A stretch of 64,000 nucleotides of DNA from Lachnospiraceae bacterium (lineage in GTDB: Bacteria; Bacillota; Clostridia; Lachnospirales; Lachnospiraceae), in the NCBI GenBank assembly GCA_017624855.1, contig JAGAMF010000005.1, positions 434,001 through 498,000 of the forward strand, in the 5' to 3' direction. A program made the position numbers and the translations under genes. The notes beneath the pieces were generated by a model that made no database searches, was not told the origin of the DNA, and saw nothing but the letters and a program-made list of their open reading frames with translations. Positions 1-64,000 of the stretch are shown here, in pieces. The number at the start of each line of letters is the position of its first letter. Within the stretch, counting starts at the first letter, position 1.

Positions 1-1252
1 CGAGAGCATACAGGAGGCGGTACAAAGATATGCCATTGATGAAATTGTAATAGCTATTCCTTCCGCAAGCCCCACACAGATTCGTGAAATTGCGGAAATA
101 TGTAAGGAAACCGGATGCAAGATCAGAACTCTTCCGGCTATTTATCAGTTAATTAACGGTGAAGTAAATGTATCAAAACTTCGTGAAATTGATATCGTGG
201 ATTTATTGGGAAGAGATCCGGTGAAGGTCAGTTTGGATGAGATTATGGATTATGTCAGCGGAAAGACCGTTATGGTTACCGGGGGCGGTGGTTCCATCGG
301 TAGTGAACTTTGTCGCCAGATTGCAGCTTACCATCCGAAGAGATTAATTATCGTAGATATCTATGAAAACAATGCCTATGACATTCAGCAGGAATTAAAA
401 AATAAGTTTCCCGAACTCGATTTAAAAGTGCTGATTGCATCGGTGAGAAATACTTCCAGAATGGATAAGATTTTCCAAGAATTAAAACCTCAGATTGTCT
501 ATCATGCAGCAGCGCATAAGCATGTTCCGCTGATGGAAGACAGCCCCAATGAGGCGATTAAAAATAATGTTTTTGGCACATATAAAACTGCTATGGCAGC
601 AGATAAATACGGTGTGGAGAAGTTCGTGTTGATTTCTACCGACAAAGCAGTAAATCCCACCAATATTATGGGAGCTTCCAAGCGAATTTGTGAAATGATT
701 GTACAGTCTATGAACCGTAAATCCAAGACGGAATTCGTGGCGGTTCGTTTTGGTAATGTACTTGGCAGTAACGGTAGTGTAATTCCACTTTTTAAGCGTC
801 AAATTGCGCAAGGTGGTCCTGTAACTGTAACCCATCCGGAAATTATCCGATATTTTATGACCATACCGGAAGCGGTATCTCTGGTATTGCAGGCAGGCGC
901 ATATGCCAAGGGTGGTGAAATCTTTGTTCTGGATATGGGAGAGCCGGTAAAAATTCTGGACCTGGCTAAAAATATGATTCAGTTGTCCGGATATAAAGTT
1001 GGTGAGGATATTGAGATTGTCTTTACCGGTCTTCGACCCGGAGAGAAAATGTACGAAGAGCTTCTCATGAGCGAAGAAGGATTGAAAGAGACAGAGAATA
1101 AGTTGATTCACATCGGTAAGCCTATTGAGTTTGATGAAGAGAACTTCGATGAAGCACTGAAACGATTAAGAAGTGCAGCGGAAGGCGAAGCCGCAGATGT
1201 GCGCAATATTGTAAAAGAAATTGTACCTACTTATCATCCTGAGAATGTGTAG
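1..1252 (+). CDS. pglF: UDP-GlcNAc 4,6-dehydratase, PglF/WbpM/CapD type (5' end outside window)
   Basis: The reading frame is open from base 2 with no stop, so the gene begins upstream; the GTG at 197 is internal. About 416 residues are visible. The family is usually 600 or more residues, with an N-terminal membrane part that is missing here. The SDR dinucleotide-binding loop GGGGSIGSE lies at about 281-307. The catalytic segment STDKAV...NIMGASKR lies near 640-690, where the usual SDR Tyr is replaced by Met, as is typical of large membrane-bound dehydratases such as WbpM and PglF. By family knowledge it converts UDP-GlcNAc to the 4-keto-6-deoxy sugar at the inner face of the membrane. The aminotransferase 63 bases downstream would use that product, giving the first two steps to UDP-bacillosamine. 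The exact product is inferred from neighbours. Confidence 0.88.
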   Translation, partial: ESIQEAVQRYAIDEIVIAIPSASPTQIREIAEICKETGCKIRTLPAIYQLINGEVNVSKLREIDIVDLLGRDPVKVSLDEIMDYVSGKTVMVTGGGGSIGSELCRQIAAYHPKRLIIVDIYENNAYDIQQELKNKFPELDLKVLIASVRNTSRMDKIFQELKPQIVYHAAAHKHVPLMEDSPNEAIKNNVFGTYKTAMAADKYGVEKFVLISTDKAVNPTNIMGASKRICEMIVQSMNRKSKTEFVAVRFGNVLGSNGSVIPLFKRQIAQGGPVTVTHPEIIRYFMTIPEAVSLVLQAGAYAKGGEIFVLDMGEPVKILDLAKNMIQLSGYKVGEDIEIVFTGLRPGEKMYEELLMSEEGLKETENKLIHIGKPIEFDEENFDEALKRLRSAAEGEAADVRNIVKEIVPTYHPENV

Positions 1253-1314
1253 GGAAAATATACGAAGTAATATATGTAAAATTTTGGTAACAATAATGAA
1301 AAGAGGCAAAGGTA

Positions 1315-2448
1315 ATGGGAAAGAAAAGAATTTATTTATCTTGCCCCACCATGCATGGTGAGGAATTACAGTATATACAGGAGGCATTTGATGCCAACTG
1401 GGTAGCGCCTTTAGGACCCCATGTGGATGGATTTGAAAAAGACATGGCGGCTTATACCGGATGCGGACATGCGGCGGCATTAAGTGCGGGTACGGCAGCG
1501 GTTCATCTTGCACTGAAATTAGCGGGGGTGAAGCAGAGGGACAGAGTTTTTTGTTCAAGCCTTACCTTTTCGGCTACATGTAACCCTATTTGCTATGAGA
1601 AAGCAATTCCTGTTTTTATTGATTCGGAACCCGATACATGGAATATGTCTCCGGATGCATTGCGAGAAGCTTTTAAAAAGTATCCCGATACCAAGGTAGT
1701 GGTAGTGGTGAATCTTTACGGCACACCGGCAAAACTGGAAGAATTGCTGGCAATTTGCGAAGAATACGGTGCGGTTTTGATTGAAGATGCAGCGGAATCT
1801 CTTGGTGCAACCGTAAACGGTAAGCAGACGGGTACCTTTGGTGAATTCGGAATTTTCTCTTTTAATGGTAATAAAATTATTACAACTTCCGGCGGTGGTA
1901 TGCTGGTAAGCAATAACGAAGAGAAAATTAAAAAGGCCAGATTTTATGCCACACAGTCCCGTGAGCCGGCAAGACATTATGAACATAAAGAAATCGGTTA
2001 TAATTATAGAATGTCCAATGTGGTAGCCGGAATCGGCAGAGGGCAGTTGAAGCACTTGGATGAACATATTGCGCTGAAAAAAGCGATTTATGAAACATAT
2101 AAAGAGGCTTTTGCGGATATTGAAGCCATTACCATGAATCCTTTGGGTGGCGATGAAAATCGGCCCAATTATTGGTTGTCCTGCATGACCATTGCAGAAG
2201 ATTGCAAGGTGAAGCCTCTGGATATTCTGGTGGCTTTGGAGCAGGAAAATATTGAATCAAGACCGATTTGGAAACCCATGCATTTACAGCCTGTATTTGA
2301 GGGATGTGAATTTTTTGCACATAACGAATCGGGAATTTCCGTATCGGAGGATATTTTTAACAGAGGTTTGTGTTTGCCCAGTGATATAAAAAATACCAAA
2401 GAAGATATGGATTTGATTATCGGAATTATCCGCAATTTGTTTGTGTAA
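1315..2448 (+). CDS. pglE: PLP-dependent sugar aminotransferase, PglE-like (DegT/DnrJ/EryC1/StrS)
   Basis: 377 residues, the usual length for the DegT family. The start is an ATG behind GAGG at about 8 bases. It should add the 4-amino group to the UDP-4-keto-6-deoxy-GlcNAc made by the preceding dehydratase, using glutamate and PLP. The PLP Lys is Lys187 in SFNGNKIITTSGGG. The block around it (GTFGEFG upstream; KARFYATQ and HYEH...GYNYR downstream) resembles Campylobacter PglE more closely than PseC-type enzymes. A second, clearly different family member (pseC) sits at 46151-47347, so the two probably act on epimeric 4-keto sugars. PglE rather than a perosamine-type aminotransferase is an inference from the PglF/PglC/PglD context. 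Confidence 0.88.
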   Translation: MGKKRIYLSCPTMHGEELQYIQEAFDANWVAPLGPHVDGFEKDMAAYTGCGHAAALSAGTAAVHLALKLAGVKQRDRVFCSSLTFSATCNPICYEKAIPVFIDSEPDTWNMSPDALREAFKKYPDTKVVVVVNLYGTPAKLEELLAICEEYGAVLIEDAAESLGATVNGKQTGTFGEFGIFSFNGNKIITTSGGGMLVSNNEEKIKKARFYATQSREPARHYEHKEIGYNYRMSNVVAGIGRGQLKHLDEHIALKKAIYETYKEAFADIEAITMNPLGGDENRPNYWLSCMTIAEDCKVKPLDILVALEQENIESRPIWKPMHLQPVFEGCEFFAHNESGISVSEDIFNRGLCLPSDIKNTKEDMDLIIGIIRNLFV

Positions 2449-2520
2449 GAAGGATACACTTGGCTTTTGCCTAAAATAGCGATAATATTTTATATGTTGT
2501 TCAGTGAAAGGAGTATTGAT

Positions 2521-3159
2521 TTGAAAGATATTGTACTGTTCGGTGCCGGAGGATCTGGACGCGAGATTGCCTTTTTAATTGAAAGAATCAATAGAACCGA
2601 AAAGAAATATAATTTGTTGGGATTTGTAGACGACAATGAGAAAATGTGGGGACAGGTATTAAACGGCGTGCCGGTCTTGGGTGGAACAGAGTGGTTGATT
2701 GAACACAAAGATTCCGTTTATTGTAATGTTACGATCGGTTTGATGGGGCCGCGTGTGGCTGTTTGTGATAAGCTGGAGGCTGCAGGAATAATGTTTGAAA
2801 CCTTAATTGATCCAACGGCATCAATTGGTCCTGATGTTATAATTGGTAGAGGTTGTATTGTAAATGAACATTGTGAGTTGCCCGTAAACATTCGTGTGGG
2901 TGATTATGTTTTTTTAAATAGCGATACTTGTTTGGGACATGATGACATTATTGGAAATTATACAATCTGTAATCCGCATGTAGTGATCTCCGGAGCTTGT
3001 GAAATTAGTGAGAAAGTTATGATTGGTGGAATGAGCTTCTTGGTTCAGATGGCTAAGGTTGGTGCCGGGGCTGTAATTGCTCCCGGAAGTGTTGTTTATG
3101 GTCGTGTAAAGGCAGGCAATCATGTTATGGGGAATCCTGCAAGAAAAGTGAATTTATAA
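2521..3159 (+). CDS. NeuD/PglD-family sugar acyltransferase (left-handed beta-helix)
   Basis: I start this at TTG 2521 (212 aa), because AAAGGAG at 2507-2513 sits 7 bases upstream and the protein then begins directly with the Rossmann strand and GAGGSGRE. A TTG at 2467 would add 18 residues with no family counterpart. The N-terminal half is the PglD-like nucleotide-sugar-binding domain. The C-terminal half is hexapeptide repeat ending in GNPARK. The likely catalytic His is in LGHDDIIG. Acetyl-CoA is the usual donor. Because a second and more PglD-like copy lies at 8613-9227 and this one is directly followed by an acyl carrier protein and an adenylation enzyme, it may instead take its acyl group from the carrier; that is inference. 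Confidence 0.82.
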   Translation: MKDIVLFGAGGSGREIAFLIERINRTEKKYNLLGFVDDNEKMWGQVLNGVPVLGGTEWLIEHKDSVYCNVTIGLMGPRVAVCDKLEAAGIMFETLIDPTASIGPDVIIGRGCIVNEHCELPVNIRVGDYVFLNSDTCLGHDDIIGNYTICNPHVVISGACEISEKVMIGGMSFLVQMAKVGAGAVIAPGSVVYGRVKAGNHVMGNPARKVNL

Positions 3160-3173
3160 AAAGGAGTAAATGT

Positions 3174-3410
3174 ATGGATATTAAGAGTAAAATTATCGAA
3201 ATTGTGAGAGAATTTGCTGAGAATGTGCCGGATGAAACCGGTATAAATTTGGTTGAGCGAGGTATCATTGATTCAATGATGATTATGAATTTGTTAACTT
3301 CTTTGGAAGATGAGTTTGATTTTGAAACAGAAGTAAAAGATATTTCGCGGACTAATTTTGAAAGTATAGATAAGATGGCAGAAATGGTGAACCGTTATAT
3401 CAATAAATAA
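3174..3410 (+). CDS. acyl carrier protein
   Basis: A 78-residue acidic protein with the phosphopantetheine site GIIDSMM; Ser34 is the expected attachment residue. It has the usual length and helical pattern of ACP and D-alanyl carrier proteins. The start is ATG behind AAGGAG with 7-base spacing, 14 bases after the acyltransferase gene, and the adenylation gene begins 12 bases after the stop. It is therefore a dedicated discrete carrier rather than the fatty-acid ACP, whose usual neighbours (fab genes) are absent. Its role should be to hold an acyl or aminoacyl thioester made by the next gene's product. What it carries cannot be read from the sequence. Confidence 0.9.
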   Translation: MDIKSKIIEIVREFAENVPDETGINLVERGIIDSMMIMNLLTSLEDEFDFETEVKDISRTNFESIDKMAEMVNRYINK

Positions 3411-3422
3411 TGGAGGATAGCT

Positions 3423-4934
3423 GTGATGATAACTAATGTGGCACAATATTTAGACGAAACGGTGAATAAATTTCCTGATAAAATAGCATTTGTAGATTCT
3501 AAAAGAAGCATTACATTTGAAACATTAAAAATAGAAGCGGATAAAGTGGCTACTGAAATATGTAATGGTGGTTATAGGAAAGAACCCATAATTGTTTTTT
3601 TGGAAAAGAGTGTAGAGGTTGTTTCTACTTTTTTGGGAATAATAAAAAGCGGAAATTTTTATTCTCCGATTGATGTTAATATGCCGGTTGCAAGAATAGA
3701 GAAGATTATTGATACATTGCAACCTAAGGTTATTATTACAGATAGAAAAAATTCAAAGATTGCGAATGAATTTGCAAAGGGCGTACCGGTTTTAGAATAT
3801 GAAACATGTATGGAAACTAATGTAGACTATGGTTTATTATCTGATGCGAATGATAAGATTTTGGATTCGGATTTGGCCTATGTTTTGTTTACATCGGGCT
3901 CCACAGGTATACCTAAGGGAGTTATGATTTCAGAAAAAGGATTGATAGATTTTGTAGAATGGGCTACAGATTATTTTAAAATAAATGAAGATTTTATTTT
4001 TGGTAATCAAACTCCTTTTTATTTTAGTTTTTCCATATATGAAATTTACCTTACCATTAAAAATGCGGCAACCACATTCATTATCCCCCATGAGTTGTTT
4101 TCATATCCGGGAGAATTAATGAATTATCTTTTTGAACATAGCATTAATACCATTATTTGGGTGCCTTCGGCGTTATGTATGATATCTACATTTAGAGCAT
4201 TAAAAGCACCGTATTTGCCTGAACTAAAACGAGTGCTGTTTGGAGCGGAAGTTATGCCTGCAAAACAATTAAACAGGTGGATTTCAGCATATCCCAATGT
4301 TGAGTTTTATAATTTGTTTGGCCCCACGGAGGTGACAGATACATGTTCGGCATATAAGATTGAACGCCAAATAAATGACAATGAAGCAATCCCTATTGGA
4401 ATATCTTGTCAAAACAAAGAAATGCTGTTACTGAATGAGGACGATGAATTGGTAACGGGAGATGAAGTGGGAGAAATCTGCGTTAGAGGTAGTGGCATGG
4501 CTTATGGTTATTATAATGATGAGCAGAGAACGAAAGAAGTATTTGTTCAAAATCCATTAAATAACAGATATTCTGAAATAATATACAGAACAGGCGATTT
4601 GGCGAGATATAATGAATTGGGTGAACTGATTTATGTCTCAAGAAAAGATTTTCAGATTAAACACATGGGGCAAAGAATTGAGCTTGGTGAAATCGAAACC
4701 GCTATAGCGTCGATAGATGGTGTGGAAAGATGTTGCTGTTTATATGATTCTAAGAAATCAAGAATTTTTATGTTTTATTTGGGTCAAATTGAGAGTACTG
4801 AATTAATTGAAAAACTGAGAAATATTGTTCCGCATTATATGGTTCCCAACAGAAGTATAAAACTGGAAGAAATGCCTTTTAATTTAAACGGCAAAATCGA
4901 TCGTGTTAAATTAAAAAGTGAGTATATCGATTGA
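3423..4934 (+). CDS. adenylation-domain acyl/amino acid ligase (DltA-like) for the adjacent carrier protein
   Basis: About 503 residues of a stand-alone ANL-superfamily adenylation enzyme. The P-loop-like core LFTSGSTGIPKGV is near 3890-3930, NLFGPTE near 4310, the hinge region YRTGD near 4580 and the C-terminal NGKIDR Lys near 4890. There is no fused carrier; the carrier is the preceding gene. GTG 3423 or ATG 3426 can be the start behind GGAGG (3412-3416). It would activate a carboxylic acid as acyl-AMP and load it on the carrier. It resembles D-alanine:carrier ligase DltA, but in the stretch aligning with DltA FCGEVLP it reads FGAEVMP. The Cys that helps DltA read D-alanine is therefore Gly, and the substrate is probably not plain D-Ala. 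No dltB or dltD lies beside it. Confidence 0.88.
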   Translation: MMITNVAQYLDETVNKFPDKIAFVDSKRSITFETLKIEADKVATEICNGGYRKEPIIVFLEKSVEVVSTFLGIIKSGNFYSPIDVNMPVARIEKIIDTLQPKVIITDRKNSKIANEFAKGVPVLEYETCMETNVDYGLLSDANDKILDSDLAYVLFTSGSTGIPKGVMISEKGLIDFVEWATDYFKINEDFIFGNQTPFYFSFSIYEIYLTIKNAATTFIIPHELFSYPGELMNYLFEHSINTIIWVPSALCMISTFRALKAPYLPELKRVLFGAEVMPAKQLNRWISAYPNVEFYNLFGPTEVTDTCSAYKIERQINDNEAIPIGISCQNKEMLLLNEDDELVTGDEVGEICVRGSGMAYGYYNDEQRTKEVFVQNPLNNRYSEIIYRTGDLARYNELGELIYVSRKDFQIKHMGQRIELGEIETAIASIDGVERCCCLYDSKKSRIFMFYLGQIESTELIEKLRNIVPHYMVPNRSIKLEEMPFNLNGKIDRVKLKSEYID

Positions 4935-4955
4935 TTATAGATATGGAGGTTGAGT

Positions 4956-5060
4956 ATGGAAGCAGTGATAGCAATTTGTTTAGGCGTGTGGATTATGTTA
5001 TCGGGAATAATTTGCTCGTTGTATATGAAGAATGACAAGAAGAGAGAGGAGAACGAATGA
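4956..5060 (+). CDS. 34-aa single-span membrane protein, likely symporter accessory peptide
   Basis: Small ORF read directly: ATG 4956, 34 codons, TGA 5058-5060, with a strong GGAGG 7-10 bases upstream. The peptide has one hydrophobic helix (residues 3-24) and a basic/acidic tail, [10 protein letters not shown]. Its stop overlaps the symporter start in ATGA (5057-5060), so translation is coupled one to one. This matches the very short one-helix proteins found just upstream of some sodium:solute symporters and annotated as symporter small accessory protein. The role is probably to assist assembly or stability of the transporter; that is inferred from position only. Confidence 0.75.
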   Translation: MEAVIAICLGVWIMLSGIICSLYMKNDKKREENE

Positions 5061-6640
5061 ATATATATTTAATCGGCATGCTGGTATCTTTTATAATATA
5101 CATTGTTTTGGGTTTTGTTATCAGTAGAAAAGTTAAAAATGCAAATGATTTTTATGTTGCGGGAAGAAAAGCTCCGGTATTCTTAATAGTTGGTTCGATG
5201 ATAGCATCCTATGTAAGTACCGGTATGTTTATGGGAGATGCCGGTGAATATTATAATGGTCTCTTTTCACCGATGACAATTCTTGCGACCATGCAGGTTG
5301 TAGGATACATATATGGTGCTGTCTTTTTCGGGCGCTATTTGCGAAGAAGTAAGGTTATTACAATTCCTGATTTCTTTGGAAGACGTTTTTGTTCGGAAAA
5401 AGTTAAAACATTGGCAACAATTACATCAATCATTACAATGATGGTGTATTTGTTGTCTGTTATGCAAGGAATTGGAACCTTGATGAATGTTGTAACCGGT
5501 GTAGACTACAATGTTTGCATAGTAATTGCTGTAATTGTATTTGCAATTGTGTCTATTACATCAGGGGCAGCAGGCGTTTTAATTACTGATACGATAATGT
5601 TTAGCGTGTTTACAATAGCGTTGGTAATATCGGTATTTGTGATAACTGGAGAGGCCGGATCCTGGGGGTCAATTGTTGACAGATTGGTTCACTTTACGGG
5701 AAAGCAGGGACTTCTTTCTTGGGCCGGAAATACTGATTATTTGTATTCAACAGGTGGCGCAAATGTTTTATGGGGGATAATATATGGAGTTGTTTGGATG
5801 TCTGTGTGTATGGTTGGCCCATGGCAATCCAGTAGATACATTATGGCGAAAAACGAACATACAGTCATTCGTTCAGCATTCTATTCTGCTTTTGGAATTT
5901 TTATGTTACAGCTATTAGTGGGAATTGCGGCGGTAACGGTTAATATTTTTAATCCGGAGCTGGAAAGCGCATCCCATGTACTGATCTGGGCATCTATGAA
6001 TATACTTCCCAAAGCAGTAGGCGTAATATTATTGACCGGGGTACTGGCGGCAGGAATATCTTCTGCAACAACCTTTTTGTCGTTAATCGGATCATCGGTA
6101 GCAAATGATATTTATAAAGGAAAAGGCGATGTGATTAAAGTTGGGCGAATCGCAATGGTTTTAGCTTGTTTCATTGTCCTTGTTTTGGCTGTGTTAAATC
6201 CGCCGCAGATATTTTGGATTATGTTTTTTGGTGGTTCTATTGTGGCAAGTTCCTGGATGCCTGTTGCCGTTGCAAGTATTTTGAGCAAGAGAGTGACCAA
6301 AGCAGGAGCTTTTTGGGGAATGTTAATGGGATTCTTAGGTTGTTTTGCTATTAAGCTCTATGCTTCAATATCGGGAGCAACTTTACCGGTATATTTAGAC
6401 TCTACGGTTGTGGGTATGGTGTTGAATGTTTGCGCTATGATAATTGCAACATTACTAACAAAGGTAACTGAGGAAGAGAAAAAAGCAAAAGCTGTATTGA
6501 TGGTGGTTCCCGAGGAGGAAAAAAATCCAAAAGATGTACGAATTACTATGAATTATTTAAAGGCGACAATTATTCTTGGAGCTGTTATTGCTGTTATTTT
6601 GTTGCTTGTATGGGCGATACCGGTGATGAAAGCGTTGTAA
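5057..6640 (+). CDS. sodium:solute symporter (SSS family)
   Basis: 527 residues, about 13 hydrophobic segments, with the classic SSS core [16 protein letters not shown] and VANDIYKG near 6050-6120 and the N-terminal FYVAGRK motif. The length and topology are normal. It would import a small solute with Na+. Substrates of the family include proline, pantothenate, acetate, sugars and sialic acid, and the sequence does not decide between them. It follows the ACP/adenylation pair without a gap and is translationally coupled to a 34-aa membrane peptide. The natural inference is that it brings in the carboxylic or amino acid that the adenylation enzyme activates. Confidence 0.88.
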
Positions 6641-6683
6641 AGTTTGTTTATACATCATAAAAGAGAAAGGAGTAGAGGATATT

Positions 6684-7295
6684 ATGTATCGTAAAGTGCT
6701 TAAAAGAATCTTAGATATTGCGTTGTCTTTTACTGCTTTAAGTATTCTCTGGCCTGTGATTGCAGTTGTGGCAGTTCTGGTTAAATGTAAGTTGGGAAGC
6801 CCGGTGATTTTTAAGCAAAGACGGCCGGGTAAAAACGAAAAAATCTTTGAGATGTACAAGTTTAGGACAATGACGGATGCGAGGGATGAAAATGGTGATT
6901 TACTTCCTGATGAAGTTCGACTTACCAAATTCGGAGAATTTCTTCGTTCTACCAGCTTAGATGAATTACCGGAGTTGTGGAATATTTTAAAAGGTGATAT
7001 GAGTCTTGTGGGGCCAAGACCTTTATTGGTGCAATATCTTCCTCTATACAATGAAGAGCAGAAACATAGGCATGATGTGCGTCCCGGGCTGACCGGATGG
7101 GCGCAAGTCAATGGCCGTAATGCCATTAGCTGGAAAAAGAGATTTGAGTATGATGTGGAATATGTGCGGAATTTATCTTTTGCTATGGACATAAAAATTG
7201 TTTTTTTAACAATAAAAACAGTTTTAATCAAAGAAGGTATATCTTCTGAAAACAGTGCAACTATGGAATCTTTTACCGGAAATGAGGAAGCATAA
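6684..7295 (+). CDS. pglC: undecaprenyl-phosphate sugar-1-phosphate transferase (PglC type)
   Basis: 203 residues, the size of minimal monotopic phosphoglycosyl transferases such as PglC. It has an N-terminal re-entrant helix (residues about 8-33), [15 protein letters not shown], the catalytic Asp-Glu in [11 protein letters not shown], then [11 protein letters not shown] and [14 protein letters not shown]. It transfers the sugar-1-phosphate (probably diNAc-bacillosamine) from UDP to undecaprenyl phosphate on the cytoplasmic face and so starts glycan assembly. AAAGGAG and GAGG precede the ATG. It starts 44 bases after the symporter. It could equally use another UDP-HexNAc; the PglC assignment rests on length and the nearby pglF, pglE and pglD. 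Confidence 0.88.
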
Positions 7296-7319
7296 TGCAA
7301 AGTGATTTTTTATTTTGTT

Positions 7320-7348
7320 TTGATGCATTATTCCGGCGTGCATAATAT
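7320..7348 (+). promoter_or_regulatory. putative sigma-A promoter for the GT4-pglD pair
   Basis: TTGATG, 17 bases, TAATAT, placed 41 bases before the ATG at 7389 in a 93-base gap between genes that are otherwise closely spaced. The -35 element overlaps the second arm of an 8-bp inverted repeat (ATAATGCA 7292-7299, TGCATTAT 7324-7331). The sequence match is moderate and no other support is available. Confidence 0.4.
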
Positions 7349-7388
7349 GTGTTGAACGAATGATTATTTAGAAAAGTTGGAGATAAAG

Positions 7389-8585
7389 ATGAATATTCTT
7401 TTTGTGAGTCTCTTGAAATTTAAGACCTTGGAAGAACGAAATATTTACACGGATTTATTACGGGAGTTCGTTAGAAACGGGCATCGCGTAGATGTGATTT
7501 CACCGACAGAACGGAAGTATGGCGAAAAAACGCAGATTTTAACAGATGGGAAGAATAATAGGATTCTTTGCTTGCGGATAGGAAATATACAGCAGTGTAA
7601 TATTATTGAGAAGGGTATTACCACTATATCTTTGGAGCATCAGTTGATTCGTGGTGTGAAGAAATATTTTTACGATGTAAAATATGATTTGGTATTATAT
7701 ACAACTCCTCCTATTACTTTTGGCAAGGTGGTGGAGTATATTAAAAAAAGAGACGGTGCGAGAAGCTATTTGCTGCTTAAAGATATATTTCCTCAAAATG
7801 CAGTTGATTTGAACATGATGTCAAAGAAGAGTCCGATATACAAATATTTTCGCAAAAAAGAGATTGCATTATATAAAGGTGCGGATGTAATCGGATGTAT
7901 GTCAGAAGCAAATGTGGATTATATACTTCGTAATAATAATTTTTTAAGTGGGGATAAAGTGTGTGTCTGTCCCAATGCAATAGAACCGCAAGATATAGAA
8001 TTATATGATAAAGCGAATTTGAGAAAAAAATATAATTTACCTGAAAATGCAAGAGTTTTCATGTATGGTGGAAATCTTGGAAAGCCGCAGGATGTGGACT
8101 TTATTATTAGATTGTTAAAGTATAATAGTGATAAAACAGATCGCTTTTTCTTGATATGTGGTGGCGGTACTGATGCGTGGAAATTGGAAGAGTATATAAC
8201 TAAGGAGCAACCTCAAAATATAAGATATGTGCCGTACTTACCGAAAGCTGAGTATGATGAGATGTTAAAGGCATGCGATGTTGGAATGATAGTGTTGGAT
8301 CATCGGTTTACCATACCTAATTTTCCTTCGCGATTATTGTCATATTTGGATTATGCAATGCCGGTTGTGGCTTTTACGGATGTGAATACAGATATTGGTA
8401 ATATTGTGGTTGAAAATGGATTTGGATGGTGGGCAGAGAGTAATAGCGAGGAGATTTGTTCATCTGTTTTCGATAAAATATGTGCAATACCCGAGCCTGA
8501 GTTGCTTACAATGGGAAGTATTGCAAGAAAATATTTAGAAGAGAAGTATAGCGTAAAAAATGTAATGAAAGATATGAAAGTATAA
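7389..8585 (+). CDS. GT4-family glycosyltransferase
   Basis: I start at ATG 7389 (398 aa) because GGAG 7379-7382 lies 6 bases upstream; the TTG at 7377 overlaps that site. The protein starts with a beta-strand, MNILFVSLLKF, and has two Rossmann-like halves. The GT4 donor site is in the second half, including FPSRLLSYLDYAMPVV and nearby Glu/Asp residues. It is similar in general form to WbuB-like transferases. Lying directly between pglC and pglD, it probably adds the second sugar to the lipid-linked first sugar, the place PglA holds in Campylobacter. Donor and linkage cannot be told. Confidence 0.85.
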   Translation: MNILFVSLLKFKTLEERNIYTDLLREFVRNGHRVDVISPTERKYGEKTQILTDGKNNRILCLRIGNIQQCNIIEKGITTISLEHQLIRGVKKYFYDVKYDLVLYTTPPITFGKVVEYIKKRDGARSYLLLKDIFPQNAVDLNMMSKKSPIYKYFRKKEIALYKGADVIGCMSEANVDYILRNNNFLSGDKVCVCPNAIEPQDIELYDKANLRKKYNLPENARVFMYGGNLGKPQDVDFIIRLLKYNSDKTDRFFLICGGGTDAWKLEEYITKEQPQNIRYVPYLPKAEYDEMLKACDVGMIVLDHRFTIPNFPSRLLSYLDYAMPVVAFTDVNTDIGNIVVENGFGWWAESNSEEICSSVFDKICAIPEPELLTMGSIARKYLEEKYSVKNVMKDMKV

Positions 8586-8612
8586 GGTGTTATTGGCAAG
8601 AGGGACGGAATT

Positions 8613-9227
8613 ATGAAAAAAAAGCTGATGATTCTGGGTGCCGGTGGGTATGGTAGAGTAATTGCGGAGTGTGCTGAGTTATCCGGACAATATTCAGAAT
8701 TTGTATTTTTGGATGATGTTGAACCGACAGAGCAATTATCCTATCCATATTATGGAAAACTTGATAAGGTTTATGATTATGTAGATGAATATGATATTGC
8801 GATTGCAATCGGAGATGGAAGAATAAGAGAGTTTTGGATTACTGAACTTGAAAAAAAAGGCGCTAATCTTCCTAACATTATTCATCCCAATGCTACAGTA
8901 AGTCCGGGAGCAAAATTGGGGATTGGAACGGTGGTTATGCCGGGAGCTGTTATCAATACAGGGACATTAATTGGAAAGGGAGTTATTGTTAATACAGCAT
9001 CATCAATTGACCATGATTGTATTGTTGGAGATTATTGTCATGTTGCAGTGGGAGCACATTTGTGTGGAACGGTTATATTGGATACGCATATATGGGTAGG
9101 TGCAGGAAGTATAGTGATTCAAAATATTCGTGTGTGTAAAGATTGTATTTTGGGTGCGGGAACTGTGATCGTTAAAGATATTGATGTTGCAGGAACATAT
9201 GTTGGTGTGCCGGGAGTTAGAAAATAG
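8613..9227 (+). CDS. pglD: UDP-amino-sugar N-acetyltransferase, PglD/NeuD family
   Basis: 204 residues. It has an N-terminal Rossmann-like nucleotide-sugar domain (LGAGGYGR), then left-handed beta-helix repeats. The segment SSIDHDCIVGDYCHVAVG contains the His that acts as base in PglD, and the end VGVPGVRK is typical. It acetylates the 4-amino group of the UDP-sugar made by PglF and PglE, using acetyl-CoA. It is the last gene before a strong terminator (9241-9275). The family match is closer to PglD than the copy at 2521-3159, so I give this one the bacillosamine role. Confidence 0.85.
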   Translation: MKKKLMILGAGGYGRVIAECAELSGQYSEFVFLDDVEPTEQLSYPYYGKLDKVYDYVDEYDIAIAIGDGRIREFWITELEKKGANLPNIIHPNATVSPGAKLGIGTVVMPGAVINTGTLIGKGVIVNTASSIDHDCIVGDYCHVAVGAHLCGTVILDTHIWVGAGSIVIQNIRVCKDCILGAGTVIVKDIDVAGTYVGVPGVRK

Positions 9228-9240
9228 ATGATGGATAGAA

Positions 9241-9275
9241 ATATGCTTTTCGATAGAGAAAGGCATATTTTTTTT
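9241..9275 (+). terminator. rho-independent terminator after pglD
   Basis: Arms at 9241-9250 (ATATGCTTTT) and 9259-9268 (AAAGGCATAT) form a 10-bp stem with one U-G pair and an 8-base loop. A run of seven T follows at 9269-9275. It lies 13 bases after the pglD stop and closes the initiation module. Its last T bases run into the -35 box of the next promoter. Confidence 0.8.
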
Positions 9276-9302
9276 GACGATTTAGGACATTGGTGTTATA
9301 AT
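9274..9302 (+). promoter_or_regulatory. sigma-A promoter of the glycan-specific block
   Basis: TTGACG at 9274-9279, exactly 17 bases, TATAAT at 9297-9302. This is near-consensus and sits 100 bases before the first gene of the next block. There is no further promoter of this quality up to 30285, so it may drive a very long transcript. The 100-base leader shows no obvious structure. Confidence 0.78.
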
Positions 9303-9402
9303 ATACAAGTTAAAATAGGGGTGTTGCGTATAATACAAAATATCTTGATAAAACAATGCTGAGATGAATAGATAGATGGATTAGAAAAACAAGAGGTTTA
9401 AA

Positions 9403-10599
9403 ATGAAGATATATCAGATAAATGTCGTTTGTGGTTATGGTAGTACGGGCAGAATTGCAGTAGATCTCAGTAAGGTTGCGGAGAAAGAAGGGCATGAATG
9501 CAGAATCGCATACGGCAGAGGTGACGCACCTGAAGGAGTAGATGCAATCAAAATCGCATCGAAAGTCGAAGTTTACGCTCATGTGTTAATGACACGAATC
9601 TTCGACAGGCATGGTTTACACTCCAAAAGAGCAACAAAACATCTTATTAGGGATATTAAAGACTACAATCCGGATGTGATTCATCTGCATAATATTCATG
9701 GGTATTATTTGAATTATGAATTGTTGTTTGCGTTTTTGAAGGAGTATAAAAAACCGGTTGTATGGACAATGCATGATTGTTGGGCTTTCACGGGACATTG
9801 TTCATATTATTCAGAGGTTAATTGCGACAAATGGAAGGAAAGTTGTGGAAGGTGTCCACAGAAGAAAACATATCCGACCAGTATTTTTATGGATGCATCA
9901 AAAGGACAATTCATTCGAAAAAAAGAAGCTTTTACAGGAATAGACAACCTAATTATCGTAACGCCATCCAAGTGGCTAGAATCTGAAGTTAAGAAATCTT
10001 TTCTGAGTAAGTATGAAACAATTGTAATTAATAATGGAATTGATTTGAATGTATTTAAACCAACTGTTTCTGATTTCAAAGAAAGATACAAACTTCAAGA
10101 TAAAAAAATTCTATTGGGCGTTGCTAATGTATGGTCAAAAGGAAAGGGACTTGAAGATTTTCTTAAAATAGCGGCCATGCTTGGAGAACAATGGAAAGTT
10201 GTAATTGTTGGCATTGATTCTAAATTGGCGAAAAAAATCCCTAAAGAAATTCTTGCCATTCCGCGAACATCTTCAGTGAAAGAGCTGGCAAAAATATACA
10301 CAGCTGCTGATGTGTATTTCAATGCCAGTGTGGAAGAAACAATGGGATTGACTACAGTAGAGGCAATGGCCTGTGGAACGCCAGCGGTTGTTTATAATAA
10401 AACAGCAGTACCGGAAGTGGTGACAACTGAAAGTGGAGTTGTAGTGAAAGCGGGGGATTTGAATGCAGTTAAAGAAAGCGTAGAAGCAATTGCAAACAAT
10501 GCTGAATGGATAGAAAAATGTAGAAGACAAGCGAGTAATTATTTGCCAAAGAGCAAGTATGGACAGTATATAGTTTTATATCAGAAAATGTATGAGTAG
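9403..10599 (+). CDS. GT4-family glycosyltransferase with Cys-rich loop
   Basis: 398 residues; ATG behind AGAGG. The N-terminus (INVVCGYGSTGRIA), TMHDCWAFTGHCSYY and the Cys cluster CDKWKESCGRCPQKK mark a common exopolysaccharide GT4 subgroup (WcaC-like). The donor site ACGTPAVVYNKTAVPEV is near residue 325. It adds one sugar to a lipid-linked repeat in the cytoplasm. The stop overlaps the start of the acyltransferase remnant by 8 bases, so they were co-translated. The nucleotide sugar used is not evident. Confidence 0.85.
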   Translation: MKIYQINVVCGYGSTGRIAVDLSKVAEKEGHECRIAYGRGDAPEGVDAIKIASKVEVYAHVLMTRIFDRHGLHSKRATKHLIRDIKDYNPDVIHLHNIHGYYLNYELLFAFLKEYKKPVVWTMHDCWAFTGHCSYYSEVNCDKWKESCGRCPQKKTYPTSIFMDASKGQFIRKKEAFTGIDNLIIVTPSKWLESEVKKSFLSKYETIVINNGIDLNVFKPTVSDFKERYKLQDKKILLGVANVWSKGKGLEDFLKIAAMLGEQWKVVIVGIDSKLAKKIPKEILAIPRTSSVKELAKIYTAADVYFNASVEETMGLTTVEAMACGTPAVVYNKTAVPEVVTTESGVVVKAGDLNAVKESVEAIANNAEWIEKCRRQASNYLPKSKYGQYIVLYQKMYE

Positions 10600-11602
10600 A
10601 GTGAAGAGGGAAGAACAATTTAATATTTCAAAAATATGGGTATTAAAAGCATTTGCTATTTTTTGCGTAGTTTGCGCTCATTCGGTAGGAGATTATGAGG
10701 GAAAAGTAGGAAAACTAATAATTCGAATAATGGATATGGTGGGAACAATGGGGGTGCCTGTTTTTTTTATACTTTCCGGTTATTTATTTCATCCTGAAAA
10801 ATACACATTTCATGCGTTTTGGAAGAGTAAGGTAAGAAACATAATAATGCCGTGGGTATTTTGCGACACACTAGTTTGGTTGTATGTTGTTTTACGCAAA
10901 GGTGGTATTTCGTTATGGGAATGGGTTAAGTTTCTGTTGGGAGTAAATCATTCTACATATTATTTGACGGTATTGTGTTTTCTTTACCTCCTGTTCTGGT
11001 TAATAAAAAATAAAAAAGTAATAGTGGTAGGAGCTGCAACGGTTTCATTCGTTTGGCTAGGGATGATATGTTCCGGAATGTTAGATATTTCATATACAAT
11101 TAACTATTTAAATCCGCTTAATTGGATGGTATATTTTTCTGTCGGTATTTTATTACAGAATGTTTCACATGATAAAATTTTTGGCTTTTGCAAACGATGT
11201 ATGCCTCTTTCGATGTTTTTGCTAGCGGTTAGTATGGTTCTACATCTTAGAAATGATTGGGAGTGGACATATTGGAGTGGATTTTCATTGGTTAATTTAT
11301 TTTTAAGCACAATTGTTTTGATGGGAGTGGCTGATTTAAAAATATGGGAAGGGAATAAGTTGTTTCCTGCTATAGGTAAAATGTCGTTTTCTATATATTT
11401 ATAAAATCACCTATTTGTCGGTGCAGTTAGAAAAGGAACAGAGTTGTTTGATGTTGAGATGCTATATATTACAAGACCATTTATAGTAATCGCAATAATT
11501 GTGGCGGGAATATCTATTTTAAATTTTATCAACATAAAGAGTAATGGTAAAATTGATATTATAATGTTGTTATTAGGAGCACGGAGACATAAAAGGTATT
11601 GA
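10592..11602 (+). pseudogene. membrane acyltransferase (family 3, OafA-like) interrupted by one stop codon
   Basis: The first 270 codons encode a multi-span protein with the family's N-terminal signature (residues 25-30 AHSVGD; MGVPVFFILSGYLFHP). The frame then meets TAA at 11402-11404 inside the conserved FSIYL..HLF segment. The same frame continues open for 65 more codons to TGA 11600-11602, beginning NHLFVGAVRKG and containing a further membrane helix and a basic tail. Read through, the product would be about 336 residues, the normal length for sugar O-acetyltransferases of this family. I read this as a single nonsense mutation in a recently lost gene. A sequencing error or stop-codon readthrough is the alternative. 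If intact it would acetylate a hydroxyl of the glycan. Confidence 0.75.
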
Positions 11603-11606
11603 AAAA

Positions 11607-13802
11607 ATGAAGGTATTGTTTATAACGAATATTCCATCACCCTACAGAGTTGCTTTTTTTAATGAATGGGGCAAACGATGTGATTTAACAGTTCTTTTTG
11701 AAAAAAGCAATTCTGATGAACGAGATGAAAAATGGCAAAGTGATATATTTCGTTATTTTAACGGAATTATTTTGCCCGGTGTTCGAGTGCGGGTAGATCA
11801 AGCTTTGGCAATGGGAGTTGTTAAGTTTTTAAAGAATAATAAATTTGATTGGATTATAGTTTCTGACATATCATCGCCTACCGGATTGTTGGCAATATCG
11901 TATTTAAAAAGAAAAAGAATACCATTTTCAATAGAAGGTGACGGGGCATTTGTTCCGAATAAAGAATCGTGGATTAAAAAGAAAATTAAATCATATGCAA
12001 TCAGTGCGGCGACATCGTGGCTATGTACTTGTGATGAGCACGAAAAGTATGTATTACATTATGGAGCAAAAAAGGAGGGTATATATCGCTATCCGTTTAG
12101 TTCTGTGCGAGAAGAAGAAATTCTTAAAAATCCATTGACAAAAGAGCAAAAAGAGGAAAAAAAACGACAGCTGGGAGTCACTGAAAGGAAAATGATTCTG
12201 TATGTGGGTCAGTTTATACATCGAAAAGGAGTAGATGTTTTGGTAGAAGCGTCGAAAATGCTAGGGGATGACATAGGCATATACCTTGTGGGCGGTAGTG
12301 TGCAAGAATTAAGCAATTTGGTTTCCGAATGGAGGTCTACGGTCCATGTTATTGATTTTTTGACGCAGGAGGAATTGAAGGAATATTATCAGGCCGCGGA
12401 TGTTTTTGTTCTGCCAACCAGGGAAGATATTTGGGGGTTGGTAGTAAATGAGGCTATGGCAAATGGATTACCTGTTATTACAACAGATTGTTGTAATGCA
12501 GGGAAAGAGATGATAGCGCAGAATGCTGCAGGAAGAATTGTTCCTATAAGTGATGCAGAGAAACTTAAAGATGCTATAAATATTATGCTATATCAAGAGA
12601 ATGTAGACAGTGTTTCAAAGTTTTCCTTGAAGTGCGCTAATATGTATACTGTCGAAAAAATGGTGCAGTCGCATATGGAAATTGGGGAACAACTTAAACT
12701 TAATATTCTTTTTTGCGGTAGTTTTATTCCTAATAATTTGGAATACGCTGAAAAGTATTGTTCGGCTGCAGGAAACCGATTTCAAAATAATTTTATTAAA
12801 AATCTAAAAAATTTGAATTACTGCGTTAGGGAAGTGTCATATATCGGATTCCCGATATCTTTAAGCACAAAAGAAGAACTTATAAAAATACATTCGGAAA
12901 AGGTAAAATACCATATCAAAGAAAAAAATGTATTTTCTACACTGGCTCATTTTAGAAAGAGTATCATTTCTCGAATGAAAGGATGTAGTAAGGTGATTAG
13001 CTATAATGTTGTTTATGCATGGTTGGGATTGCCGAGGTGGTGTATCCGAAATGGTGTGAAGAGTTATTTGATATTGGCTGATTATAGCGACATAACATGT
13101 TATCACGGGATTGTTAAAAAAATATACGCATATTTACAATTGAAGAGTATACAAAGGTATGATGTTGTTATTGGCCTGTCAAATAGGACGAGGCGATTTT
13201 TAAGACAAAACCAAGAGTTTATTGTGATGCATGGTGGGATTGACAAAGCGTTTTATGATTATTTTGAAGAATTATCTATAAAAAATGTTGAAAAAATAAA
13301 AATTATGTATTCGGGATTGCTTAATAATGTAACAGGTGTCGATCTGTTATTAGAGGCGTTTCATAATATAGCAACAAGTAATGTAGAGTTGCATATTACG
13401 GGAAAAGGGCAATATCAAGAATTAGTAGAAGATAATTGCAGACAGGATGATAGAATAATATATGATGGATTTCTGGAGTATGAAGAATATATGAATCTGC
13501 TAAAAGATGCGGATATACTTGTTAATCCCAGAAATATGAATCTGCCTGAAAATCAGAATAATTTTCCTTCCAAAATTCTTGACTACTTAGCTGCAGGAAA
13601 AATTATTGTATCTACCAGTTTTCCCGGAAGTGAAGAATTCAAAGATGCCATTATATTTGTAGAATCTAATGAAGACGCAATATGTAAAGGCATAGAGGAA
13701 GCTATTATACGGCTAAAAAACCGAGATGTCTATTTTGATATTTGCAGAAAAAAAGCAAAAGAATATTTATGGGAAGAACAAATTAATAAAATATTAGCTT
13801 AG
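11607..13802 (+). CDS. two-domain glycosyltransferase (tandem GT4 fusion)
   Basis: 731 residues, twice the length of a single GT4. Residues 1-365 are one complete transferase (MKVLFITNIPSPYRVAFF; donor site EDIWGLVVNEAMANGLPV at about 275). A second begins at about residue 368 (LNILFCGSFIPNN) and has its own donor half, with LVNPRNMNLPENQNNFPSK and DYLAAGKIIVS at about 635-675. Each half resembles a whole enzyme, so the protein probably adds two successive sugars. It starts 4 bases after the end of the broken acyltransferase frame. Base composition is very A/T-rich, as in the whole block. Confidence 0.82.
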   Translation: MKVLFITNIPSPYRVAFFNEWGKRCDLTVLFEKSNSDERDEKWQSDIFRYFNGIILPGVRVRVDQALAMGVVKFLKNNKFDWIIVSDISSPTGLLAISYLKRKRIPFSIEGDGAFVPNKESWIKKKIKSYAISAATSWLCTCDEHEKYVLHYGAKKEGIYRYPFSSVREEEILKNPLTKEQKEEKKRQLGVTERKMILYVGQFIHRKGVDVLVEASKMLGDDIGIYLVGGSVQELSNLVSEWRSTVHVIDFLTQEELKEYYQAADVFVLPTREDIWGLVVNEAMANGLPVITTDCCNAGKEMIAQNAAGRIVPISDAEKLKDAINIMLYQENVDSVSKFSLKCANMYTVEKMVQSHMEIGEQLKLNILFCGSFIPNNLEYAEKYCSAAGNRFQNNFIKNLKNLNYCVREVSYIGFPISLSTKEELIKIHSEKVKYHIKEKNVFSTLAHFRKSIISRMKGCSKVISYNVVYAWLGLPRWCIRNGVKSYLILADYSDITCYHGIVKKIYAYLQLKSIQRYDVVIGLSNRTRRFLRQNQEFIVMHGGIDKAFYDYFEELSIKNVEKIKIMYSGLLNNVTGVDLLLEAFHNIATSNVELHITGKGQYQELVEDNCRQDDRIIYDGFLEYEEYMNLLKDADILVNPRNMNLPENQNNFPSKILDYLAAGKIIVSTSFPGSEEFKDAIIFVESNEDAICKGIEEAIIRLKNRDVYFDICRKKAKEYLWEEQINKILA

Positions 13803-13814
13803 AGAGATGGAGAA

Positions 13815-14810
13815 ATGAAGGAAATCAGACTTTCAATTATTATTCCTGCGTATAATGCTGAAAATACAATTTTAAAGTGTATTTCAAGTGTTGTTCAGAT
13901 TGATTTTGCTGAATGGGAAGTATGGATTATTGACGACGGCTCGAATGATAATACATATGAAGTATGTATGAATGGTATACAGGATGAGAGAATTCATGTT
14001 GTAAGACAGGAAAATCAAGGAGTGAGTGCGACTAGGAATAAAGGGATGCGCTTAGCACAAGGAGAGTATATAATTTTTGTGGATGCAGATGATACGATAG
14101 ACATTAAAAATCTTTCCGAAAATTTACGGGAAATGGATTTGAATAAAAGTGATTTGGGCTTTTTCGCGTTGGAGTATGTCAATGGTGTGGACCAAAGTAT
14201 AAAATGTATTGCGCCGCCGGACAAATATGTGGGCACTCAAAAAGATTTTTTACAAAAATTCTTAATAAATTTTATGGACACAGCGCTTTTGTGCGGACCT
14301 GTAAATAAAATATTTAGGCGTAATATAATAATAGATAATGATATTTGTTTTAATGAAATGATGAATTTGTACGAAGATATTTTATTTGTTTTTACTTATC
14401 TTCAGTATGTAAGTATGATATCATTTCACTCTGATATGGTATATTATTATCATCATGACACAAGTGGTTTGTCGGGAAAGTATAACGAACAATCTTTCTT
14501 TTGTTTGCATGTACTGTATAACAATTTGAAGAAATGTATTGTAGAGTGGAATTTATCTCGGGAACAGGAAAGATATATCTATTTTTATGTTGCTGCGTTG
14601 CTGATTGGAAGTGTAAAAAAAATAGCTACAAACAGTAATTTTTCGATGAAAGAAAAGAAAGAAAAGATAGATAACTCACTTCAACAATTCCATTGGAGAG
14701 ACGAGATGAAAATATGGCATGTCAGAAGAATTAAAACAGCAGTGGCTATCATGTTATTGCGATGCAAATGCTATGGTCTTCTAGTGAAGTTGTGTACAAT
14801 TATAGGGTAG
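13815..14810 (+). CDS. GT2-family glycosyltransferase
   Basis: 331 residues. It opens with the GT-A fold signature LSIIIPAYNAENTILKCISS and WIIDDGSNDNT. The metal-binding DXD-like site is FVDADDTID at about residue 95. The C-terminal third is basic and helical. It is a soluble or membrane-associated inverting transferase for one glycan sugar. It starts 12 bases after the preceding transferase gene. Donor and acceptor are unknown. Confidence 0.85.
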   Translation: MKEIRLSIIIPAYNAENTILKCISSVVQIDFAEWEVWIIDDGSNDNTYEVCMNGIQDERIHVVRQENQGVSATRNKGMRLAQGEYIIFVDADDTIDIKNLSENLREMDLNKSDLGFFALEYVNGVDQSIKCIAPPDKYVGTQKDFLQKFLINFMDTALLCGPVNKIFRRNIIIDNDICFNEMMNLYEDILFVFTYLQYVSMISFHSDMVYYYHHDTSGLSGKYNEQSFFCLHVLYNNLKKCIVEWNLSREQERYIYFYVAALLIGSVKKIATNSNFSMKEKKEKIDNSLQQFHWRDEMKIWHVRRIKTAVAIMLLRCKCYGLLVKLCTIIG

Positions 14811-14860
14811 GCATTTTGTAATCAGATTTTCTTTTACTTTTTACGAAAGGGGAAAAGAAC

Positions 14861-16087
14861 ATGGTAATCGCGTTGATTATAGATCGATTTGATTCTAATA
14901 ATAATGCAAACATAAAGATAGCGCTTAACATTGCGAGGCAACTATCGCGAGAACATCAGGTATATGTTTATGGGCAACATGATTGTTCTTCGAATGGGTT
15001 AGCAAATTGTGAATATGAGGACAATGATTGTATATTTTATGCATATGAAGCGAAGTTTGCGAAGAAGGTATATGAGGTAAAAAAGTCACTGGAGGGAAAA
15101 GGGAGAATTAAAACTTTGGGTGTTTTGCTGAGACACCTGGATGTCGTTTGTTGTGTTGTATTGAATAGAATATTGTATTTTTTGACAGAAAATACATTTG
15201 AAATGTATTCGACTAGAAAGAATCTAACTGAGTTTGTCGAAAAGAAGCATGTGCAGGTTTTAATTGCATTTACCGAGCCAAAGGATACAATTAAAGAAAT
15301 TATTAAGATAAAAAATGTTAAAAAAATATGGTATCAATTAGATCCGTATTCTTTTAATGTTTATGAAAAAAACAAAAATAGGTCGCGTAGACACGAAGAG
15401 AAGTTTATAAAAGGGGTAGATTATTCATTTGTAACGAAGCAGATATACGATGAATATTCAAAATGTGCATTACAAAAATATATTGATAAATTAAGAGTTG
15501 TTCAATTCCCGAATCTTGTTAAATTTACTGATTTAAAAAACGAAGCAGTATTTAGTAGAGAAAGGATCAATTGTGTATTTGCGGGTACTTTTTATTCGGG
15601 GATTAGAAATCCGGACTTTTTGCTTGAGTTGTTTTCAAAAATGACGAATTCGGATATTATTTTACATCTCTATGGTGGAGGATGCGAAGAACAAGTGAAA
15701 TCTTATGCTGAAAAAACTCCGGATAGGTTGTTGGCTCATGGAAGAGTTTCGTTGGATGATACTAATTTAATTATCAGACAAGCGGATATCCTGGTCAGTC
15801 TAAATAATACAAATGCGAATCAAATGCCGAGTAAGATTATTGAATATATTAGTACAGGTTTGCCTATTATTAACATATGTAAGATAAAGGATTGTCCGAC
15901 ACTGAAAGTGTTGAACAAGTATCCTTTGGTGTATAACATATTTGAAGAGGAACCCGTGGATATTTCTTCGATAGAAAAGTTTATTTGCGAAAATGTTGGC
16001 AAACGGATAGAATGGGATTATTTATTTAAGGAATATTATGAATATACGCCGGAGGCGGTGGGTGGAGAGATTGAAAAAGTGCTATAA
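14861..16087 (+). CDS. GT4-like glycosyltransferase
   Basis: 408 residues; ATG behind AAAGGGG. The C-terminal half is recognisably GT4: INCVFAGTFYSGIRNPDFL, LYGGGCEEQV, ADILVSLNN, then MPSKIIEYISTGLPII at about residue 320. The N-terminal half is divergent, with many Asn and Lys. It is likely to transfer one sugar of the repeat unit. The 50-base gap before it shows no promoter or terminator. Family membership is clear; specificity is not. Confidence 0.78.
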   Translation: MVIALIIDRFDSNNNANIKIALNIARQLSREHQVYVYGQHDCSSNGLANCEYEDNDCIFYAYEAKFAKKVYEVKKSLEGKGRIKTLGVLLRHLDVVCCVVLNRILYFLTENTFEMYSTRKNLTEFVEKKHVQVLIAFTEPKDTIKEIIKIKNVKKIWYQLDPYSFNVYEKNKNRSRRHEEKFIKGVDYSFVTKQIYDEYSKCALQKYIDKLRVVQFPNLVKFTDLKNEAVFSRERINCVFAGTFYSGIRNPDFLLELFSKMTNSDIILHLYGGGCEEQVKSYAEKTPDRLLAHGRVSLDDTNLIIRQADILVSLNNTNANQMPSKIIEYISTGLPIINICKIKDCPTLKVLNKYPLVYNIFEEEPVDISSIEKFICENVGKRIEWDYLFKEYYEYTPEAVGGEIEKVL

Positions 16088-16105
16088 AAAGAAAAGAGGA
16101 AAAAA

Positions 16106-17365
16106 ATGCGAGTATTATGGAAGTGTAATATTCCATTGCCGGAGATTGCTTTAAAAGAAAATGTGACTAAGAGTAATGCGGGCGGCTGGCTGGATGGATT
16201 ATATCAAAAAATGAAAGTAGATTCTTCAATTGAGTTGGGGATTTGTTTTCCGTGTGAGAAAGAGTTAAAGGGAAATATTAATGGGGTAGAGTATTACTCT
16301 TTTATACCGAAGGGAAATGGGAAAAAAGATATCAAAGAAATGAAAGAAAAATTTAAAGAAATTATTTCTGAATTTCAGCCTGACATGATTCACATTTTTG
16401 GTACGGAATATTCACATACATATGCGTTGGTAGAGGCATATGGAAAAAGGGAGAGAACATTGATTCAGATACAGGGTCTCGTATCGGTTTATGCCAATCA
16501 CTATATGGCAGGTGTACCAATTAAAACGCAGCTGGGTTTATATCCTAAAGATTTATATTATTGGGATATGCTTGTTGTTCAGAGAGAGAATTTTAAAAAA
16601 CAAGGAATTTGGGAATGTGCTGCCATAAAAAATGTTATGCACATTATAGGTAGAACAGATTGGGATAGAGCATGTGTTGAACAAATCAATCAAAATGCTA
16701 ATTACTATTCATGTAATGAGAATTTAAGGGAGTGTTTTTATGAGGACGAGTGGAGTGCTGATAATATTCAACCGCATTCGATTTTTGTGAGCCAGTGTTC
16801 ATATCCAATTAAGGGATTACACCATGTTCTTATAGCTGCGGGTATATTAAAGGAACAGTATGGTGATATTCAAGTAATTACGACAGGAGAGAATTTTTTG
16901 GAGAAAAAGAATTATAAGAAAACAGCATACCAAAGATATTTGTCGGAATTGATTCGAGAAAATAATTTGGAAGAAAATGTATGCTTTATGGGAAGTCTTT
17001 CTGATGTCGAAATGAAAGAAATGTATTTAAAATCCAATGTTTTTGTTTCAGCTTCATCAATAGAAAATTCTTCCAATTCCATTGGAGAGGCAATGCTGTT
17101 GGGGGTTCCGGTGATAAGTTCATATGTGGGAGGAATTGCGAACCTACTGAGGAACGGGGAGGAAGGGATCCTTTATCAACCGGATGCACCATATATGTTA
17201 GCATATTATATACGGCAGTTATTTGAGGATGCAGATTTGGCAAAAAGGATGTCAAAAGCTGCCCGTAAGAGAGCGTTTCAAACACATGACAGAGATAGAA
17301 ATGTGATGCGAACCATAGATATTTATAATAAAATAATGTTGGGGAATTATGATGCAGAGAATTAA
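16106..17365 (+). CDS. GT4-family glycosyltransferase
   Basis: 419 residues. The C-terminal donor domain has HSIFVSQCSYPIKGLHHVL, VFVSASSIENSSNSIGEAM and LGVPVISSYVGGI, the usual GT4 E-x7-E region, at about residues 310-345. The N-terminal domain carries FQPDMIHIFGTEYSHTYALV, typical of the acceptor half. The last 17 bases overlap the radical SAM gene, so translation is probably coupled. One sugar transfer in the cytoplasm is the expected role. Confidence 0.83.
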   Translation: MRVLWKCNIPLPEIALKENVTKSNAGGWLDGLYQKMKVDSSIELGICFPCEKELKGNINGVEYYSFIPKGNGKKDIKEMKEKFKEIISEFQPDMIHIFGTEYSHTYALVEAYGKRERTLIQIQGLVSVYANHYMAGVPIKTQLGLYPKDLYYWDMLVVQRENFKKQGIWECAAIKNVMHIIGRTDWDRACVEQINQNANYYSCNENLRECFYEDEWSADNIQPHSIFVSQCSYPIKGLHHVLIAAGILKEQYGDIQVITTGENFLEKKNYKKTAYQRYLSELIRENNLEENVCFMGSLSDVEMKEMYLKSNVFVSASSIENSSNSIGEAMLLGVPVISSYVGGIANLLRNGEEGILYQPDAPYMLAYYIRQLFEDADLAKRMSKAARKRAFQTHDRDRNVMRTIDIYNKIMLGNYDAEN

Positions 17366-18464
17366 ACAAAAATTAAGAGATTGGTTCGGAAAAGAAATAG
17401 TGTATGTGCGCATCACTATCAGAATTTTAAAGCGCATTATTAAAGAATATTTAAAAAAGAATAATTATAAATATCCACATATTTTGCAATTGCCCATAAC
17501 ATATAAGTGTAATTTCGATTGTGTTATGTGTGGCATGAAAAAACAAAAAGAATTGAAAGATTTTTCGGCAGATGAGTTGGGAATAATTCTTGAAAATCCT
17601 TTGTTTAGTAAAATTGAATCCGTTGGTTTGAATGGTGGGGAACCATTTTTGAAAAAGGATTTAATTGAATGTGTTGATGTTATAATAAAATCATGTCCCA
17701 GGTTGCAACAAATTGATATAATTTCTAATGGTTATTGCACTGATATTATCATCGAAAAAATGATAGCAATTAAAAAGATGTGCGTTCAAAATCATATTAG
17801 AGTGGGAATCTCTTTCTCATTAGATGGGATTGACGATATGCAGGATTTGATGAGGGGGAAAACAGAAGCATATGAACATTTGATGGAAACATATCGAAGA
17901 ATAAGAGAAAATACAGAACTATATTGTGATAGGTTGGGATTTGTATGCACCATTACAACCTATAATATTTCACGAATAGGTGAAGTGGAATTGTGGGCGA
18001 GGAAGAATAATGAGAGTGTAAGTTATAATTTGGCAACCATTCATAAAAGAATAACAAATGAGGATAAATATAATGATTTTTCAGTGTTAATTCATCCGGG
18101 GAAAAAGATGCTGGCACAGGAATTTTTCTATAAAAAATTTTTAGAAACAAGAGAGGAAAAATATTTTGCACTATTTCTTTATTTGAAGGAAGGCAAGCGA
18201 TATGCGTGTTGCGATTTTGAACATGGAAAGGGTGTTACACTTACACCAAATGGGGGCATAGGGTATTGTGCAACCTTTAGTAAAGAGATTGGTAATGCAT
18301 CTTTTGAGTCGGCAGAAAAACTTTTTGTTAATAATAGAAAATATAGAGAAAAGGAATTGCTTAAAAGTTGTTCGGGATGTTCGCATTATATTTATGGATT
18401 ATCAATTAAAGGTTTATTTAAATTGCGTAAGGAATTAGTAAATGAAACGATTAGAAAAAGATAG
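17349..18464 (+). CDS. radical SAM protein within the glycan block
   Basis: 371 residues. The [4Fe-4S] SAM-binding motif is Cys54-x3-Cys58-x2-Cys61, followed by LNGGEPFL, the usual GGE block. The C-terminal third has further Cys residues (YACCDFEHGKG, GYCATFS, CSGCSHY), as in SPASM or twitch-type auxiliary cluster domains. It therefore probably binds two clusters. The family does radical chemistry on peptides, sugars or cofactors. It overlaps the GT4 gene before it and the pyruvyltransferase gene after it (23 bases), so it belongs to the glycan operon. A role in altering a sugar or its non-sugar decoration is inference; no substrate can be named. Confidence 0.85.
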   Translation: MMQRIKQKLRDWFGKEIVYVRITIRILKRIIKEYLKKNNYKYPHILQLPITYKCNFDCVMCGMKKQKELKDFSADELGIILENPLFSKIESVGLNGGEPFLKKDLIECVDVIIKSCPRLQQIDIISNGYCTDIIIEKMIAIKKMCVQNHIRVGISFSLDGIDDMQDLMRGKTEAYEHLMETYRRIRENTELYCDRLGFVCTITTYNISRIGEVELWARKNNESVSYNLATIHKRITNEDKYNDFSVLIHPGKKMLAQEFFYKKFLETREEKYFALFLYLKEGKRYACCDFEHGKGVTLTPNGGIGYCATFSKEIGNASFESAEKLFVNNRKYREKELLKSCSGCSHYIYGLSIKGLFKLRKELVNETIRKR

Positions 18465-19560
18465 TAAAAAGAATATAATGATTATTGGCTGGTATGGTAC
18501 GGAAACATTAGGCGATCGTGCTATTTTAGACGGAATTTTATATTTGCTGAATAAAATATATCCTAAAGCTCATGTTTCGGTGGGCAGTTTAAAGCCCTTT
18601 TTTACGGAGAGAACATTGTATGAAGATAGGGATTTATATGCGCAAACAGCACCACAAATCTCTATTGATATTTTTGATGTTCGCGATTTGCGGCAATTGC
18701 GAAGAGAAGTGCGCAAAAGTGATATTGTGATGATGGGGGGAGGCCCCCTGATGGATATTGACGAAATGTATATAATTAAGGATGCATTTTGTTATGCAAA
18801 AAGAAAACGAAAAAAAACAATGCTTTTGGGGTGTGGTTACGGACCACTTAATCGTCCGGATTGTATATCTTGCTGTAAGAAAATATTACAAAATTCTGAT
18901 GTTTCTATTTTTCGTGATGAATTTTCGCGAGATTATGCAATGAAAATATGTCAGAGAGATAATATTATTTATTTGCCGGATCCAGCCATATTTTCGGTAT
19001 TGCAGTATAAGGAATTACATCGAAAAAAGAATGCAAATTATATTGCAGTTAATGTGCGCGAATATGCAAATGTATATGGAGAGCAAAACTTTTCGTATAT
19101 TAGCGAGTTGATACGAAATCTAAATAAATTGGACAAGAAGATTATATTAGTTCCGATGCATTCTTTTTTTTGGGGTGGAGATGATCGAGAGTTTTTTATT
19201 AAAATACTAGATGAATATCAGATGAAAAATGTAGAGTATGTACATCAACCATTATCGTTAGAGGAGTTATATGAATTATATATGAATGCAGAAGGTTGTG
19301 TAGGTATGAGATATCACTCCATTTTGATTCAAACTATTTTGAATGGAAGGAATATAGTAATTGATTATTCCGGAAAAGATGGAAAAATACAGGGATTTTT
19401 TGCACAATATGATAAAAAACATTTTTATTATGATAAAATGGTTGATGCTGGAAATTATAGAAAGTTTGATTGGCATACAAATCTATTGACAGAAGAGTCA
19501 TTTGATTTTGTGTTGAGTAAAGAATATGAAAAAGAATATATCGAGAGAATCAAAGAGTAG
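18442..19560 (+). CDS. polysaccharide pyruvyltransferase family protein
   Basis: 372 residues of the CsaB/WcaK-like family. It begins IMIIGWYGTETLGDRAIL, then has DIVMMGGGPLMD (near residue 95), LLGCGYGPL, FRDEFSRD and, in the C-terminal half, GMRYHSILIQTILNGR. The family transfers pyruvate from phosphoenolpyruvate to sugar hydroxyls as a ketal, though some members appear to have other roles. It overlaps the radical SAM gene upstream and the flippase gene downstream (35 bases). It would add an acidic decoration to the repeat unit. Confidence 0.83.
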   Translation: MKRLEKDSKKNIMIIGWYGTETLGDRAILDGILYLLNKIYPKAHVSVGSLKPFFTERTLYEDRDLYAQTAPQISIDIFDVRDLRQLRREVRKSDIVMMGGGPLMDIDEMYIIKDAFCYAKRKRKKTMLLGCGYGPLNRPDCISCCKKILQNSDVSIFRDEFSRDYAMKICQRDNIIYLPDPAIFSVLQYKELHRKKNANYIAVNVREYANVYGEQNFSYISELIRNLNKLDKKIILVPMHSFFWGGDDREFFIKILDEYQMKNVEYVHQPLSLEELYELYMNAEGCVGMRYHSILIQTILNGRNIVIDYSGKDGKIQGFFAQYDKKHFYYDKMVDAGNYRKFDWHTNLLTEESFDFVLSKEYEKEYIERIKE

Positions 19561-21076
19561 AAGTAAAGCTAAAGCTAGTATGCTAACATTAATATGTAAA
19601 CTGGTTAGTTCTTTTGTTGCAACGATAACAAATATAATTTTAGTAAATTTAATTATTAATGGATACGGTCCGGAAGTGAATGGACTAACATCATCGTTGA
19701 ATCATTTTGTAACAATGTTTTCAGTGTTAGAAGGTGGGATTACTACAGCGGCAATTGTTGCATCATACAAACCTATTATAGATAAAAATTATGAAGAACT
19801 AAATTCGATTCTGTCGTATACTAGGAAATTTTTGAATAAGATTGCCGCAATTTTTGTTATAACATCATTAGTGGCGGGCGGAATATATATAGCATTTATT
19901 GATAGTCCGGAAGGATATTGGATGACTTGGTGGATTGTTTTTTTTAGCGTTATTACCAGTTGTATATCAATGTGCATTATTCCCCAATATACAATTTTGT
20001 TGCATGGTTTTAATGAAGAATATATAATTTTATTTATTAATACCATAATTAAAATATTCACTTTTTTGATATCACTGATTGTTGTTTTAAACCATGAGCG
20101 TATTCTGTATACATTTGTAGCGAATTTGTGTGGTGTCATTTTAAATGTTCTTATTTTGCATTGTTATCAGAAAAGCAAATATCCTCAAATTAACTATAAT
20201 GCAACGGCTACAAAATTAGTGCACGGAACAAAAGATGTTGCGTTGCAAAAAGTTTTAAATATTATTTTTGATTTTACAGATGTATTTCTTATTTCTATTG
20301 CTATTTCGTTGACTATGGCGAGTGTGTATAATCTTAATAATCAGATATATAGTTCAATATATACGATTGTAATTGCGGTTATACTGGCGCCAAATAATTC
20401 AATTGCTATATTGTTCCGCGAAGATAAAATGCGTTTTAAAAAAGTGTTTGAGACATATAGAATAGTAGCTTATATAGTAATTGCGGTACTATTAACTACG
20501 ACTGGTTGCATGATAAAAAGTTTTTTTGAACTATATATTTCTGTAGATGTGCAAGTTGAATATTTTAATCCGGTTTTGAATATTTTATTTTTTTCTTTTT
20601 TCTTTTTGCGAGCTGTATCTTCAATTTATGGTGGGGTAATTAATTTATCAGGACAATTTTGCTTGCAAAATAAGCAATTGATTATTGCAATGATTACGAA
20701 TATATCTATGTCGATACTATTGATGATAAAATACGAAACAATAGGAATTATTGCAGGTTCTGTGCTGGCTATGATGATTATGCTATTTATGAATATGAAG
20801 CAGGCATGTAAATATGTGATACAACGTTCTTTTCTGCGGGAAATTATTTTAGTTATCATATATTATGCTGTATCTGCTATTTTAGTGTATGTGGGCGGTG
20901 ATATAATAATCGGTTTGAAAATCACCAGTTATTTACAATGGGTGAGTTGTGCTTTGATAGTAATGTCTTTGTCGGTGGTTTTTTGGAGCGTTTTTTCGTT
21001 GCTATTTCAATATAAACAATTGAAAGAATTATTTATATATATCAAAAAGTATATTCATAAAAAATCTCTGAGATAG
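19526..21076 (+). CDS. wzx: Wzx-type polysaccharide flippase (MOP superfamily)
   Basis: 516 residues with about 12-14 hydrophobic segments. A basic N-terminus precedes LICKLVSSFVATITNIILVN and GYGPEVNGLTSS, the usual start of this family. It moves lipid-linked repeat units across the membrane. The start ATG lies inside the pyruvyltransferase gene and has only a weak ribosome site; ATG 19580 is an alternative. It is the most A/T-rich part of the window (17 of 60 bases are G/C in 20281-20340). It is the last intact gene of the block. Confidence 0.85.
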   Translation: MKKNISRESKSRSKAKASMLTLICKLVSSFVATITNIILVNLIINGYGPEVNGLTSSLNHFVTMFSVLEGGITTAAIVASYKPIIDKNYEELNSILSYTRKFLNKIAAIFVITSLVAGGIYIAFIDSPEGYWMTWWIVFFSVITSCISMCIIPQYTILLHGFNEEYIILFINTIIKIFTFLISLIVVLNHERILYTFVANLCGVILNVLILHCYQKSKYPQINYNATATKLVHGTKDVALQKVLNIIFDFTDVFLISIAISLTMASVYNLNNQIYSSIYTIVIAVILAPNNSIAILFREDKMRFKKVFETYRIVAYIVIAVLLTTTGCMIKSFFELYISVDVQVEYFNPVLNILFFSFFFLRAVSSIYGGVINLSGQFCLQNKQLIIAMITNISMSILLMIKYETIGIIAGSVLAMMIMLFMNMKQACKYVIQRSFLREIILVIIYYAVSAILVYVGGDIIIGLKITSYLQWVSCALIVMSLSVVFWSVFSLLFQYKQLKELFIYIKKYIHKKSLR

Positions 21077-21098
21077 TAACGTAATAGAATAAATATAA

Positions 21099-21601
21099 GG
21101 GTGTATTGTAGGTGTAAGGCTGTGTGCTAGAGTCTTCGGAAGCGAATGTAATAGCATAAAAGATGGAGAATTAAGATGCGTATTTAATACCTTTGACATT
21201 TCCTGAGTTTTGGGTAGTCGTGACACTATAGTCAAGTTTGGTTATATTGTTTTGTTTGCTTATGTGGGGTTAATGACAACAAAGAATATTAATTCGTATG
21301 CATTGCAAATTGGAAATAATGAATATAATGCGATGACATACCTATACTTGACACTTTGGCAGAAGGAAGAAACACATGAAATGGTACCTCAAAAGTTTAT
21401 TCTAATAGCATGGATATTAGAGAATAAGGAATGTTGCCAGCAAGTTGAAAAATATCGTTTCAAGAATATATGTGGTTAAAGTATATAAGATATGAGCAAT
21501 ATGTCTCGTATAATGATTTTGTAGAATTATGGTTAGGTAATGAAGAAGAAATATTACAACAATTGGAGGATAAGCGATGTTTAAAGGAAAAACTTTATTA
21601 A
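21099..21601 (+). pseudogene. decayed, unidentified reading frame
   Basis: No intact gene lies between wzx and capE. One frame is open from 21099, is cut by TGA at 21204-21206, and reopens at once (TTG 21210) for 89 codons to TAA at about 21477. At about 21461-21464 the reading can be continued by a one-base shift into EYMWLKYIRYEQY and then FVELWLGNEEEILQQL, ending at 21601 inside capE. The pieces together give about 165 residues, rich in Tyr, Trp and Glu. I do not recognise the family. One stop and one frameshift in a continuous, protein-like composition suggest a dead gene, possibly the 3' part of a transferase lost by recombination. Confidence 0.5.
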
Positions 21602-22617
21602 TCACCGGAGGAACCGGTTCTTTCGGTAACGCGGTATTGGACAGATTTTTGGCAACGGATATCGGAGAAATCCGTATTTTTTCCCGTGATGAATTAAAAC
21701 AGGACGATATGCGTCACTTTTATCAGAGGGAATATCCTGAGTACAGCAATAAGTTAAAATTTTATATCGGTGATGTTAGAGACCCTCAGAGTATTGCCAA
21801 GGCAATGCGCGGTGTGGATTATATTTTTCATGCGGCAGCATTAAAGCAGGTGCCTTCCTGCGAATTTTTCCCCATTGAAGCGGTGAAAACCAATGTGTTG
21901 GGAACAGAGAATGTATTGCAGGCTGCTATCGACGCAGGCGTTAAGAAGGTAATTTGTCTTTCTACAGATAAGGCGGCGTATCCAGTAAATGCAATGGGTA
22001 CTTCAAAAGCTATGATGGAGAAGGTAATTGTGGCTAAGTCTCGAACCATTGATCCGGAAGAAACAAGCATCTGCTGTACCCGTTACGGTAATGTACTTTG
22101 CTCCAGAGGTTCTGTTATTCCTCTGTTTATCAGCCAGATTAAGGAAGGCAAACCTTTAACCTTAACAGAGCCTTCCATGACCAGATTTGTTATGAGCTTG
22201 GAAGAAGCGGTAGAGCTTGTGGTATATGCGTTCCAGAATGCTGAGAGCGGTGACATTATGGTACAGAAGGCACCTGCGTGTACCATTGAAGTACTTGCAC
22301 AGGCTGTAAAAGAATTGTTCCATGCCGATAATGAGATTAAGGTAATCGGTATTCGCCACGGTGAGAAGATGTATGAAACCCTTCTGACCAATGAAGAGTG
22401 TGCCAATGCCATCGATATGGGCAACTTCTATCGTGTGCCTGCGGACAAGCGTGGCTTGAACTATGATAAATATTTTACCGACGGTAATTTGGAGAGAGCG
22501 AAGTTATCGGAGTTTAATTCAAATAATACTGAGTTGATGAATGTAGAACAGGTAAAAGAAAAGTTACTGACCTTAAAATATATTCGTAATGAAATTGCAG
22601 CATGGGAGAATCGATAG
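21577..22617 (+). CDS. capE: UDP-GlcNAc 4,6-dehydratase/5-epimerase (CapE/FnlA)
   Basis: 346 residues, soluble SDR. It has LITGGTGSFGNAV at the N-terminus, then LSTDKAAYPVNAMGTSKAMME, where Met replaces the usual Tyr, as in CapE, FnlA and PseB. It converts UDP-GlcNAc to the 5-inverted 4-keto-6-deoxy sugar (L-arabino-hexulose), step one toward UDP-L-FucNAc. A strong GGAGG precedes the ATG. It is followed by capF and capG, which settles the main role. The same product is the substrate of PseC (46151-47347), so it may serve both paths. G/C content rises sharply here (27 of 60 in 22021-22080), marking a block boundary. Confidence 0.92.
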   Translation: MFKGKTLLITGGTGSFGNAVLDRFLATDIGEIRIFSRDELKQDDMRHFYQREYPEYSNKLKFYIGDVRDPQSIAKAMRGVDYIFHAAALKQVPSCEFFPIEAVKTNVLGTENVLQAAIDAGVKKVICLSTDKAAYPVNAMGTSKAMMEKVIVAKSRTIDPEETSICCTRYGNVLCSRGSVIPLFISQIKEGKPLTLTEPSMTRFVMSLEEAVELVVYAFQNAESGDIMVQKAPACTIEVLAQAVKELFHADNEIKVIGIRHGEKMYETLLTNEECANAIDMGNFYRVPADKRGLNYDKYFTDGNLERAKLSEFNSNNTELMNVEQVKEKLLTLKYIRNEIAAWENR

Positions 22618-22618
22618 G

Positions 22619-23752
22619 ATGAAAATTCTCGTTACAGGAGCCAAAGGCTTTATCGGGCAAAATTTAATTGCAGAGCTTCGCAACAGAGATTACCGGGATA
22701 TCTGTGCATTTGATGTGGATACGGATATTGCTTTGTTGGATGATTATTGCAAGGATTGTGAGTTTGTTTTTAATCTTGCGGGCGTGAATCGTCCGAAAGA
22801 TGAAGCAGAGTTCATGGAAGGAAATTTCGGGTTTGCCACAACTTTGATGGAAACTTTACGCAAGTATAACAATACTTGTCCCATTATGAATGCATCATCT
22901 ATTCAGGCGGCTTTGGACAATCCTTACGGCAGAAGCAAAAAAGCCGGTGAGGATGCTTTGTATGCCTATGGACAGGAAACCGGCAGTAAAATATATATTT
23001 ATCGTTTCCCAAATGTGTTTGGTAAGTGGTGCAGACCGAATTATAACAGTGCGGTTGCGACCTTCTGCCACAATATTGCCCATGACCTGCCTATAAAGGT
23101 AAATGACCGTAGCGTAGTGATGAATCTGGTATATATTGATGATGTTGTAAATGAACTGATTCAGGCTATGGAAGGACATCCTCATATCAATTTGGATGGA
23201 TATTGTTTTGTGCCTACGGTGCATACCATTACTTTGGGTGAGATTGTTACCTTGATTTATTCTTTTAAGGAAAGTCGTAAAAATAAGTCAGTGCCTTGTA
23301 TGCTGGAAGGCTCTTTTGAAAAGAAGTTATACAGTACTTATCTTTCGTATCTGCCCACCGATCAATTTGCATACCCCTTGGATATGCATGTTGATGAAAG
23401 AGGTAATTTTACGGAGATTCTCAGAACGGTGGATCGTGGTCAATTCTCGGTGAATGTATCCAAACCCGGAATTGAGAAGGGAAATCACTGGCACCATACC
23501 AAGAATGAAAAGTTTGTGGTAGTAAGCGGTAAGGCGTTGATTCAGTTTCGTAAATTGAACACGGATGAAATTATCGAGTATCATGTGGATGGTGATAATA
23601 TTCAGGTAGTGGATATTCCTACCGGATATACTCATAACATTATAAATGAAGGTGATACGGATTTGATTACTTTTATGTGGTGTAACGAATGTTTTGATCC
23701 GAATAGGCCGGATACTTATTATGAGAAAGTAAAGAGGGACGCACATGAATAA
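22619..23752 (+). CDS. capF: CapF: UDP-FucNAc pathway epimerase/reductase with cupin domain
   Basis: I start at ATG 22619 (377 aa), with GGGAG at 22604-22608 in good position. A TTG 30 bases earlier lies inside capE and adds nothing conserved. The N-terminal SDR reductase begins KILVTGAKGFIGQN. The C-terminal cupin, from about residue 255, has KGNHWHHTKNEKFVVVSG with metal-binding His residues. In the known pathway the cupin epimerises C3 and the SDR domain reduces C4 to give UDP-L-TalNAc. The gene overlaps capG by 8 bases. Confidence 0.92.
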   Translation: MKILVTGAKGFIGQNLIAELRNRDYRDICAFDVDTDIALLDDYCKDCEFVFNLAGVNRPKDEAEFMEGNFGFATTLMETLRKYNNTCPIMNASSIQAALDNPYGRSKKAGEDALYAYGQETGSKIYIYRFPNVFGKWCRPNYNSAVATFCHNIAHDLPIKVNDRSVVMNLVYIDDVVNELIQAMEGHPHINLDGYCFVPTVHTITLGEIVTLIYSFKESRKNKSVPCMLEGSFEKKLYSTYLSYLPTDQFAYPLDMHVDERGNFTEILRTVDRGQFSVNVSKPGIEKGNHWHHTKNEKFVVVSGKALIQFRKLNTDEIIEYHVDGDNIQVVDIPTGYTHNIINEGDTDLITFMWCNECFDPNRPDTYYEKVKRDAHE

Positions 23753-24887
23753 ATTAAAAGTAATGACCATTATCGGAACCAGACCGGAAATCATTCGTCT
23801 TTCCGAAGTGATCAAAAAATGTGATAAATATTTTGACCAGGTGTTGGTACATACCGGTCAGAATTACGATTATACCTTGAATCAGATTTTCTTTGAAGAT
23901 TTGGGACTTCGTCAGCCGGACTATTATTTGGATGCAGTAGGCAGTGATTTGGGCGAAACTATTGGTAATATCATTGCTAAAAGTTATAAATTGATGCAGG
24001 AAGTAAAGCCGGATGCGTTTCTTGTGTTAGGTGATACCAATTCTGCCCTTGCAGCCATTTCAGCAAAGAGATTAAAAGTGCCTATTTTTCATATGGAAGC
24101 AGGAAACCGTTGCTTTGATGAGAATCTTCCGGAAGAAACCAACCGCAGAATTGTTGACCACATCGCAGATGTGAATGTATGTTATTCCGAGCATGCAAGA
24201 AGATATCTCAATGCGGAAGGTACGGCAAAAGAGCGTACTTTTGTCAGCGGTTCTCCTATGGCAGAAGTTCTCAGTGCCAATATGGATAAAATTAAGGCGA
24301 GCAAGGTATTGGAAACCTTGGGTTTGGAAAAAGGGAAGTATATTCTTTTATCTGCTCATCGTGAAGAAAATATTGACAATGAAAAGAATTTCTTTAATTT
24401 GATGAATGCGGTAAATGCTATGGCAGAAAAATATCAAATGCCCATTATTTACAGCACACATCCCCGCAGTAAGAAGTTTATCGAGGCGAGAGGATTTAAG
24501 TTCCACCCGCTGGTTAGAAGTTTGCAGCCTTTTGGCTTTTCCGATTACAACAACTTGCAGTTAAATGCATTCTGTGTGGTTTCCGATAGCGGTACATTGC
24601 CGGAAGAATCAGCATATTTTAATGCAAAAGGCATGCCGTTCCCTGCTGTATGCATCAGAACTTCCACAGAGCGTCCTGAAGCTTTGGATAAAGGTAATTT
24701 TATCTTGGGATGCATTACGGAAGAACAGGTATTACAGGCGGTAGATATTGCTACGCAGATGGTTGAATGCGGTGATTTGGGACTTGAAGTACCTAATTAT
24801 GCAGATGAAAATGTCAGCACCAAGATGGTAAAACTGATTCAGAGTTATACCGGCGTGGTGAATAAGATTGTTTGGAGAAAAGAATAG
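23745..24887 (+). CDS. capG: CapG: non-hydrolysing UDP-sugar C2-epimerase
   Basis: 380 residues, normal for the family. MTIIGTRPEIIRLSEVI, HTGQNYDYTLNQIFF, LVLGDTNSALAA, HMEAGNRCFDENLPEE and VSDSGTLPEES are the WecB/CapG-type signatures. It inverts C2 of UDP-L-TalNAc to finish UDP-L-FucNAc. GAGGG precedes the ATG, and the start overlaps capF. An ordinary WecB role (UDP-ManNAc) is less likely given the capE-capF-capG order. Confidence 0.92.
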   Translation: MNKLKVMTIIGTRPEIIRLSEVIKKCDKYFDQVLVHTGQNYDYTLNQIFFEDLGLRQPDYYLDAVGSDLGETIGNIIAKSYKLMQEVKPDAFLVLGDTNSALAAISAKRLKVPIFHMEAGNRCFDENLPEETNRRIVDHIADVNVCYSEHARRYLNAEGTAKERTFVSGSPMAEVLSANMDKIKASKVLETLGLEKGKYILLSAHREENIDNEKNFFNLMNAVNAMAEKYQMPIIYSTHPRSKKFIEARGFKFHPLVRSLQPFGFSDYNNLQLNAFCVVSDSGTLPEESAYFNAKGMPFPAVCIRTSTERPEALDKGNFILGCITEEQVLQAVDIATQMVECGDLGLEVPNYADENVSTKMVKLIQSYTGVVNKIVWRKE

Positions 24888-24894
24888 GTTAAGA

Positions 24895-26595
24895 ATGAAA
24901 TCTGAAAAATGCAAAGCATTTATACAAAAAATAGTATATATGATATGTTTTATGTGGCCTATTTGTGCCGATTGGGTATGGGAAACACAGTATTGGCAGT
25001 ATGGAGTGATTATACAAACACTGCTGAGTGTTTCCGTATCTGTGGCAATTTGGTTTAGTTTGTCATGGAAAAAAGAACGGCCGTGGAAATATTTAATCTG
25101 GTGCGCCGTATGTGCAGTTGGCGGTGCAATCGGATATTATATATGGAGTAAAAATCCGGGTAGTATATTCAAGGGACAATATATATCCGGTATTTTTGCT
25201 GTATTGGCAGTGGGTGTTACATTACTTCGTTTTTGGACAGACCGCAGTATCATTAAGGATAAAATTAAGAAAATGCCCTTTTTCTTCTGGCTGTGGGTGG
25301 CTATGTCGATTTACATGTTGTTGTCACGGCATGAAAGTATCTGGCCCGGCTGGTATCTGGTTTTATTTGGAACTTGGTATTTGGCGCCTACATCCAAAGA
25401 AACGGATAAAGTGTTAATTCGCAGTATGGCGGATGCTATCATTCTGGGATTTGTGATTTTACAGGCATTTGCCTTTGGTTTTCGACCTTTTGACGAAGTG
25501 CGATATCGAGGTATGTATGACAATGTAAACCTGCACTCAATATTCCTTGCGGCAGTATACGCTATGGTTTTGTATCGTCTGTATTTGGCGTATACAGAGA
25601 ATGATAAGTGGAAAATTGTAAAAAGAGTAGCATACACATTTTTGGCAGGCGCAATACCGGTGCTTATCTTTTTTACATTATGCAGAACTACTTTGATTGT
25701 AGTGGCAATGGTAATTTTGGCATATTTTATTCTCCTGCTAAAACAATTTGGTTGGAAAAAAATTATTATTATAGGGTGCTCTCTTTTACTGAGTTTGGCA
25801 ATTTGTGTTCCGGTTGTATACGGTAGTATTCGTTATTTACCTACGATACTTCATCATCCAATTTGGTGGGCTAATGAGTACAGCGAAAGTAAAGTACATT
25901 CTTTTGATCCATGGAATTCGGAAAAGTATATTTCTTGGGATGAATTTGCCGAGGTTGCATTGGGGCGTTTCTATATCCCGGTTGAAAAAGAAGAACCCGA
26001 GATGTCGGAAGCGATTACTCCTCAGGCAGAAGGAATGCTGTCCGAAGAAAGTACAGATGTACCGGAAGATGAAATTGTTCCGGAAGAAAACAGTGTAGCA
26101 GAGACTGGAACAGAAGAGCCGGCAGATACTGTTTGGTACGGAGAGGATGTGCTTATTCCGGAAGGTTGGACACTGAATGATGTCTTGCAGCAGGAATATT
26201 TGAATGACGCGCAGGCGACAGATTCCGTGATTGTCAGGTTGTTTATTTGGCGACAGCATATTGATAACTTAAATATTATAGGTCATAAATCGTCGGAAGC
26301 ATATGAATTCCATATGACGAAGGATAGCTTTGTACAACATGCCCACAATGTTTTCATACAATGGGCATATTGGTATGGCGTGCCGGCAGGTATTTCTTTT
26401 ATCATTCTTACGGGTGCGATTTTGTTTGTGCCAATAAAAAGATTTTGGCGTGAAGGTCGTGCGGATGATTTGATGGTTGTACTGGTATGGCTTTCTTTTG
26501 TCGGTATGGGTATTGCGGAATGTGTAGTATATCCTGCGCAGGTTATATTGATTTTGGCATATCTGGTGCCGCGGGTACTTTTGACGAAAGAGTAA
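24895..26595 (+). CDS. wzy: O-antigen polymerase/ligase-like membrane protein (Wzy/WaaL fold)
   Basis: I start at ATG 24895 (566 aa); the TTG at 24868 lies inside capG. About 12 membrane spans are visible, with one long hydrophilic outer loop at about residues 345-460. The loop is strongly acidic, with repeated Pro-Glu-Glu-type stretches, and is followed by QHAHNVFIQWAYWYGVPAG. The latter is the His-containing segment of the Wzy_C/WaaL family. It would join repeat units or ligate finished glycan to its acceptor on the outer face. Polymerase rather than ligase is assumed because a Wzx is present. The acidic insert is longer than usual. Confidence 0.78.
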   Translation: MKSEKCKAFIQKIVYMICFMWPICADWVWETQYWQYGVIIQTLLSVSVSVAIWFSLSWKKERPWKYLIWCAVCAVGGAIGYYIWSKNPGSIFKGQYISGIFAVLAVGVTLLRFWTDRSIIKDKIKKMPFFFWLWVAMSIYMLLSRHESIWPGWYLVLFGTWYLAPTSKETDKVLIRSMADAIILGFVILQAFAFGFRPFDEVRYRGMYDNVNLHSIFLAAVYAMVLYRLYLAYTENDKWKIVKRVAYTFLAGAIPVLIFFTLCRTTLIVVAMVILAYFILLLKQFGWKKIIIIGCSLLLSLAICVPVVYGSIRYLPTILHHPIWWANEYSESKVHSFDPWNSEKYISWDEFAEVALGRFYIPVEKEEPEMSEAITPQAEGMLSEESTDVPEDEIVPEENSVAETGTEEPADTVWYGEDVLIPEGWTLNDVLQQEYLNDAQATDSVIVRLFIWRQHIDNLNIIGHKSSEAYEFHMTKDSFVQHAHNVFIQWAYWYGVPAGISFIILTGAILFVPIKRFWREGRADDLMVVLVWLSFVGMGIAECVVYPAQVILILAYLVPRVLLTKE

Positions 26596-26625
26596 GATTG
26601 GTAAAGAAATACAAGAAGGACACTC

Positions 26626-28056
26626 ATGATTTTTTCAAGTTTATTTTTTATATTTGTATTTTTGGTGGTGGTGTTGGCTGTTTACTATGCCTTAGAGCCA
26701 TTACCCATTATATTTCGTAACATATGGTTGTTTCTGGCAAGCTTGTTTTTCTATGCATGGGGCGAACCGAAATTCTGCCTCGTAATGCTTGGAAGCATCG
26801 GCCTAAATTACATTTGGGGTTTATTGGTTGACCGGTTTCGGGATTCCAAGGGAATTAAGGCATTATTGGCAGTGGCCGTGGCAAGCAACCTGATTGTTCT
26901 TTTTATTGTAAAATATTTAAATTTTACCGTCAGTATTGTGCATTCGGTGTTCGGTGAAATTTTTACCATACCGCAGATTCTTTTGCCTATCGGTGTGTCC
27001 TTTTATACCTTCCAGGCGATTTCTTATGTGATAGATGTATATCGCAAGGACGGAGAAGTGCAGAAGAATCCTTTGAATGTAGGTTTATATATTGCGTTCT
27101 TCCCCCAGTTGGTAGCGGGACCTATTGTGAGATACGATACGGTGGCAAAGCAGCTTACCGGGCGTAAAGAAACCGTGGCGGATTTCGCGACCGGTATTGA
27201 GCGATTTCTTGTTGGTTTTTGTAAAAAAATCCTGATTGCCAATACGCTGGCTGTTGTGGCGGATGCTTCTTTTGAATCTGCCAGAATGGGTTTTGATTTG
27301 GGAGCAGATTTTGCATGGCTGGGAGCGCTTGCTTATTCCTTCCAGATTTTCTTTGATTTTTCGGCTTATTCCGATATGGCCATCGGCCTGGGCAAAATGT
27401 TTGGATTTCATTTTAATGAAAACTTTAATTATCCCTATGTGGCAAATTCTGTGGCGGATTTTTGGCGCAGATGGCATATTTCTCTCGGCTCGTGGTTCCG
27501 CGATTATGTTTACATTCCTATGGGCGGCTCCAGAGTAAAAATGGGACGGCTTGTGTGGAATACTTTTGCGGTATGGATGCTGACCGGTATTTGGCACGGA
27601 GCTAATTGGACTTTCATTTTATGGGGCTTTATGTACTTTGTACTGATTGCTTTCGAAAAAGTAACCGGATTACCGAAAAAGTTGAAATCTGCATGGGCAA
27701 AAGGCATTTATCGAGTTGGTACTCTTTTGGCGGTGCTTTTCGGCTGGATTATTTTTAGGAGCGCTACACCCGGAACGGTAATTCGTTATGTAAAAGCAAT
27801 GTTTGGTTTGGGGCAAGGCGGTTTGCATGATGACCGGGTGATTCTGTATTTAAGTGAGAATTGGCTGTTTTGGATTGCGGCAATTCTTTTAAGTATACCT
27901 ATGTATGCCGGAATAAAAGCTTGGGTGGCAAAACATCCTAAATTGGAGAGCGTATGGGCGGTTATAAAGCCTTTTGCGCTGGTTGGACTTGCATTGATTA
28001 CTGTCAGTTATTTGGTTATTAATGCATACAATCCTTTTATTTATTTTAATTTCTAA
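26626..28056 (+). CDS. MBOAT-family O-acyltransferase (AlgI/DltB type)
   Basis: 476 residues with about 11 spans. The signature NSVADFWRRWHISLGSWFRD, then YVYIPMGGSR and GIWHGANWTFILWG, contains the invariant His (about residue 323). It passes acetyl groups from inside the cell across the membrane to a glycan modifier. It is paired with the DHHW protein 12 bases downstream, which should complete transfer on the outer face, as AlgI works with AlgJ/AlgX. The acceptor is probably the polysaccharide made by this locus. Confidence 0.9.
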   Translation: MIFSSLFFIFVFLVVVLAVYYALEPLPIIFRNIWLFLASLFFYAWGEPKFCLVMLGSIGLNYIWGLLVDRFRDSKGIKALLAVAVASNLIVLFIVKYLNFTVSIVHSVFGEIFTIPQILLPIGVSFYTFQAISYVIDVYRKDGEVQKNPLNVGLYIAFFPQLVAGPIVRYDTVAKQLTGRKETVADFATGIERFLVGFCKKILIANTLAVVADASFESARMGFDLGADFAWLGALAYSFQIFFDFSAYSDMAIGLGKMFGFHFNENFNYPYVANSVADFWRRWHISLGSWFRDYVYIPMGGSRVKMGRLVWNTFAVWMLTGIWHGANWTFILWGFMYFVLIAFEKVTGLPKKLKSAWAKGIYRVGTLLAVLFGWIIFRSATPGTVIRYVKAMFGLGQGGLHDDRVILYLSENWLFWIAAILLSIPMYAGIKAWVAKHPKLESVWAVIKPFALVGLALITVSYLVINAYNPFIYFNF

Positions 28057-28068
28057 GAGGTTGTAAAA

Positions 28069-29217
28069 GTGAAGAAAATCACACAGTATCTGTATATAGG
28101 TTTGTTCCTGCTTATGATTGGCGGCGGTTTTGTTCTGAATTTCGGTAATCTTACTGAGGCAACAAAGGAAGCGGTGGAAGAGTACGATTACGATGCGTGG
28201 AGCATTATCATCGAAAATCGCTTCAATGACAATTTTTGGAACCGTTATGGCTTTATCGAAGTGAATGGCACGGTTCATAAGATTTTAGGGCAAAGACAGA
28301 TGAATGGAATGGTAAAATTGAATAACGGGAAGCTGGTATCCACGGTTGAATATCGAGATGTATCCTATAGTGCACAGAATGTAATTGATTTTTATGCAAA
28401 ATTGGAAGAAATGAATGTTCCGTATATATATATTCAAGCACCATATGATATCTGTAAGTATGATTCACAATTACCTGCGGGAATAGAGGATTATTCCAAT
28501 TATAATGCGGATGTTTTTTTGCAATTATTGTCTGAAAATAATGTTCCGAATATGGATTTAAGAGAGTGTCTGCATGAGGATGGAATGGACCATTATGATT
28601 CCTTTTATAAGACGGATCATCATTGGACAATTGAAACTTCTTTTTGGGCATATACAGAAGTGGTAAACTGTATTTCTGATATTCTTGGAGAAGCACCGGA
28701 CAGTAAGTATCTAGATATGGGAAATTACACCAAAACCACATTAGAGGATGCAGTTTTGGGAAGCAACGGTAGAAAAACAGGTATTGTTTATGCCGGTTTG
28801 GATGATATAACAATGTTAGTTCCAAATTTCGAAACGCAAGTAGATTTAAGTATTCCTGAGAAAGATTTATATCGACAGGGTGATTTCGAGGATGCATTTA
28901 TGTTTTATGAAAGGTTGGATGGCAATAATCTTTATGAAATGTTGCAGTATAATGTTTATATGGGACAAGATTATGCCTGTGCAGTTGAGACTTGCCAGAA
29001 TGCACCCGTAGATGCTAATATATTGCTGATTAAAGATTCATTTGCTCGACCCGTTTCAGCGTTTATGGGGACGGTATATTCTGAGGTTCATTGTATCGAT
29101 ATGCGGTATTATGAAGGTAATATCGAGGAATATATTCAAAGTAATGATATTGATATTGTTGTTATGATGTATAATCCATATATGCTAACCAATGAAGGCG
29201 CATATAAATTTGAGTAG
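28069..29217 (+). CDS. DHHW-family SGNH-like acetyltransferase partner of the MBOAT protein
   Basis: 382 residues; GTG start behind AGAGG. One N-terminal membrane span (about residues 7-24) anchors an outer domain. The family motif KTDHHWT at about residues 181-187 supplies the Asp and His, and LIKDSFARP at about 320-328 the Ser of an SGNH-type triad, as in AlgX/AlgJ. It likely takes the acetyl group delivered by MBOAT and puts it on the glycan. No obvious loss of catalytic residues. Confidence 0.82.
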   Translation: MKKITQYLYIGLFLLMIGGGFVLNFGNLTEATKEAVEEYDYDAWSIIIENRFNDNFWNRYGFIEVNGTVHKILGQRQMNGMVKLNNGKLVSTVEYRDVSYSAQNVIDFYAKLEEMNVPYIYIQAPYDICKYDSQLPAGIEDYSNYNADVFLQLLSENNVPNMDLRECLHEDGMDHYDSFYKTDHHWTIETSFWAYTEVVNCISDILGEAPDSKYLDMGNYTKTTLEDAVLGSNGRKTGIVYAGLDDITMLVPNFETQVDLSIPEKDLYRQGDFEDAFMFYERLDGNNLYEMLQYNVYMGQDYACAVETCQNAPVDANILLIKDSFARPVSAFMGTVYSEVHCIDMRYYEGNIEEYIQSNDIDIVVMMYNPYMLTNEGAYKFE

Positions 29218-29233
29218 ATAAAAGGACAACATT

Positions 29234-30169
29234 ATGGATAAAATAGCAGTTTTGATTCCTTGTTACAACGAGGCAAAAACAATTGAAAAGGTAGTAAAAG
29301 ATGCAAGGGCTGCTTTGCCGGAAGCAATTATCTATGTGTATGATAATAATTCCACTGACGGTACCGCTCAGATTGCGGCGGATGCCGGAGCGGTTGTGCG
29401 TCATGAGTATCAGCAGGGTAAGGGAAATGTAATTCGTACCATGTTTCGTGAGATTGATGCCCGTTGTTATATTATGATAGACGGAGATGACACATATCCT
29501 TTGGAATTTGCGAGAGAAATGGCAGATGCGGTGTTGGAACGAAATGCGGATATGGTAATCGGCGATCGTTTATCATCTACCTATTTTCAGGAGAACAAGC
29601 GTCCGTTCCATAACTTTGGGAACAGTTTGGTGAGAGCCGGAATCAATAATCTCTTTGGTTGTAAAATTAAAGATATCATGACAGGATACCGTGCATTTGG
29701 CTATGGATTTGTAAAAACTTTCCCTGTATTGTCTAAGGGATTCGAAATTGAAACTGAGATGACAATTCATGCGGTTTCCAATAACATGGCAATTGAGAAT
29801 GTGGTTGTAGAGTATCGTGACCGCCCTGAGGGCAGTGAATCCAAGTTAAATACTTATTCCGACGGCTTTAAAGTAATTATGACCATGATTAAGTTATATA
29901 AAAATTATAAGCCTTTTGGATTTTTTACTCTTTTGGCTGTGTGTTTGGCGGCACTTGCAACCGGTTTTATGGTGCCTGTGTTGATTGACTATGTTCAAAC
30001 CGGTTTGGTAGAACGTTTCCCTACATTAATTGTATGCGGATTTGTGCTGATGGCAGCAATTCAGTCTTTCTTTGCAGGAATGATTTTATCGGATATGACC
30101 ATAAAAAATCGGAGAGACTTTGAGTTCAGAAGAAATCTGATTCAAAAAGATTTAAACAAAGAAGGATAA
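29234..30169 (+). CDS. GT2-family transferase with C-terminal membrane helices (DPM1/GtrB-like)
   Basis: 311 residues. The N-terminal GT-A domain has AVLIPCYNEAKTIEKVV and the metal site MIDGDDTYP (about residue 80), then GDRLSSTYF and IMTGYRAFG. Two membrane spans follow at about 232-255 and 265-290. The family transfers a hexose from a nucleotide sugar to undecaprenyl phosphate, for later use by an outer-face GT-C enzyme. DUF6077-like membrane proteins elsewhere in the locus could be such a partner. It is the last gene of this block; only a weak hairpin (30200-30230) follows. Confidence 0.85.
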   Translation: MDKIAVLIPCYNEAKTIEKVVKDARAALPEAIIYVYDNNSTDGTAQIAADAGAVVRHEYQQGKGNVIRTMFREIDARCYIMIDGDDTYPLEFAREMADAVLERNADMVIGDRLSSTYFQENKRPFHNFGNSLVRAGINNLFGCKIKDIMTGYRAFGYGFVKTFPVLSKGFEIETEMTIHAVSNNMAIENVVVEYRDRPEGSESKLNTYSDGFKVIMTMIKLYKNYKPFGFFTLLAVCLAALATGFMVPVLIDYVQTGLVERFPTLIVCGFVLMAAIQSFFAGMILSDMTIKNRRDFEFRRNLIQKDLNKEG

Positions 30170-30284
30170 AGATAAGTAAAATATTTATTCAGATAAAAAA
30201 TAAGGTGGTGTGCTTTATCAGATATTTTTTCTGTGTTGTGCGGCTGCTATGCTTAGAATATTATTTATTTGTCGGGATGTGTAC

Positions 30285-30313
30285 TTGACAATTTAAAATG
30301 TTCTTGCTATAAT
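30285..30313 (+). promoter_or_regulatory. consensus sigma-A promoter of the ptsG operon
   Basis: TTGACA at 30285-30290, 17 bases, TATAAT at 30308-30313: a full consensus match with ideal spacing, the best in the window. Such a strong promoter fits control by antitermination in the leader that follows. The remaining 115 bases between the upstream transferase gene and this promoter hold nothing I can identify. Confidence 0.9.
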
Positions 30314-30328
30314 TAACCTATACTTATA

Positions 30329-30355
30329 GTGTGTTACTCATTTGAGGCATTAACT
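30329..30355 (+). promoter_or_regulatory. RAT-type RNA antiterminator site (BglG/LicT/GlcT target)
   Basis: About 16 bases after the -10 box the leader reads GTGTGTTACTC, a short loop, then GAGGCATTAAC. It resembles the ribonucleic antiterminator consensus bound by BglG-family proteins (GTTACTG...CAGGCAAAAC) in both arms. Its 3' half forms the 5' arm of the terminator at 30347-30396. Binding by the antiterminator encoded at 32654-33502 would keep the terminator from folding. The match is by eye. Confidence 0.7.
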
Positions 30356-30396
30356 ATACATAACAGGATGTGTTTATGTATGTTGATGTCTTTTTT
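30347..30396 (+). terminator. leader terminator overlapping the RAT
   Basis: The 5' arm 30347-30365 and 3' arm 30371-30390 pair almost fully around the loop GGATG, and TTTTTT follows at 30391-30396. The arms are about 18 bp with a few bulges. The 5' arm includes the second half of the RAT, so the two structures exclude each other. This should cut transcription about 75 bases before ptsG unless the antiterminator is bound. Confidence 0.75.
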
Positions 30397-30467
30397 ATTT
30401 AATCGGCCGATAAAAGATACGGCAAAACATAACATTCCGAATTAAAAAAGAAAAGGAGACGAATAAA

Positions 30468-32633
30468 ATGAAAGACAAAATTTTTGGTGTTCTGCAACGA
30501 GTGGGACGCAGTTTCATGTTACCCATTGCAATTCTTCCGGTAGCCGGTTTGCTTCTGGGAATTGGTAGCTCTTTTACCAATTCGAGTACAATTGCAATGT
30601 ATGGATTGGAAGGAATGTTAGGAGAAGGAACGGTTTTATATGCGATACTTACAATTATGAGTGCGGTAGGAAATGTTATTTTTGATAATCTGCCTTTGAT
30701 TTTTGCGGTAGGAGTTGCCATCGGTATGGCTAAGAAAGAGAAAGAAGTTGCTGCACTTTCAGCAGTGATTGCATATTTTGTGATGCATATATCCATTAAT
30801 GCCATGTTAAAAATAAGTGGACAGATTCTCGCTACAGGAGAACTCGCAGAAGGTGTTTTGGATGGGACCATTGCGACCGCGTGCGGAATTCAGTCTTTGC
30901 AGATGGGAGTGTTCGGTGGCGTAATTGTAGGGCTTGGTGTGGCAGCTTTACATAATAAATTCTATAAAATTCAGCTTCCCAATGCATTATCTTTTTTTGG
31001 CGGCACAAGATTTGTACCGATTATTTCCACGGTGGTCTATATGTTAATGGGTATTTTGATGTATTTTATATGGCCTATGGTACAAAACGGAATTGTAGCA
31101 TTGGGCGGTCTGGTTACCGGATCCGGCTATATCGGAACTTTGATTTTTGGTCTGATTAAAAGAGCGTTAATTCCGTTTGGCTTGCATCATGTATTCTATA
31201 TGCCTTTTTGGCAGACTGCAGTAGGCGGGTCAATGGAGGTCGCAGGCCGGGTGGTTCAGGGTGGCCAGAACATTTTCTTTGCACAACTTGCTGATTCTGC
31301 AAATATCGCGCATTTTAGTGCAGATGCCACAAGATTTTTCTCGGGTGAGTTTATTTTTATGATTTTTGGTCTTCCTGGGGCGGCGTTAGCTATGTATCAT
31401 TGCGCAAAGCCTGAAAAGAAAAAAGCTGCAGGCGGTCTTCTTTTATCTGCATCATTGGCATGTATGGCTACCGGTATTACTGAGCCCTTAGAGTTTTCAT
31501 TCTTATTTGTGGCACCTGCATTATTTGTTGTACAGGTAATTCTTGCAGGAACTGCATATATGATTGCACATATTCTCAATATAGCCGTAGGTCTTACCTT
31601 TTCGGGTGGTTTGTTGGATTTGTTCTTTTTTGGTATTTTGCAGGGAAATGAGAAAACAAGCTGGTTATTGATTATTCCTGTGGGTATTGTATATTTTCTT
31701 TTATATTATTTTATTTTTAAATTCATGATAAAAAGGTTTGATTTAAAAACACCGGGACGCGAGGATGATGACCGGGAAACAAAGCTTTATACAAAAGCAG
31801 ATATGAATGCCGGAAAAGAAAAGACGGAAGGTAGTGCCGAAGTTATCAAAGACGAACTTAGTGAGTTGATCGTAAAAGGGTTGGGGGGAAAGAAAAATAT
31901 CAGTGATGTCGATTGTTGTGCAACCAGATTACGTTGTACGGTAAAAGATGCTACAATAGTCAATGATGGACTCCTTAAAGCGACCGGGGCTTCCGGTGTT
32001 GTGCACAGTGGAAATGGTGTACAGGTTATTTATGGACCGAGTGTAACGGTGATAAAATCTAATCTGGAAGATTACCTTGTGATTGCTCCCGATGAGTTGG
32101 CAGAAGTCGAAGATGTGGTAAAGGACGAAACAGTGGTAGTTGCGGAAACGAAAAAAGAAAAGAAAGTAATACAGACTATAATCATCTCCAGCCCGGTAAA
32201 TGGCATGGCTGCAAATTTGTCAACAACACCGGATGAAGCTTTTGCGCAGCGTATGATGGGTGACGGAGCGGCAGTAACACCTGAAGATGTTATAGTTTAT
32301 GCACCTGAAGATGGAGAGGTTGCTTTTATCTTTGATACAAAACATGCCATTGGCTTTTTGACGGATTCCGGTGTGAGTTTATTGTTGCATATGGGTATTG
32401 ATACCGTTAAATTAAACGGGGTAGGCTTTGAAACTTTGGTAGAAGTTGGTCAGAAAGTAAAAAAGGGTACACCTTTATTGAAAATGGATTTGGCGTATCT
32501 AAAAGAAAATGCACCTTCTTTGGTATCGCCAATTCTGTGTACGGAGTTGGATGAGAATCAGAAGGTACGTCTCTTGACGGAGGGAGCAATAAAAGCCGGA
32601 GAACCGTTGTTTGCAGTAGATATACTAGAATAG
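30468..32633 (+). CDS. ptsG: PTS glucose-family transporter subunit EIICBA
   Basis: 721 residues in the order EIIC (1-425), EIIB (about 455-545), EIIA (about 565-721). EIIC has the glucose-family start GRSFMLPIAILPVAG, about 10 spans and TGITEPLEFSFLF. In EIIB the phosphorylated Cys is in DVDCCATRLRCTV; the doubled Cys is unusual. In EIIA the phospho-His is in LLLHMGIDTVKLNG, with TKHAIGF upstream. It imports and phosphorylates glucose or a related sugar. The RAT/terminator leader and downstream antiterminator indicate substrate induction. GlcNAc or maltose specificity cannot be excluded. Confidence 0.9.
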   Translation: MKDKIFGVLQRVGRSFMLPIAILPVAGLLLGIGSSFTNSSTIAMYGLEGMLGEGTVLYAILTIMSAVGNVIFDNLPLIFAVGVAIGMAKKEKEVAALSAVIAYFVMHISINAMLKISGQILATGELAEGVLDGTIATACGIQSLQMGVFGGVIVGLGVAALHNKFYKIQLPNALSFFGGTRFVPIISTVVYMLMGILMYFIWPMVQNGIVALGGLVTGSGYIGTLIFGLIKRALIPFGLHHVFYMPFWQTAVGGSMEVAGRVVQGGQNIFFAQLADSANIAHFSADATRFFSGEFIFMIFGLPGAALAMYHCAKPEKKKAAGGLLLSASLACMATGITEPLEFSFLFVAPALFVVQVILAGTAYMIAHILNIAVGLTFSGGLLDLFFFGILQGNEKTSWLLIIPVGIVYFLLYYFIFKFMIKRFDLKTPGREDDDRETKLYTKADMNAGKEKTEGSAEVIKDELSELIVKGLGGKKNISDVDCCATRLRCTVKDATIVNDGLLKATGASGVVHSGNGVQVIYGPSVTVIKSNLEDYLVIAPDELAEVEDVVKDETVVVAETKKEKKVIQTIIISSPVNGMAANLSTTPDEAFAQRMMGDGAAVTPEDVIVYAPEDGEVAFIFDTKHAIGFLTDSGVSLLLHMGIDTVKLNGVGFETLVEVGQKVKKGTPLLKMDLAYLKENAPSLVSPILCTELDENQKVRLLTEGAIKAGEPLFAVDILE

Positions 32634-32653
32634 AGTGAAAAAATACGGAGAAA

Positions 32654-33502
32654 ATGCAGATCATGTTTAGGATTAAGAAAGTTTTAAATCACAATTCCGT
32701 CATCGCGATCGGTGAAGGAGACAATAAAGAATATTTGGTAATGGGTAAAGGAATTGCCTTTGGAAAAAAAGTAACCGAAAGAATTGAAACCGGAACGGAA
32801 AATACGGTTTATTCGCTACATGAACTTAATACAGACCGAGGTGCAGCATCGGATATTATAAAGACCGTTTCGCCTGAGTGTCTGGAGCTGGCAAATGAAG
32901 TGTTAAACAGAGCAGAGAAGGAATTCGGACAAATTGACCGTAGCATTTTGTTTCCTATGGCAGATCATATTGCATTTGCAGTGCATCGAATCCGTAATAA
33001 CGAACAAATCAGCAATCCGCTGACAGAAGATATTCGTATTCTTTTTTATAAGGAATATAAGGTCGCAGAATGCATGAAACAACTGATAACCGATATGCTC
33101 GGAGTAGAAATTGATGAGCATGAAATAGGTTATATTGCTTTGCATGTGCATTCTGCGATTGAAGAGGAAAAAGTATCACAGGCCATGCAGGTGGCCCGTG
33201 CGGTTAGAGAATGTATTTCTCTTGTAGAGAAGCAGACCGGTAAGAAAATTGATGTTATGTCATTATCATACAATCGTCTGATGAATCACATACGTTATAT
33301 GATTGCAAGATCTTTGAGCGGAGAAAAATTAAAAGTCAGTATGAATGATTACATGGAGATTAAATTTCCCGAAGCGTATAAAATGGCAGTGAAAGTATGT
33401 GATGAAATAGAAAAGAATTTAAAACTAAAGTTGGAAAATGTGGAAATCGGATATTTGGCAATCCACATTGAGCGTGTCATGGACAATGAATTAAGCGAAT
33501 AG
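32654..33502 (+). CDS. BglG-family transcription antiterminator (GlcT/LicT type)
   Basis: Up to 282 residues. The N-terminal RNA-binding domain (about 4-58) has RIKKVLNHNSVIAIGE and YLVMGKGIAFGKK. PRD1 lies at about 65-170 and PRD2 at about 175-280, with regulatory His residues in DHIAFAVHRI, ALHVHSAIEE and LAIHIERV. ATG 32663 gives an N-terminus closer to LicT than ATG 32654, but neither is ideally spaced from GGAG. It should bind the RAT at 30329-30355 and be controlled by phosphorylation from the PTS. Confidence 0.9.
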   Translation: MQIMFRIKKVLNHNSVIAIGEGDNKEYLVMGKGIAFGKKVTERIETGTENTVYSLHELNTDRGAASDIIKTVSPECLELANEVLNRAEKEFGQIDRSILFPMADHIAFAVHRIRNNEQISNPLTEDIRILFYKEYKVAECMKQLITDMLGVEIDEHEIGYIALHVHSAIEEEKVSQAMQVARAVRECISLVEKQTGKKIDVMSLSYNRLMNHIRYMIARSLSGEKLKVSMNDYMEIKFPEAYKMAVKVCDEIEKNLKLKLENVEIGYLAIHIERVMDNELSE

Positions 33503-33519
33503 AAGAAAGGAAGAACCGT

Positions 33520-33777
33520 ATGAAATCATTTAATTATATTATTACAGATGAAATTGGAATTCACGCAAGACCGGCAGGTCTTCTTGTAAAGGAGGCAAAA
33601 AAGTACACCAGTAAAATTGTATTGTCTGCAAACGGCAAAAAAGCTGAGGCTACAAAATTAATGGCCGTTATGGGATTGGGTGTAAAAAATGGTCAGGAAG
33701 TGGAAATTATAATTGAAGGCGGAGATGAAGATTTTGCCTTCGAAGGTATGAAGCTTTTTATGGAACAGAACCTGTAG
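33520..33777 (+). CDS. ptsH: HPr phosphocarrier protein lacking Ser46
   Basis: 85 residues aligning with Bacillus HPr without gaps. His15 is present in EIGIHARPAG, so phosphate transfer from EI is expected. Position 46, the Ser phosphorylated by HPr kinase in most Firmicutes, is Lys (KLMAVMGLG against KSIMGVMSLG). The protein should therefore work in sugar transport but not as a CcpA corepressor. It is not Crh, which lacks His15. It lies between the antiterminator and ptsI. Confidence 0.93.
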   Translation: MKSFNYIITDEIGIHARPAGLLVKEAKKYTSKIVLSANGKKAEATKLMAVMGLGVKNGQEVEIIIEGGDEDFAFEGMKLFMEQNL

Positions 33778-33789
33778 GAGGTGCTGATT

Positions 33790-35418
33790 ATGCAGTGCTT
33801 AAAAGGAAAGTCAGTATATAAAGGAATTGTCAAAGGGCCTGTAGTCGTATTAAAGCAAGATGAATATCAGGTACGTCGTAAAAAAATAGAAGATACGGAA
33901 GCGGAAATTTTGCGTTTGGAACAGGCAGTAGATAATGCAAAAGAACAGTTGCAGAAATTGTATGATAAGGCTGTTGTGGAAGTGGGAGAAGCCAGCGCAG
34001 CAATTTTTGAAGTACATCAGATGATGATGGAAGATGAAGATTATATGGACGCCATTCATAATATGATTCGGACGGAGGCGGTAAATGCGGAATATGCCGT
34101 TCGGGTTACCGGTGATAATTTTTCGCACATGTTTGCATCCATGGATGATGATTATATGAAGGCAAGAGCTGCCGATGTGGAAGATATATCCAATAGAATG
34201 ATTCGCAATTTAAGCGGTCGGGGTGATTTGGATTTGAGTGCGGGAGAGCCTGCTATTATTGTAGCAGAGGATCTGACTCCAAGTGAAACGGTGCAAATGG
34301 ATAAAGATAAAATTTTGGCGTTTGTTACAGTGCATGGCTCTACAAACTCTCACACCGCAATTCTTGCAAGAATGATGAATATTCCCGCATTGATTGGAGT
34401 CCCTCTCTCTATAGAAGATGTAGAAAGTGGAATGACTGCAATTGTAGATGGATTTGAGGGAAGCGTAATATTTGATCCTGATGCACAAACTTGTATAAAA
34501 GCCGAAATAAAAATTGCGGAGGAAGGCGAAAAGCTGAAACTTCTGCAGGAATTAAAAGGAAAAGATAACATTACTTTAGATGGTAGGCAAATTAAGTTAT
34601 ATGCCAATATCGGTAGCGTGAGTGACATTGGGTATGTATTGGAAAATGATGCCGGCGGGATTGGATTGTTTCGTAGTGAATTTCTATATCTTGGTAAGAA
34701 CGATTTTCCGACAGAGGAGGAGCAGTTTGTGGCTTATCGCCAGGCTGCTCAGATGATGGCAGGCAAAAAAGTAATCATTCGTACTTTGGATATCGGTGCA
34801 GACAAGCAGGTTGACTATTTCAATCTGGGAAAAGAAGATAATCCGGCGCTTGGATATCGTGCGATTCGTATCTGTTTAAAACAGCCGAATATTTTTAAAA
34901 CACAGCTAAGAGCATTGTTTAGAGCATCCGTATATGGAAATATTTCAGTGATGTATCCAATGATTACATCCGTGGAAGAAATAGAGCGTATTTTTGAAAT
35001 TGTGGATGAAGTAAAGCAGGAATTGGAGGCGCAGGAAATCCAATATAAAATTCCGGAACAGGGCATCATGATTGAAACACCGGCTGCGGTTATGATTAGC
35101 GATGAGTTGGCTGAAAAAGTGGACTTTTTCAGTATTGGAACCAATGATTTAACCCAGTATACACTTGCTATTGATAGGCAGAATGAAAAATTGGATGATT
35201 TTTACAATCCTCATCACAAGGCAGTTTTAAAAATGATAGAGATGGTAGTAAAGAATGCGCATAAGCATGGAAAATGGGCAGGAATTTGTGGTGAGTTAGG
35301 TGCGGATTTGAGTTTGACGGAAAAATTTGTGCGTATGGGCGTCGACGAATTATCGGTAGCACCTTCCATGATTTTAAAGTTAAGAAAAATAATTAGGGAA
35401 ATGCGTGTTGAACCGTAA
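33790..35418 (+). CDS. ptsI: PTS enzyme I
   Basis: I start at ATG 33790 (542 aa), since the GTG at 33781 is part of the AGGAGGTG ribosome site. The active His is in GSTNSHTAILARMM (about residue 187), in a domain inserted in the HPr-binding helices. The C-terminal PEP-binding barrel has GIGLFRSEFLY, IRTLDIGADKQ, EIGIM-like EQGIMIETPAAV and FSIGTNDLTQY. It passes phosphate from PEP to HPr. With ptsH and ptsG it makes a complete phosphorylation chain in one operon, closed by a terminator at 35439-35467. Confidence 0.94.
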   Translation: MQCLKGKSVYKGIVKGPVVVLKQDEYQVRRKKIEDTEAEILRLEQAVDNAKEQLQKLYDKAVVEVGEASAAIFEVHQMMMEDEDYMDAIHNMIRTEAVNAEYAVRVTGDNFSHMFASMDDDYMKARAADVEDISNRMIRNLSGRGDLDLSAGEPAIIVAEDLTPSETVQMDKDKILAFVTVHGSTNSHTAILARMMNIPALIGVPLSIEDVESGMTAIVDGFEGSVIFDPDAQTCIKAEIKIAEEGEKLKLLQELKGKDNITLDGRQIKLYANIGSVSDIGYVLENDAGGIGLFRSEFLYLGKNDFPTEEEQFVAYRQAAQMMAGKKVIIRTLDIGADKQVDYFNLGKEDNPALGYRAIRICLKQPNIFKTQLRALFRASVYGNISVMYPMITSVEEIERIFEIVDEVKQELEAQEIQYKIPEQGIMIETPAAVMISDELAEKVDFFSIGTNDLTQYTLAIDRQNEKLDDFYNPHHKAVLKMIEMVVKNAHKHGKWAGICGELGADLSLTEKFVRMGVDELSVAPSMILKLRKIIREMRVEP

Positions 35419-35438
35419 GACAAATAAGAGATAAAAAT

Positions 35439-35467
35439 AGCGTAGCAGCCATTAAGACTGCTACGCT
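35439..35467. terminator. bidirectional terminator between ptsI and the SGNH gene
   Basis: A perfect 10-bp stem, AGCGTAGCAG (35439-35448) with CTGCTACGCT (35458-35467), has a 9-base loop. On the minus strand it is followed by ATTTTTAT, a good U tract. On the plus strand the tail is TAAAATTTGACTTTT, weaker. It separates two convergent transcripts. Confidence 0.75.
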
Positions 35468-35505
35468 TAAAATTTGACTTTTGGGTCACGTGCCACCTTT
35501 TTATA

Positions 35506-36510
35506 TTATTTAATTAATCTTGCGTTGATGAATGAAGAAATTCGTTCTGCAATCATGCGACGACCTTCTTCGTTGGGAGTAATACCGTCTTCCAACAGAT
35601 ATTGGTCTGCGGTTTCGGCGTTGATGTTAATGCCATAGTAATTATCCACATAGGAGACACTGTAAATTTGGGCTTGGGTTTGTAATGTAGTTAAGCATGT
35701 GGGCAGATTGCCGTGGCCTAAGTCTGCGATATCACAACCTTCTCTTGTTCCGTCTTCCAGTGTTGCGTAGCAGAAGGTAGGAGCAATTAACATGCATTGC
35801 ATATTGGGATAGTTGCGAGGGTAGCGTTCGAAGCAACCTGTAAAACTTCCCTCCATGGTGGTTACATCAAATATATCTTCGGGGTTATTGATTGGATTTG
35901 TTGCCAAATAATCATGTCCGTCATAATAGATTAACAGTAAGTCGATATCATCGTAATCAATGGTTTTTGCCAGTTCTATCGTTTCAGCATAAGCCTCTTT
36001 GTCGATGTGTTCCGGCAAATATTGCATCGCCTCTTCCTGCATGGTCCAGTCTTTGATCTGAATACTGTTGGAAACCCAGAAAAAGCCGAATGCATCCAGG
36101 GCGCTTTCTTCAAGATTATCCATCTTTTCATGTTGTGCTGCTAGATAGGAACCTTTAAAAGCACAGTTATATACGGTAGCGCCGGTTTCTTTTTCAATTA
36201 TTTCAGCGATGTTGACTCCGCCTTTGTCATAAGCCAAAGTGTCATTTCCCAGCATTAAAATTTTAAGCTCGCCGTCGTAATTATTGTCCGGCAAAGTGGA
36301 AGGATCCATAAATAAAATGAAATCTTCGGTTTCGGTATCCACATTGATATTGGGATCGACAATAAACTCTTCACCGCGATTCCAACGGATAATTTGTATA
36401 AGGCCTACAATAACAACAATTAAAATGGCCAAAGCTAAAATTGCGGGAATGACCCTGCTAAAGTTAATTTTGCGTTTTGTTTTCTTGGGGGTGGATTCGT
36501 TGTTTTCCAT
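35506..36510 (-). CDS. membrane-anchored SGNH-like protein with altered catalytic residues
   Basis: 334 residues. A basic cytoplasmic tail, one membrane span (about 19-41) and an outer domain are seen. The fold blocks are SGNH-like: KILMLGND at about 83-90 followed by AEIIEKETGATVYNCAFKGSYLA, and a C-terminal DGITPNEEGRRMIAERI. The residue expected to be the nucleophilic Ser (GNS or GDS) is Asp90, and the C-terminal Asp-x-x-His is DGIT, without His. Hydrolysis by the usual mechanism is unlikely; a binding or regulatory role is possible. AAGGAG lies 7 bases before the ATG. It converges on the PTS operon and is in a short minus-strand group with the next two genes. Confidence 0.7.
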   Translation of the reverse strand: MENNESTPKKTKRKINFSRVIPAILALAILIVVIVGLIQIIRWNRGEEFIVDPNINVDTETEDFILFMDPSTLPDNNYDGELKILMLGNDTLAYDKGGVNIAEIIEKETGATVYNCAFKGSYLAAQHEKMDNLEESALDAFGFFWVSNSIQIKDWTMQEEAMQYLPEHIDKEAYAETIELAKTIDYDDIDLLLIYYDGHDYLATNPINNPEDIFDVTTMEGSFTGCFERYPRNYPNMQCMLIAPTFCYATLEDGTREGCDIADLGHGNLPTCLTTLQTQAQIYSVSYVDNYYGININAETADQYLLEDGITPNEEGRRMIAERISSFINARLIK

Positions 36511-36611
36511 AAAATCTCTCCTTCCCGTTTGTTAGTGATATTGTTATCTGTCAACTAGAAGATTATTCTACTATTCTTTTATAAAAATGTCCAGTCCGAA
36601 CCGATAAGCGG

Positions 36612-36839
36612 TTATTTCCTCTGATATCGGGACACATAAGAGCTTTTAAGTTTTTGCAATGAAGTCGGATTATGGCATTGTTCCAGCAAAAGCTCCCGCT
36701 CTTTATGTTCGCACCGAATATAACTGTCATAGCTTACGGAAAGCTCGGTTAAGTTATTGTCACAGGCAGGACAAACATTACGATGACCGCTTAAAATATG
36801 TATTCTTTTACAAAAAGGGCAAAAATGAAGATACAACAT
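36612..36839 (-). CDS. small zinc-ribbon-like protein
   Basis: 75 residues. Two Cys pairs, CPFC (residues 7-10) and CPAC (23-26), make a probable zinc ribbon; a third Cys-His region (RCEHKE) follows. The tail is helical and basic. A clear AAGGAG at 36848-36853 is 8 bases from the ATG, which supports a real gene. I do not know a function. It sits between the AraC regulator and the SGNH-like gene on the same strand, with gaps of about 100-150 bases on each side that hold nothing recognised. Confidence 0.62.
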   Translation of the reverse strand: MLYLHFCPFCKRIHILSGHRNVCPACDNNLTELSVSYDSYIRCEHKERELLLEQCHNPTSLQKLKSSYVSRYQRK

Positions 36840-36987
36840 AAGAAAAACTCCTTCTATAGGTATAATTTTGTCTCATTTGTATCTTGCAGTTTGCTGTATT
36901 GTTTTGTGTATTATTTTACTTTATATCATTTGTTGCTTTAACATTATGTCATTTTTTGCGGTACAAGTCAACACTAAAAGCCTAGTC

Positions 36988-37860
36988 CTAACCAATGCTG
37001 CGCCAGCTGCGTCGGAATTCTCCGGGAGAAATTCCTTCCACTTTTTTAAAAAGCCGGGCAAAGTAGTTGGGGTCATTGACGCCGCAGTCCAAGGCGATTT
37101 CTTCAATGGAACGGTCGGAAAAGCGTAGCAAATGTTTTGCATGGGTGATGCGTAGCTGCTGTAAATAAGTATTGACGGTACAGCCGTATTGTTGCTTGAA
37201 ACGGCGGGTTAAATAATATTTATCGATATAAAAGAGCCCTGCCAAATCATCAAGGCTTATGGAATCCCGAAAATGGATTTCCAAATATGCTTTTATATCT
37301 TTCAGCAGGCCGGCTTTGGCGGAAGTTGCTTTCTCGGCTTCCTGCTGTTCGCAGTCGTGCATAATCAATGCCAGCAGACCCATGATTTTTTCCGCTATCA
37401 TCATGTCGCGGACCAGACTTTCGCCGGCGGCGGTTTCCTGTAACTCTGTCAGCGTTTTCTCATAGGCATTGATATAATCCGGATGAAATACCGGAGCATT
37501 GTTGCGTTCCCGGAACTGTTCATGGATTTTGTCTGCGTTGTTACCGTAAAAGTGTACCCATTGCAAGCTCCATAAATCTGAAGAAGTACGATGGGAATAA
37601 TTATGGTTGCAATCCAAGAAAACGCAGTCGCCTTTTTTTAATTGATAGGTTGTGCCTTCATATTCCAAGACTCCGGAGCCGGATTTGATATAAAAGAAAA
37701 GGTAGGAGTTCATACCTAAACGACGGCTGGTGTGTATCTTTAATGCCTGTAAAGTGCCGATTTCCTGTAAGAAAAGCAGGTTGTTTTTGGCGAAAGCAGA
37801 AGGCGTGTACAATATTCGGTTTGAATTTACCATATTGTCCTGTGCGGAAGAAAAATTCAT
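36988..37860 (-). CDS. AraC-family transcription regulator
   Basis: 290 residues. The N-terminal cupin-like sensor domain (about 30-150) has SGSGVLEYEGTTYQLKKGDC. The C-terminal DNA-binding domain has two helix-turn-helix units: SLDDLAGLFYIDKYYLTRRF, then IEEIALDCGVNDPNYFARLF and GISPGEFRR at the end. It binds DNA in response to a small ligand, probably a sugar. It is divergent from gmd (174 bases between them), so gmd-fcl-manC-manA or itself are candidate targets; this is position only. Confidence 0.88.
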   Translation of the reverse strand: MNFSSAQDNMVNSNRILYTPSAFAKNNLLFLQEIGTLQALKIHTSRRLGMNSYLFFYIKSGSGVLEYEGTTYQLKKGDCVFLDCNHNYSHRTSSDLWSLQWVHFYGNNADKIHEQFRERNNAPVFHPDYINAYEKTLTELQETAAGESLVRDMMIAEKIMGLLALIMHDCEQQEAEKATSAKAGLLKDIKAYLEIHFRDSISLDDLAGLFYIDKYYLTRRFKQQYGCTVNTYLQQLRITHAKHLLRFSDRSIEEIALDCGVNDPNYFARLFKKVEGISPGEFRRSWRSIG

Positions 37861-37902
37861 AAATACACCTCTTAAAAATCGCGATTTTACGAAGTTTTCA
37901 AT

Positions 37903-37911
37903 ATTATATCA
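37903..37911 (-). promoter_or_regulatory. extended -10 promoter element for the AraC gene
   Basis: Read on the minus strand the site is TGATATAAT, a full extended -10, about 45 bases before the AraC start. The -35 region (TAGCAC) is weak, which is common with extended -10 promoters. No equally good element was seen for gmd on the plus strand. Confidence 0.45.
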
Positions 37912-38033
37912 TAAAAGTCAATATTGTGCTAGTAAAACGCAAAAATGCCACTACATAAGTGATGGTGAGAAGGGTAAAATAGCAACTGTGGTATTCGGTT
38001 GTACCGCGAAGAATAAGAAAAGAGGATATAACA

Positions 38034-39092
38034 ATGGCAAAAAAAGCATTGATAACAGGTATTACAGGACAGGATGGCTCTTATCTTGCGGAGTTTTTAT
38101 TGGACAAAGGATATGAAGTGCATGGTATTACCAGACGCTCATCCATATCCAATACAGGAAGAATCGATCATTTGATAGCAGCGGGAAGTATTAAACTCCA
38201 TGATGGGGATCTGACGGATTCATCTTCTTTGATTCGTATTATTCGTATGGTGGAGCCGGATGAAATCTATAACCTGGCAGCACAGTCGCATGTGCAGGTA
38301 TCCTTTGATGTGCCGGAATATTCCGGCGATGTGGATGCACTGGGCGTGCTTCGTATCTTAGAAGCGGTAAGAATGTTGGATTTAACCAAGAAAACAAGAA
38401 TCTATCAGGCATCTACTTCGGAATTGTACGGTAAGGTGGAAGAAGTTCCGCAGAAGGAAACCACACCTTTTCATCCTTACAGTCCTTATGCTGTGGCTAA
38501 GCAGTACGGATTCTGGATTACCAAGGAATATCGTGAAGCCTATGGCATGTTTGCGGTAAACGGCATTCTTTTTAATCATGAATCGGAGCGTAGAGGAGAA
38601 AACTTTGTAACCCGTAAAATCACTTTGGCGGCAGCGCGCATTGCAGAAGGTTTACAGGACCATTTGGAACTTGGCAACATGGATTCTCTTCGTGACTGGG
38701 GTTATGCCAAGGATTATGTAGAGTGTATGTGGATGATGTTGCAGCATGATACTCCGGAAGATTTTGTTATAGCAACGGGAGAACAGCATACCGTAAGAGA
38801 TTTTACGGAAAAGGCATTTGCGGCTAACGGAATTACAATCCGTTGGGAAGGCAAAGGTCTGGATGAGAAGGGATATGATGCCGAAACCGGAAAGATGCTG
38901 GTGTGCGTAAATCCCGCGTGGTTCCGTCCTACGGATGTGGATAATTTATGGGGTGATCCTACTAAGGCAAAGACAGTTTTGGGATGGAATCCTCAGAAGA
39001 CTACTTATGCCGAGCTGGTTCGTATTATGGCGGAACATGACAGAGCATTGGCTAAGAGGGAAGCGGCATTGAAGAATGCTTCGCAAGCATAA
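38034..39092 (+). CDS. gmd: GDP-mannose 4,6-dehydratase
   Basis: 352 residues. It has [19 protein letters not shown] at the NADP site, then [39 protein letters not shown] with the Tyr-Lys pair and [16 protein letters not shown], all diagnostic of Gmd. It makes GDP-4-keto-6-deoxymannose, the precursor of GDP-L-fucose made by the next gene. GAGG precedes the ATG. It opens a four-gene GDP-fucose set. Confidence 0.95.
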
Positions 39093-39111
39093 GTATATTT
39101 TTATAAAAGAA

Positions 39112-39135
39112 TCAGCAAGTATATAAAATTGCTGA
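39112..39135 (+). other. intercistronic hairpin between gmd and fcl
   Basis: TCAGCAA (39112-39118) and TTGCTGA (39129-39135) form a 7-bp stem with a 10-base loop. No T run follows, so it is not a standard terminator; it could affect mRNA stability. Weak evidence. Confidence 0.3.
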
Positions 39136-39166
39136 AAAACATTAAAAAACAAGCGGAGACAGAGAC

Positions 39167-40111
39167 ATGATGGATTTAAACGCAAAAATATATGTGGCAG
39201 GACACAGAGGAATGGTGGGCTCTGCCATTGTAAGAGAATTGGAGCGTCAGGGGTATACCAACATTATTACCAGAACGCATAAGGAATTGGATTTGTGCCG
39301 TCAGGAAGCGGTAGAGGCATTTTTTGCCGAAGAAAAGCCGGAATATGTTTTTCTTGCGGCGGCTAAGGTTGGCGGAATTGTGGCTAATCAAAGTGCTTTG
39401 GCGGATTTTATGTATGAAAACATGATTTTGGAGATGAATGTGATTCACTCGGCATGGAAGAACGGTTGTAAAAAACTGGAGTTTTTAGGGTCTTCTTGTA
39501 TTTATCCCAGAATGGCACCTCAGCCCATGAAAGAAGATTGTCTTTTGACCTCCGAATTGGAAAAAACCAATGAGGCTTATGCTTTGGCTAAAATTTCCGG
39601 TTTGAAGTATTGCGAATTTTTAAATAAGCAGTACGGAACGGATTATATTTCGGTAATGCCTACCAATTTATACGGTCCCAATGATAACTATCATCCCACC
39701 CACAGCCATGTGTTGCCGGCATTGATTCGTCGTTTTCATGAGGCGAAGGAAAGCGGTGCGCCTTTTGTTACCTGCTGGGGTGACGGAAGTCCTTTGAGAG
39801 AATTTTTATATGTGGATGATTTGGCAAATCTTTGCGTATTCCTGATGAATCATTACAGTGGTGACGAAACCGTAAACGCAGGAACAGGCAAAGAATTGTC
39901 CATTAAGGAACTGACGGAGTTGGTAGCCAAAGTGGTTGGTTACGAAGGCGAAATTCGCTGGGATACTTCAAAACCCAACGGCACGCCCAGAAAGCTTTTG
40001 GATGTGTCTAAGGCCAAAGCATTGGGCTGGACTTATAAAACAGAGCTGGAAGAGGGAATTCGCTTATCTTATGAGGACTTTTTAAATAATCCCATGAGAG
40101 CGGAGCGGTAA
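39167..40111 (+). CDS. fcl: GDP-L-fucose synthase
   Basis: 314 residues. It has KIYVAGHRGMVGSAIVREL, AAAKVGGIVANQ, FLGSSCIYPRMAPQPMKED and the Tyr-Lys pair in YALAKISGLKYCE, as in Fcl/WcaG. It epimerises C3 and C5 and reduces C4 of the Gmd product to give GDP-L-fucose. The start is ATG 39167 behind GGAG with 8-base spacing; a second ATG follows at 39170. Confidence 0.95.
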   Translation: MMDLNAKIYVAGHRGMVGSAIVRELERQGYTNIITRTHKELDLCRQEAVEAFFAEEKPEYVFLAAAKVGGIVANQSALADFMYENMILEMNVIHSAWKNGCKKLEFLGSSCIYPRMAPQPMKEDCLLTSELEKTNEAYALAKISGLKYCEFLNKQYGTDYISVMPTNLYGPNDNYHPTHSHVLPALIRRFHEAKESGAPFVTCWGDGSPLREFLYVDDLANLCVFLMNHYSGDETVNAGTGKELSIKELTELVAKVVGYEGEIRWDTSKPNGTPRKLLDVSKAKALGWTYKTELEEGIRLSYEDFLNNPMRAER

Positions 40112-40175
40112 TATAAGCAAAGTTGCGTCTGTATATTTTATGACGGACGAATAATGGAAGATGAGGAAAAAGAGT

Positions 40176-41492
40176 ATGAATATAGTATTACTGTCGGGCG
40201 GTTCCGGTAAGCGGCTGTGGCCCTTGTCCAATGATATACGTTCTAAGCAGTTTATTAAAATTTTTAAAAAGGAAGACGGCGAATATGAATCCATGGTACA
40301 GCGTGTGTACCGTCAAATTCGTCATGTTGATTCGGAGGCAAAGGTTACCATTGCGACTTCAAAAACGCAGGTGTCAGCCATTCATAACCAGTTGGGAAAA
40401 GAGGTAGGGATATCGTTGGAGCCTTGCCGAAGAGATACTTTTCCTGCCATTGCGTTGGCAACGGCGTATTTGCATGATGTATTGGGCGTTTCGGAAGAAG
40501 AGGCGGTAGTGGTATGCCCTGTAGATCCTTATGTGGATGAAACATACTTCCATGCTCTTAAAGACTTGGGCGAACTGGCAGAGAAAGATGCTGCCAATCT
40601 GGTGCTTATGGGCATTGAGCCCACTTATCCCAGTGAAAAATACGGATATATTATTCCGAAAAGTGCCGATCATGTCAGTGAGGTGGAAACTTTTAAGGAG
40701 AAGCCTGATGCAAAAACCGCAGAAGAGTATATTTCCCGTGGTGCGCTTTGGAACGGTGGCGTATTTGCCTATAAATTAAAATATGTGTTAAATCGTGCGC
40801 ATGAACTCATTGATTTTCATGATTACTATGACTTGTTTGACAAATACGAAACCTTAACCAAAATCAGCTTTGATTACGCCGTGGTTGAGAAGGAAGAAAG
40901 CATTGCCGTTATGCGTTTCGCGGGAGAATGGAAGGATTTGGGTACCTGGAATACCTTGACGGAAGCTATGGAAGAAGCGGTTGTGGGCAACGGCATCATG
41001 GATGAAAGCTGTGAAAACGTGCATGTGATTAACGAATTGGATGTGCCGCTTTTATGTATGGGATTAAAAGATGTGGTGGTATCCGCAAGCCCTGATGGTA
41101 TTCTGGTATCGGATAAAAATAAATCAAGCTACATTAAGCCCTATGTGGATGGAATCGATGGGCAGATTATGTATGCGGAGAAGTCATGGGGAAGCTATCG
41201 CGTGCTGGATGTGGAAGATGGAAGCATGACCATTAAGGTTACCTTGAATGCAGGGCACAAAATGAACTATCACAGTCACGAAAGAAGAGATGAAGTGTGG
41301 ACTGTTATTGCGGGAACCGGTAAAACCATTGTGGACGGTATGGAGCAGCAAGTCGGTGTGGGCGATGTGATTACCATGCAGGCCGGTTGCAAACACACCA
41401 TTATTGCCACCACGGAGCTGAAACTAATTGAAGTACAGCTTGGAAAGGAGATTTCCGCGGAGGATAAAATAAAGCATGAATCCGAAGAATGA
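40176..41492 (+). CDS. manC: mannose-1-phosphate guanylyltransferase with C-terminal cupin
   Basis: I start at ATG 40176 (438 aa). AGGA at 40164-40167 fits it, while ATG 40161 has no room for a ribosome site. The nucleotidyltransferase part begins LLSGGSGKRLWPLSND, with PVDPYVDE and ETFKEKPD. The C-terminal cupin (about residue 345 on) has GHKMNYHSHERRDEVWTVI, as in type II bifunctional ManC enzymes. It makes GDP-mannose for gmd. The full isomerase function of the cupin is uncertain, and a separate ManA follows with a 17-base overlap. No phosphomannomutase is seen in the window. Confidence 0.92.
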   Translation: MNIVLLSGGSGKRLWPLSNDIRSKQFIKIFKKEDGEYESMVQRVYRQIRHVDSEAKVTIATSKTQVSAIHNQLGKEVGISLEPCRRDTFPAIALATAYLHDVLGVSEEEAVVVCPVDPYVDETYFHALKDLGELAEKDAANLVLMGIEPTYPSEKYGYIIPKSADHVSEVETFKEKPDAKTAEEYISRGALWNGGVFAYKLKYVLNRAHELIDFHDYYDLFDKYETLTKISFDYAVVEKEESIAVMRFAGEWKDLGTWNTLTEAMEEAVVGNGIMDESCENVHVINELDVPLLCMGLKDVVVSASPDGILVSDKNKSSYIKPYVDGIDGQIMYAEKSWGSYRVLDVEDGSMTIKVTLNAGHKMNYHSHERRDEVWTVIAGTGKTIVDGMEQQVGVGDVITMQAGCKHTIIATTELKLIEVQLGKEISAEDKIKHESEE

Positions 41493-42501
41493 GGATAAAA
41501 TCAACAAAGAGAATATGGTAGAGCCTTTTCTTCTGAAACCTGCTTGTAAGGATTATATATGGGGCGGAAAACGACTGGCGGCGGAATACGGCAAGGATTA
41601 CGGCGTTTCACCTCTGGCGGAAACTTGGGAGTGCTCCACACATCCGGACGGTGTTAGTGTGGTGAATAGTGGTAATTATAAAGGTTTAGGGTTGGATGAA
41701 TTACTGGAAATGCATCCGGAACTGTTGGGGACCCATCCTGCTAAAAATTGCAGTACCGGACAGTTGCCGATATTGATAAAGTTCATTGATGCCGCTCAGA
41801 GTGCATCGGTTCAGGTCCATCCTGATGATGCATTTGCCAAAATTTACGAAAACGGACAACGCGGCAAAGCGGAGATGTGGTATATCCTTGATGCGGAAGC
41901 GGATTCGAAGCTTATATATGGATTTAATCATAATATGGCTCGGGAAACGGTAGAGTCAGCATTGAAAGACGGAACCATTGAGCGGTACCTGAATAAGGTC
42001 AATGTCCGAAAAGATGATGTTTTTTATGTGGAACCGGGAACCGTGCATGCAATCGGTGCAGGTATGGTACTTGTGGAGATTCAGCAAAATTCAAATCTGA
42101 CTTATCGTATGTACGATTATGACAGAAAAGACAGTAACGGAAACAGACGGGAATTGCATGTGGACAAAGCATTGCAAGTGATGAAGTATAAGGGAGACAG
42201 TAAGCCGCGGCAACCCATGCGTGTATTGAAATATCAACCCGGATGCGCGGTGGAACTTTTATGCAGATGCAAATATTTTCAGGTAGAGAGAATGCTTTTG
42301 AATGCAGATGAAAAATCACCGCGAACGATTTTTCGGATGGATTCTTCTTCCTTTGTTGTACTTGTATGCCTGGAGGGTGAAGCGAGGCTGCTTGGGCGAG
42401 AATTTTTAAAATTAAAAAAAGGCGATTGCTTGTTTGTACCGGCAGGAGAGCGAAACATATGCATGGAAGGGAAGGCGCAGTTTTTAAAAATAAGATGTTA
42501 A
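41476..42501 (+). CDS. manA: mannose-6-phosphate isomerase, class I
   Basis: 341 residues. KDYIWGGKRLAAEYGK, ETWECSTHPDG, the zinc-ligand segment SVQVHPDDAFA and YVEPGTVHAIGAG are the class I signatures. It interconverts fructose-6-phosphate and mannose-6-phosphate at the start of the GDP-mannose path. ATG 41476 overlaps manC by 17 bases. Met14 (41515) would match the family N-terminus better but lacks a good ribosome site. A terminator begins 2 bases after the stop. Confidence 0.92.
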   Translation: MNPKNEDKINKENMVEPFLLKPACKDYIWGGKRLAAEYGKDYGVSPLAETWECSTHPDGVSVVNSGNYKGLGLDELLEMHPELLGTHPAKNCSTGQLPILIKFIDAAQSASVQVHPDDAFAKIYENGQRGKAEMWYILDAEADSKLIYGFNHNMARETVESALKDGTIERYLNKVNVRKDDVFYVEPGTVHAIGAGMVLVEIQQNSNLTYRMYDYDRKDSNGNRRELHVDKALQVMKYKGDSKPRQPMRVLKYQPGCAVELLCRCKYFQVERMLLNADEKSPRTIFRMDSSSFVVLVCLEGEARLLGREFLKLKKGDCLFVPAGERNICMEGKAQFLKIRC

Positions 42502-42502
42502 G

Positions 42503-42533
42503 GAATCCGAAGTTGTTTCGGATTCTTTTTTAT
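42503..42533 (+). terminator. rho-independent terminator after manA
   Basis: GAATCCGAA (42503-42511) pairs with TTCGGATTC (42517-42525) around loop GTTGT, followed by a T-rich tail. A 9-bp perfect stem ending the GDP-fucose operon. Confidence 0.85.
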
Positions 42534-42604
42534 TTCGGTAAATTTTCTGTTAAAAGGATACAAAGAAGATACATATTTTTCCATATAATTTAGAAGAAAA
42601 AATA

Positions 42605-42633
42605 TTGAAAGGAAGAATTCATCATGCTATAAT
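42605..42633 (+). promoter_or_regulatory. sigma-A promoter of the large GH25 surface protein
   Basis: TTGAAA at 42605-42610, 17 bases, TATAAT at 42628-42633, 68 bases before the ATG at 42701. Together with terminators on both sides it makes the GH25 gene its own transcription unit. Confidence 0.78.
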
Positions 42634-42700
42634 GCTACATGATGTTAAAATGCAGATAGAATGCAGTAGTAGTGTTTAAATTTAACAAAGGATTGGTAAA

Positions 42701-45700
42701 ATGGCTAGAACAGATTTAAATTTAGAAGAATTGGAATGGTCGGATGACGAAGAGTTTGATGTAGATGAAGAAACTCTGGTTCGTTCTACGGTAGAAACTT
42801 TACAGGCCGGACAGGTTGATAGTGTGGATGTGGAAGCAACGAAGGTCATTCCTACGGCAGAAATTAACGAACAGATAAATGCAGAGAGTTCGGCTGATAT
42901 TCAGGAGCTTTTGGACATTATTGATGCGCAGGAGGGCGATACTCAAATTATGCCTGATTTGTCTTCGGTAGCGATAGATGCGCCTGAGGTTGAAGAAGAT
43001 TTTTCTGCAACCAAAGTGATTCCTGCTGCAACAGTGGCATCGGCTGTTGAATATGAGGATGAAATTGCATTGACAGAGGCGGAAGCAGAAGAATTGGGTG
43101 ATTTGGAATATCATGACGAAGAGCCTGAGGTTATGCCTAAGGAAAAACCTGCGCCCAAGACACATCCCGGTCAGGCGCGAAACACTTCTGCAAATAAAAG
43201 TGCGGGAAATAAAGCGTCGGTTAAAACCGGTGACGGAAGGAATATCAAAGTGCAGAAAAAGAAGAAAAATGCGTTTCAGCAGTTTATTTTAAATCTTCAG
43301 TTGATGGATGCGGTAATCGCACTTGTAGGTGTGCTTGCTGCGGTTGTTTTGGTGTTTGTATTTATTTTCTGGAATGACAACAACAATAAAGTAAAAGATT
43401 TGGGTGAATTTACATCTATCGGTATGCAACTTAGCGAACTGGATACCATCGGTCGTAACGGAATCAATCGTATTGTGTCTACCAGTGGCGGAGATGTAGT
43501 AGGAGAAGCGTTTATTCCTTCTGAATCCGGCGGTGAGGAAGAAGCAATTATGGTTTCTGTAAGCTTTACTTCCATTGAAAGGGATTTAAAGATTAAGTTC
43601 TCGGATAAAGTCAATGAAAAGCTGATTGAAGGATATGCGTTTGAATTAGAGGCAGTTACACCTTCTAATGAAACTTTGACATGGGTTGACGAAGATAAGG
43701 ATGGTATGATTTACCAAGAGGGACTTGCTCCCGGCGCATACATGGTTACCATTAAATCGGTGGAAGATTTCTCATTCCCTTCCGATGCAACCAAGGTTAT
43801 GGTTAAGGATAAGATTTCATATCAGGTAATCAATGTGCTTGATGAGATTAAAACGGAAGACGAAATTAATGTTGCGGTAGAAGATACCGAAAGCAAAGAA
43901 AATATTGATGAGGAAACGCGTCTTGCAGATACTGTAAAATGGGTTCCTTCTGAGAAGAAAGTCAGCTCGGGAGCTGACGGATATGCGCCAATCGATAAAG
44001 CGACCATTACAGATCCGCAGACGCTTGTTGGAGCGGCTTTGGGCGGATTCCGTAAGGTAAATTCTGTTACAATGAAGGTTGGCGAAGAGAAAACCATTAC
44101 TCTTTCCAATTGGACCGAATCCGAGAGCGCGACATATACTTATACATGGGAGAGTAAGGATACATCTAAAGTGTCTATTACATCAACTAACGGAAGCAGT
44201 GCTACAATAAAAGCTATTGCAGAAGGTGAGGGGGCTGTAGTTACCTGTAAGATAACCATAGTTCCGGGCGATGGCTCTACTGCAGAACCGCAAGAACAGA
44301 CATTTACCGTAAATGTAGAAGCTGCAGCATCTCCCGAAACACCTGTACAGGCTTATGTAACCGGCGTTACATTGGATAAGGCAACAGCAGAAGTTACTAT
44401 GGGCTCTACTGCTACATTGGTTGCTACAGTAAACGGAGATACCGGCTGTGATACTGCGGTAACATGGACAAGCAGTAATGAAGCGGTACTTAAAGTGGCA
44501 AACGGTGTGGTTACACCTGTAGCGGCAGGCGAAGCAACCGTAACGGCAACTACCGTAGGAAAAGATGCAAGCGGTAATCAGCTTACCGCAACCTGTAAGG
44601 TGACGGTTAAGGCAGCGGCCACAGCTGAATTGGCCATTAAATTAAAAGCATCTACCTCAGAAATTAAAGTTGGTCAGAAATATACAATTGAATCCACTGT
44701 GGAAAATGCAACCGACGCGAAGAAGATTACTTATGCTGTTGATAAGAAAGAAATTGCAACAGTGGATGATAAGGGTGTGGTTACCGGTGTTGCCAAGGGT
44801 ACGGCGGTAGTAACCGTAACCGTAACCGACAACGGCAAAACCGCGACCGCGACATGTGCAATTACCGTACAGCCTGCCGGAGATTTGGCTATTAAATTAA
44901 AAGCTGATAAAGCAGAAGTTCTTGTCGGTGAGAAATATACCATCGAATCAACTATTGAAAATGCAACGGATGCGAAGAAAGTAACTTATGCCGTTGATAA
45001 AAAAGAAATTGCAACAGTAGACGATAAGGGTGTGGTTACCGGTGTTGCCAAGGGTACAGCGGTGGTAACCGTAACCGTAACCGATAAAGGCGTTGACGGC
45101 AAGGATAAAACTGTAACCGCTAAGATTACCATTACGGTAAAGGCAAATCCCAAGAAGGATACAACAACTCTTCTTAAGGATGCAAGCGGCAAACAGGTAT
45201 ATGTAAAAGATGCAAGCGGCAATTATGTACAGGCAAAATGGGCAGATTACTATACTGCTACAGAATTCTATATTCAGGCTGAGCCTACCTACACTTATTA
45301 CGGATGGCAGACCTTAAACGGTAAGACCTACTTCTTTGATGAAACAGGTAAAAAGGTTACCGGCGAGCAGGTTATTTCAGGTGTGAAGTATAACTTTGCA
45401 AGTGATGGCTCATTATCTATGAACGGTGGCGTTCTGGGTATTGATGTAAGTAAGTGGAATGGAACCATTGACTGGAATGCAGTTAAGAACTCAGGTATTT
45501 CCTTCGTAATTATTCGTTGCGGATACCGTGGTTCGGCTACCGGTGTATTGGTAGAGGATCCGAAGTTTGAGTCCTATATTAAGGGCGCAACCAAAGCAGG
45601 ATTAAAAGTTGGTCTCTACTTCTTCTCTCAGGCAATTAGTGAGAAAGAAGCCGTGGAAGAAGCCTCAATGGCTATTTCCTTAGCAAAGGATTACAAGATT

Positions 45701-46024
45701 TCATATCCGATTTATATCGATACGGAATGGACCAGCGGCGGTCGTGCTAACAGTCTTAGTAAGGAAACCAGAACAGCAGTATGTAAAGCATTCTGTGAAA
45801 CCATTAAGAGTGCCGGATATACCCCCGGTGTATATGCATGTAAATCATGGTATCAGGATTCCTTGAATGTAAGTACTTTAAACGGATATAAGATTTGGCT
45901 TGCTCAGTATGCGTCACAGCCCACATATTCAAACAGATATGATATGTGGCAGTATACCGATAAGGGTAAAGTAAACGGTATCACTACCAATGTTGATATG
46001 AACATCAGTTATTTGGGATATTAA
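42701..46024 (+). CDS. surface protein with Ig-like stalk, cell-wall-binding repeat and GH25 muramidase domain
   Basis: 1107 residues. An acidic cytoplasmic part of about 200 residues is followed by one membrane span (about 205-228, LMDAVIALVGVLAAVVLVFV). A SpaA-like domain lies at about 290-365, and Big2-type Ig-like domains at about 450-815, two of them near-identical. A choline-binding-type repeat (YYGWQTLNGKTYFFDETGKK) is at about 865-905. The C-terminal GH25 domain runs from 912. The likely catalytic residues are Asp915 (GIDVSKWNG), Asp1007 and Glu1009 (DTEW). It would be held in the membrane and cut peptidoglycan at the end of a long stalk. There is no signal peptidase site or LPXTG. 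A shorter paralog lies at 54167-55396. Confidence 0.88.
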   Translation: MARTDLNLEELEWSDDEEFDVDEETLVRSTVETLQAGQVDSVDVEATKVIPTAEINEQINAESSADIQELLDIIDAQEGDTQIMPDLSSVAIDAPEVEEDFSATKVIPAATVASAVEYEDEIALTEAEAEELGDLEYHDEEPEVMPKEKPAPKTHPGQARNTSANKSAGNKASVKTGDGRNIKVQKKKKNAFQQFILNLQLMDAVIALVGVLAAVVLVFVFIFWNDNNNKVKDLGEFTSIGMQLSELDTIGRNGINRIVSTSGGDVVGEAFIPSESGGEEEAIMVSVSFTSIERDLKIKFSDKVNEKLIEGYAFELEAVTPSNETLTWVDEDKDGMIYQEGLAPGAYMVTIKSVEDFSFPSDATKVMVKDKISYQVINVLDEIKTEDEINVAVEDTESKENIDEETRLADTVKWVPSEKKVSSGADGYAPIDKATITDPQTLVGAALGGFRKVNSVTMKVGEEKTITLSNWTESESATYTYTWESKDTSKVSITSTNGSSATIKAIAEGEGAVVTCKITIVPGDGSTAEPQEQTFTVNVEAAASPETPVQAYVTGVTLDKATAEVTMGSTATLVATVNGDTGCDTAVTWTSSNEAVLKVANGVVTPVAAGEATVTATTVGKDASGNQLTATCKVTVKAAATAELAIKLKASTSEIKVGQKYTIESTVENATDAKKITYAVDKKEIATVDDKGVVTGVAKGTAVVTVTVTDNGKTATATCAITVQPAGDLAIKLKADKAEVLVGEKYTIESTIENATDAKKVTYAVDKKEIATVDDKGVVTGVAKGTAVVTVTVTDKGVDGKDKTVTAKITITVKANPKKDTTTLLKDASGKQVYVKDASGNYVQAKWADYYTATEFYIQAEPTYTYYGWQTLNGKTYFFDETGKKVTGEQVISGVKYNFASDGSLSMNGGVLGIDVSKWNGTIDWNAVKNSGISFVIIRCGYRGSATGVLVEDPKFESYIKGATKAGLKVGLYFFSQAISEKEAVEEASMAISLAKDYKISYPIYIDTEWTSGGRANSLSKETRTAVCKAFCETIKSAGYTPGVYACKSWYQDSLNVSTLNGYKIWLAQYASQPTYSNRYDMWQYTDKGKVNGITTNVDMNISYLGY
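44630..45139 (+). repeat. tandem Ig-like (Big2) coding repeat, about 255 bases, two copies
   Basis: Two units start at 44630 and 44885, each about 85 codons and each beginning with the codons for LAIKLKA. The cores are the same for 33 residues except one Ile/Val change (YAVDKKEIATVDDKG and on), and the DNA is near-identical too. It looks like a recent duplication that lengthens the stalk; copy number could vary between strains. Confidence 0.85.
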
Positions 46025-46038
46025 TAAGATAAATTAAA

Positions 46039-46071
46039 AGAGCGTGGCGGAAAACCGCTACGCTCTTTTTT
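46039..46071 (+). terminator. rho-independent terminator of the GH25 surface gene
   Basis: AGAGCGTGGCGG (46039-46050) pairs with CCGCTACGCTCT (46055-46066) over loop AAAA, 12 bp with one G-U pair, then TTTTT. A strong terminator 15 bases after the stop. Confidence 0.9.
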
Positions 46072-46112
46072 GTATTGGTAACCTTTGTTAAGAAATGCAA
46101 ATACGGTGAAAA

Positions 46113-46144
46113 TAAAAAGGTACACTTTATTGTGTACCTTTTTA
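46113..46144. terminator. bidirectional terminator between the GH25 gene and pseC
   Basis: A 13-bp perfect inverted repeat, TAAAAAGGTACAC (46113-46125) and GTGTACCTTTTTA (46132-46144), gives a hairpin with A-rich and T-rich flanks on either strand. It lies 6 bases from the pseC stop and probably ends that minus-strand transcript. Confidence 0.78.
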
Positions 46145-46150
46145 TATAAA

Positions 46151-47347
46151 TTATTTATTTTTATAGTAATTTACAACTTTCTTAACTGCTTTGATGACAT
46201 CCTCCACATCCTCGTTGGTGAGAGAGTAATATAAAGGAATGCTCATAATTCTGTCATATAAGTGTTCTGCATTGGGGCATAAGCCTTTGGTATAGCCAAG
46301 CTTTTCATAATAAGAATGGTAATACACCGGCATGTAATGCACTTGGGGACATACATTTTCTTCCCATAATGCGTCAAAAAACTCTCTACGGTTACAGCTT
46401 AAAAGATCTAAGTTAAGCTGAATAATATACAAATGCCTTGTGGTTTCCGATTCGGGAATTTCTTTCTGAACAATAATCTCGGGCATATTGGCAAATGCTT
46501 CGTTGTATTTATGAACAATTTCATCACGACGCTTGGAAAATGCAGGAAGTTTGTTTAACTGGCTTGCAATTAAAGCTGACTGGAAATCCGTAATGCGGTA
46601 ATTATAGCCTAACTCAACCTGTTCATTATACCAGGGGTCATCTGTGGGATGAACCATTTCATCCATATTTCGTGTTATGCCGTGGGTGCGCAAGCGCATC
46701 AGCTTATGATAAAGTTCTTCGTTGTTTGTAAGAATTGCACCGCCTTCGCCGCCGGTAACGGTTTTTACGGGGTGAAAGCTGAATGTGGTCATGTCCGCAA
46801 TGCTTCCTACTGCCTGTCCTTTGTATTTGGTGCCGATGGAGTGAGCTGCATCTTCAATAAGAATTAGATTGTGCTCCTTGCAAATAGCACGGATTTCATC
46901 CAGCTCTACTGCCTGCCCTGTAAAATCTACCGCAACTACCGCTTTGGTATTTGGGGTAATGTGTTCTCGGATGGACTGCGGTGAAATGTTGTAGGTCTCC
47001 GGATTGATATCTGCGAATACGGGTTTTGCACCGCAATATAAAGCACAATTGGCAGATGCTGCGAAGGTGATGGGAGTAGTAATTACTTCATCTTCTTTTT
47101 GAATATCTGCGGCCAAACATGCTAAGTGGAGAGCGGCAGTTCCGTTGCTTACGGCTACGGCATATTTTGCTCCGGTGATTTCACATAATTTTTTCTCGAG
47201 ATTAGCGGCCATGGGACCACAAGTGATTAAATCACTTTTTAAAACATTGGTTACAGCCTGAACATCCGCATCATCGATGTATTGTCTTCCGTAATAAATC
47301 TTTTTTTCTCGAACGGGAGTTCCGCCGAAAATAGCAAGGTTTTCCAT
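46151..47347 (-). CDS. pseC: UDP-4-amino-4,6-dideoxy-L-AltNAc transaminase (PseC)
   Basis: 398 residues of the DegT family, PseC type. It has FGGTPVREKKIYYGRQ at the start, then AVAVSNGTAALHLACLAA and the PLP Lys in FSFHPVKTVTGGEGGAIL, where HPxK replaces the NGNK of the pglE product. It aminates the 5-inverted 4-keto sugar, the second step to pseudaminic acid. GAGGT lies 6 bases before the ATG. It is on the opposite strand to pseI and pseG and shares a 165-base divergent promoter region with them. No pseB is in the window, but CapE (21577) makes the same ketosugar. Confidence 0.9.
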   Translation of the reverse strand: MENLAIFGGTPVREKKIYYGRQYIDDADVQAVTNVLKSDLITCGPMAANLEKKLCEITGAKYAVAVSNGTAALHLACLAADIQKEDEVITTPITFAASANCALYCGAKPVFADINPETYNISPQSIREHITPNTKAVVAVDFTGQAVELDEIRAICKEHNLILIEDAAHSIGTKYKGQAVGSIADMTTFSFHPVKTVTGGEGGAILTNNEELYHKLMRLRTHGITRNMDEMVHPTDDPWYNEQVELGYNYRITDFQSALIASQLNKLPAFSKRRDEIVHKYNEAFANMPEIIVQKEIPESETTRHLYIIQLNLDLLSCNRREFFDALWEENVCPQVHYMPVYYHSYYEKLGYTKGLCPNAEHLYDRIMSIPLYYSLTNEDVEDVIKAVKKVVNYYKNK

Positions 47348-47388
47348 ATTTATACCTCATAAATTATATATTTCAATATAAAAATATA

Positions 47389-47406
47389 ATTAGCATAAAT
47401 GCTAAT
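47389..47406. promoter_or_regulatory. 18-base inverted repeat in the pseC divergent region, possible operator
   Basis: ATTAGCAT-AA-ATGCTAAT, two perfect 8-base arms. It lies 20 bases upstream of a TATAAT on the minus strand (47368-47363) that may serve pseC, and 52 bases before the plus-strand promoter. Placement and symmetry suit a repressor or activator site. No T run follows on either strand. Confidence 0.45.
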
Positions 47407-47458
47407 ATCCAACTCTTAATATTATAAGCCATGTTGACAAGGGTTTCAATCATTTTCA

Positions 47459-47487
47459 TTGTTTTTTTGTCTGTTACTATGTATAAT
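47459..47487 (+). promoter_or_regulatory. sigma-A promoter for the membrane protein-pseI-pseG unit
   Basis: TTGTTT at 47459-47464, 17 bases, TATAAT at 47482-47487, 26 bases before the ATG at 47513. A perfect -10 with a moderate -35. A TTGACA at 47434 has no good -10 partner. Confidence 0.6.
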
Positions 47488-47512
47488 GGCAATAGGGAAA
47501 GAGGTGTAAAGA

Positions 47513-48550
47513 ATGCTTCAGATTTTATTGGCGGTCTTTTGGCTGTTGGTGATACCTTTTGGTTGTGGCGTTTTTTTGACAAAAAAGATGCCTCGGGAAC
47601 AACAGAGTTTAGGGAATATTTTTTTGAACGGCTATCTTGTGATGATAGCCTTGTTTCAGTGTGTATATTTGTGTTTTGTTTTGCTGAAGAGTAATGATTT
47701 TAATTTACTGTCAATTGTGTTTGGGATAACGGTTGTTATTTTTGCATTATGTTCGACATGGCTTGGCAGGGATATTGTTGTGCCTTGTGTAAAATGTCTG
47801 AAAAATAAAGATGCTTTATTGCTGAAAACAGTGTTTGCGGTAATTGTGGCGGCTCAATTGGTGATGCGCCTAATGCAGCAAATCTATGACGGTGACGATG
47901 CCTTTTATATTGCTACCGCTACGGCAAGTTATGCCAGCGGCACCATGAATCGGATTCAGCCTTACACTGGATTTGTAATAGATGGTTTGGATATGAGACA
48001 TGCTTTGGCGGGAGCACCTATATGGATGGCATTTTTATCCAAGGTCACTATGATACATCCCGCAATTATGGGGCACAGTGTACTGTCTCTTATTATGATT
48101 GTACTGCATTATTTGGTAATTCTTGGCTCGGGTAGTGTGTTGTTCAAAGAGAAGAAGCAGGAGAAATATTTATTTGCATCGCTGGTAGGTTTTTTTAATA
48201 TTTACGGATATGTAAGCATTTATACTGCCCAGACATTCTTTTTGACACGAACCTGGCAGGGTAAAAGTATATTTGCAAACCTGTTCCTGCCCGTACTTCT
48301 TCTTTTGCTGTTGCGAATCGGTGAAATAAAACAGAAAGAAAAGGTGTCAAATTTATATTATATTTGGGCGGCAATCATTTTATTCGGAGCAGTTTCCATG
48401 ACCACCATGGGTGTGCTCATTGCTCCGGTACTTTTTATGTTTGGTATTGCTTTCCTTGCGATTTATCACAGAAATCCTAAGATGTTTTTTAAAGCGCTTT
48501 TTGCCTGCGTGCCGGTAGGTTTGGTGGGACTTTTGTATTTTATTTTATAA
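47513..48550 (+). CDS. multi-span membrane protein (DUF6077/GT-C-like)
   Basis: 345 residues with about 9-10 hydrophobic segments. Between spans 3 and 4 is a polar outer loop with YDGDDAFYIATATASYASG, an acidic motif in the first loop as in GT-C glycosyltransferases. It resembles DUF6077 proteins, but these are longer; here the C-terminal part ends abruptly after the last helix. Another membrane protein at 51262-52044 may be the other half. A GT-C enzyme would take a lipid-phosphate sugar, such as that made by the GtrB-like protein at 29234, and use it on the outer face. That role is inferred. Confidence 0.62.
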   Translation: MLQILLAVFWLLVIPFGCGVFLTKKMPREQQSLGNIFLNGYLVMIALFQCVYLCFVLLKSNDFNLLSIVFGITVVIFALCSTWLGRDIVVPCVKCLKNKDALLLKTVFAVIVAAQLVMRLMQQIYDGDDAFYIATATASYASGTMNRIQPYTGFVIDGLDMRHALAGAPIWMAFLSKVTMIHPAIMGHSVLSLIMIVLHYLVILGSGSVLFKEKKQEKYLFASLVGFFNIYGYVSIYTAQTFFLTRTWQGKSIFANLFLPVLLLLLLRIGEIKQKEKVSNLYYIWAAIILFGAVSMTTMGVLIAPVLFMFGIAFLAIYHRNPKMFFKALFACVPVGLVGLLYFIL

Positions 48551-48570
48551 AAAGGGAGATTGATAAAGAT

Positions 48571-50208
48571 ATGAGTACTTTTAAAATAAAAAACCGTATC
48601 ATCGGTGAAGGGTATCCGGCCTATATTATTGCAGAAATGTCGGCAAATCATGCGGGTAGCATCGAACGCGCGAAAGAGATTATTCGTGCTGCGAAGGCGG
48701 CGGGGGCAGACTGTGTGAAAATTCAGACTTATACACCGGATACTTTGACTATTGATTGCGATAATGAATATTTTGCCATTACGGAAGGCACCTGGAAGGG
48801 GGAAAATCTGTATGGTTTGTATGGTAAAGCATATACTCCTTTGGAGTGGCAGGCGGAGCTTTATGCAGAGGCAAAGCGCATCGGAATCGATTTTTTTTCT
48901 ACACCCTTTGATAACGATACGGCAGATTTTTTAGAAGATATGGGGATGGAATTTTATAAAATTGCATCTTTTGAAATGATTGATTTGGATTTTCTTCGTC
49001 ATGTGGCGGCAAAGCAGAAGCCTATGATTGTATCTACAGGAATGTCCACCTTGGAGGAAATGAAAGAGGCTGTAAATGCCATTTATGAAACGGGAAACCG
49101 ACAGTTGGCACTTTTAAAATGTTCCAGCGCATATCCTGCGGTATCGGATGAAATGAATTTAAAAACCATTCAGCATATGAAGGAGGTTTTTGATATTCCT
49201 ATCGGTTTATCAGATCATTCCATGGGGTCCCTTGGAGCGGTAACGGCGGTAGCGCTGGGGGCATGTATTATTGAAAAACATTTTTGCCTCGGTAGGGAGA
49301 TTGAGAACCCGGATGCTTCTTTTTCCATGACGCCCGAAGAGTTTAGGCAGATGGTGGAAGATGTAAGAGCTGTGGAGCGAGCTATGGGTAAACCTACCTA
49401 TGGTATGGCACCTTCCGAAAAAAATAACATGGTGTTCAGGCGCTCCTTGTTTGCAGTGAAGGATATTAAAGCGGGAGAGGTCTTTACTTCCGAGAACATT
49501 CGCAGTATTCGCCCCGGCTATGGTTTGAAGCCGAAGTTTCAGCAAGATCTTTTGACTATGACGGCAGGTAAAGATATTAAGAGAGGCGAGCCTTTAAGCT
49601 TTGAAGCAGTTCAAAAAGGCGCCGTGCTCTTTTTAACCAATAACAGTAATACAGATAGTTTTTATAACAGATTAAAAGCATGTGAAGAAAAGGTATATCG
49701 TTTTACCAATAAGTTGACATTGGACATTATAAAAGCGATAGAGCCTTCCTTTGTGATTAGTTTTAACTATAAACATATTGTGCCCGCAGAAGTGTTGGAT
49801 TACATGAAGGGACGCATTGTAAACCTTCATACCTCCTACTTGCCTTATAATAAAGGTGCAGCGCCCAATTTCTTTTCCTTTTATGAAGATACTCCGAAGG
49901 GGGTAACCATTCATGAAATGGCACCGGGGTTGGATGAAGGCGCAATTCTTTTGCAACGCTTAGTGGAGATGAAGGCGGAGGAAGAAACCTTTGCAAGTTC
50001 GTATGATAAGCTTATGATGGCCATGGAGAAACTTTTCTTTGAGCATTGGGATGCCTTAAAAGCAGGTAATGTTAAGGCTGAGGAGCAAGTTGGTGAGGGC
50101 ACATACCATACCTCTCGCCAGTTAAAGGAAATAAGAGATAAAAGTGATTTTACCTGGAACGAAAATATTGCGCAGGTATTGGATAGAGTAAGACAGGATA
50201 AAAAATGA
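48571..50208 (+). CDS. pseI: pseudaminic acid synthase fused to a formyltransferase domain
   Basis: 545 residues, about 200 more than PseI. Residues 1-265 are the NeuB-type barrel with PseI-like blocks (AEMSANHAGSIERA, IQTYTPDTLT, LSDHSMGSLG, IEKHFCLG). Residues 290-348 are the SAF domain. From 350 a Rossmann-type formyltransferase follows, with the catalytic triad Asn418, His420 (IVNLHTSYLP) and Asp455 (GLDEGAIL). The His-to-Asp distance of 35 is close to the 36 in Fmt and ArnA. The first part condenses the 6-deoxy-AltdiNAc-type sugar with PEP. The second probably formylates the 4-amino group of the earlier intermediate, replacing PseH, which is missing. The stop overlaps pseG by 4 bases. 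Confidence 0.88.
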   Translation: MSTFKIKNRIIGEGYPAYIIAEMSANHAGSIERAKEIIRAAKAAGADCVKIQTYTPDTLTIDCDNEYFAITEGTWKGENLYGLYGKAYTPLEWQAELYAEAKRIGIDFFSTPFDNDTADFLEDMGMEFYKIASFEMIDLDFLRHVAAKQKPMIVSTGMSTLEEMKEAVNAIYETGNRQLALLKCSSAYPAVSDEMNLKTIQHMKEVFDIPIGLSDHSMGSLGAVTAVALGACIIEKHFCLGREIENPDASFSMTPEEFRQMVEDVRAVERAMGKPTYGMAPSEKNNMVFRRSLFAVKDIKAGEVFTSENIRSIRPGYGLKPKFQQDLLTMTAGKDIKRGEPLSFEAVQKGAVLFLTNNSNTDSFYNRLKACEEKVYRFTNKLTLDIIKAIEPSFVISFNYKHIVPAEVLDYMKGRIVNLHTSYLPYNKGAAPNFFSFYEDTPKGVTIHEMAPGLDEGAILLQRLVEMKAEEETFASSYDKLMMAMEKLFFEHWDALKAGNVKAEEQVGEGTYHTSRQLKEIRDKSDFTWNENIAQVLDRVRQDKK

Positions 50209-51224
50209 TAGGAATCAGAGCAGACGGAAACAAAAAAATCGGAATAGGTCATATTATGCGTTGTATGACCGTGGGAGACGCAATGAAGCAGCTGGGGGAA
50301 GACGTGATTTTCTTTTTGGCGGATTGTGACTGCGTATCTTTGGTAGAAAGCAGAGGATTTCGTTGTTGTGTTCTGGATTCGTTATATGATGACTTGAATT
50401 CCGAAACGGAAAAAGTGATGGGCTTATTGGATGAATTTCATGTGAATAAGTTGCTTGTTGATTCTTATTATGTGACGCCGGAATATCTTAAGGCATTAAG
50501 CGAAAAAGTTGTCATTGCCTATTTGGATGATATGGATATGTTTGAATATCCTGTTGATGTTTTGATTAATTACAATGTGTTTGCTCAAGCTGAGGATTAT
50601 CCCTATGTGACAGAGGATACGCAGTGTTTAATCGGTCCGAAATACGCGCCTGTGAGAAAAGAGTTTGCCAATGTATGTGCATCCGAAAATAAAGAGGTGG
50701 AAAATATTCTTATTACCTTAGGGGGGAGCGACCAATACAATCTTTCCCTAAAAATTGCAAGGGTTTTGCTTGAATGTACAAATTGCAGATTGCATGTGGT
50801 GTGTGGTCCTTTTAACAGGAATCGTGAAGAATTGGTGGAGTTGGCCGAGAATAATGAACGGGTTCTTTTACATGAGAATGTAAAAGAAATGTGGAAGCTG
50901 ATGGAAGACTGTGAATTGGCAGTGTCGGCAGCCGGGTCTACCATGTGCGAGCTGGCAACGGCCCGTGTGCCTGCCATTACATTTTCTTTTGTGGATAATC
51001 AGCAAAAAATTGCAGAAGCTTTTGGAGAAAAGAATGCTGCTGTAACTGTGGGACATTACGAATGTACTAGGGAACCGGAATTTTTGAATGACATAAAAGA
51101 AGCGGTGACAAAGATGATTTCTGATGCGGAATTTCGAGAAAGTGTCGGAAAGAATGCTTATAAATTGGTGGATGGCGCCGGGGCGGAAAGAATTGCACGA
51201 GCTATCATGGAGCGAACGAGATAA
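50205..51224 (+). CDS. pseG: UDP-sugar hydrolase PseG
   Basis: 339 residues. It begins IGIRADGNKKIGIGHIMRCM, the PseG signature with the His of GIGHIMR. The GT-B-like C-terminal half has ILITLGGSDQYN, CELAVSAAGSTMCELA and FVDNQQKIAEAF. It removes UDP from the di-amino sugar before PseI acts. The ATG is within ATGA, overlapping the pseI fusion stop, so the two are translated together. No acetyltransferase domain is fused to it. Confidence 0.9.
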   Translation: MIGIRADGNKKIGIGHIMRCMTVGDAMKQLGEDVIFFLADCDCVSLVESRGFRCCVLDSLYDDLNSETEKVMGLLDEFHVNKLLVDSYYVTPEYLKALSEKVVIAYLDDMDMFEYPVDVLINYNVFAQAEDYPYVTEDTQCLIGPKYAPVRKEFANVCASENKEVENILITLGGSDQYNLSLKIARVLLECTNCRLHVVCGPFNRNREELVELAENNERVLLHENVKEMWKLMEDCELAVSAAGSTMCELATARVPAITFSFVDNQQKIAEAFGEKNAAVTVGHYECTREPEFLNDIKEAVTKMISDAEFRESVGKNAYKLVDGAGAERIARAIMERTR

Positions 51225-51261
51225 TCGGATATAAAATTATGTGAAAGAAAGGAGTGACACA

Positions 51262-52044
51262 ATGGTTGGCGCAGAAGGTTCTGTTTTAATGATGTTAAAA
51301 TTATATGGTGGCAATATGAGCCTGATGTTGTTATTTGTTGCTTCTTTGATTTATTTGTGGATTACGGACAAAAATAAAGGACGGAAGGCAGTGCTTGTAT
51401 ATACTTCCGTTGCGGTTTTGGGCTTGTTTTTCTTTCCCTTGTTTTCATATTTCGTAATAGATATTATGGGCGAAGAAGAAATATATTACCGTCTGCTTTG
51501 GGCATTGCCCATGGGCGTTGTGATTGCTTATGCGGCAGTGAGATTTTTGAGCGCAATAAAAAAGAAATGGTTGCAGGCAATATTGTTGCTTTTATTGTGT
51601 GCGTATATTGCCGTAGGCGGTCATTTGATCTATAAAAGCCCGCAGTTTAGCAGAGCCGAGAATATATATCAGGTGCCGGATGCGGTGGTTCAAAGCTGCG
51701 ATGCCATTGTAGTGCCCGGCAGGGAAGTTATGGCGGCGTTTCCGGCGGAGTTAGTACCTTATGTGCGCCAATATTCTGCGTTTGTGGTAATGCCTTACGG
51801 ATATGATTCTCTTGTGGAACGCTGGGGACTGGGCGAGGACTTGGAAGTGGAAATGAGCAAAGATGTTTCCGATGCTAAGCTTTTATCCGAATTGGCAATG
51901 GAAGAAGGGTGCCATTTCCTGGTTATAAACCAAAACCATGTTATTGCGGGAGATTTGGCCGATTACGATTATACGCTGATTCTGCAGGTGGAAGGATATG
52001 ATGTGTATAAATACGATTATGCGGATTTGCGAACGGAGTTTTAA
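51262..52044 (+). CDS. membrane protein of unknown function, possible partner of the DUF6077-like protein
   Basis: I start at ATG 51262 (260 aa): AAAGGAG at 51247-51253 lies 8 bases upstream, and the GTG at 51241 precedes that site. Four spans lie at about 14-33, 42-70, 80-100 and 110-128. A soluble outer domain of about 130 residues follows, with PDAVVQSCDAIVVPG and MEEGCHFLVINQNHVI. The stretch EEIYYRLLWALPMGVVIAYA looks like the late part of large GT-C-like proteins. With the truncated-looking protein at 47513 it may form one split enzyme; pseI and pseG lie between them. This is inference. Confidence 0.55.
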   Translation: MVGAEGSVLMMLKLYGGNMSLMLLFVASLIYLWITDKNKGRKAVLVYTSVAVLGLFFFPLFSYFVIDIMGEEEIYYRLLWALPMGVVIAYAAVRFLSAIKKKWLQAILLLLLCAYIAVGGHLIYKSPQFSRAENIYQVPDAVVQSCDAIVVPGREVMAAFPAELVPYVRQYSAFVVMPYGYDSLVERWGLGEDLEVEMSKDVSDAKLLSELAMEEGCHFLVINQNHVIAGDLADYDYTLILQVEGYDVYKYDYADLRTEF

Positions 52045-52084
52045 ATCCGATGCTGTTAAAAAAGTGGATTTTCCTCTGGTTTTA

Positions 52085-52093
52085 TGATATAAT
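52085..52093 (+). promoter_or_regulatory. extended -10 promoter of the rml/ABC-export operon
   Basis: TGATATAAT at 52085-52093, a full extended -10, 48 bases before the rmlB ATG. The -35 region (TGGATT at 17 bases) is weak. A 7-bp inverted repeat, TGCAATG (52093-52099) and CATTGCA (52112-52118), spans the expected transcription start and could be a regulatory site. Confidence 0.55.
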
Positions 52094-52141
52094 GCAATGT
52101 GATATGCTATGCATTGCAAGAAAGATTTAAGGAGACAACGA

Positions 52142-53221
52142 ATGAGAACATATCTTGTGACAGGCGGTGCCGGTTTTATCGGTTCCAATTACATTCATTA
52201 CATGTTTGAAAAATACGGAGATGATATTAAGATTATTAATGTGGATGCTCTCACATATGCCGGTAATTTAGAGAATTTAAAGGCTGTGGAGAATCGTCCC
52301 AACTATACATTTGTAAAAGCTGATATTACGGACAAGGATGCCATCGGCAAAATTTTTGCGGAGAACGAAATCGACAGAGTTGTGCATTTTGCGGCAGAAA
52401 GCCATGTAGACAGAAGTATCCGTAATCCTGAAGTTTTTGTGAAAACCAATGTAATCGGAACTGCGGTTATGTTAAACTGCGCCAAGGCAGCTTGGGAATT
52501 GCCCGAAGGTGGTTTTAAGGAGGACAAGAAGTTTTTACATGTATCTACGGATGAAGTGTACGGCTCTCTTCCCGATGATGAGAATGCGTTCTTTTATGAG
52601 ACTTCTCCCTATGACCCTCATTCTCCTTACTCAGCAAGTAAGGCGGGGTCTGATATGTTGGTAAAATCTTATATGGATACTTATAAGTTTCCTGCAAACA
52701 TTACCAACTGCTCCAATAACTACGGACCTTATCAGTTCCCTGAAAAGTTGATTCCGTTGATTATCAACAATGCTCTTCAGGGCAAGAAGCTTCCGGTTTA
52801 CGGAGACGGTAAGAATGTTCGTGACTGGCTTTATGTAAGAGACCATGCCAAGGCTATTGATATGGTACAGGAGAAGGGTAAGCTTTTCGAAACATACAAT
52901 GTGGGCGGTCACAATGAAAAACAGAATATTGAAATCATCGAAATTATTCTGGAGACATTACAGGAAATGCTTCCTGATAACGATCCCCGTAAGGCTTTGG
53001 TAAGCAAGGACCTGATTACTTATGTGGAAGACCGCAAGGGTCATGACAGAAGATATGCCATCGCACCTGATAAAATCAGAGCAGACCTGGGTTGGGAACC
53101 CGAAACAATGTTTAAGGAAGGTATTAAGTTGACCATACAGTGGTATTTCGAGAACGAAGACTGGATGAAGAGAGTCACCAGCGGAGATTATCAGAAGTAC
53201 TACGAAGAAATGTATCAATAA
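52142..53221 (+). CDS. rmlB: dTDP-glucose 4,6-dehydratase
   Basis: I start at ATG 52142 (359 aa), 7 bases after AAGGAG; the ATG at 52109 adds only a basic tail before the Rossmann motif YLVTGGAGFIGSNYI. ESHVDRSIRNP, VSTDEVYGSL and the Tyr-Lys pair in YSASKAGSDML are diagnostic. It makes dTDP-4-keto-6-deoxyglucose, step two to dTDP-L-rhamnose. It opens the rml/ABC-export operon. Confidence 0.95.
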   Translation: MRTYLVTGGAGFIGSNYIHYMFEKYGDDIKIINVDALTYAGNLENLKAVENRPNYTFVKADITDKDAIGKIFAENEIDRVVHFAAESHVDRSIRNPEVFVKTNVIGTAVMLNCAKAAWELPEGGFKEDKKFLHVSTDEVYGSLPDDENAFFYETSPYDPHSPYSASKAGSDMLVKSYMDTYKFPANITNCSNNYGPYQFPEKLIPLIINNALQGKKLPVYGDGKNVRDWLYVRDHAKAIDMVQEKGKLFETYNVGGHNEKQNIEIIEIILETLQEMLPDNDPRKALVSKDLITYVEDRKGHDRRYAIAPDKIRADLGWEPETMFKEGIKLTIQWYFENEDWMKRVTSGDYQKYYEEMYQ

Positions 53222-53228
53222 AAATGAC

Positions 53229-53256
53229 AATGGGGACGGTGAACGCCGTTCCCATT
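53229..53256 (+). other. intercistronic hairpin between rmlB and rmlA
   Basis: AATGGGGACGG (53229-53239) and CCGTTCCCATT (53246-53256) make an 11-bp stem with one G-U pair and a 6-base loop. No T run follows, so it should not stop transcription; it could act as an mRNA processing or stability element. It lies 16 bases before the rmlA ribosome site. Confidence 0.6.
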
Positions 53257-53281
53257 CAGTGCGTATAAAAGGAGAGAAAAA

Positions 53282-54151
53282 ATGAAGGGAATTATTCTTG
53301 CGGGCGGTTCCGGAACCCGTCTTTATCCATTGACAAAAGCAATTTCCAAGCAGATTATGCCGGTGTATGACAAACCTATGATTTATTATCCTTTGTCTAT
53401 TTTAATGCTGGCAGGAATACAGGATATTTTGATTATTTCCACACCCAGAGATTTGCCGGTTTTTAAGGAATTGTTCGGCGACGGTTCGCAATTGGGTCTT
53501 CGCATGGAATATGCCATTCAGGAATATCCCAGAGGCTTGGCGGATGCTTTTATTATCGGTGCGGATTTTATCGGTGATGACAGTGTGGCGTTGATTCTTG
53601 GAGATAATATTTTTTATGGACAGAGCTTTTCCAAGGTGCTTCGTGAAGTGGCATCACAGGAAAGCGGCGCAACTATTTTCGGTTATTATGTAAGAGACCC
53701 CAGAGAATATGGAGTTGTAGAATTCGATGAGAGCGGTAAGGCGTTGTCCATCGAAGAAAAGCCGGAACACCCCAAGAGCAATTACGCGGTTCCGGGCTTG
53801 TATTTTTATGATAACAAGGTAGTTGAAATTGCAAAGAATGTGAAGCCTTCGGCTCGCGGTGAGATTGAAATTACCAGCATCAACAATGAATATTTAAGCC
53901 GCGGTGAATTGAATGTAAGAACTTTGGGGCGTGGTTTTGCCTGGCTGGATACCGGAAATCATGATGCGCTTTTGGATGCGTCGGATTTCGTGGCAGCGTT
54001 CCAAAAACGCCAGGGATTATACATTTCCTGCATTGAAGAGATTGCCTATAAGCGTGGTTTTATCACAAAAGAGCAGCTTCTTGCGTTGGCAGAGCCCTTG
54101 ATGAAAACACCTTACGGACAGTATCTTGTTGAGGTGGCAAACGGATTATAA
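53282..54151 (+). CDS. rmlA: glucose-1-phosphate thymidylyltransferase
   Basis: 289 residues, standard length. [46 protein letters not shown] and [16 protein letters not shown] are the RmlA signatures. It makes dTDP-glucose, the first step to dTDP-L-rhamnose. AAAAGGAG precedes the ATG. A GH25 gene separates it from rmlC, which is unusual. Confidence 0.95.
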
Positions 54152-54166
54152 AACAGAGGAGCAACA

Positions 54167-55396
54167 ATGGATAAGAAAATACGAAACGCAGCCATTGCTT
54201 CCGTGGTAATCGCCGTGCTTCTTATACTTGCTACCGTGTTTGTGGTAAACGGAGTAAAAAGCGGCAGTTTTTCTCAACAGCAGGTTTCTGCGCCTCAGAA
54301 AGAAAGTGCAACAGAACCCACATCCGAAGAAAACGGTAAAAGCTTCTTGAACGATCCGGCATTTTTAGATGAGTATCAGCCCTTTGCGGGAGAAGAACGG
54401 GAGGAGAGCGAAAACAAGCTTTCTCTTTTGGTCAGTTCCGTGGAACGCGATTTGCGTGTGATGATTATCGATGAAAACGGATTTGCGGTAGAAGGCGAAA
54501 AGTTTTATGTTACGGTAGACGGTATCGGTGATTACAAGGATTTGGACGGAGACGGTTATATCTATATCGGCGGAATCAAGCCCGGCAGTTACTATGTATC
54601 CTTAAAAGAAACCGGGGACTATGTTATGCCTGAGCCGGTAAAGGTAAGCGTAAAAGACAAAATTGAATTTGCCAAGCTGGAGGATATATCTTATCTGATT
54701 AAAACGGAAGATGAGATTGATGCCGAGTTGGAAGATACCGCAAAACATGAGGTGGATGCCGATGATACGGAGTATACCGATGCATGGGACGAGCAGCAGG
54801 GCGCGGTGCTTGGTATTGATGTATCCAAGTGGAATCGCAACATTGACTGGGAAAAAGTAAAAGAATCCGGTGTGCGGTTTGTAATTATCCGTTGCGGATA
54901 TCGTGGTTCCAAAACAGGTGCTTTGGTAGAAGATCCATATTTCAGACAGAATATAAAAGGTGCTACGGATGCCGGTTTAAAAGTGGGAATATACTTTTTT
55001 ACACAGGCAATTACTCCTGCGGAAGCCGTGGAAGAAGCGAGTATGGCATTAAAGCTGGTGGAAGGGTATGAGCTGGACTATCCGATTTTTATTGATACGG
55101 AAGGTTCGGGCGGCCGTGCCGACAGTTTGGATACGGAGACCAGAACCGCCGTGTGTGAGGCCTTCTGCGAAACCGTGGAACAGGCAGGCTATGAGGCCGG
55201 TGTATATGCCAGCCGCAATTGGTACTACAATAAAGTGGATGACGATGCGTTGTCCGATTATATTATTTGGGTGGCGGAGTATCGCAAAGAGCCCTTATAT
55301 ACAGGCAAGTATGATATGTGGCAGTATACTTCTTCCGGACAGGTGGATGGCATTGAAGGACGGGTGGATTTGAATCTGTCCTACATTAACCGTTAG
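54167..55396 (+). CDS. membrane-anchored GH25 muramidase with SpaA-like domain
   Basis: 409 residues. One N-terminal span (about 7-28) is followed by a linker, a SpaA-like domain (about 90-175: DGDGYIYIGGIKPGSYYVSLK), a short acidic hinge (IKTEDEIDAELEDT) and the GH25 domain from about 215. Catalytic candidates are Asp218 (GIDVSKWNRN) and Asp310 and Glu312 (IDTEGSGG). It is a clear paralog of the 42701 protein, lacking the Ig-like stalk and the wall-binding repeat. It would cleave peptidoglycan glycan strands close to the membrane. Its place between rmlA and rmlC, 15 bases after rmlA, suggests its activity is tied to polysaccharide export or attachment. Confidence 0.88.
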   Translation: MDKKIRNAAIASVVIAVLLILATVFVVNGVKSGSFSQQQVSAPQKESATEPTSEENGKSFLNDPAFLDEYQPFAGEEREESENKLSLLVSSVERDLRVMIIDENGFAVEGEKFYVTVDGIGDYKDLDGDGYIYIGGIKPGSYYVSLKETGDYVMPEPVKVSVKDKIEFAKLEDISYLIKTEDEIDAELEDTAKHEVDADDTEYTDAWDEQQGAVLGIDVSKWNRNIDWEKVKESGVRFVIIRCGYRGSKTGALVEDPYFRQNIKGATDAGLKVGIYFFTQAITPAEAVEEASMALKLVEGYELDYPIFIDTEGSGGRADSLDTETRTAVCEAFCETVEQAGYEAGVYASRNWYYNKVDDDALSDYIIWVAEYRKEPLYTGKYDMWQYTSSGQVDGIEGRVDLNLSYINR

Positions 55397-55446
55397 CGAA
55401 AGAACTGCTGATATAAAAGATATATAAAACAGAAAGAGGATGAAAA

Positions 55447-56004
55447 ATGGGTAAATTTCAGGTAGAAACCTGCGAAATAGAAGGATTAAAAATTATTACA
55501 CCTACCGTATTCGGTGATGAGAGAGGTTATTTTATGGAGACCTATCAGTATGAGGACTTCAAGGCAGCAGGCATTGATGTGACTTTTGTACAGGACAATC
55601 AGTCCGCATCCAAGAAGGGTGTATTGAGAGGCTTGCATTTTCAGATTAACTATCCCCAGGATAAGTTGGTGCGTGTAATCAGCGGTGAGGTGTTTGATGT
55701 GGCGGTAGACCTTCGAGAAGGCTCTCCCACATACGGACAGTGGCACGGGGAATTATTGTCTGCGGAGAATAAGAAACAGTTTTTTATTCCCAAAAATTTC
55801 GCCCATGGCTTTTTGGTGCTTTCGGATTATGCGGAATTTTGCTACAAGTGCACAGATTATTATCATGCAAACGATGAAGGCGGTTTGTTGTGGAGCGATC
55901 CCGAAATCGGTGTAAAATGGCCTATTCCGGAAGGCATTGAGTTGACAATTTCGGATAAGGACAAGAAATGGGGCTCCATTAAAGACTTAAAAAATAACAG
56001 ATAA
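55447..56004 (+). CDS. rmlC: dTDP-4-dehydrorhamnose 3,5-epimerase
   Basis: 185 residues. The cupin-fold signatures DERGYFMETYQYEDF, FVQDNQSASKKGVLRGLHFQ with the catalytic His, and FFIPKNFAHGFLVLSD are present. It performs the double epimerisation in L-rhamnose synthesis. rmlD, the last reductase, is not in the window. GAGG precedes the ATG. It is followed 26 bases later by the ABC exporter genes. Confidence 0.95.
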   Translation: MGKFQVETCEIEGLKIITPTVFGDERGYFMETYQYEDFKAAGIDVTFVQDNQSASKKGVLRGLHFQINYPQDKLVRVISGEVFDVAVDLREGSPTYGQWHGELLSAENKKQFFIPKNFAHGFLVLSDYAEFCYKCTDYYHANDEGGLLWSDPEIGVKWPIPEGIELTISDKDKKWGSIKDLKNNR

Positions 56005-56030
56005 AATATCCTGAAAGAAGGGAAACAGAT

Positions 56031-57044
56031 ATGGCGGGAAAAGTGACTTCTGCAAAAAAAGGCTTTCCTAAGTGGCTGGGAATTACTGCAATTATTGTAA
56101 TCGCTGCCATAGTAAGCGGAATTATTCTTCTTCATCACAATCCCTTGGCGGACCAGAAAGAAGAAGTGGTAAAAAAGGTATTTGCCTGCGGAATTATTTT
56201 TGTTTCGGTAATCGGAATTACAACTTTATATGATAAAATTATGGTTTTGCCTCAGGAATTATGGCAGAATCGGAAGCTGATTTGGAAGCTTGCCAAAAAC
56301 GATTTTAAAACAAGATATGCAGGTTCTACCATGGGGCGTGTGTGGGCCTTTGTACAGCCTGTGGTAACCGTGTTGATGTATTACTTCGTATTCGGTGTGA
56401 TTTTTCCGGCGAGAGCCCAATTGGTGGCAAGCGGAATTGAGGCACCCTATGTAATCTGGTTGACGGCAGGTCTTGTGCCTTGGTTTTATTTTTCGGAAGC
56501 CTTGGGCAACGGTACATCGGCGCTGATGGAGTACAACTATCTTGTAAAACAGGTGGTGTTTAAAATCAGTATCCTTCCCATTATTAAAATTATTGCAGCT
56601 ACATTTATTCATGTAGGTTTTGCGGGGATTATGCTGGTACTGTATTTCGGCTATGGTTTCGCACCGAGTGTTTACCTGTTGCAGTTGGTATATTTCAGCT
56701 TCTGTATGTTTATTTTAGTGTTGGCAATCAGTTATACTACTTGTGCGGTTGTGGTCTTTTTTAAGGATCTGACCCAGATTATACAGATTGTGTTACAGGT
56801 TGGTATGTGGGCAACACCCATTCTTTGGGATATTACTTATTTGCCTGAAAAGTATCGCATTTTCTTTAAGCTTAATCCGGTATACTACATTGTAAACGGA
56901 TACAGAAGTGCGTTGTTTGAACAGCAGTGGTTCTGGGAAGATTTTTATTCCACTATGTATTTCTGGATTACCACGGTAGTGATTTTTGGAATCGGAACCC
57001 TTGTATTTAAACGCTTAAAAGTACATTTTGCGGATGTATTGTAG
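56031..57044 (+). CDS. wzm: polysaccharide ABC exporter permease (Wzm/TagG type)
   Basis: 337 residues. The ABC-2 permease core starts at about residue 75 (NDFKTRYAGSTMGRVWAFVQP) and has six spans. It includes YVIWLTAGLVPWFYFSEAL and GMWATPILWDI and ends LKVHFADVL. Ahead of it are two extra spans (about 14-34 and 50-68), not typical of Wzm. It exports a finished undecaprenyl-linked polysaccharide with the next gene's ATPase. Confidence 0.9.
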   Translation: MAGKVTSAKKGFPKWLGITAIIVIAAIVSGIILLHHNPLADQKEEVVKKVFACGIIFVSVIGITTLYDKIMVLPQELWQNRKLIWKLAKNDFKTRYAGSTMGRVWAFVQPVVTVLMYYFVFGVIFPARAQLVASGIEAPYVIWLTAGLVPWFYFSEALGNGTSALMEYNYLVKQVVFKISILPIIKIIAATFIHVGFAGIMLVLYFGYGFAPSVYLLQLVYFSFCMFILVLAISYTTCAVVVFFKDLTQIIQIVLQVGMWATPILWDITYLPEKYRIFFKLNPVYYIVNGYRSALFEQQWFWEDFYSTMYFWITTVVIFGIGTLVFKRLKVHFADVL

Positions 57045-57067
57045 AAAGGTTTTATTACGGAGTACAC

Positions 57068-58414
57068 ATGGAAACAAATAATAAAGAGTTTGAAAACGAA
57101 TTGAATAAAAGTGAACGCCCGGTGGCCATTTCAGTAGAGCATGTCAGCAAAGTATACAAGCTTTATAAAAAGCCTGTTGACCGCGTTATTGATGCCATGC
57201 ATCTTGCACCTTGGAGAAAGGTACCTGAGCACCATGCCTTGGAAGATGTGAATTTTAAGGTTTATCAGGGAGAAACCGTGGGTATTATCGGAACAAACGG
57301 TTCCGGTAAATCTACCATTTTAAAAATTATCACCGGCGTTTTACACCAGACCAGGGGAAATGTGGATGTTAACGGTCGTATTTCGGCACTTCTTGAATTG
57401 GGTGCGGGATTTAACCGGGAATATACCGGTATTGAGAATATTTACCTTAACGGTACGATGATTGGTTTCAGCAAGGAAGAAATCGATGCAAAACTGCAGT
57501 CCATTCTTGAATTTGCGGATATCGGGGATTTTGTTTATCAGCCGGTAAAAACTTATTCATCCGGTATGTTTGTGCGTCTTGCTTTTGCGGTGGCAATCAA
57601 TATTGAACCGGAGATTCTGATTGTGGATGAAGCTTTGTCCGTAGGTGATGTATTCTTCCAGGCGAAGTGTTATCGTAAGTTTGACGAATTTAAGAAAAAG
57701 GGTAAAACCATTCTTTTTGTAAGCCATGATTTGAGCAGTATTGCCAAATATTGTGACCGAGTAGTTCTTTTAAACAAAGGAACCAAGCTTGGCGAAGGCA
57801 GCGCAAAAGAAATGATAGATATCTACAAGCAGGTATTGGTTGGGCAGTATAACGAAAAAGACCCCGAAGCCATTGAAGAAACCAAGGTGAATATCGATAA
57901 GGGAATTAACCCCGATCTTTTGGAATATGGTTCCCGTAAGGCGGAAATTACAGAGTGCTTTGTGGTGGACGATCAGGGGAAACGCACCAACGCAGTGATA
58001 AAAGGTACTGTTTTTACCATCCATATGAAGGTAAAATTCTTCGAGAGAGTGCAGGCTCCTATTTTTGCTTTTACCATAAAAAATGCAAAAGGAACGGAAA
58101 TTACCGGTACAAACAGTATGTTTGAGAGAGCCTTTATGGAGGCCGTGGATGCAGGCGTATGCAAGGAAATTACCTTCACGCAGGAAATGAACCTGCAGGG
58201 CGGTGATTATCTCCTTTCTCTGGGATTAACCGGATATGAAGGCAGTGATTTTACGGTATATCACAGATTATACGATGCTATGAATATCAATGTTATTTCA
58301 GACAAGGATACCGTGGGATATTATGATATGAATTCCAAGGTGGAAGTCATGGATGCCAAAAAGGAAGGGGCCAAGAACGACGATAATATCGTGCAGATGC
58401 CTCAGGCGAAGTAA
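57068..58414 (+). CDS. wzt: polysaccharide ABC exporter ATPase with C-terminal binding domain (Wzt type)
   Basis: 448 residues. Walker A GTNGSGKST (about 75-83), signature YSSGMFVRLAFAVA, Walker B EILIVDEAL and the switch His in LFVSHDLSS are intact. After about residue 280 a beta-rich domain follows (KVKFFERVQAPIFAFTIKNA, QGGDYLLSLGLTGYE), like the Wzt C-terminal domain that recognises the capped end of the polymer. This makes it the ATPase for a chain-terminated polysaccharide, in line with the WbdD-like gene that follows. Confidence 0.92.
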   Translation: METNNKEFENELNKSERPVAISVEHVSKVYKLYKKPVDRVIDAMHLAPWRKVPEHHALEDVNFKVYQGETVGIIGTNGSGKSTILKIITGVLHQTRGNVDVNGRISALLELGAGFNREYTGIENIYLNGTMIGFSKEEIDAKLQSILEFADIGDFVYQPVKTYSSGMFVRLAFAVAINIEPEILIVDEALSVGDVFFQAKCYRKFDEFKKKGKTILFVSHDLSSIAKYCDRVVLLNKGTKLGEGSAKEMIDIYKQVLVGQYNEKDPEAIEETKVNIDKGINPDLLEYGSRKAEITECFVVDDQGKRTNAVIKGTVFTIHMKVKFFERVQAPIFAFTIKNAKGTEITGTNSMFERAFMEAVDAGVCKEITFTQEMNLQGGDYLLSLGLTGYEGSDFTVYHRLYDAMNINVISDKDTVGYYDMNSKVEVMDAKKEGAKNDDNIVQMPQAK

Positions 58415-58465
58415 GGAAAAGAATGTGTAAACAGTTGCGTGTAACCGTAACGGAGCGGAGTTAAG

Positions 58466-60541
58466 ATGCAGGAGCAAATCGGTAAGATTATTCTTGATAA
58501 AAAACATTATCCCGGTGTGGATTTATATTGTGACGGTACCATTGAAGATGAAATTCTGGAGATTGTGCAGAAGGAAAAGCCCGAAAACTATCGTAAAATC
58601 ATAGAAGAGCGGGCGAGCTGGCCGATTTTTTATCATCTTTCTTCCATGCGCGAAAACATTGTGGATTGGTTGCCCATCGGCAAAAATGACAAGGTACTGG
58701 AAGTGGGTTCCGGTTGCGGCGCAATTACCGGTGCTTTGGCAAGAAAGGCCGGAAGTGTAACCTGTATTGATTTGTCCAGAAAGCGCAGTATGATTAATGC
58801 ATACCGCCATCAGGATATGGACAATATTTATATTCATGTGGGCAATTTTAAGGATGTTGAGAAGGATTTGGCCTGTGATTACGACTATGTCATGCTGATT
58901 GGCGTATTTGAATACGGCCGTGGCTATATGGGGTCGGATACGCCTTATGAGGATTTTATGAATATCCTTTTAAAGCACTTAAAAAAGGGCGGTCGCATGG
59001 TAATTGCCATTGAAAATAAGCTGGGCCTGAAGTATTTTGCCGGATGCAGGGAAGATCACTCCGGCAGATATTTTGACGGAATAGAGGATTATCCTGCAGG
59101 TGAGGGTAGTGCGAGAACCTTTTCACGCCCCGGTTTGGAAAAAATCATGAAAACCTGCGGTGTGGAGGAGTATTCTTTTTATTATCCGTATCCGGACTAT
59201 AAATTCCCTACTACGGTTTTTTCGGACGATAAATTGCCTAAGGTGGGTGAATTATATCAGAATATCCGTAATTTTGACCGGGACAGAGTGCAGCTTTTTG
59301 ATGAACAGAAAGCATTTGATATGGTTATCCGGGAAGGTATGTTTTCCCACTATTCCAACTCTTATATGGTAGTAATCGGGCCGAAACCGAATATTGTATA
59401 TGCGAAATATTCCAATGACCGTGCGCCGGAATATTCTATTCGCACGGATATTGTAAAAACTGAGACCGGCTATGAAGTCATCAAATCGCCTGCGTGTTGT
59501 GAGGCGGAAAAACATGTGTCCAATATGGAGACTTTGGGAGATGCGCTTAGAAGCGTTTACACCGAAGCAGGTCTTGCGTTAAATAAATGTACACGAAAGA
59601 ATGTTTTGATTTTTGAATATATTGAAGGCATTACTTTGGAAGAAGTGTTGGATGAGTGTCTTTGTGCCGGTAAAAAGGAAGTATTTCTTGCGTTGATTGA
59701 TCGCTATCGCAAGGCTGTTTCTCGGATTGCCGAGGCGGATGTGGCAGACTATGATTTGATTTTCCAGAATATTATGGTGAATGGAGATACTTGGACCGTA
59801 ATCGATTACGAATGGACTTTCGAGAGAAAAATCTCAGCAGATTTTATGTTTCGTCGTGCTCTCTATTGTTATTTTGCGGATCGTAAAAATCGTGAAGAAG
59901 CCAAAGAATGGCTCAAAGAGCATTATGCTTCTGAGGATTTGTTTGCCGAAGATGCATGGAGCAAAGTCATCTTGGCGGAACAGGAATTCCAACAGTATGT
60001 ACAGGGTGGATATATGGCAGCATCTCAATTGCGCCATGCAATCGGTAATCCGGTATATTCGTTGGATTACTTACTGGACAAAGTGGGCGCATTGAGCAAC
60101 CGTATTCAGATCTATGAAGATAAGGGAAACGGTTTTTCGGAAGAAGCATCGTATTATATCGGTAAAATAGCCAGAGTAGGCGATTTCTACGAGTTTGATA
60201 TAAAATTAAATCAAGATTTAATAAATGTCAGAATAGACCCTTGCGACAGACCTTGTATTGTTAATGTGGAATCAGTTGTTTGCGGTGGGGAAGAAATCGC
60301 GTCTTCCCTTGCAGGAAAAGGAAAGAACGGCATGGGGGCTCATAATGGAGTTCGCCTTACGGACAGTTCGTTCTTCTTTGGAGACAATGATCCTCATTTC
60401 CGTTGGAATGTAGAAGGATTGATTAAAAAAGGATGTACCTCATTGAAGGTTAAATTGCGAATCGAATATCTTTCGCCGGAAACCGCGCAAAGATTAATGG
60501 CCGGTTTCGGCCTGAAACGAAAACTTGGGAGTGGTAGATAA
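58466..60541 (+). CDS. methyltransferase/kinase-like chain terminator (WbdD-like)
   Basis: 691 residues. Class I SAM methyltransferase at about 55-250: motif I VLEVGSGCGA (78-87), acidic IDLS (101-104), then GVFEYGRGY. A region at about 330-500 looks like a small-molecule or protein kinase fold: a possible ATP Lys in VIKSPA, IFEYIEGITLEEVL, then DYDLIFQNIMVNGD and VIDYEW, giving Asp, Asn and Asp in catalytic-loop order. The last 120 residues are a beta-rich domain also hinted at in the next protein. The order methyltransferase-kinase beside Wzm and a domain-bearing Wzt matches WbdD, which caps O9a polymer with methyl phosphate. A WbdD-type long coiled coil is not obvious. The kinase call is by motif order only. 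Confidence 0.72.
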   Translation: MQEQIGKIILDKKHYPGVDLYCDGTIEDEILEIVQKEKPENYRKIIEERASWPIFYHLSSMRENIVDWLPIGKNDKVLEVGSGCGAITGALARKAGSVTCIDLSRKRSMINAYRHQDMDNIYIHVGNFKDVEKDLACDYDYVMLIGVFEYGRGYMGSDTPYEDFMNILLKHLKKGGRMVIAIENKLGLKYFAGCREDHSGRYFDGIEDYPAGEGSARTFSRPGLEKIMKTCGVEEYSFYYPYPDYKFPTTVFSDDKLPKVGELYQNIRNFDRDRVQLFDEQKAFDMVIREGMFSHYSNSYMVVIGPKPNIVYAKYSNDRAPEYSIRTDIVKTETGYEVIKSPACCEAEKHVSNMETLGDALRSVYTEAGLALNKCTRKNVLIFEYIEGITLEEVLDECLCAGKKEVFLALIDRYRKAVSRIAEADVADYDLIFQNIMVNGDTWTVIDYEWTFERKISADFMFRRALYCYFADRKNREEAKEWLKEHYASEDLFAEDAWSKVILAEQEFQQYVQGGYMAASQLRHAIGNPVYSLDYLLDKVGALSNRIQIYEDKGNGFSEEASYYIGKIARVGDFYEFDIKLNQDLINVRIDPCDRPCIVNVESVVCGGEEIASSLAGKGKNGMGAHNGVRLTDSSFFFGDNDPHFRWNVEGLIKKGCTSLKVKLRIEYLSPETAQRLMAGFGLKRKLGSGR

Positions 60542-60543
60542 GA

Positions 60544-62637
60544 ATGCCTAACAGTCTGAAGCGTAAAATTCAAAACTTCATGATTGAGCGTTGTTATAAA
60601 GAATACAGCAACGAATTAAAAGCACAGCAAAATGCTTATGATGCCTATATGCGTAAGCAGGAAGAAGAATTGCGTAAAAACTATGACAACAAGACACTTC
60701 GCCTTACAGGACGGGTAATTACCGGACCGGAATTTGCCAAAGTTGTAGCTGATGCGGCCGGTGTATCGGAAGACATTCTTGTGGTTGTGCATCCGGAAGG
60801 GGTATTGAATCCGGTAGCATTGAAGGCGATTTTAGCATATTTTGAAGAAAATCCCCGGTGCGTGTTTTTGTATGCGGACGAAGATGTCTGCATTGGTGAA
60901 AAAGGAGATTTGGATGCCTTTAAAAGAAGAGGGGTTAAATTATCGGAACGCTGTTGTCCGAATTTAAAGCCGATTCCTTCGCCGGAAACTTTTATGTCCT
61001 ATCAGTATTTTGGGAACATTTGGGCAATTCGTACCGAACTCTGCAAAGAAATCCAGGGTATAAATACATCCGAATGGCAGGAATTCGTATATGATTTTCT
61101 TTTAAAAGCTTGGGAGAAATGTGGTAAGAAGCCTGAAAACGACGGAATTGGCCATATTTCTGAGATTTTATTTCACAAATTTGAGGAGCGTCGCAAGTGG
61201 GATGACGGTAAAAGTTACACCCGCGAGGAAATGGAGAAAGTTCTTCGTGATGAAGACTTCGTGGAAGGCGCAGGCCGTGATTTTTATGAGATAAAAGAAG
61301 CGCATTGTAAAAGAATCGGCAAGAACTGCAATATAAAGCAGGAAGATGCATACTTTTATCCGGTGTACGAAGTGGAAGATGCCCCGAAGGTAAGCATTCT
61401 GATTCCCTCAAAGGACAATCCGGAAGTGCTTCGGAAGTGTATTTCTTCCGTTTATGACAAGAGTACTTATAAAAATTATGAAATTATTGTAATCGACAAT
61501 GGCAGCAACGAGTCCAACAAGGCAGCAATTGAAGAAATGAAGGGGGAATATCCTTTTACTTATTTGTATCGGCCTATGGAATTCAATTACTCTGCCATGA
61601 ATAATATAGCGGCCGCAGAGGCAAAAGGCAGTGTTTTACTGCTTCTGAATGATGACATGGAAGTGGTAACCGCGGATTGGCTGGAGCGTATGGTGGGCCA
61701 GCTGATGCAGGAAGGTATCGGTGCGGTGGGGGCTAAGCTTCTTTACCCCGATTCTACGCTGATTCAGCATGTGGGCGTTACCAATGCGGTGGACGGTCCG
61801 GTACACAAGCTTTTACGAAAGGATGATACCTTTTCTTATAATCACGGAAGAAATAAGTTGATTTACAATGTAATTGGCGTTACAGGTGCCTGTTTAATGG
61901 TGCGTAAAAGTGATTACGACAGGGTTGGAGGTCTAAAAGAAGACCTGCGGGTTGCTTACAATGATGTGGATTTATGCTTTTCCTTATATGAGTCGGGATT
62001 GCGCAATGTTATTCGCAATGATGTGATTTTATATCATCATGAATCTTTGAGCCGTGGCGCAGACATTATGTCGGAAGAGAAAATGAAGCGTCTGAAATGG
62101 GAGAGAGATTATTTATATAGTCGGCATCCACAGTTTTATTGTAAGGACCCTTATGAAGGTGCCAATAACAGCGGCGGTGCGGAATTCGGTGTGCAGATGC
62201 AACCGGACTACGATAAAGCAAGAACATCAAAAGACGGTGTGTCGGTAAGCAAAACTGTCTACGAAACATATCCTGCGGGAATTTATGTGGGATTTGATCG
62301 CATTGAGAAAGATATGTTTATCAAATCCAACGGCAAAGATGTGTACATTATTCAGGGATATGCCATATTGCCGGAGGCGGACAACTGCCGTTATCAATTT
62401 GATATGGTGCTGAAAGGTAAGGATGTAACCTATCGCTTACCGATTATGAAAAAACTTCGCCCCAATATGTCGGCAGGATTTCCAAATGCAAAGAATCTGG
62501 AATTGTGCGGCTTTTATTGTTGGGTTACTGCGGCGGAATTGCCGGCAGGAGATTATGGAATCGGCATATATGCGGCAGATTCCTGCTCCCGTCAGAAGAT
62601 ATATCAGGATACCGGACGGGTGCTCACCATAGAGTAA
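60544..62637 (+). CDS. large GT2-family glycosyltransferase (rhamnosyltransferase type)
   Basis: 697 residues. An N-terminal region of about 270 residues resembles a divergent glycosyltransferase domain (VFLYADEDVC). A complete GT2 domain lies at about 280-510: SILIPSKDNPEVLRKCISS, EIIVIDNGSNES, the metal site LLLNDDMEV, GAVGAKLLYPDSTLIQHVG and YNDVDLCFSLYESG. A C-terminal beta-rich domain of about 130 residues follows. It probably elongates the rhamnose-containing polymer exported by the ABC system. It starts 2 bases after the WbdD-like gene. Confidence 0.85.
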   Translation: MPNSLKRKIQNFMIERCYKEYSNELKAQQNAYDAYMRKQEEELRKNYDNKTLRLTGRVITGPEFAKVVADAAGVSEDILVVVHPEGVLNPVALKAILAYFEENPRCVFLYADEDVCIGEKGDLDAFKRRGVKLSERCCPNLKPIPSPETFMSYQYFGNIWAIRTELCKEIQGINTSEWQEFVYDFLLKAWEKCGKKPENDGIGHISEILFHKFEERRKWDDGKSYTREEMEKVLRDEDFVEGAGRDFYEIKEAHCKRIGKNCNIKQEDAYFYPVYEVEDAPKVSILIPSKDNPEVLRKCISSVYDKSTYKNYEIIVIDNGSNESNKAAIEEMKGEYPFTYLYRPMEFNYSAMNNIAAAEAKGSVLLLLNDDMEVVTADWLERMVGQLMQEGIGAVGAKLLYPDSTLIQHVGVTNAVDGPVHKLLRKDDTFSYNHGRNKLIYNVIGVTGACLMVRKSDYDRVGGLKEDLRVAYNDVDLCFSLYESGLRNVIRNDVILYHHESLSRGADIMSEEKMKRLKWERDYLYSRHPQFYCKDPYEGANNSGGAEFGVQMQPDYDKARTSKDGVSVSKTVYETYPAGIYVGFDRIEKDMFIKSNGKDVYIIQGYAILPEADNCRYQFDMVLKGKDVTYRLPIMKKLRPNMSAGFPNAKNLELCGFYCWVTAAELPAGDYGIGIYAADSCSRQKIYQDTGRVLTIE

Positions 62638-62657
62638 AACATAAAGTGGAGAAAACC

Positions 62658-64000
62658 ATGGAAAATGAAAAACAGTTGCAGGAGCTGGAATTTTATAAAG
62701 ATGAGCTTCGCAAATTAAAAGAAGAGAATATTGAACTGGCATCCAAGATTACCACATTGGAGGCGCAAAAAGGAGAAGTCGAGCAGAAACTGGCTCAAAT
62801 CAAAGGAAGCCTTCCTTGGAAACTTTCCAAACCGTTGCGCTTAATCCGCGTAGGTTTTATACGGTTGAGTTACTATAAGTCACCCAAGAAGATTGCCCGT
62901 AAAATTCGTAATAAGCGCTTGGAAAAGCGATCTCATAAATACTTTGGAACCCAGTCTTTACCGAATGAAACCGAGCGTAAAGAACAGGAATCCTGGGCAT
63001 TTAAGGAAGAACATAAAATCTCTATTTTGGTGCCTTTGTACAATACGCCGGAGAATTTCCTGCGGGAAATGATTGATTCCGTTATTACCCAGACTTATAA
63101 AAGTTGGGAGCTGTGTCTTGCGGACGGTTCCGATGCAGAGCATGCCTATGTGGGCGAAATCTGCCGGGATTATGTAGCAAAAGACAGTCGCATTGTGTAT
63201 CATAAATTGGAGAAAAACGAGGGGATTTCAGGTAATACCAACCAGTGTTATAAGTTGGCTACCGGCGATTACATCGGCTTATTCGATCATGATGATATTC
63301 TTCATCCTTCCGTGCTTTTTGAATATGCGCGGGTGATTGAAGAACAGGGAGCGGATTATGTTTATTGTGATGAGGCTACTTTTACGGGTAACAGCATCAA
63401 CAATATGATTACCTTGCATTTTAAGCCGGATTACGCAATCGATACTCTGAGAGCCAATAATTATATTTGCCATTTCAGTGTGTTTAAAAAGACACTTTTA
63501 CAGGAAACGGAGTTGTTCCGTAAGGAATGTGACGGAAGTCAGGATCACGACATGATTTTAAGGCTTACAAGCATTGCCAAGAAAGTGGTACATGTGCCTC
63601 GCATTTTATATTATTGGCGTGCGCATGCCGGCAGTGTGGCAAGCAATATCAATGCCAAAACTTATTGTATCGATTCGGCGAAAAGAGCGGTTTCCGATCA
63701 TTTGCATCATTACAATATTTATAATACGGCAATTACCAGTACCAGAGCTTTTGAGACGATTTTCCGCTTGCAGTATGAATTGACAACAGAAGGTATGGTT
63801 TCCATATTGATTCCCAACTGCGATCATGTGGAGGAATTGCGCAAATGCGTGGAGGCAATCCGCAGAAAGAATTCATATGAGAATTATGAAATTATTGTAA
63901 TAGAGAACAACAGCAAGGATGAGGAAACTTTCAAGTATTACGAAGAAATCGAAAAGGATCCCAAGGTTCGCATTCTGAAATACGAGGGTGAGTTCAATTA
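62658..64000 (+). CDS. multi-domain GT2 glycosyltransferase (3' end outside window)
   Basis: Read directly: ATG 62658 behind GTGGAG with 6-base spacing, open to the window end (447 codons). Residues 5-50 are a coiled coil (ELEFYKDELRKLKEENIEL), then a basic helical part. A first GT2 domain begins at about 118 (KISILVPLYNTPENFLREMI) with metal site LFDHDDILHP near 208 and CDEATF after. A second begins at about 380 (VSILIPNCDHVEELRKCVEA). This tandem layout with an N-terminal coiled coil is common in rhamnan-type polymerising transferases. It is 20 bases after the preceding gene and in the same operon. Confidence 0.85.
   Translation, partial: MENEKQLQELEFYKDELRKLKEENIELASKITTLEAQKGEVEQKLAQIKGSLPWKLSKPLRLIRVGFIRLSYYKSPKKIARKIRNKRLEKRSHKYFGTQSLPNETERKEQESWAFKEEHKISILVPLYNTPENFLREMIDSVITQTYKSWELCLADGSDAEHAYVGEICRDYVAKDSRIVYHKLEKNEGISGNTNQCYKLATGDYIGLFDHDDILHPSVLFEYARVIEEQGADYVYCDEATFTGNSINNMITLHFKPDYAIDTLRANNYICHFSVFKKTLLQETELFRKECDGSQDHDMILRLTSIAKKVVHVPRILYYWRAHAGSVASNINAKTYCIDSAKRAVSDHLHHYNIYNTAITSTRAFETIFRLQYELTTEGMVSILIPNCDHVEELRKCVEAIRRKNSYENYEIIVIENNSKDEETFKYYEEIEKDPKVRILKYEGEFN

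Follow-up and report, generated by a model that had tools for sequence, protein, structure and literature searches.

A PseI–PseJ-type fusion protein in Lachnospiraceae as a candidate bifunctional enzyme for 7-N-formylated pseudaminic acid

Introduction

PseJ of Anoxybacillus was reportedly described in 2018 as a formyltransferase that acts on the PseC product as a replacement for PseH, and the same study is said to relate PseJ to the ancestor of the domain with which linear gramicidin synthetase (LgrA) formylates. The LgrA domain modifies an aminoacyl group carried by a peptide synthetase, and ArnA joins a formyltransferase to an oxidative decarboxylase. 5-Acetamido-7-formamido pseudaminic acid (Pse5Ac7Fo) is a known natural sugar (a title cited in PMC7281560; PMC3210612). 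For the flagellin islands of Geobacillus, one comparative study lists Pse genes without PseH in types II–IV; type III has the formyltransferase fmt2 (PMC5109656). In Halorubrum sp. PV6, a predicted formyltransferase gene lies in a nonulosonic acid cluster and an N-formylated sugar was detected by mass spectrometry; that system differs from the present one in that the sugar is legionaminic acid, the formyl group sits at C5 and the formyltransferase is a separate gene (PMC6137143).

Here we describe a pseI gene that continues into a PseJ-type formyltransferase domain, located in a 64,000-nucleotide stretch of a Lachnospiraceae genome (hereafter the window). The original prediction had called for a comparison of the C-terminal domain with structure databases, and in a PDB sequence search PseJ is the best solved relative (6CI2 and 6CI4; 122 bits, E 1.7e-34), followed by the formylation domain of LgrA (94 bits, E from 8e-26) and then by Rv3404c, ArnA (52 bits) and others. 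The fused domain resembles PseJ (6CI2, 6CI4, 6CI5 and 6EDK) in its compact length (a 192-aa chain in PseJ) and its motifs. PseJ, however, is a separate chain, whereas the domain here is fused behind PseI, and the PseJ fragment lies outside the clade of the fusions. As compared with the pseudaminic acid synthase 8H2C, which matches the PseI part with 333 bits, the barrel and SAF domain are held in common, but the fusion protein is longer by about 195 residues, which hold a second catalytic domain. In LgrA, a PseJ-like domain is likewise fused to another enzyme, but the partner and the context differ. ArnA also carries sugar-pathway steps including a formyltransferase on one chain, but is more distant (67 bits on NF005998, cut-off 777). 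Pse steps are further combined on one chain in the PseH–PseG fusions of G196 and G187, which would add acetyl, not formyl.

In the literature searched, whose reach did not extend to most subscription journals, no published PseI–formyltransferase fusion was found, and the PseI–PseJ domain order appears to be new as far as the searches reach. Since PseJ reportedly has this function and Pse5Ac7Fo is already known, the formylation chemistry itself is a known alternative. Most likely, then, the replacement of PseH by PseJ is established chemistry and the novelty lies in a domain arrangement common to related bacteria, for which we infer the substrate and product.

Domain architecture of the fusion protein

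The fusion gene (48571–50208, forward strand) encodes a 545-aa ORF. Its N-terminal part passes the PseI equivalog model TIGR03586 with 464.9 bits over residues 17–342 (cut-off 340.25) and contains both the NeuB-type barrel (PF03102; residues 37–275, positions 48679–49395, forward strand) and the SAF domain (PF08666; residues 290–344, positions 49438–49602, forward strand) of a PseI. The compact formyltransferase domain follows at about residues 350–545 (PF00551; positions 49618–50205, forward strand), where Formyl_trans_N matches residues 384–488 with 58.2 bits (cut-off 26.1). The Pfam order along the chain is therefore NeuB, SAF and Formyl_trans_N, and these matches bear out the earlier statement that a complete PseI and a compact formyltransferase share one chain. 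Assignment of the domain to the PseJ type follows from PseJ as the nearest solved relative and from the Asn-His-Asp triad (N418, H420 and D455).

The Pfam match begins only at profile position 72, and a truncated formyltransferase was considered and rejected, as stand-alone relatives of 192–197 aa begin at the same strand. Judged by its sequence, the fused domain is a complete representative of a short family.

Distribution and origin of the fusion

No second fusion was listed among 200 genomes of the family at E ≤ 1e-30, and two of them, G120 and G011, have a stand-alone protein related to the final 200 residues. In G120, which belongs to the same genus, the stand-alone formyltransferase (L049:9405-9995) lies in a locus without a recognised Pse gene in the 19 kb read. 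At E ≤ 1e-20, a search of 392 genomes of the order gave eight with a formyltransferase relative, which in three (our genome, G440 and G501) sits in a frame longer than 560 aa. A search of the GTDB collection that started from eight aligned formyltransferase sequences gave 263 relatives; 80 of them were retained for locus reading. These comprise 28 PseI–formyltransferase fusions, with G440 and G501 counted as L085 and L142 (L068 is the same place as L142), and 52 non-fusion loci. The same fusion, which the original prediction had suggested looking for, is thus present in 28 other genomes among the 80 of 263 relatives read. All but one of these carriers (27/28) are Lachnospiraceae by record title, Acetatifactor included; the remaining one is L096.

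In a tree of 84 formyltransferases, with the short L143 left out, the 29 fused domains and one outsider (L103) form a clade (support 100/97) and the fusion label needs two changes, a pattern that fits a putative single origin of the fused formyltransferases. A PseI tree of 99 rows likewise requires two changes of the label, and a single origin may hold by that tree too. The PseJ fragment, represented by only 151 residues in a tree without an outgroup, groups with members of other groups, and the fusion clade lies elsewhere.

The domain is encoded together with Pse genes, being fused to PseI with pseG adjoining. Similar linkage recurs outside the fusions: PseI, PseG or PseF is nearby in 43/52 non-fusion loci, and PseI lies within 2 kb in 37 of them. 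The gene order is pseC-pseF-pseI-formyltransferase in G531 and pseI-formyltransferase-pseG in G542, and neither locus contains a match to TIGR03585 (the NCBIfam PseH model) at E ≤ 1e-7.

Pse pathway genes and the proposed reaction sequence

The original prediction placed both PseC and PseG next to the fusion. This holds for pseG (50205–51224, forward strand; UDP-sugar hydrolase, TIGR03590, 206.1 bits), which by its coordinates begins within the stop codon of the fusion gene, and only loosely for pseC (46151–47347, reverse strand; TIGR03588, 472.3 bits), the gene of the aminotransferase making the amine proposed as formyl acceptor, which is encoded in the other orientation 1.2 kb upstream, beyond a DUF6077 gene. 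PseF is encoded on the contig of the window, C12 (C12:417729-418421, also given as 417738-418400; 294 bits). No PseB over the TIGR03589 cut-off was found in our genome, a 74.5% complete assembly; the best match is an FnlA/CapE-type 4,6-dehydratase/5-epimerase (21577–22617, forward strand) with 324 bits on TIGR03589 (cut-off 407.75) and 520 bits on the FnlA model (cut-off 730). FnlA/CapE-type enzymes make a keto-sugar related or identical to the PseC substrate, and this one is a possible but unproven source of that substrate. Missing parts of the assembly might contain pseB or another pseH.

The DUF6077 gene and its partner, of membrane type (47513–48550 and 51241–52044), are kept apart by the pseI fusion and pseG, as they are in L073. 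A single DUF6077 gene split by the pse pair was rejected as an explanation, because the two are separate neighbouring genes in L076, L078, L091 and L098.

We propose that the fusion is a bifunctional Pse enzyme, in which PseJ-type formylation of the PseC product is combined with PseI condensation to give Pse5Ac7Fo, and we assign this reading a probability of roughly 0.68. The C-terminal domain would transfer the formyl group of N10-formyl-tetrahydrofolate to the 4-amino group of the PseC product, UDP-2-acetamido-4-amino-2,4,6-trideoxy-L-altrose. PseG, encoded by the next gene, would strip UDP from the formylated sugar, the N-terminal PseI would condense that sugar with phosphoenolpyruvate to Pse5Ac7Fo, and PseF would activate the product with CMP. 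Here we infer the substrate, the formyl position, the donor and any benefit of holding two non-consecutive steps on one chain. If true, this Lachnospiraceae clade would display formylated rather than acetylated Pse, with the fusion gene by itself marking a formylated surface sugar. Furthermore, the joining of two non-consecutive pathway steps, with the intervening hydrolase separate, would offer a good case for testing why steps fuse.

A GNAT acetyltransferase near the window

The absence of PseH, on which the original prediction relied, is true of the window but not clearly of the genome. About 7 kb before the window, a GNAT gene (C12:426788-427342) matches TIGR03585 over C12:426830-427312 with about 93.4–93.6 bits, just above the curated cut-off of 93.1. 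The alternative that survives best starts from this gene: the GNAT would be the true PseH and Pse would be 7-N-acetylated, with the fused formyltransferase acting on another amino sugar of the glycan or on the second Pse nitrogen after de-acetylation, or with both acyl forms made. We regard it as unlikely, and the evidence bearing on it is as follows.

TIGR03585 matches at E ≤ 1e-8 occur in 28/29 fusion genomes, ours included, with best scores of 56–93 bits per genome, and in all 28 the best match is of the GNAT's type, which favours the GNAT as PseH. Ours is the only fusion genome with a match over the cut-off, and the fusion genome G570 has none at E ≤ 1e-7. Two local models were compared, one for the GNAT type (our gene and L055:13603-14151) and one for the PseH type (12 PseH-like sequences picked because they lie next to PseI or PseG). 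In the 27 other GNAT-bearing fusion genomes, the best matches score 169–296 on the former and 49–70 on the latter; ten secondary TIGR03585 matches of the fusion genomes reach at most 53 on the PseH-type model, and the four matches of our genome at most 55 bits, on what is a small model and a 74.5% complete assembly. By comparison, seven comparison loci score 177–221 on the PseH-type model, but their sequences themselves belong to it. An earlier four-sequence PseH model gave 55–166 for 13 PseH matches outside the model and 40–69 for those genes of the fusion genomes that match in one piece, ranges that touch at the low end. Because the controls are model members and outside PseHs score 55–166, the real gap between PseHs and the GNATs of the fusion genomes is narrower than 177–221 implies.

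On TIGR03585 itself, eight PseHs beside PseI or PseG score 44–53 bits and the L055 GNAT scores 85; of ten PseHs or GNATs taken from such contexts, nine match the model, and L150 falls under the reporting limit. Which type merits the name PseH therefore rests on genomic context. The best solved relatives of our GNAT, spermidine and aminoglycoside acetyltransferases, are not decisive.

Genomic context was assessed in the 200-genome sample, in which 45 genomes were scored as PseI-positive (match above 330 bits) and GNAT presence required E ≤ 1e-30 (20 of the 23 found; the weak matches left out are G116, with PseI and WecE, and G024 and G031, both without WecE). The GNAT is present in 19/29 genomes with both PseI and WecE, 0/16 with PseI and no WecE, 1/37 with WecE and no PseI, and 0/118 with neither. 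Fisher tests give 1.4e-5 for 0/16 against 19/29 and 2e-8 for 19/29 against 1/37, both of which overstate independence since the genomes are related. The first contrast speaks against the GNAT as PseH, as PseI-bearing genomes lacking WecE need the same step; the second speaks for it, and PseI-positive genomes hold 19 of the 20 strong GNAT matches. Judging from this pattern, the GNAT requires WecE and, mostly, PseI too. Because its presence tracks WecE, we read the GNAT as probably N-acylating the WecE product, as part of a glycan in which Pse is present as well.

Individual genomes also bear on the question. Against the GNAT as PseH, G089 has the GNAT and WecE with no PseI match at E ≤ 1e-30, G570 has the fusion without WecE and without a TIGR03585 match, and G196 and G187 carry the GNAT within 2 kb of WecE alongside a PseH–PseG fusion. 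WecE lies within 2.5 kb of the GNAT in 12/28 GNAT-bearing fusion genomes and on the same contig in 24/28. In favour of the GNAT as PseH, it is located within 2.5 kb of a PseC match above 600 bits in 7/27 fusion genomes read (G554, G565, G567, G568, G569, G571 and G572), directly adjoins that match in G571 and adjoins pseB in the non-fusion genome G198. PIG-L de-N-acetylases near the formyltransferase in L105 and L142 (by Pfam match in L105 and in L068, the place of L142) likewise favour action on a second nitrogen. Owing to the model membership of the controls scoring 177–221 and to the PseC neighbourhoods of the GNAT, we weighed formylation of the PseC product lower, and the GNAT as PseH higher.

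Formyltransferase as a possible substitute for PseH

The proposal that the formyltransferase takes the place of PseH is supported in part. In 28 fusion loci read, over stretches of 4–20 kb, no PseH match of at least 50 bits on the local model was found. No TIGR03585 match at E ≤ 1e-7 was found in four of 17 formyltransferase genomes examined, namely the fusion genome G570 and the other carriers G579, G603 and G605 (genome completeness not given). Against the proposal, GNATs are present in 28/29 fusion genomes, and a PseH match (at least 50 bits) stands beside the formyltransferase in 12/52 non-fusion loci, ten of at least 92 bits and the others of 71 (L103) and 55 (L132), with both on one chain in three of the 12. 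Since these loci carry both genes, the formyltransferase is not always a substitute for PseH. This state is scattered over the formyltransferase tree (11 changes). The unfused carriers G542 and G599 have TIGR03585 matches over the cut-off elsewhere in the genome, of our GNAT's type by the local model, and that type is present at E ≤ 1e-15 in 20/37 genomes outside the fusions, 35 of the 37 with a formyltransferase. Among 29 PseI loci whose flanks lack the domain, five have a PseH match above 100 bits within 1.5 kb and three more a weak one, so that a missing PseH beside PseI is weak evidence by itself.

A stronger form of the main proposal is that the fusion is a commitment device: with formyl and pyruvate addition kept on one chain and pseG overlapping in the same operon, the clade would make only 7-N-formyl Pse even with a PseH-family acetyltransferase present, possibly with the sugar passed between the sites or with PseI rejecting the acetyl form; this is unlikely.

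PIG-L de-N-acetylation followed by C5 formylation was considered as a general scheme and is not supported, as the PIG-L motif occurs in 3/88 loci scanned (L058, L105 and L142); among neighbour-ORF clusters of the same 88 loci, the labelled recurrent families are Pse and WecE. For L105, such a de-N-acetylation and formylation scheme may apply: L105:6447-13721 gathers PseC, PseF, PseI, PseH, two formyltransferases, a PIG-L de-N-acetylase and PseG in a single cluster, and its product may be a sugar formylated at a second nitrogen. In L058:10086-11914 (G080), a GNAT is joined to a different formyltransferase type (Formyl_trans_N and Formyl_trans_C_2) and followed by PIG-L, between pseI and pseG.

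Further fusions of Pse genes were observed. The three one-chain loci (L099:9521-10600, L100:9518-10582 and L149:9488-10585) encode PseH fused to a PseJ-type formyltransferase and hence two acyl-transfer domains, yet the PseC product should offer one free amine. Selenomonas infelix pairs the same formyltransferase domain with PseG in a 540-aa frame (L102:8987-10597) in a genome with no TIGR03585 match at E ≤ 1e-7, and PseF and PseI share a single 589-aa frame in L052:8809-10578 (G094).

Conservation of the catalytic triad and the joint

The original prediction located the Asn-His-Asp triad at residues 418, 420 and 455, and these residues are found there. They are invariant in all 27 aligned fusion ORFs (ours and 26 others), an alignment that omits L085 and L096 from the 29 fusion genomes; the L085 locus (G440) has all three as well. 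The motif around the triad is conserved between fused and stand-alone formyltransferases. Fusion partners can lose activity, and the domain might accordingly be a structural passenger or an allosteric partner of PseI with catalysis lost, a reading that has nothing direct in its favour and that the unchanged N418, H420 and D455 and the motif shared with stand-alone members make very improbable.

The joint is constant in the 27 aligned fusions, with about five residues from the end of SAF to the first formyltransferase strand; in L096, the PseI and formyltransferase model matches instead lie about 190 bases apart. An artefact of assembly or frame, which the 74.5% completeness of our draft genome might suggest, is refuted by the relatives and can be dismissed: the fusion frame recurs in 28 other genomes, and the 26 of them that were aligned have an identical joint.

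Further genes in and near the window

An AMP-binding ligase is encoded beside LegC-like and NeuD-like genes (3423–4934), and another adjoins a second formyltransferase about 31–34 kb before the window (L015:6261-8634); together, the two ligases and the second formyltransferase suggest that surface sugars carry further acyl groups. The polysaccharide genes are interspersed with genes for two proteins that have family 25 glycosyl hydrolase domains (42701–46024 and 54167–55396); one of these proteins also has Ig-like and choline-binding repeats.
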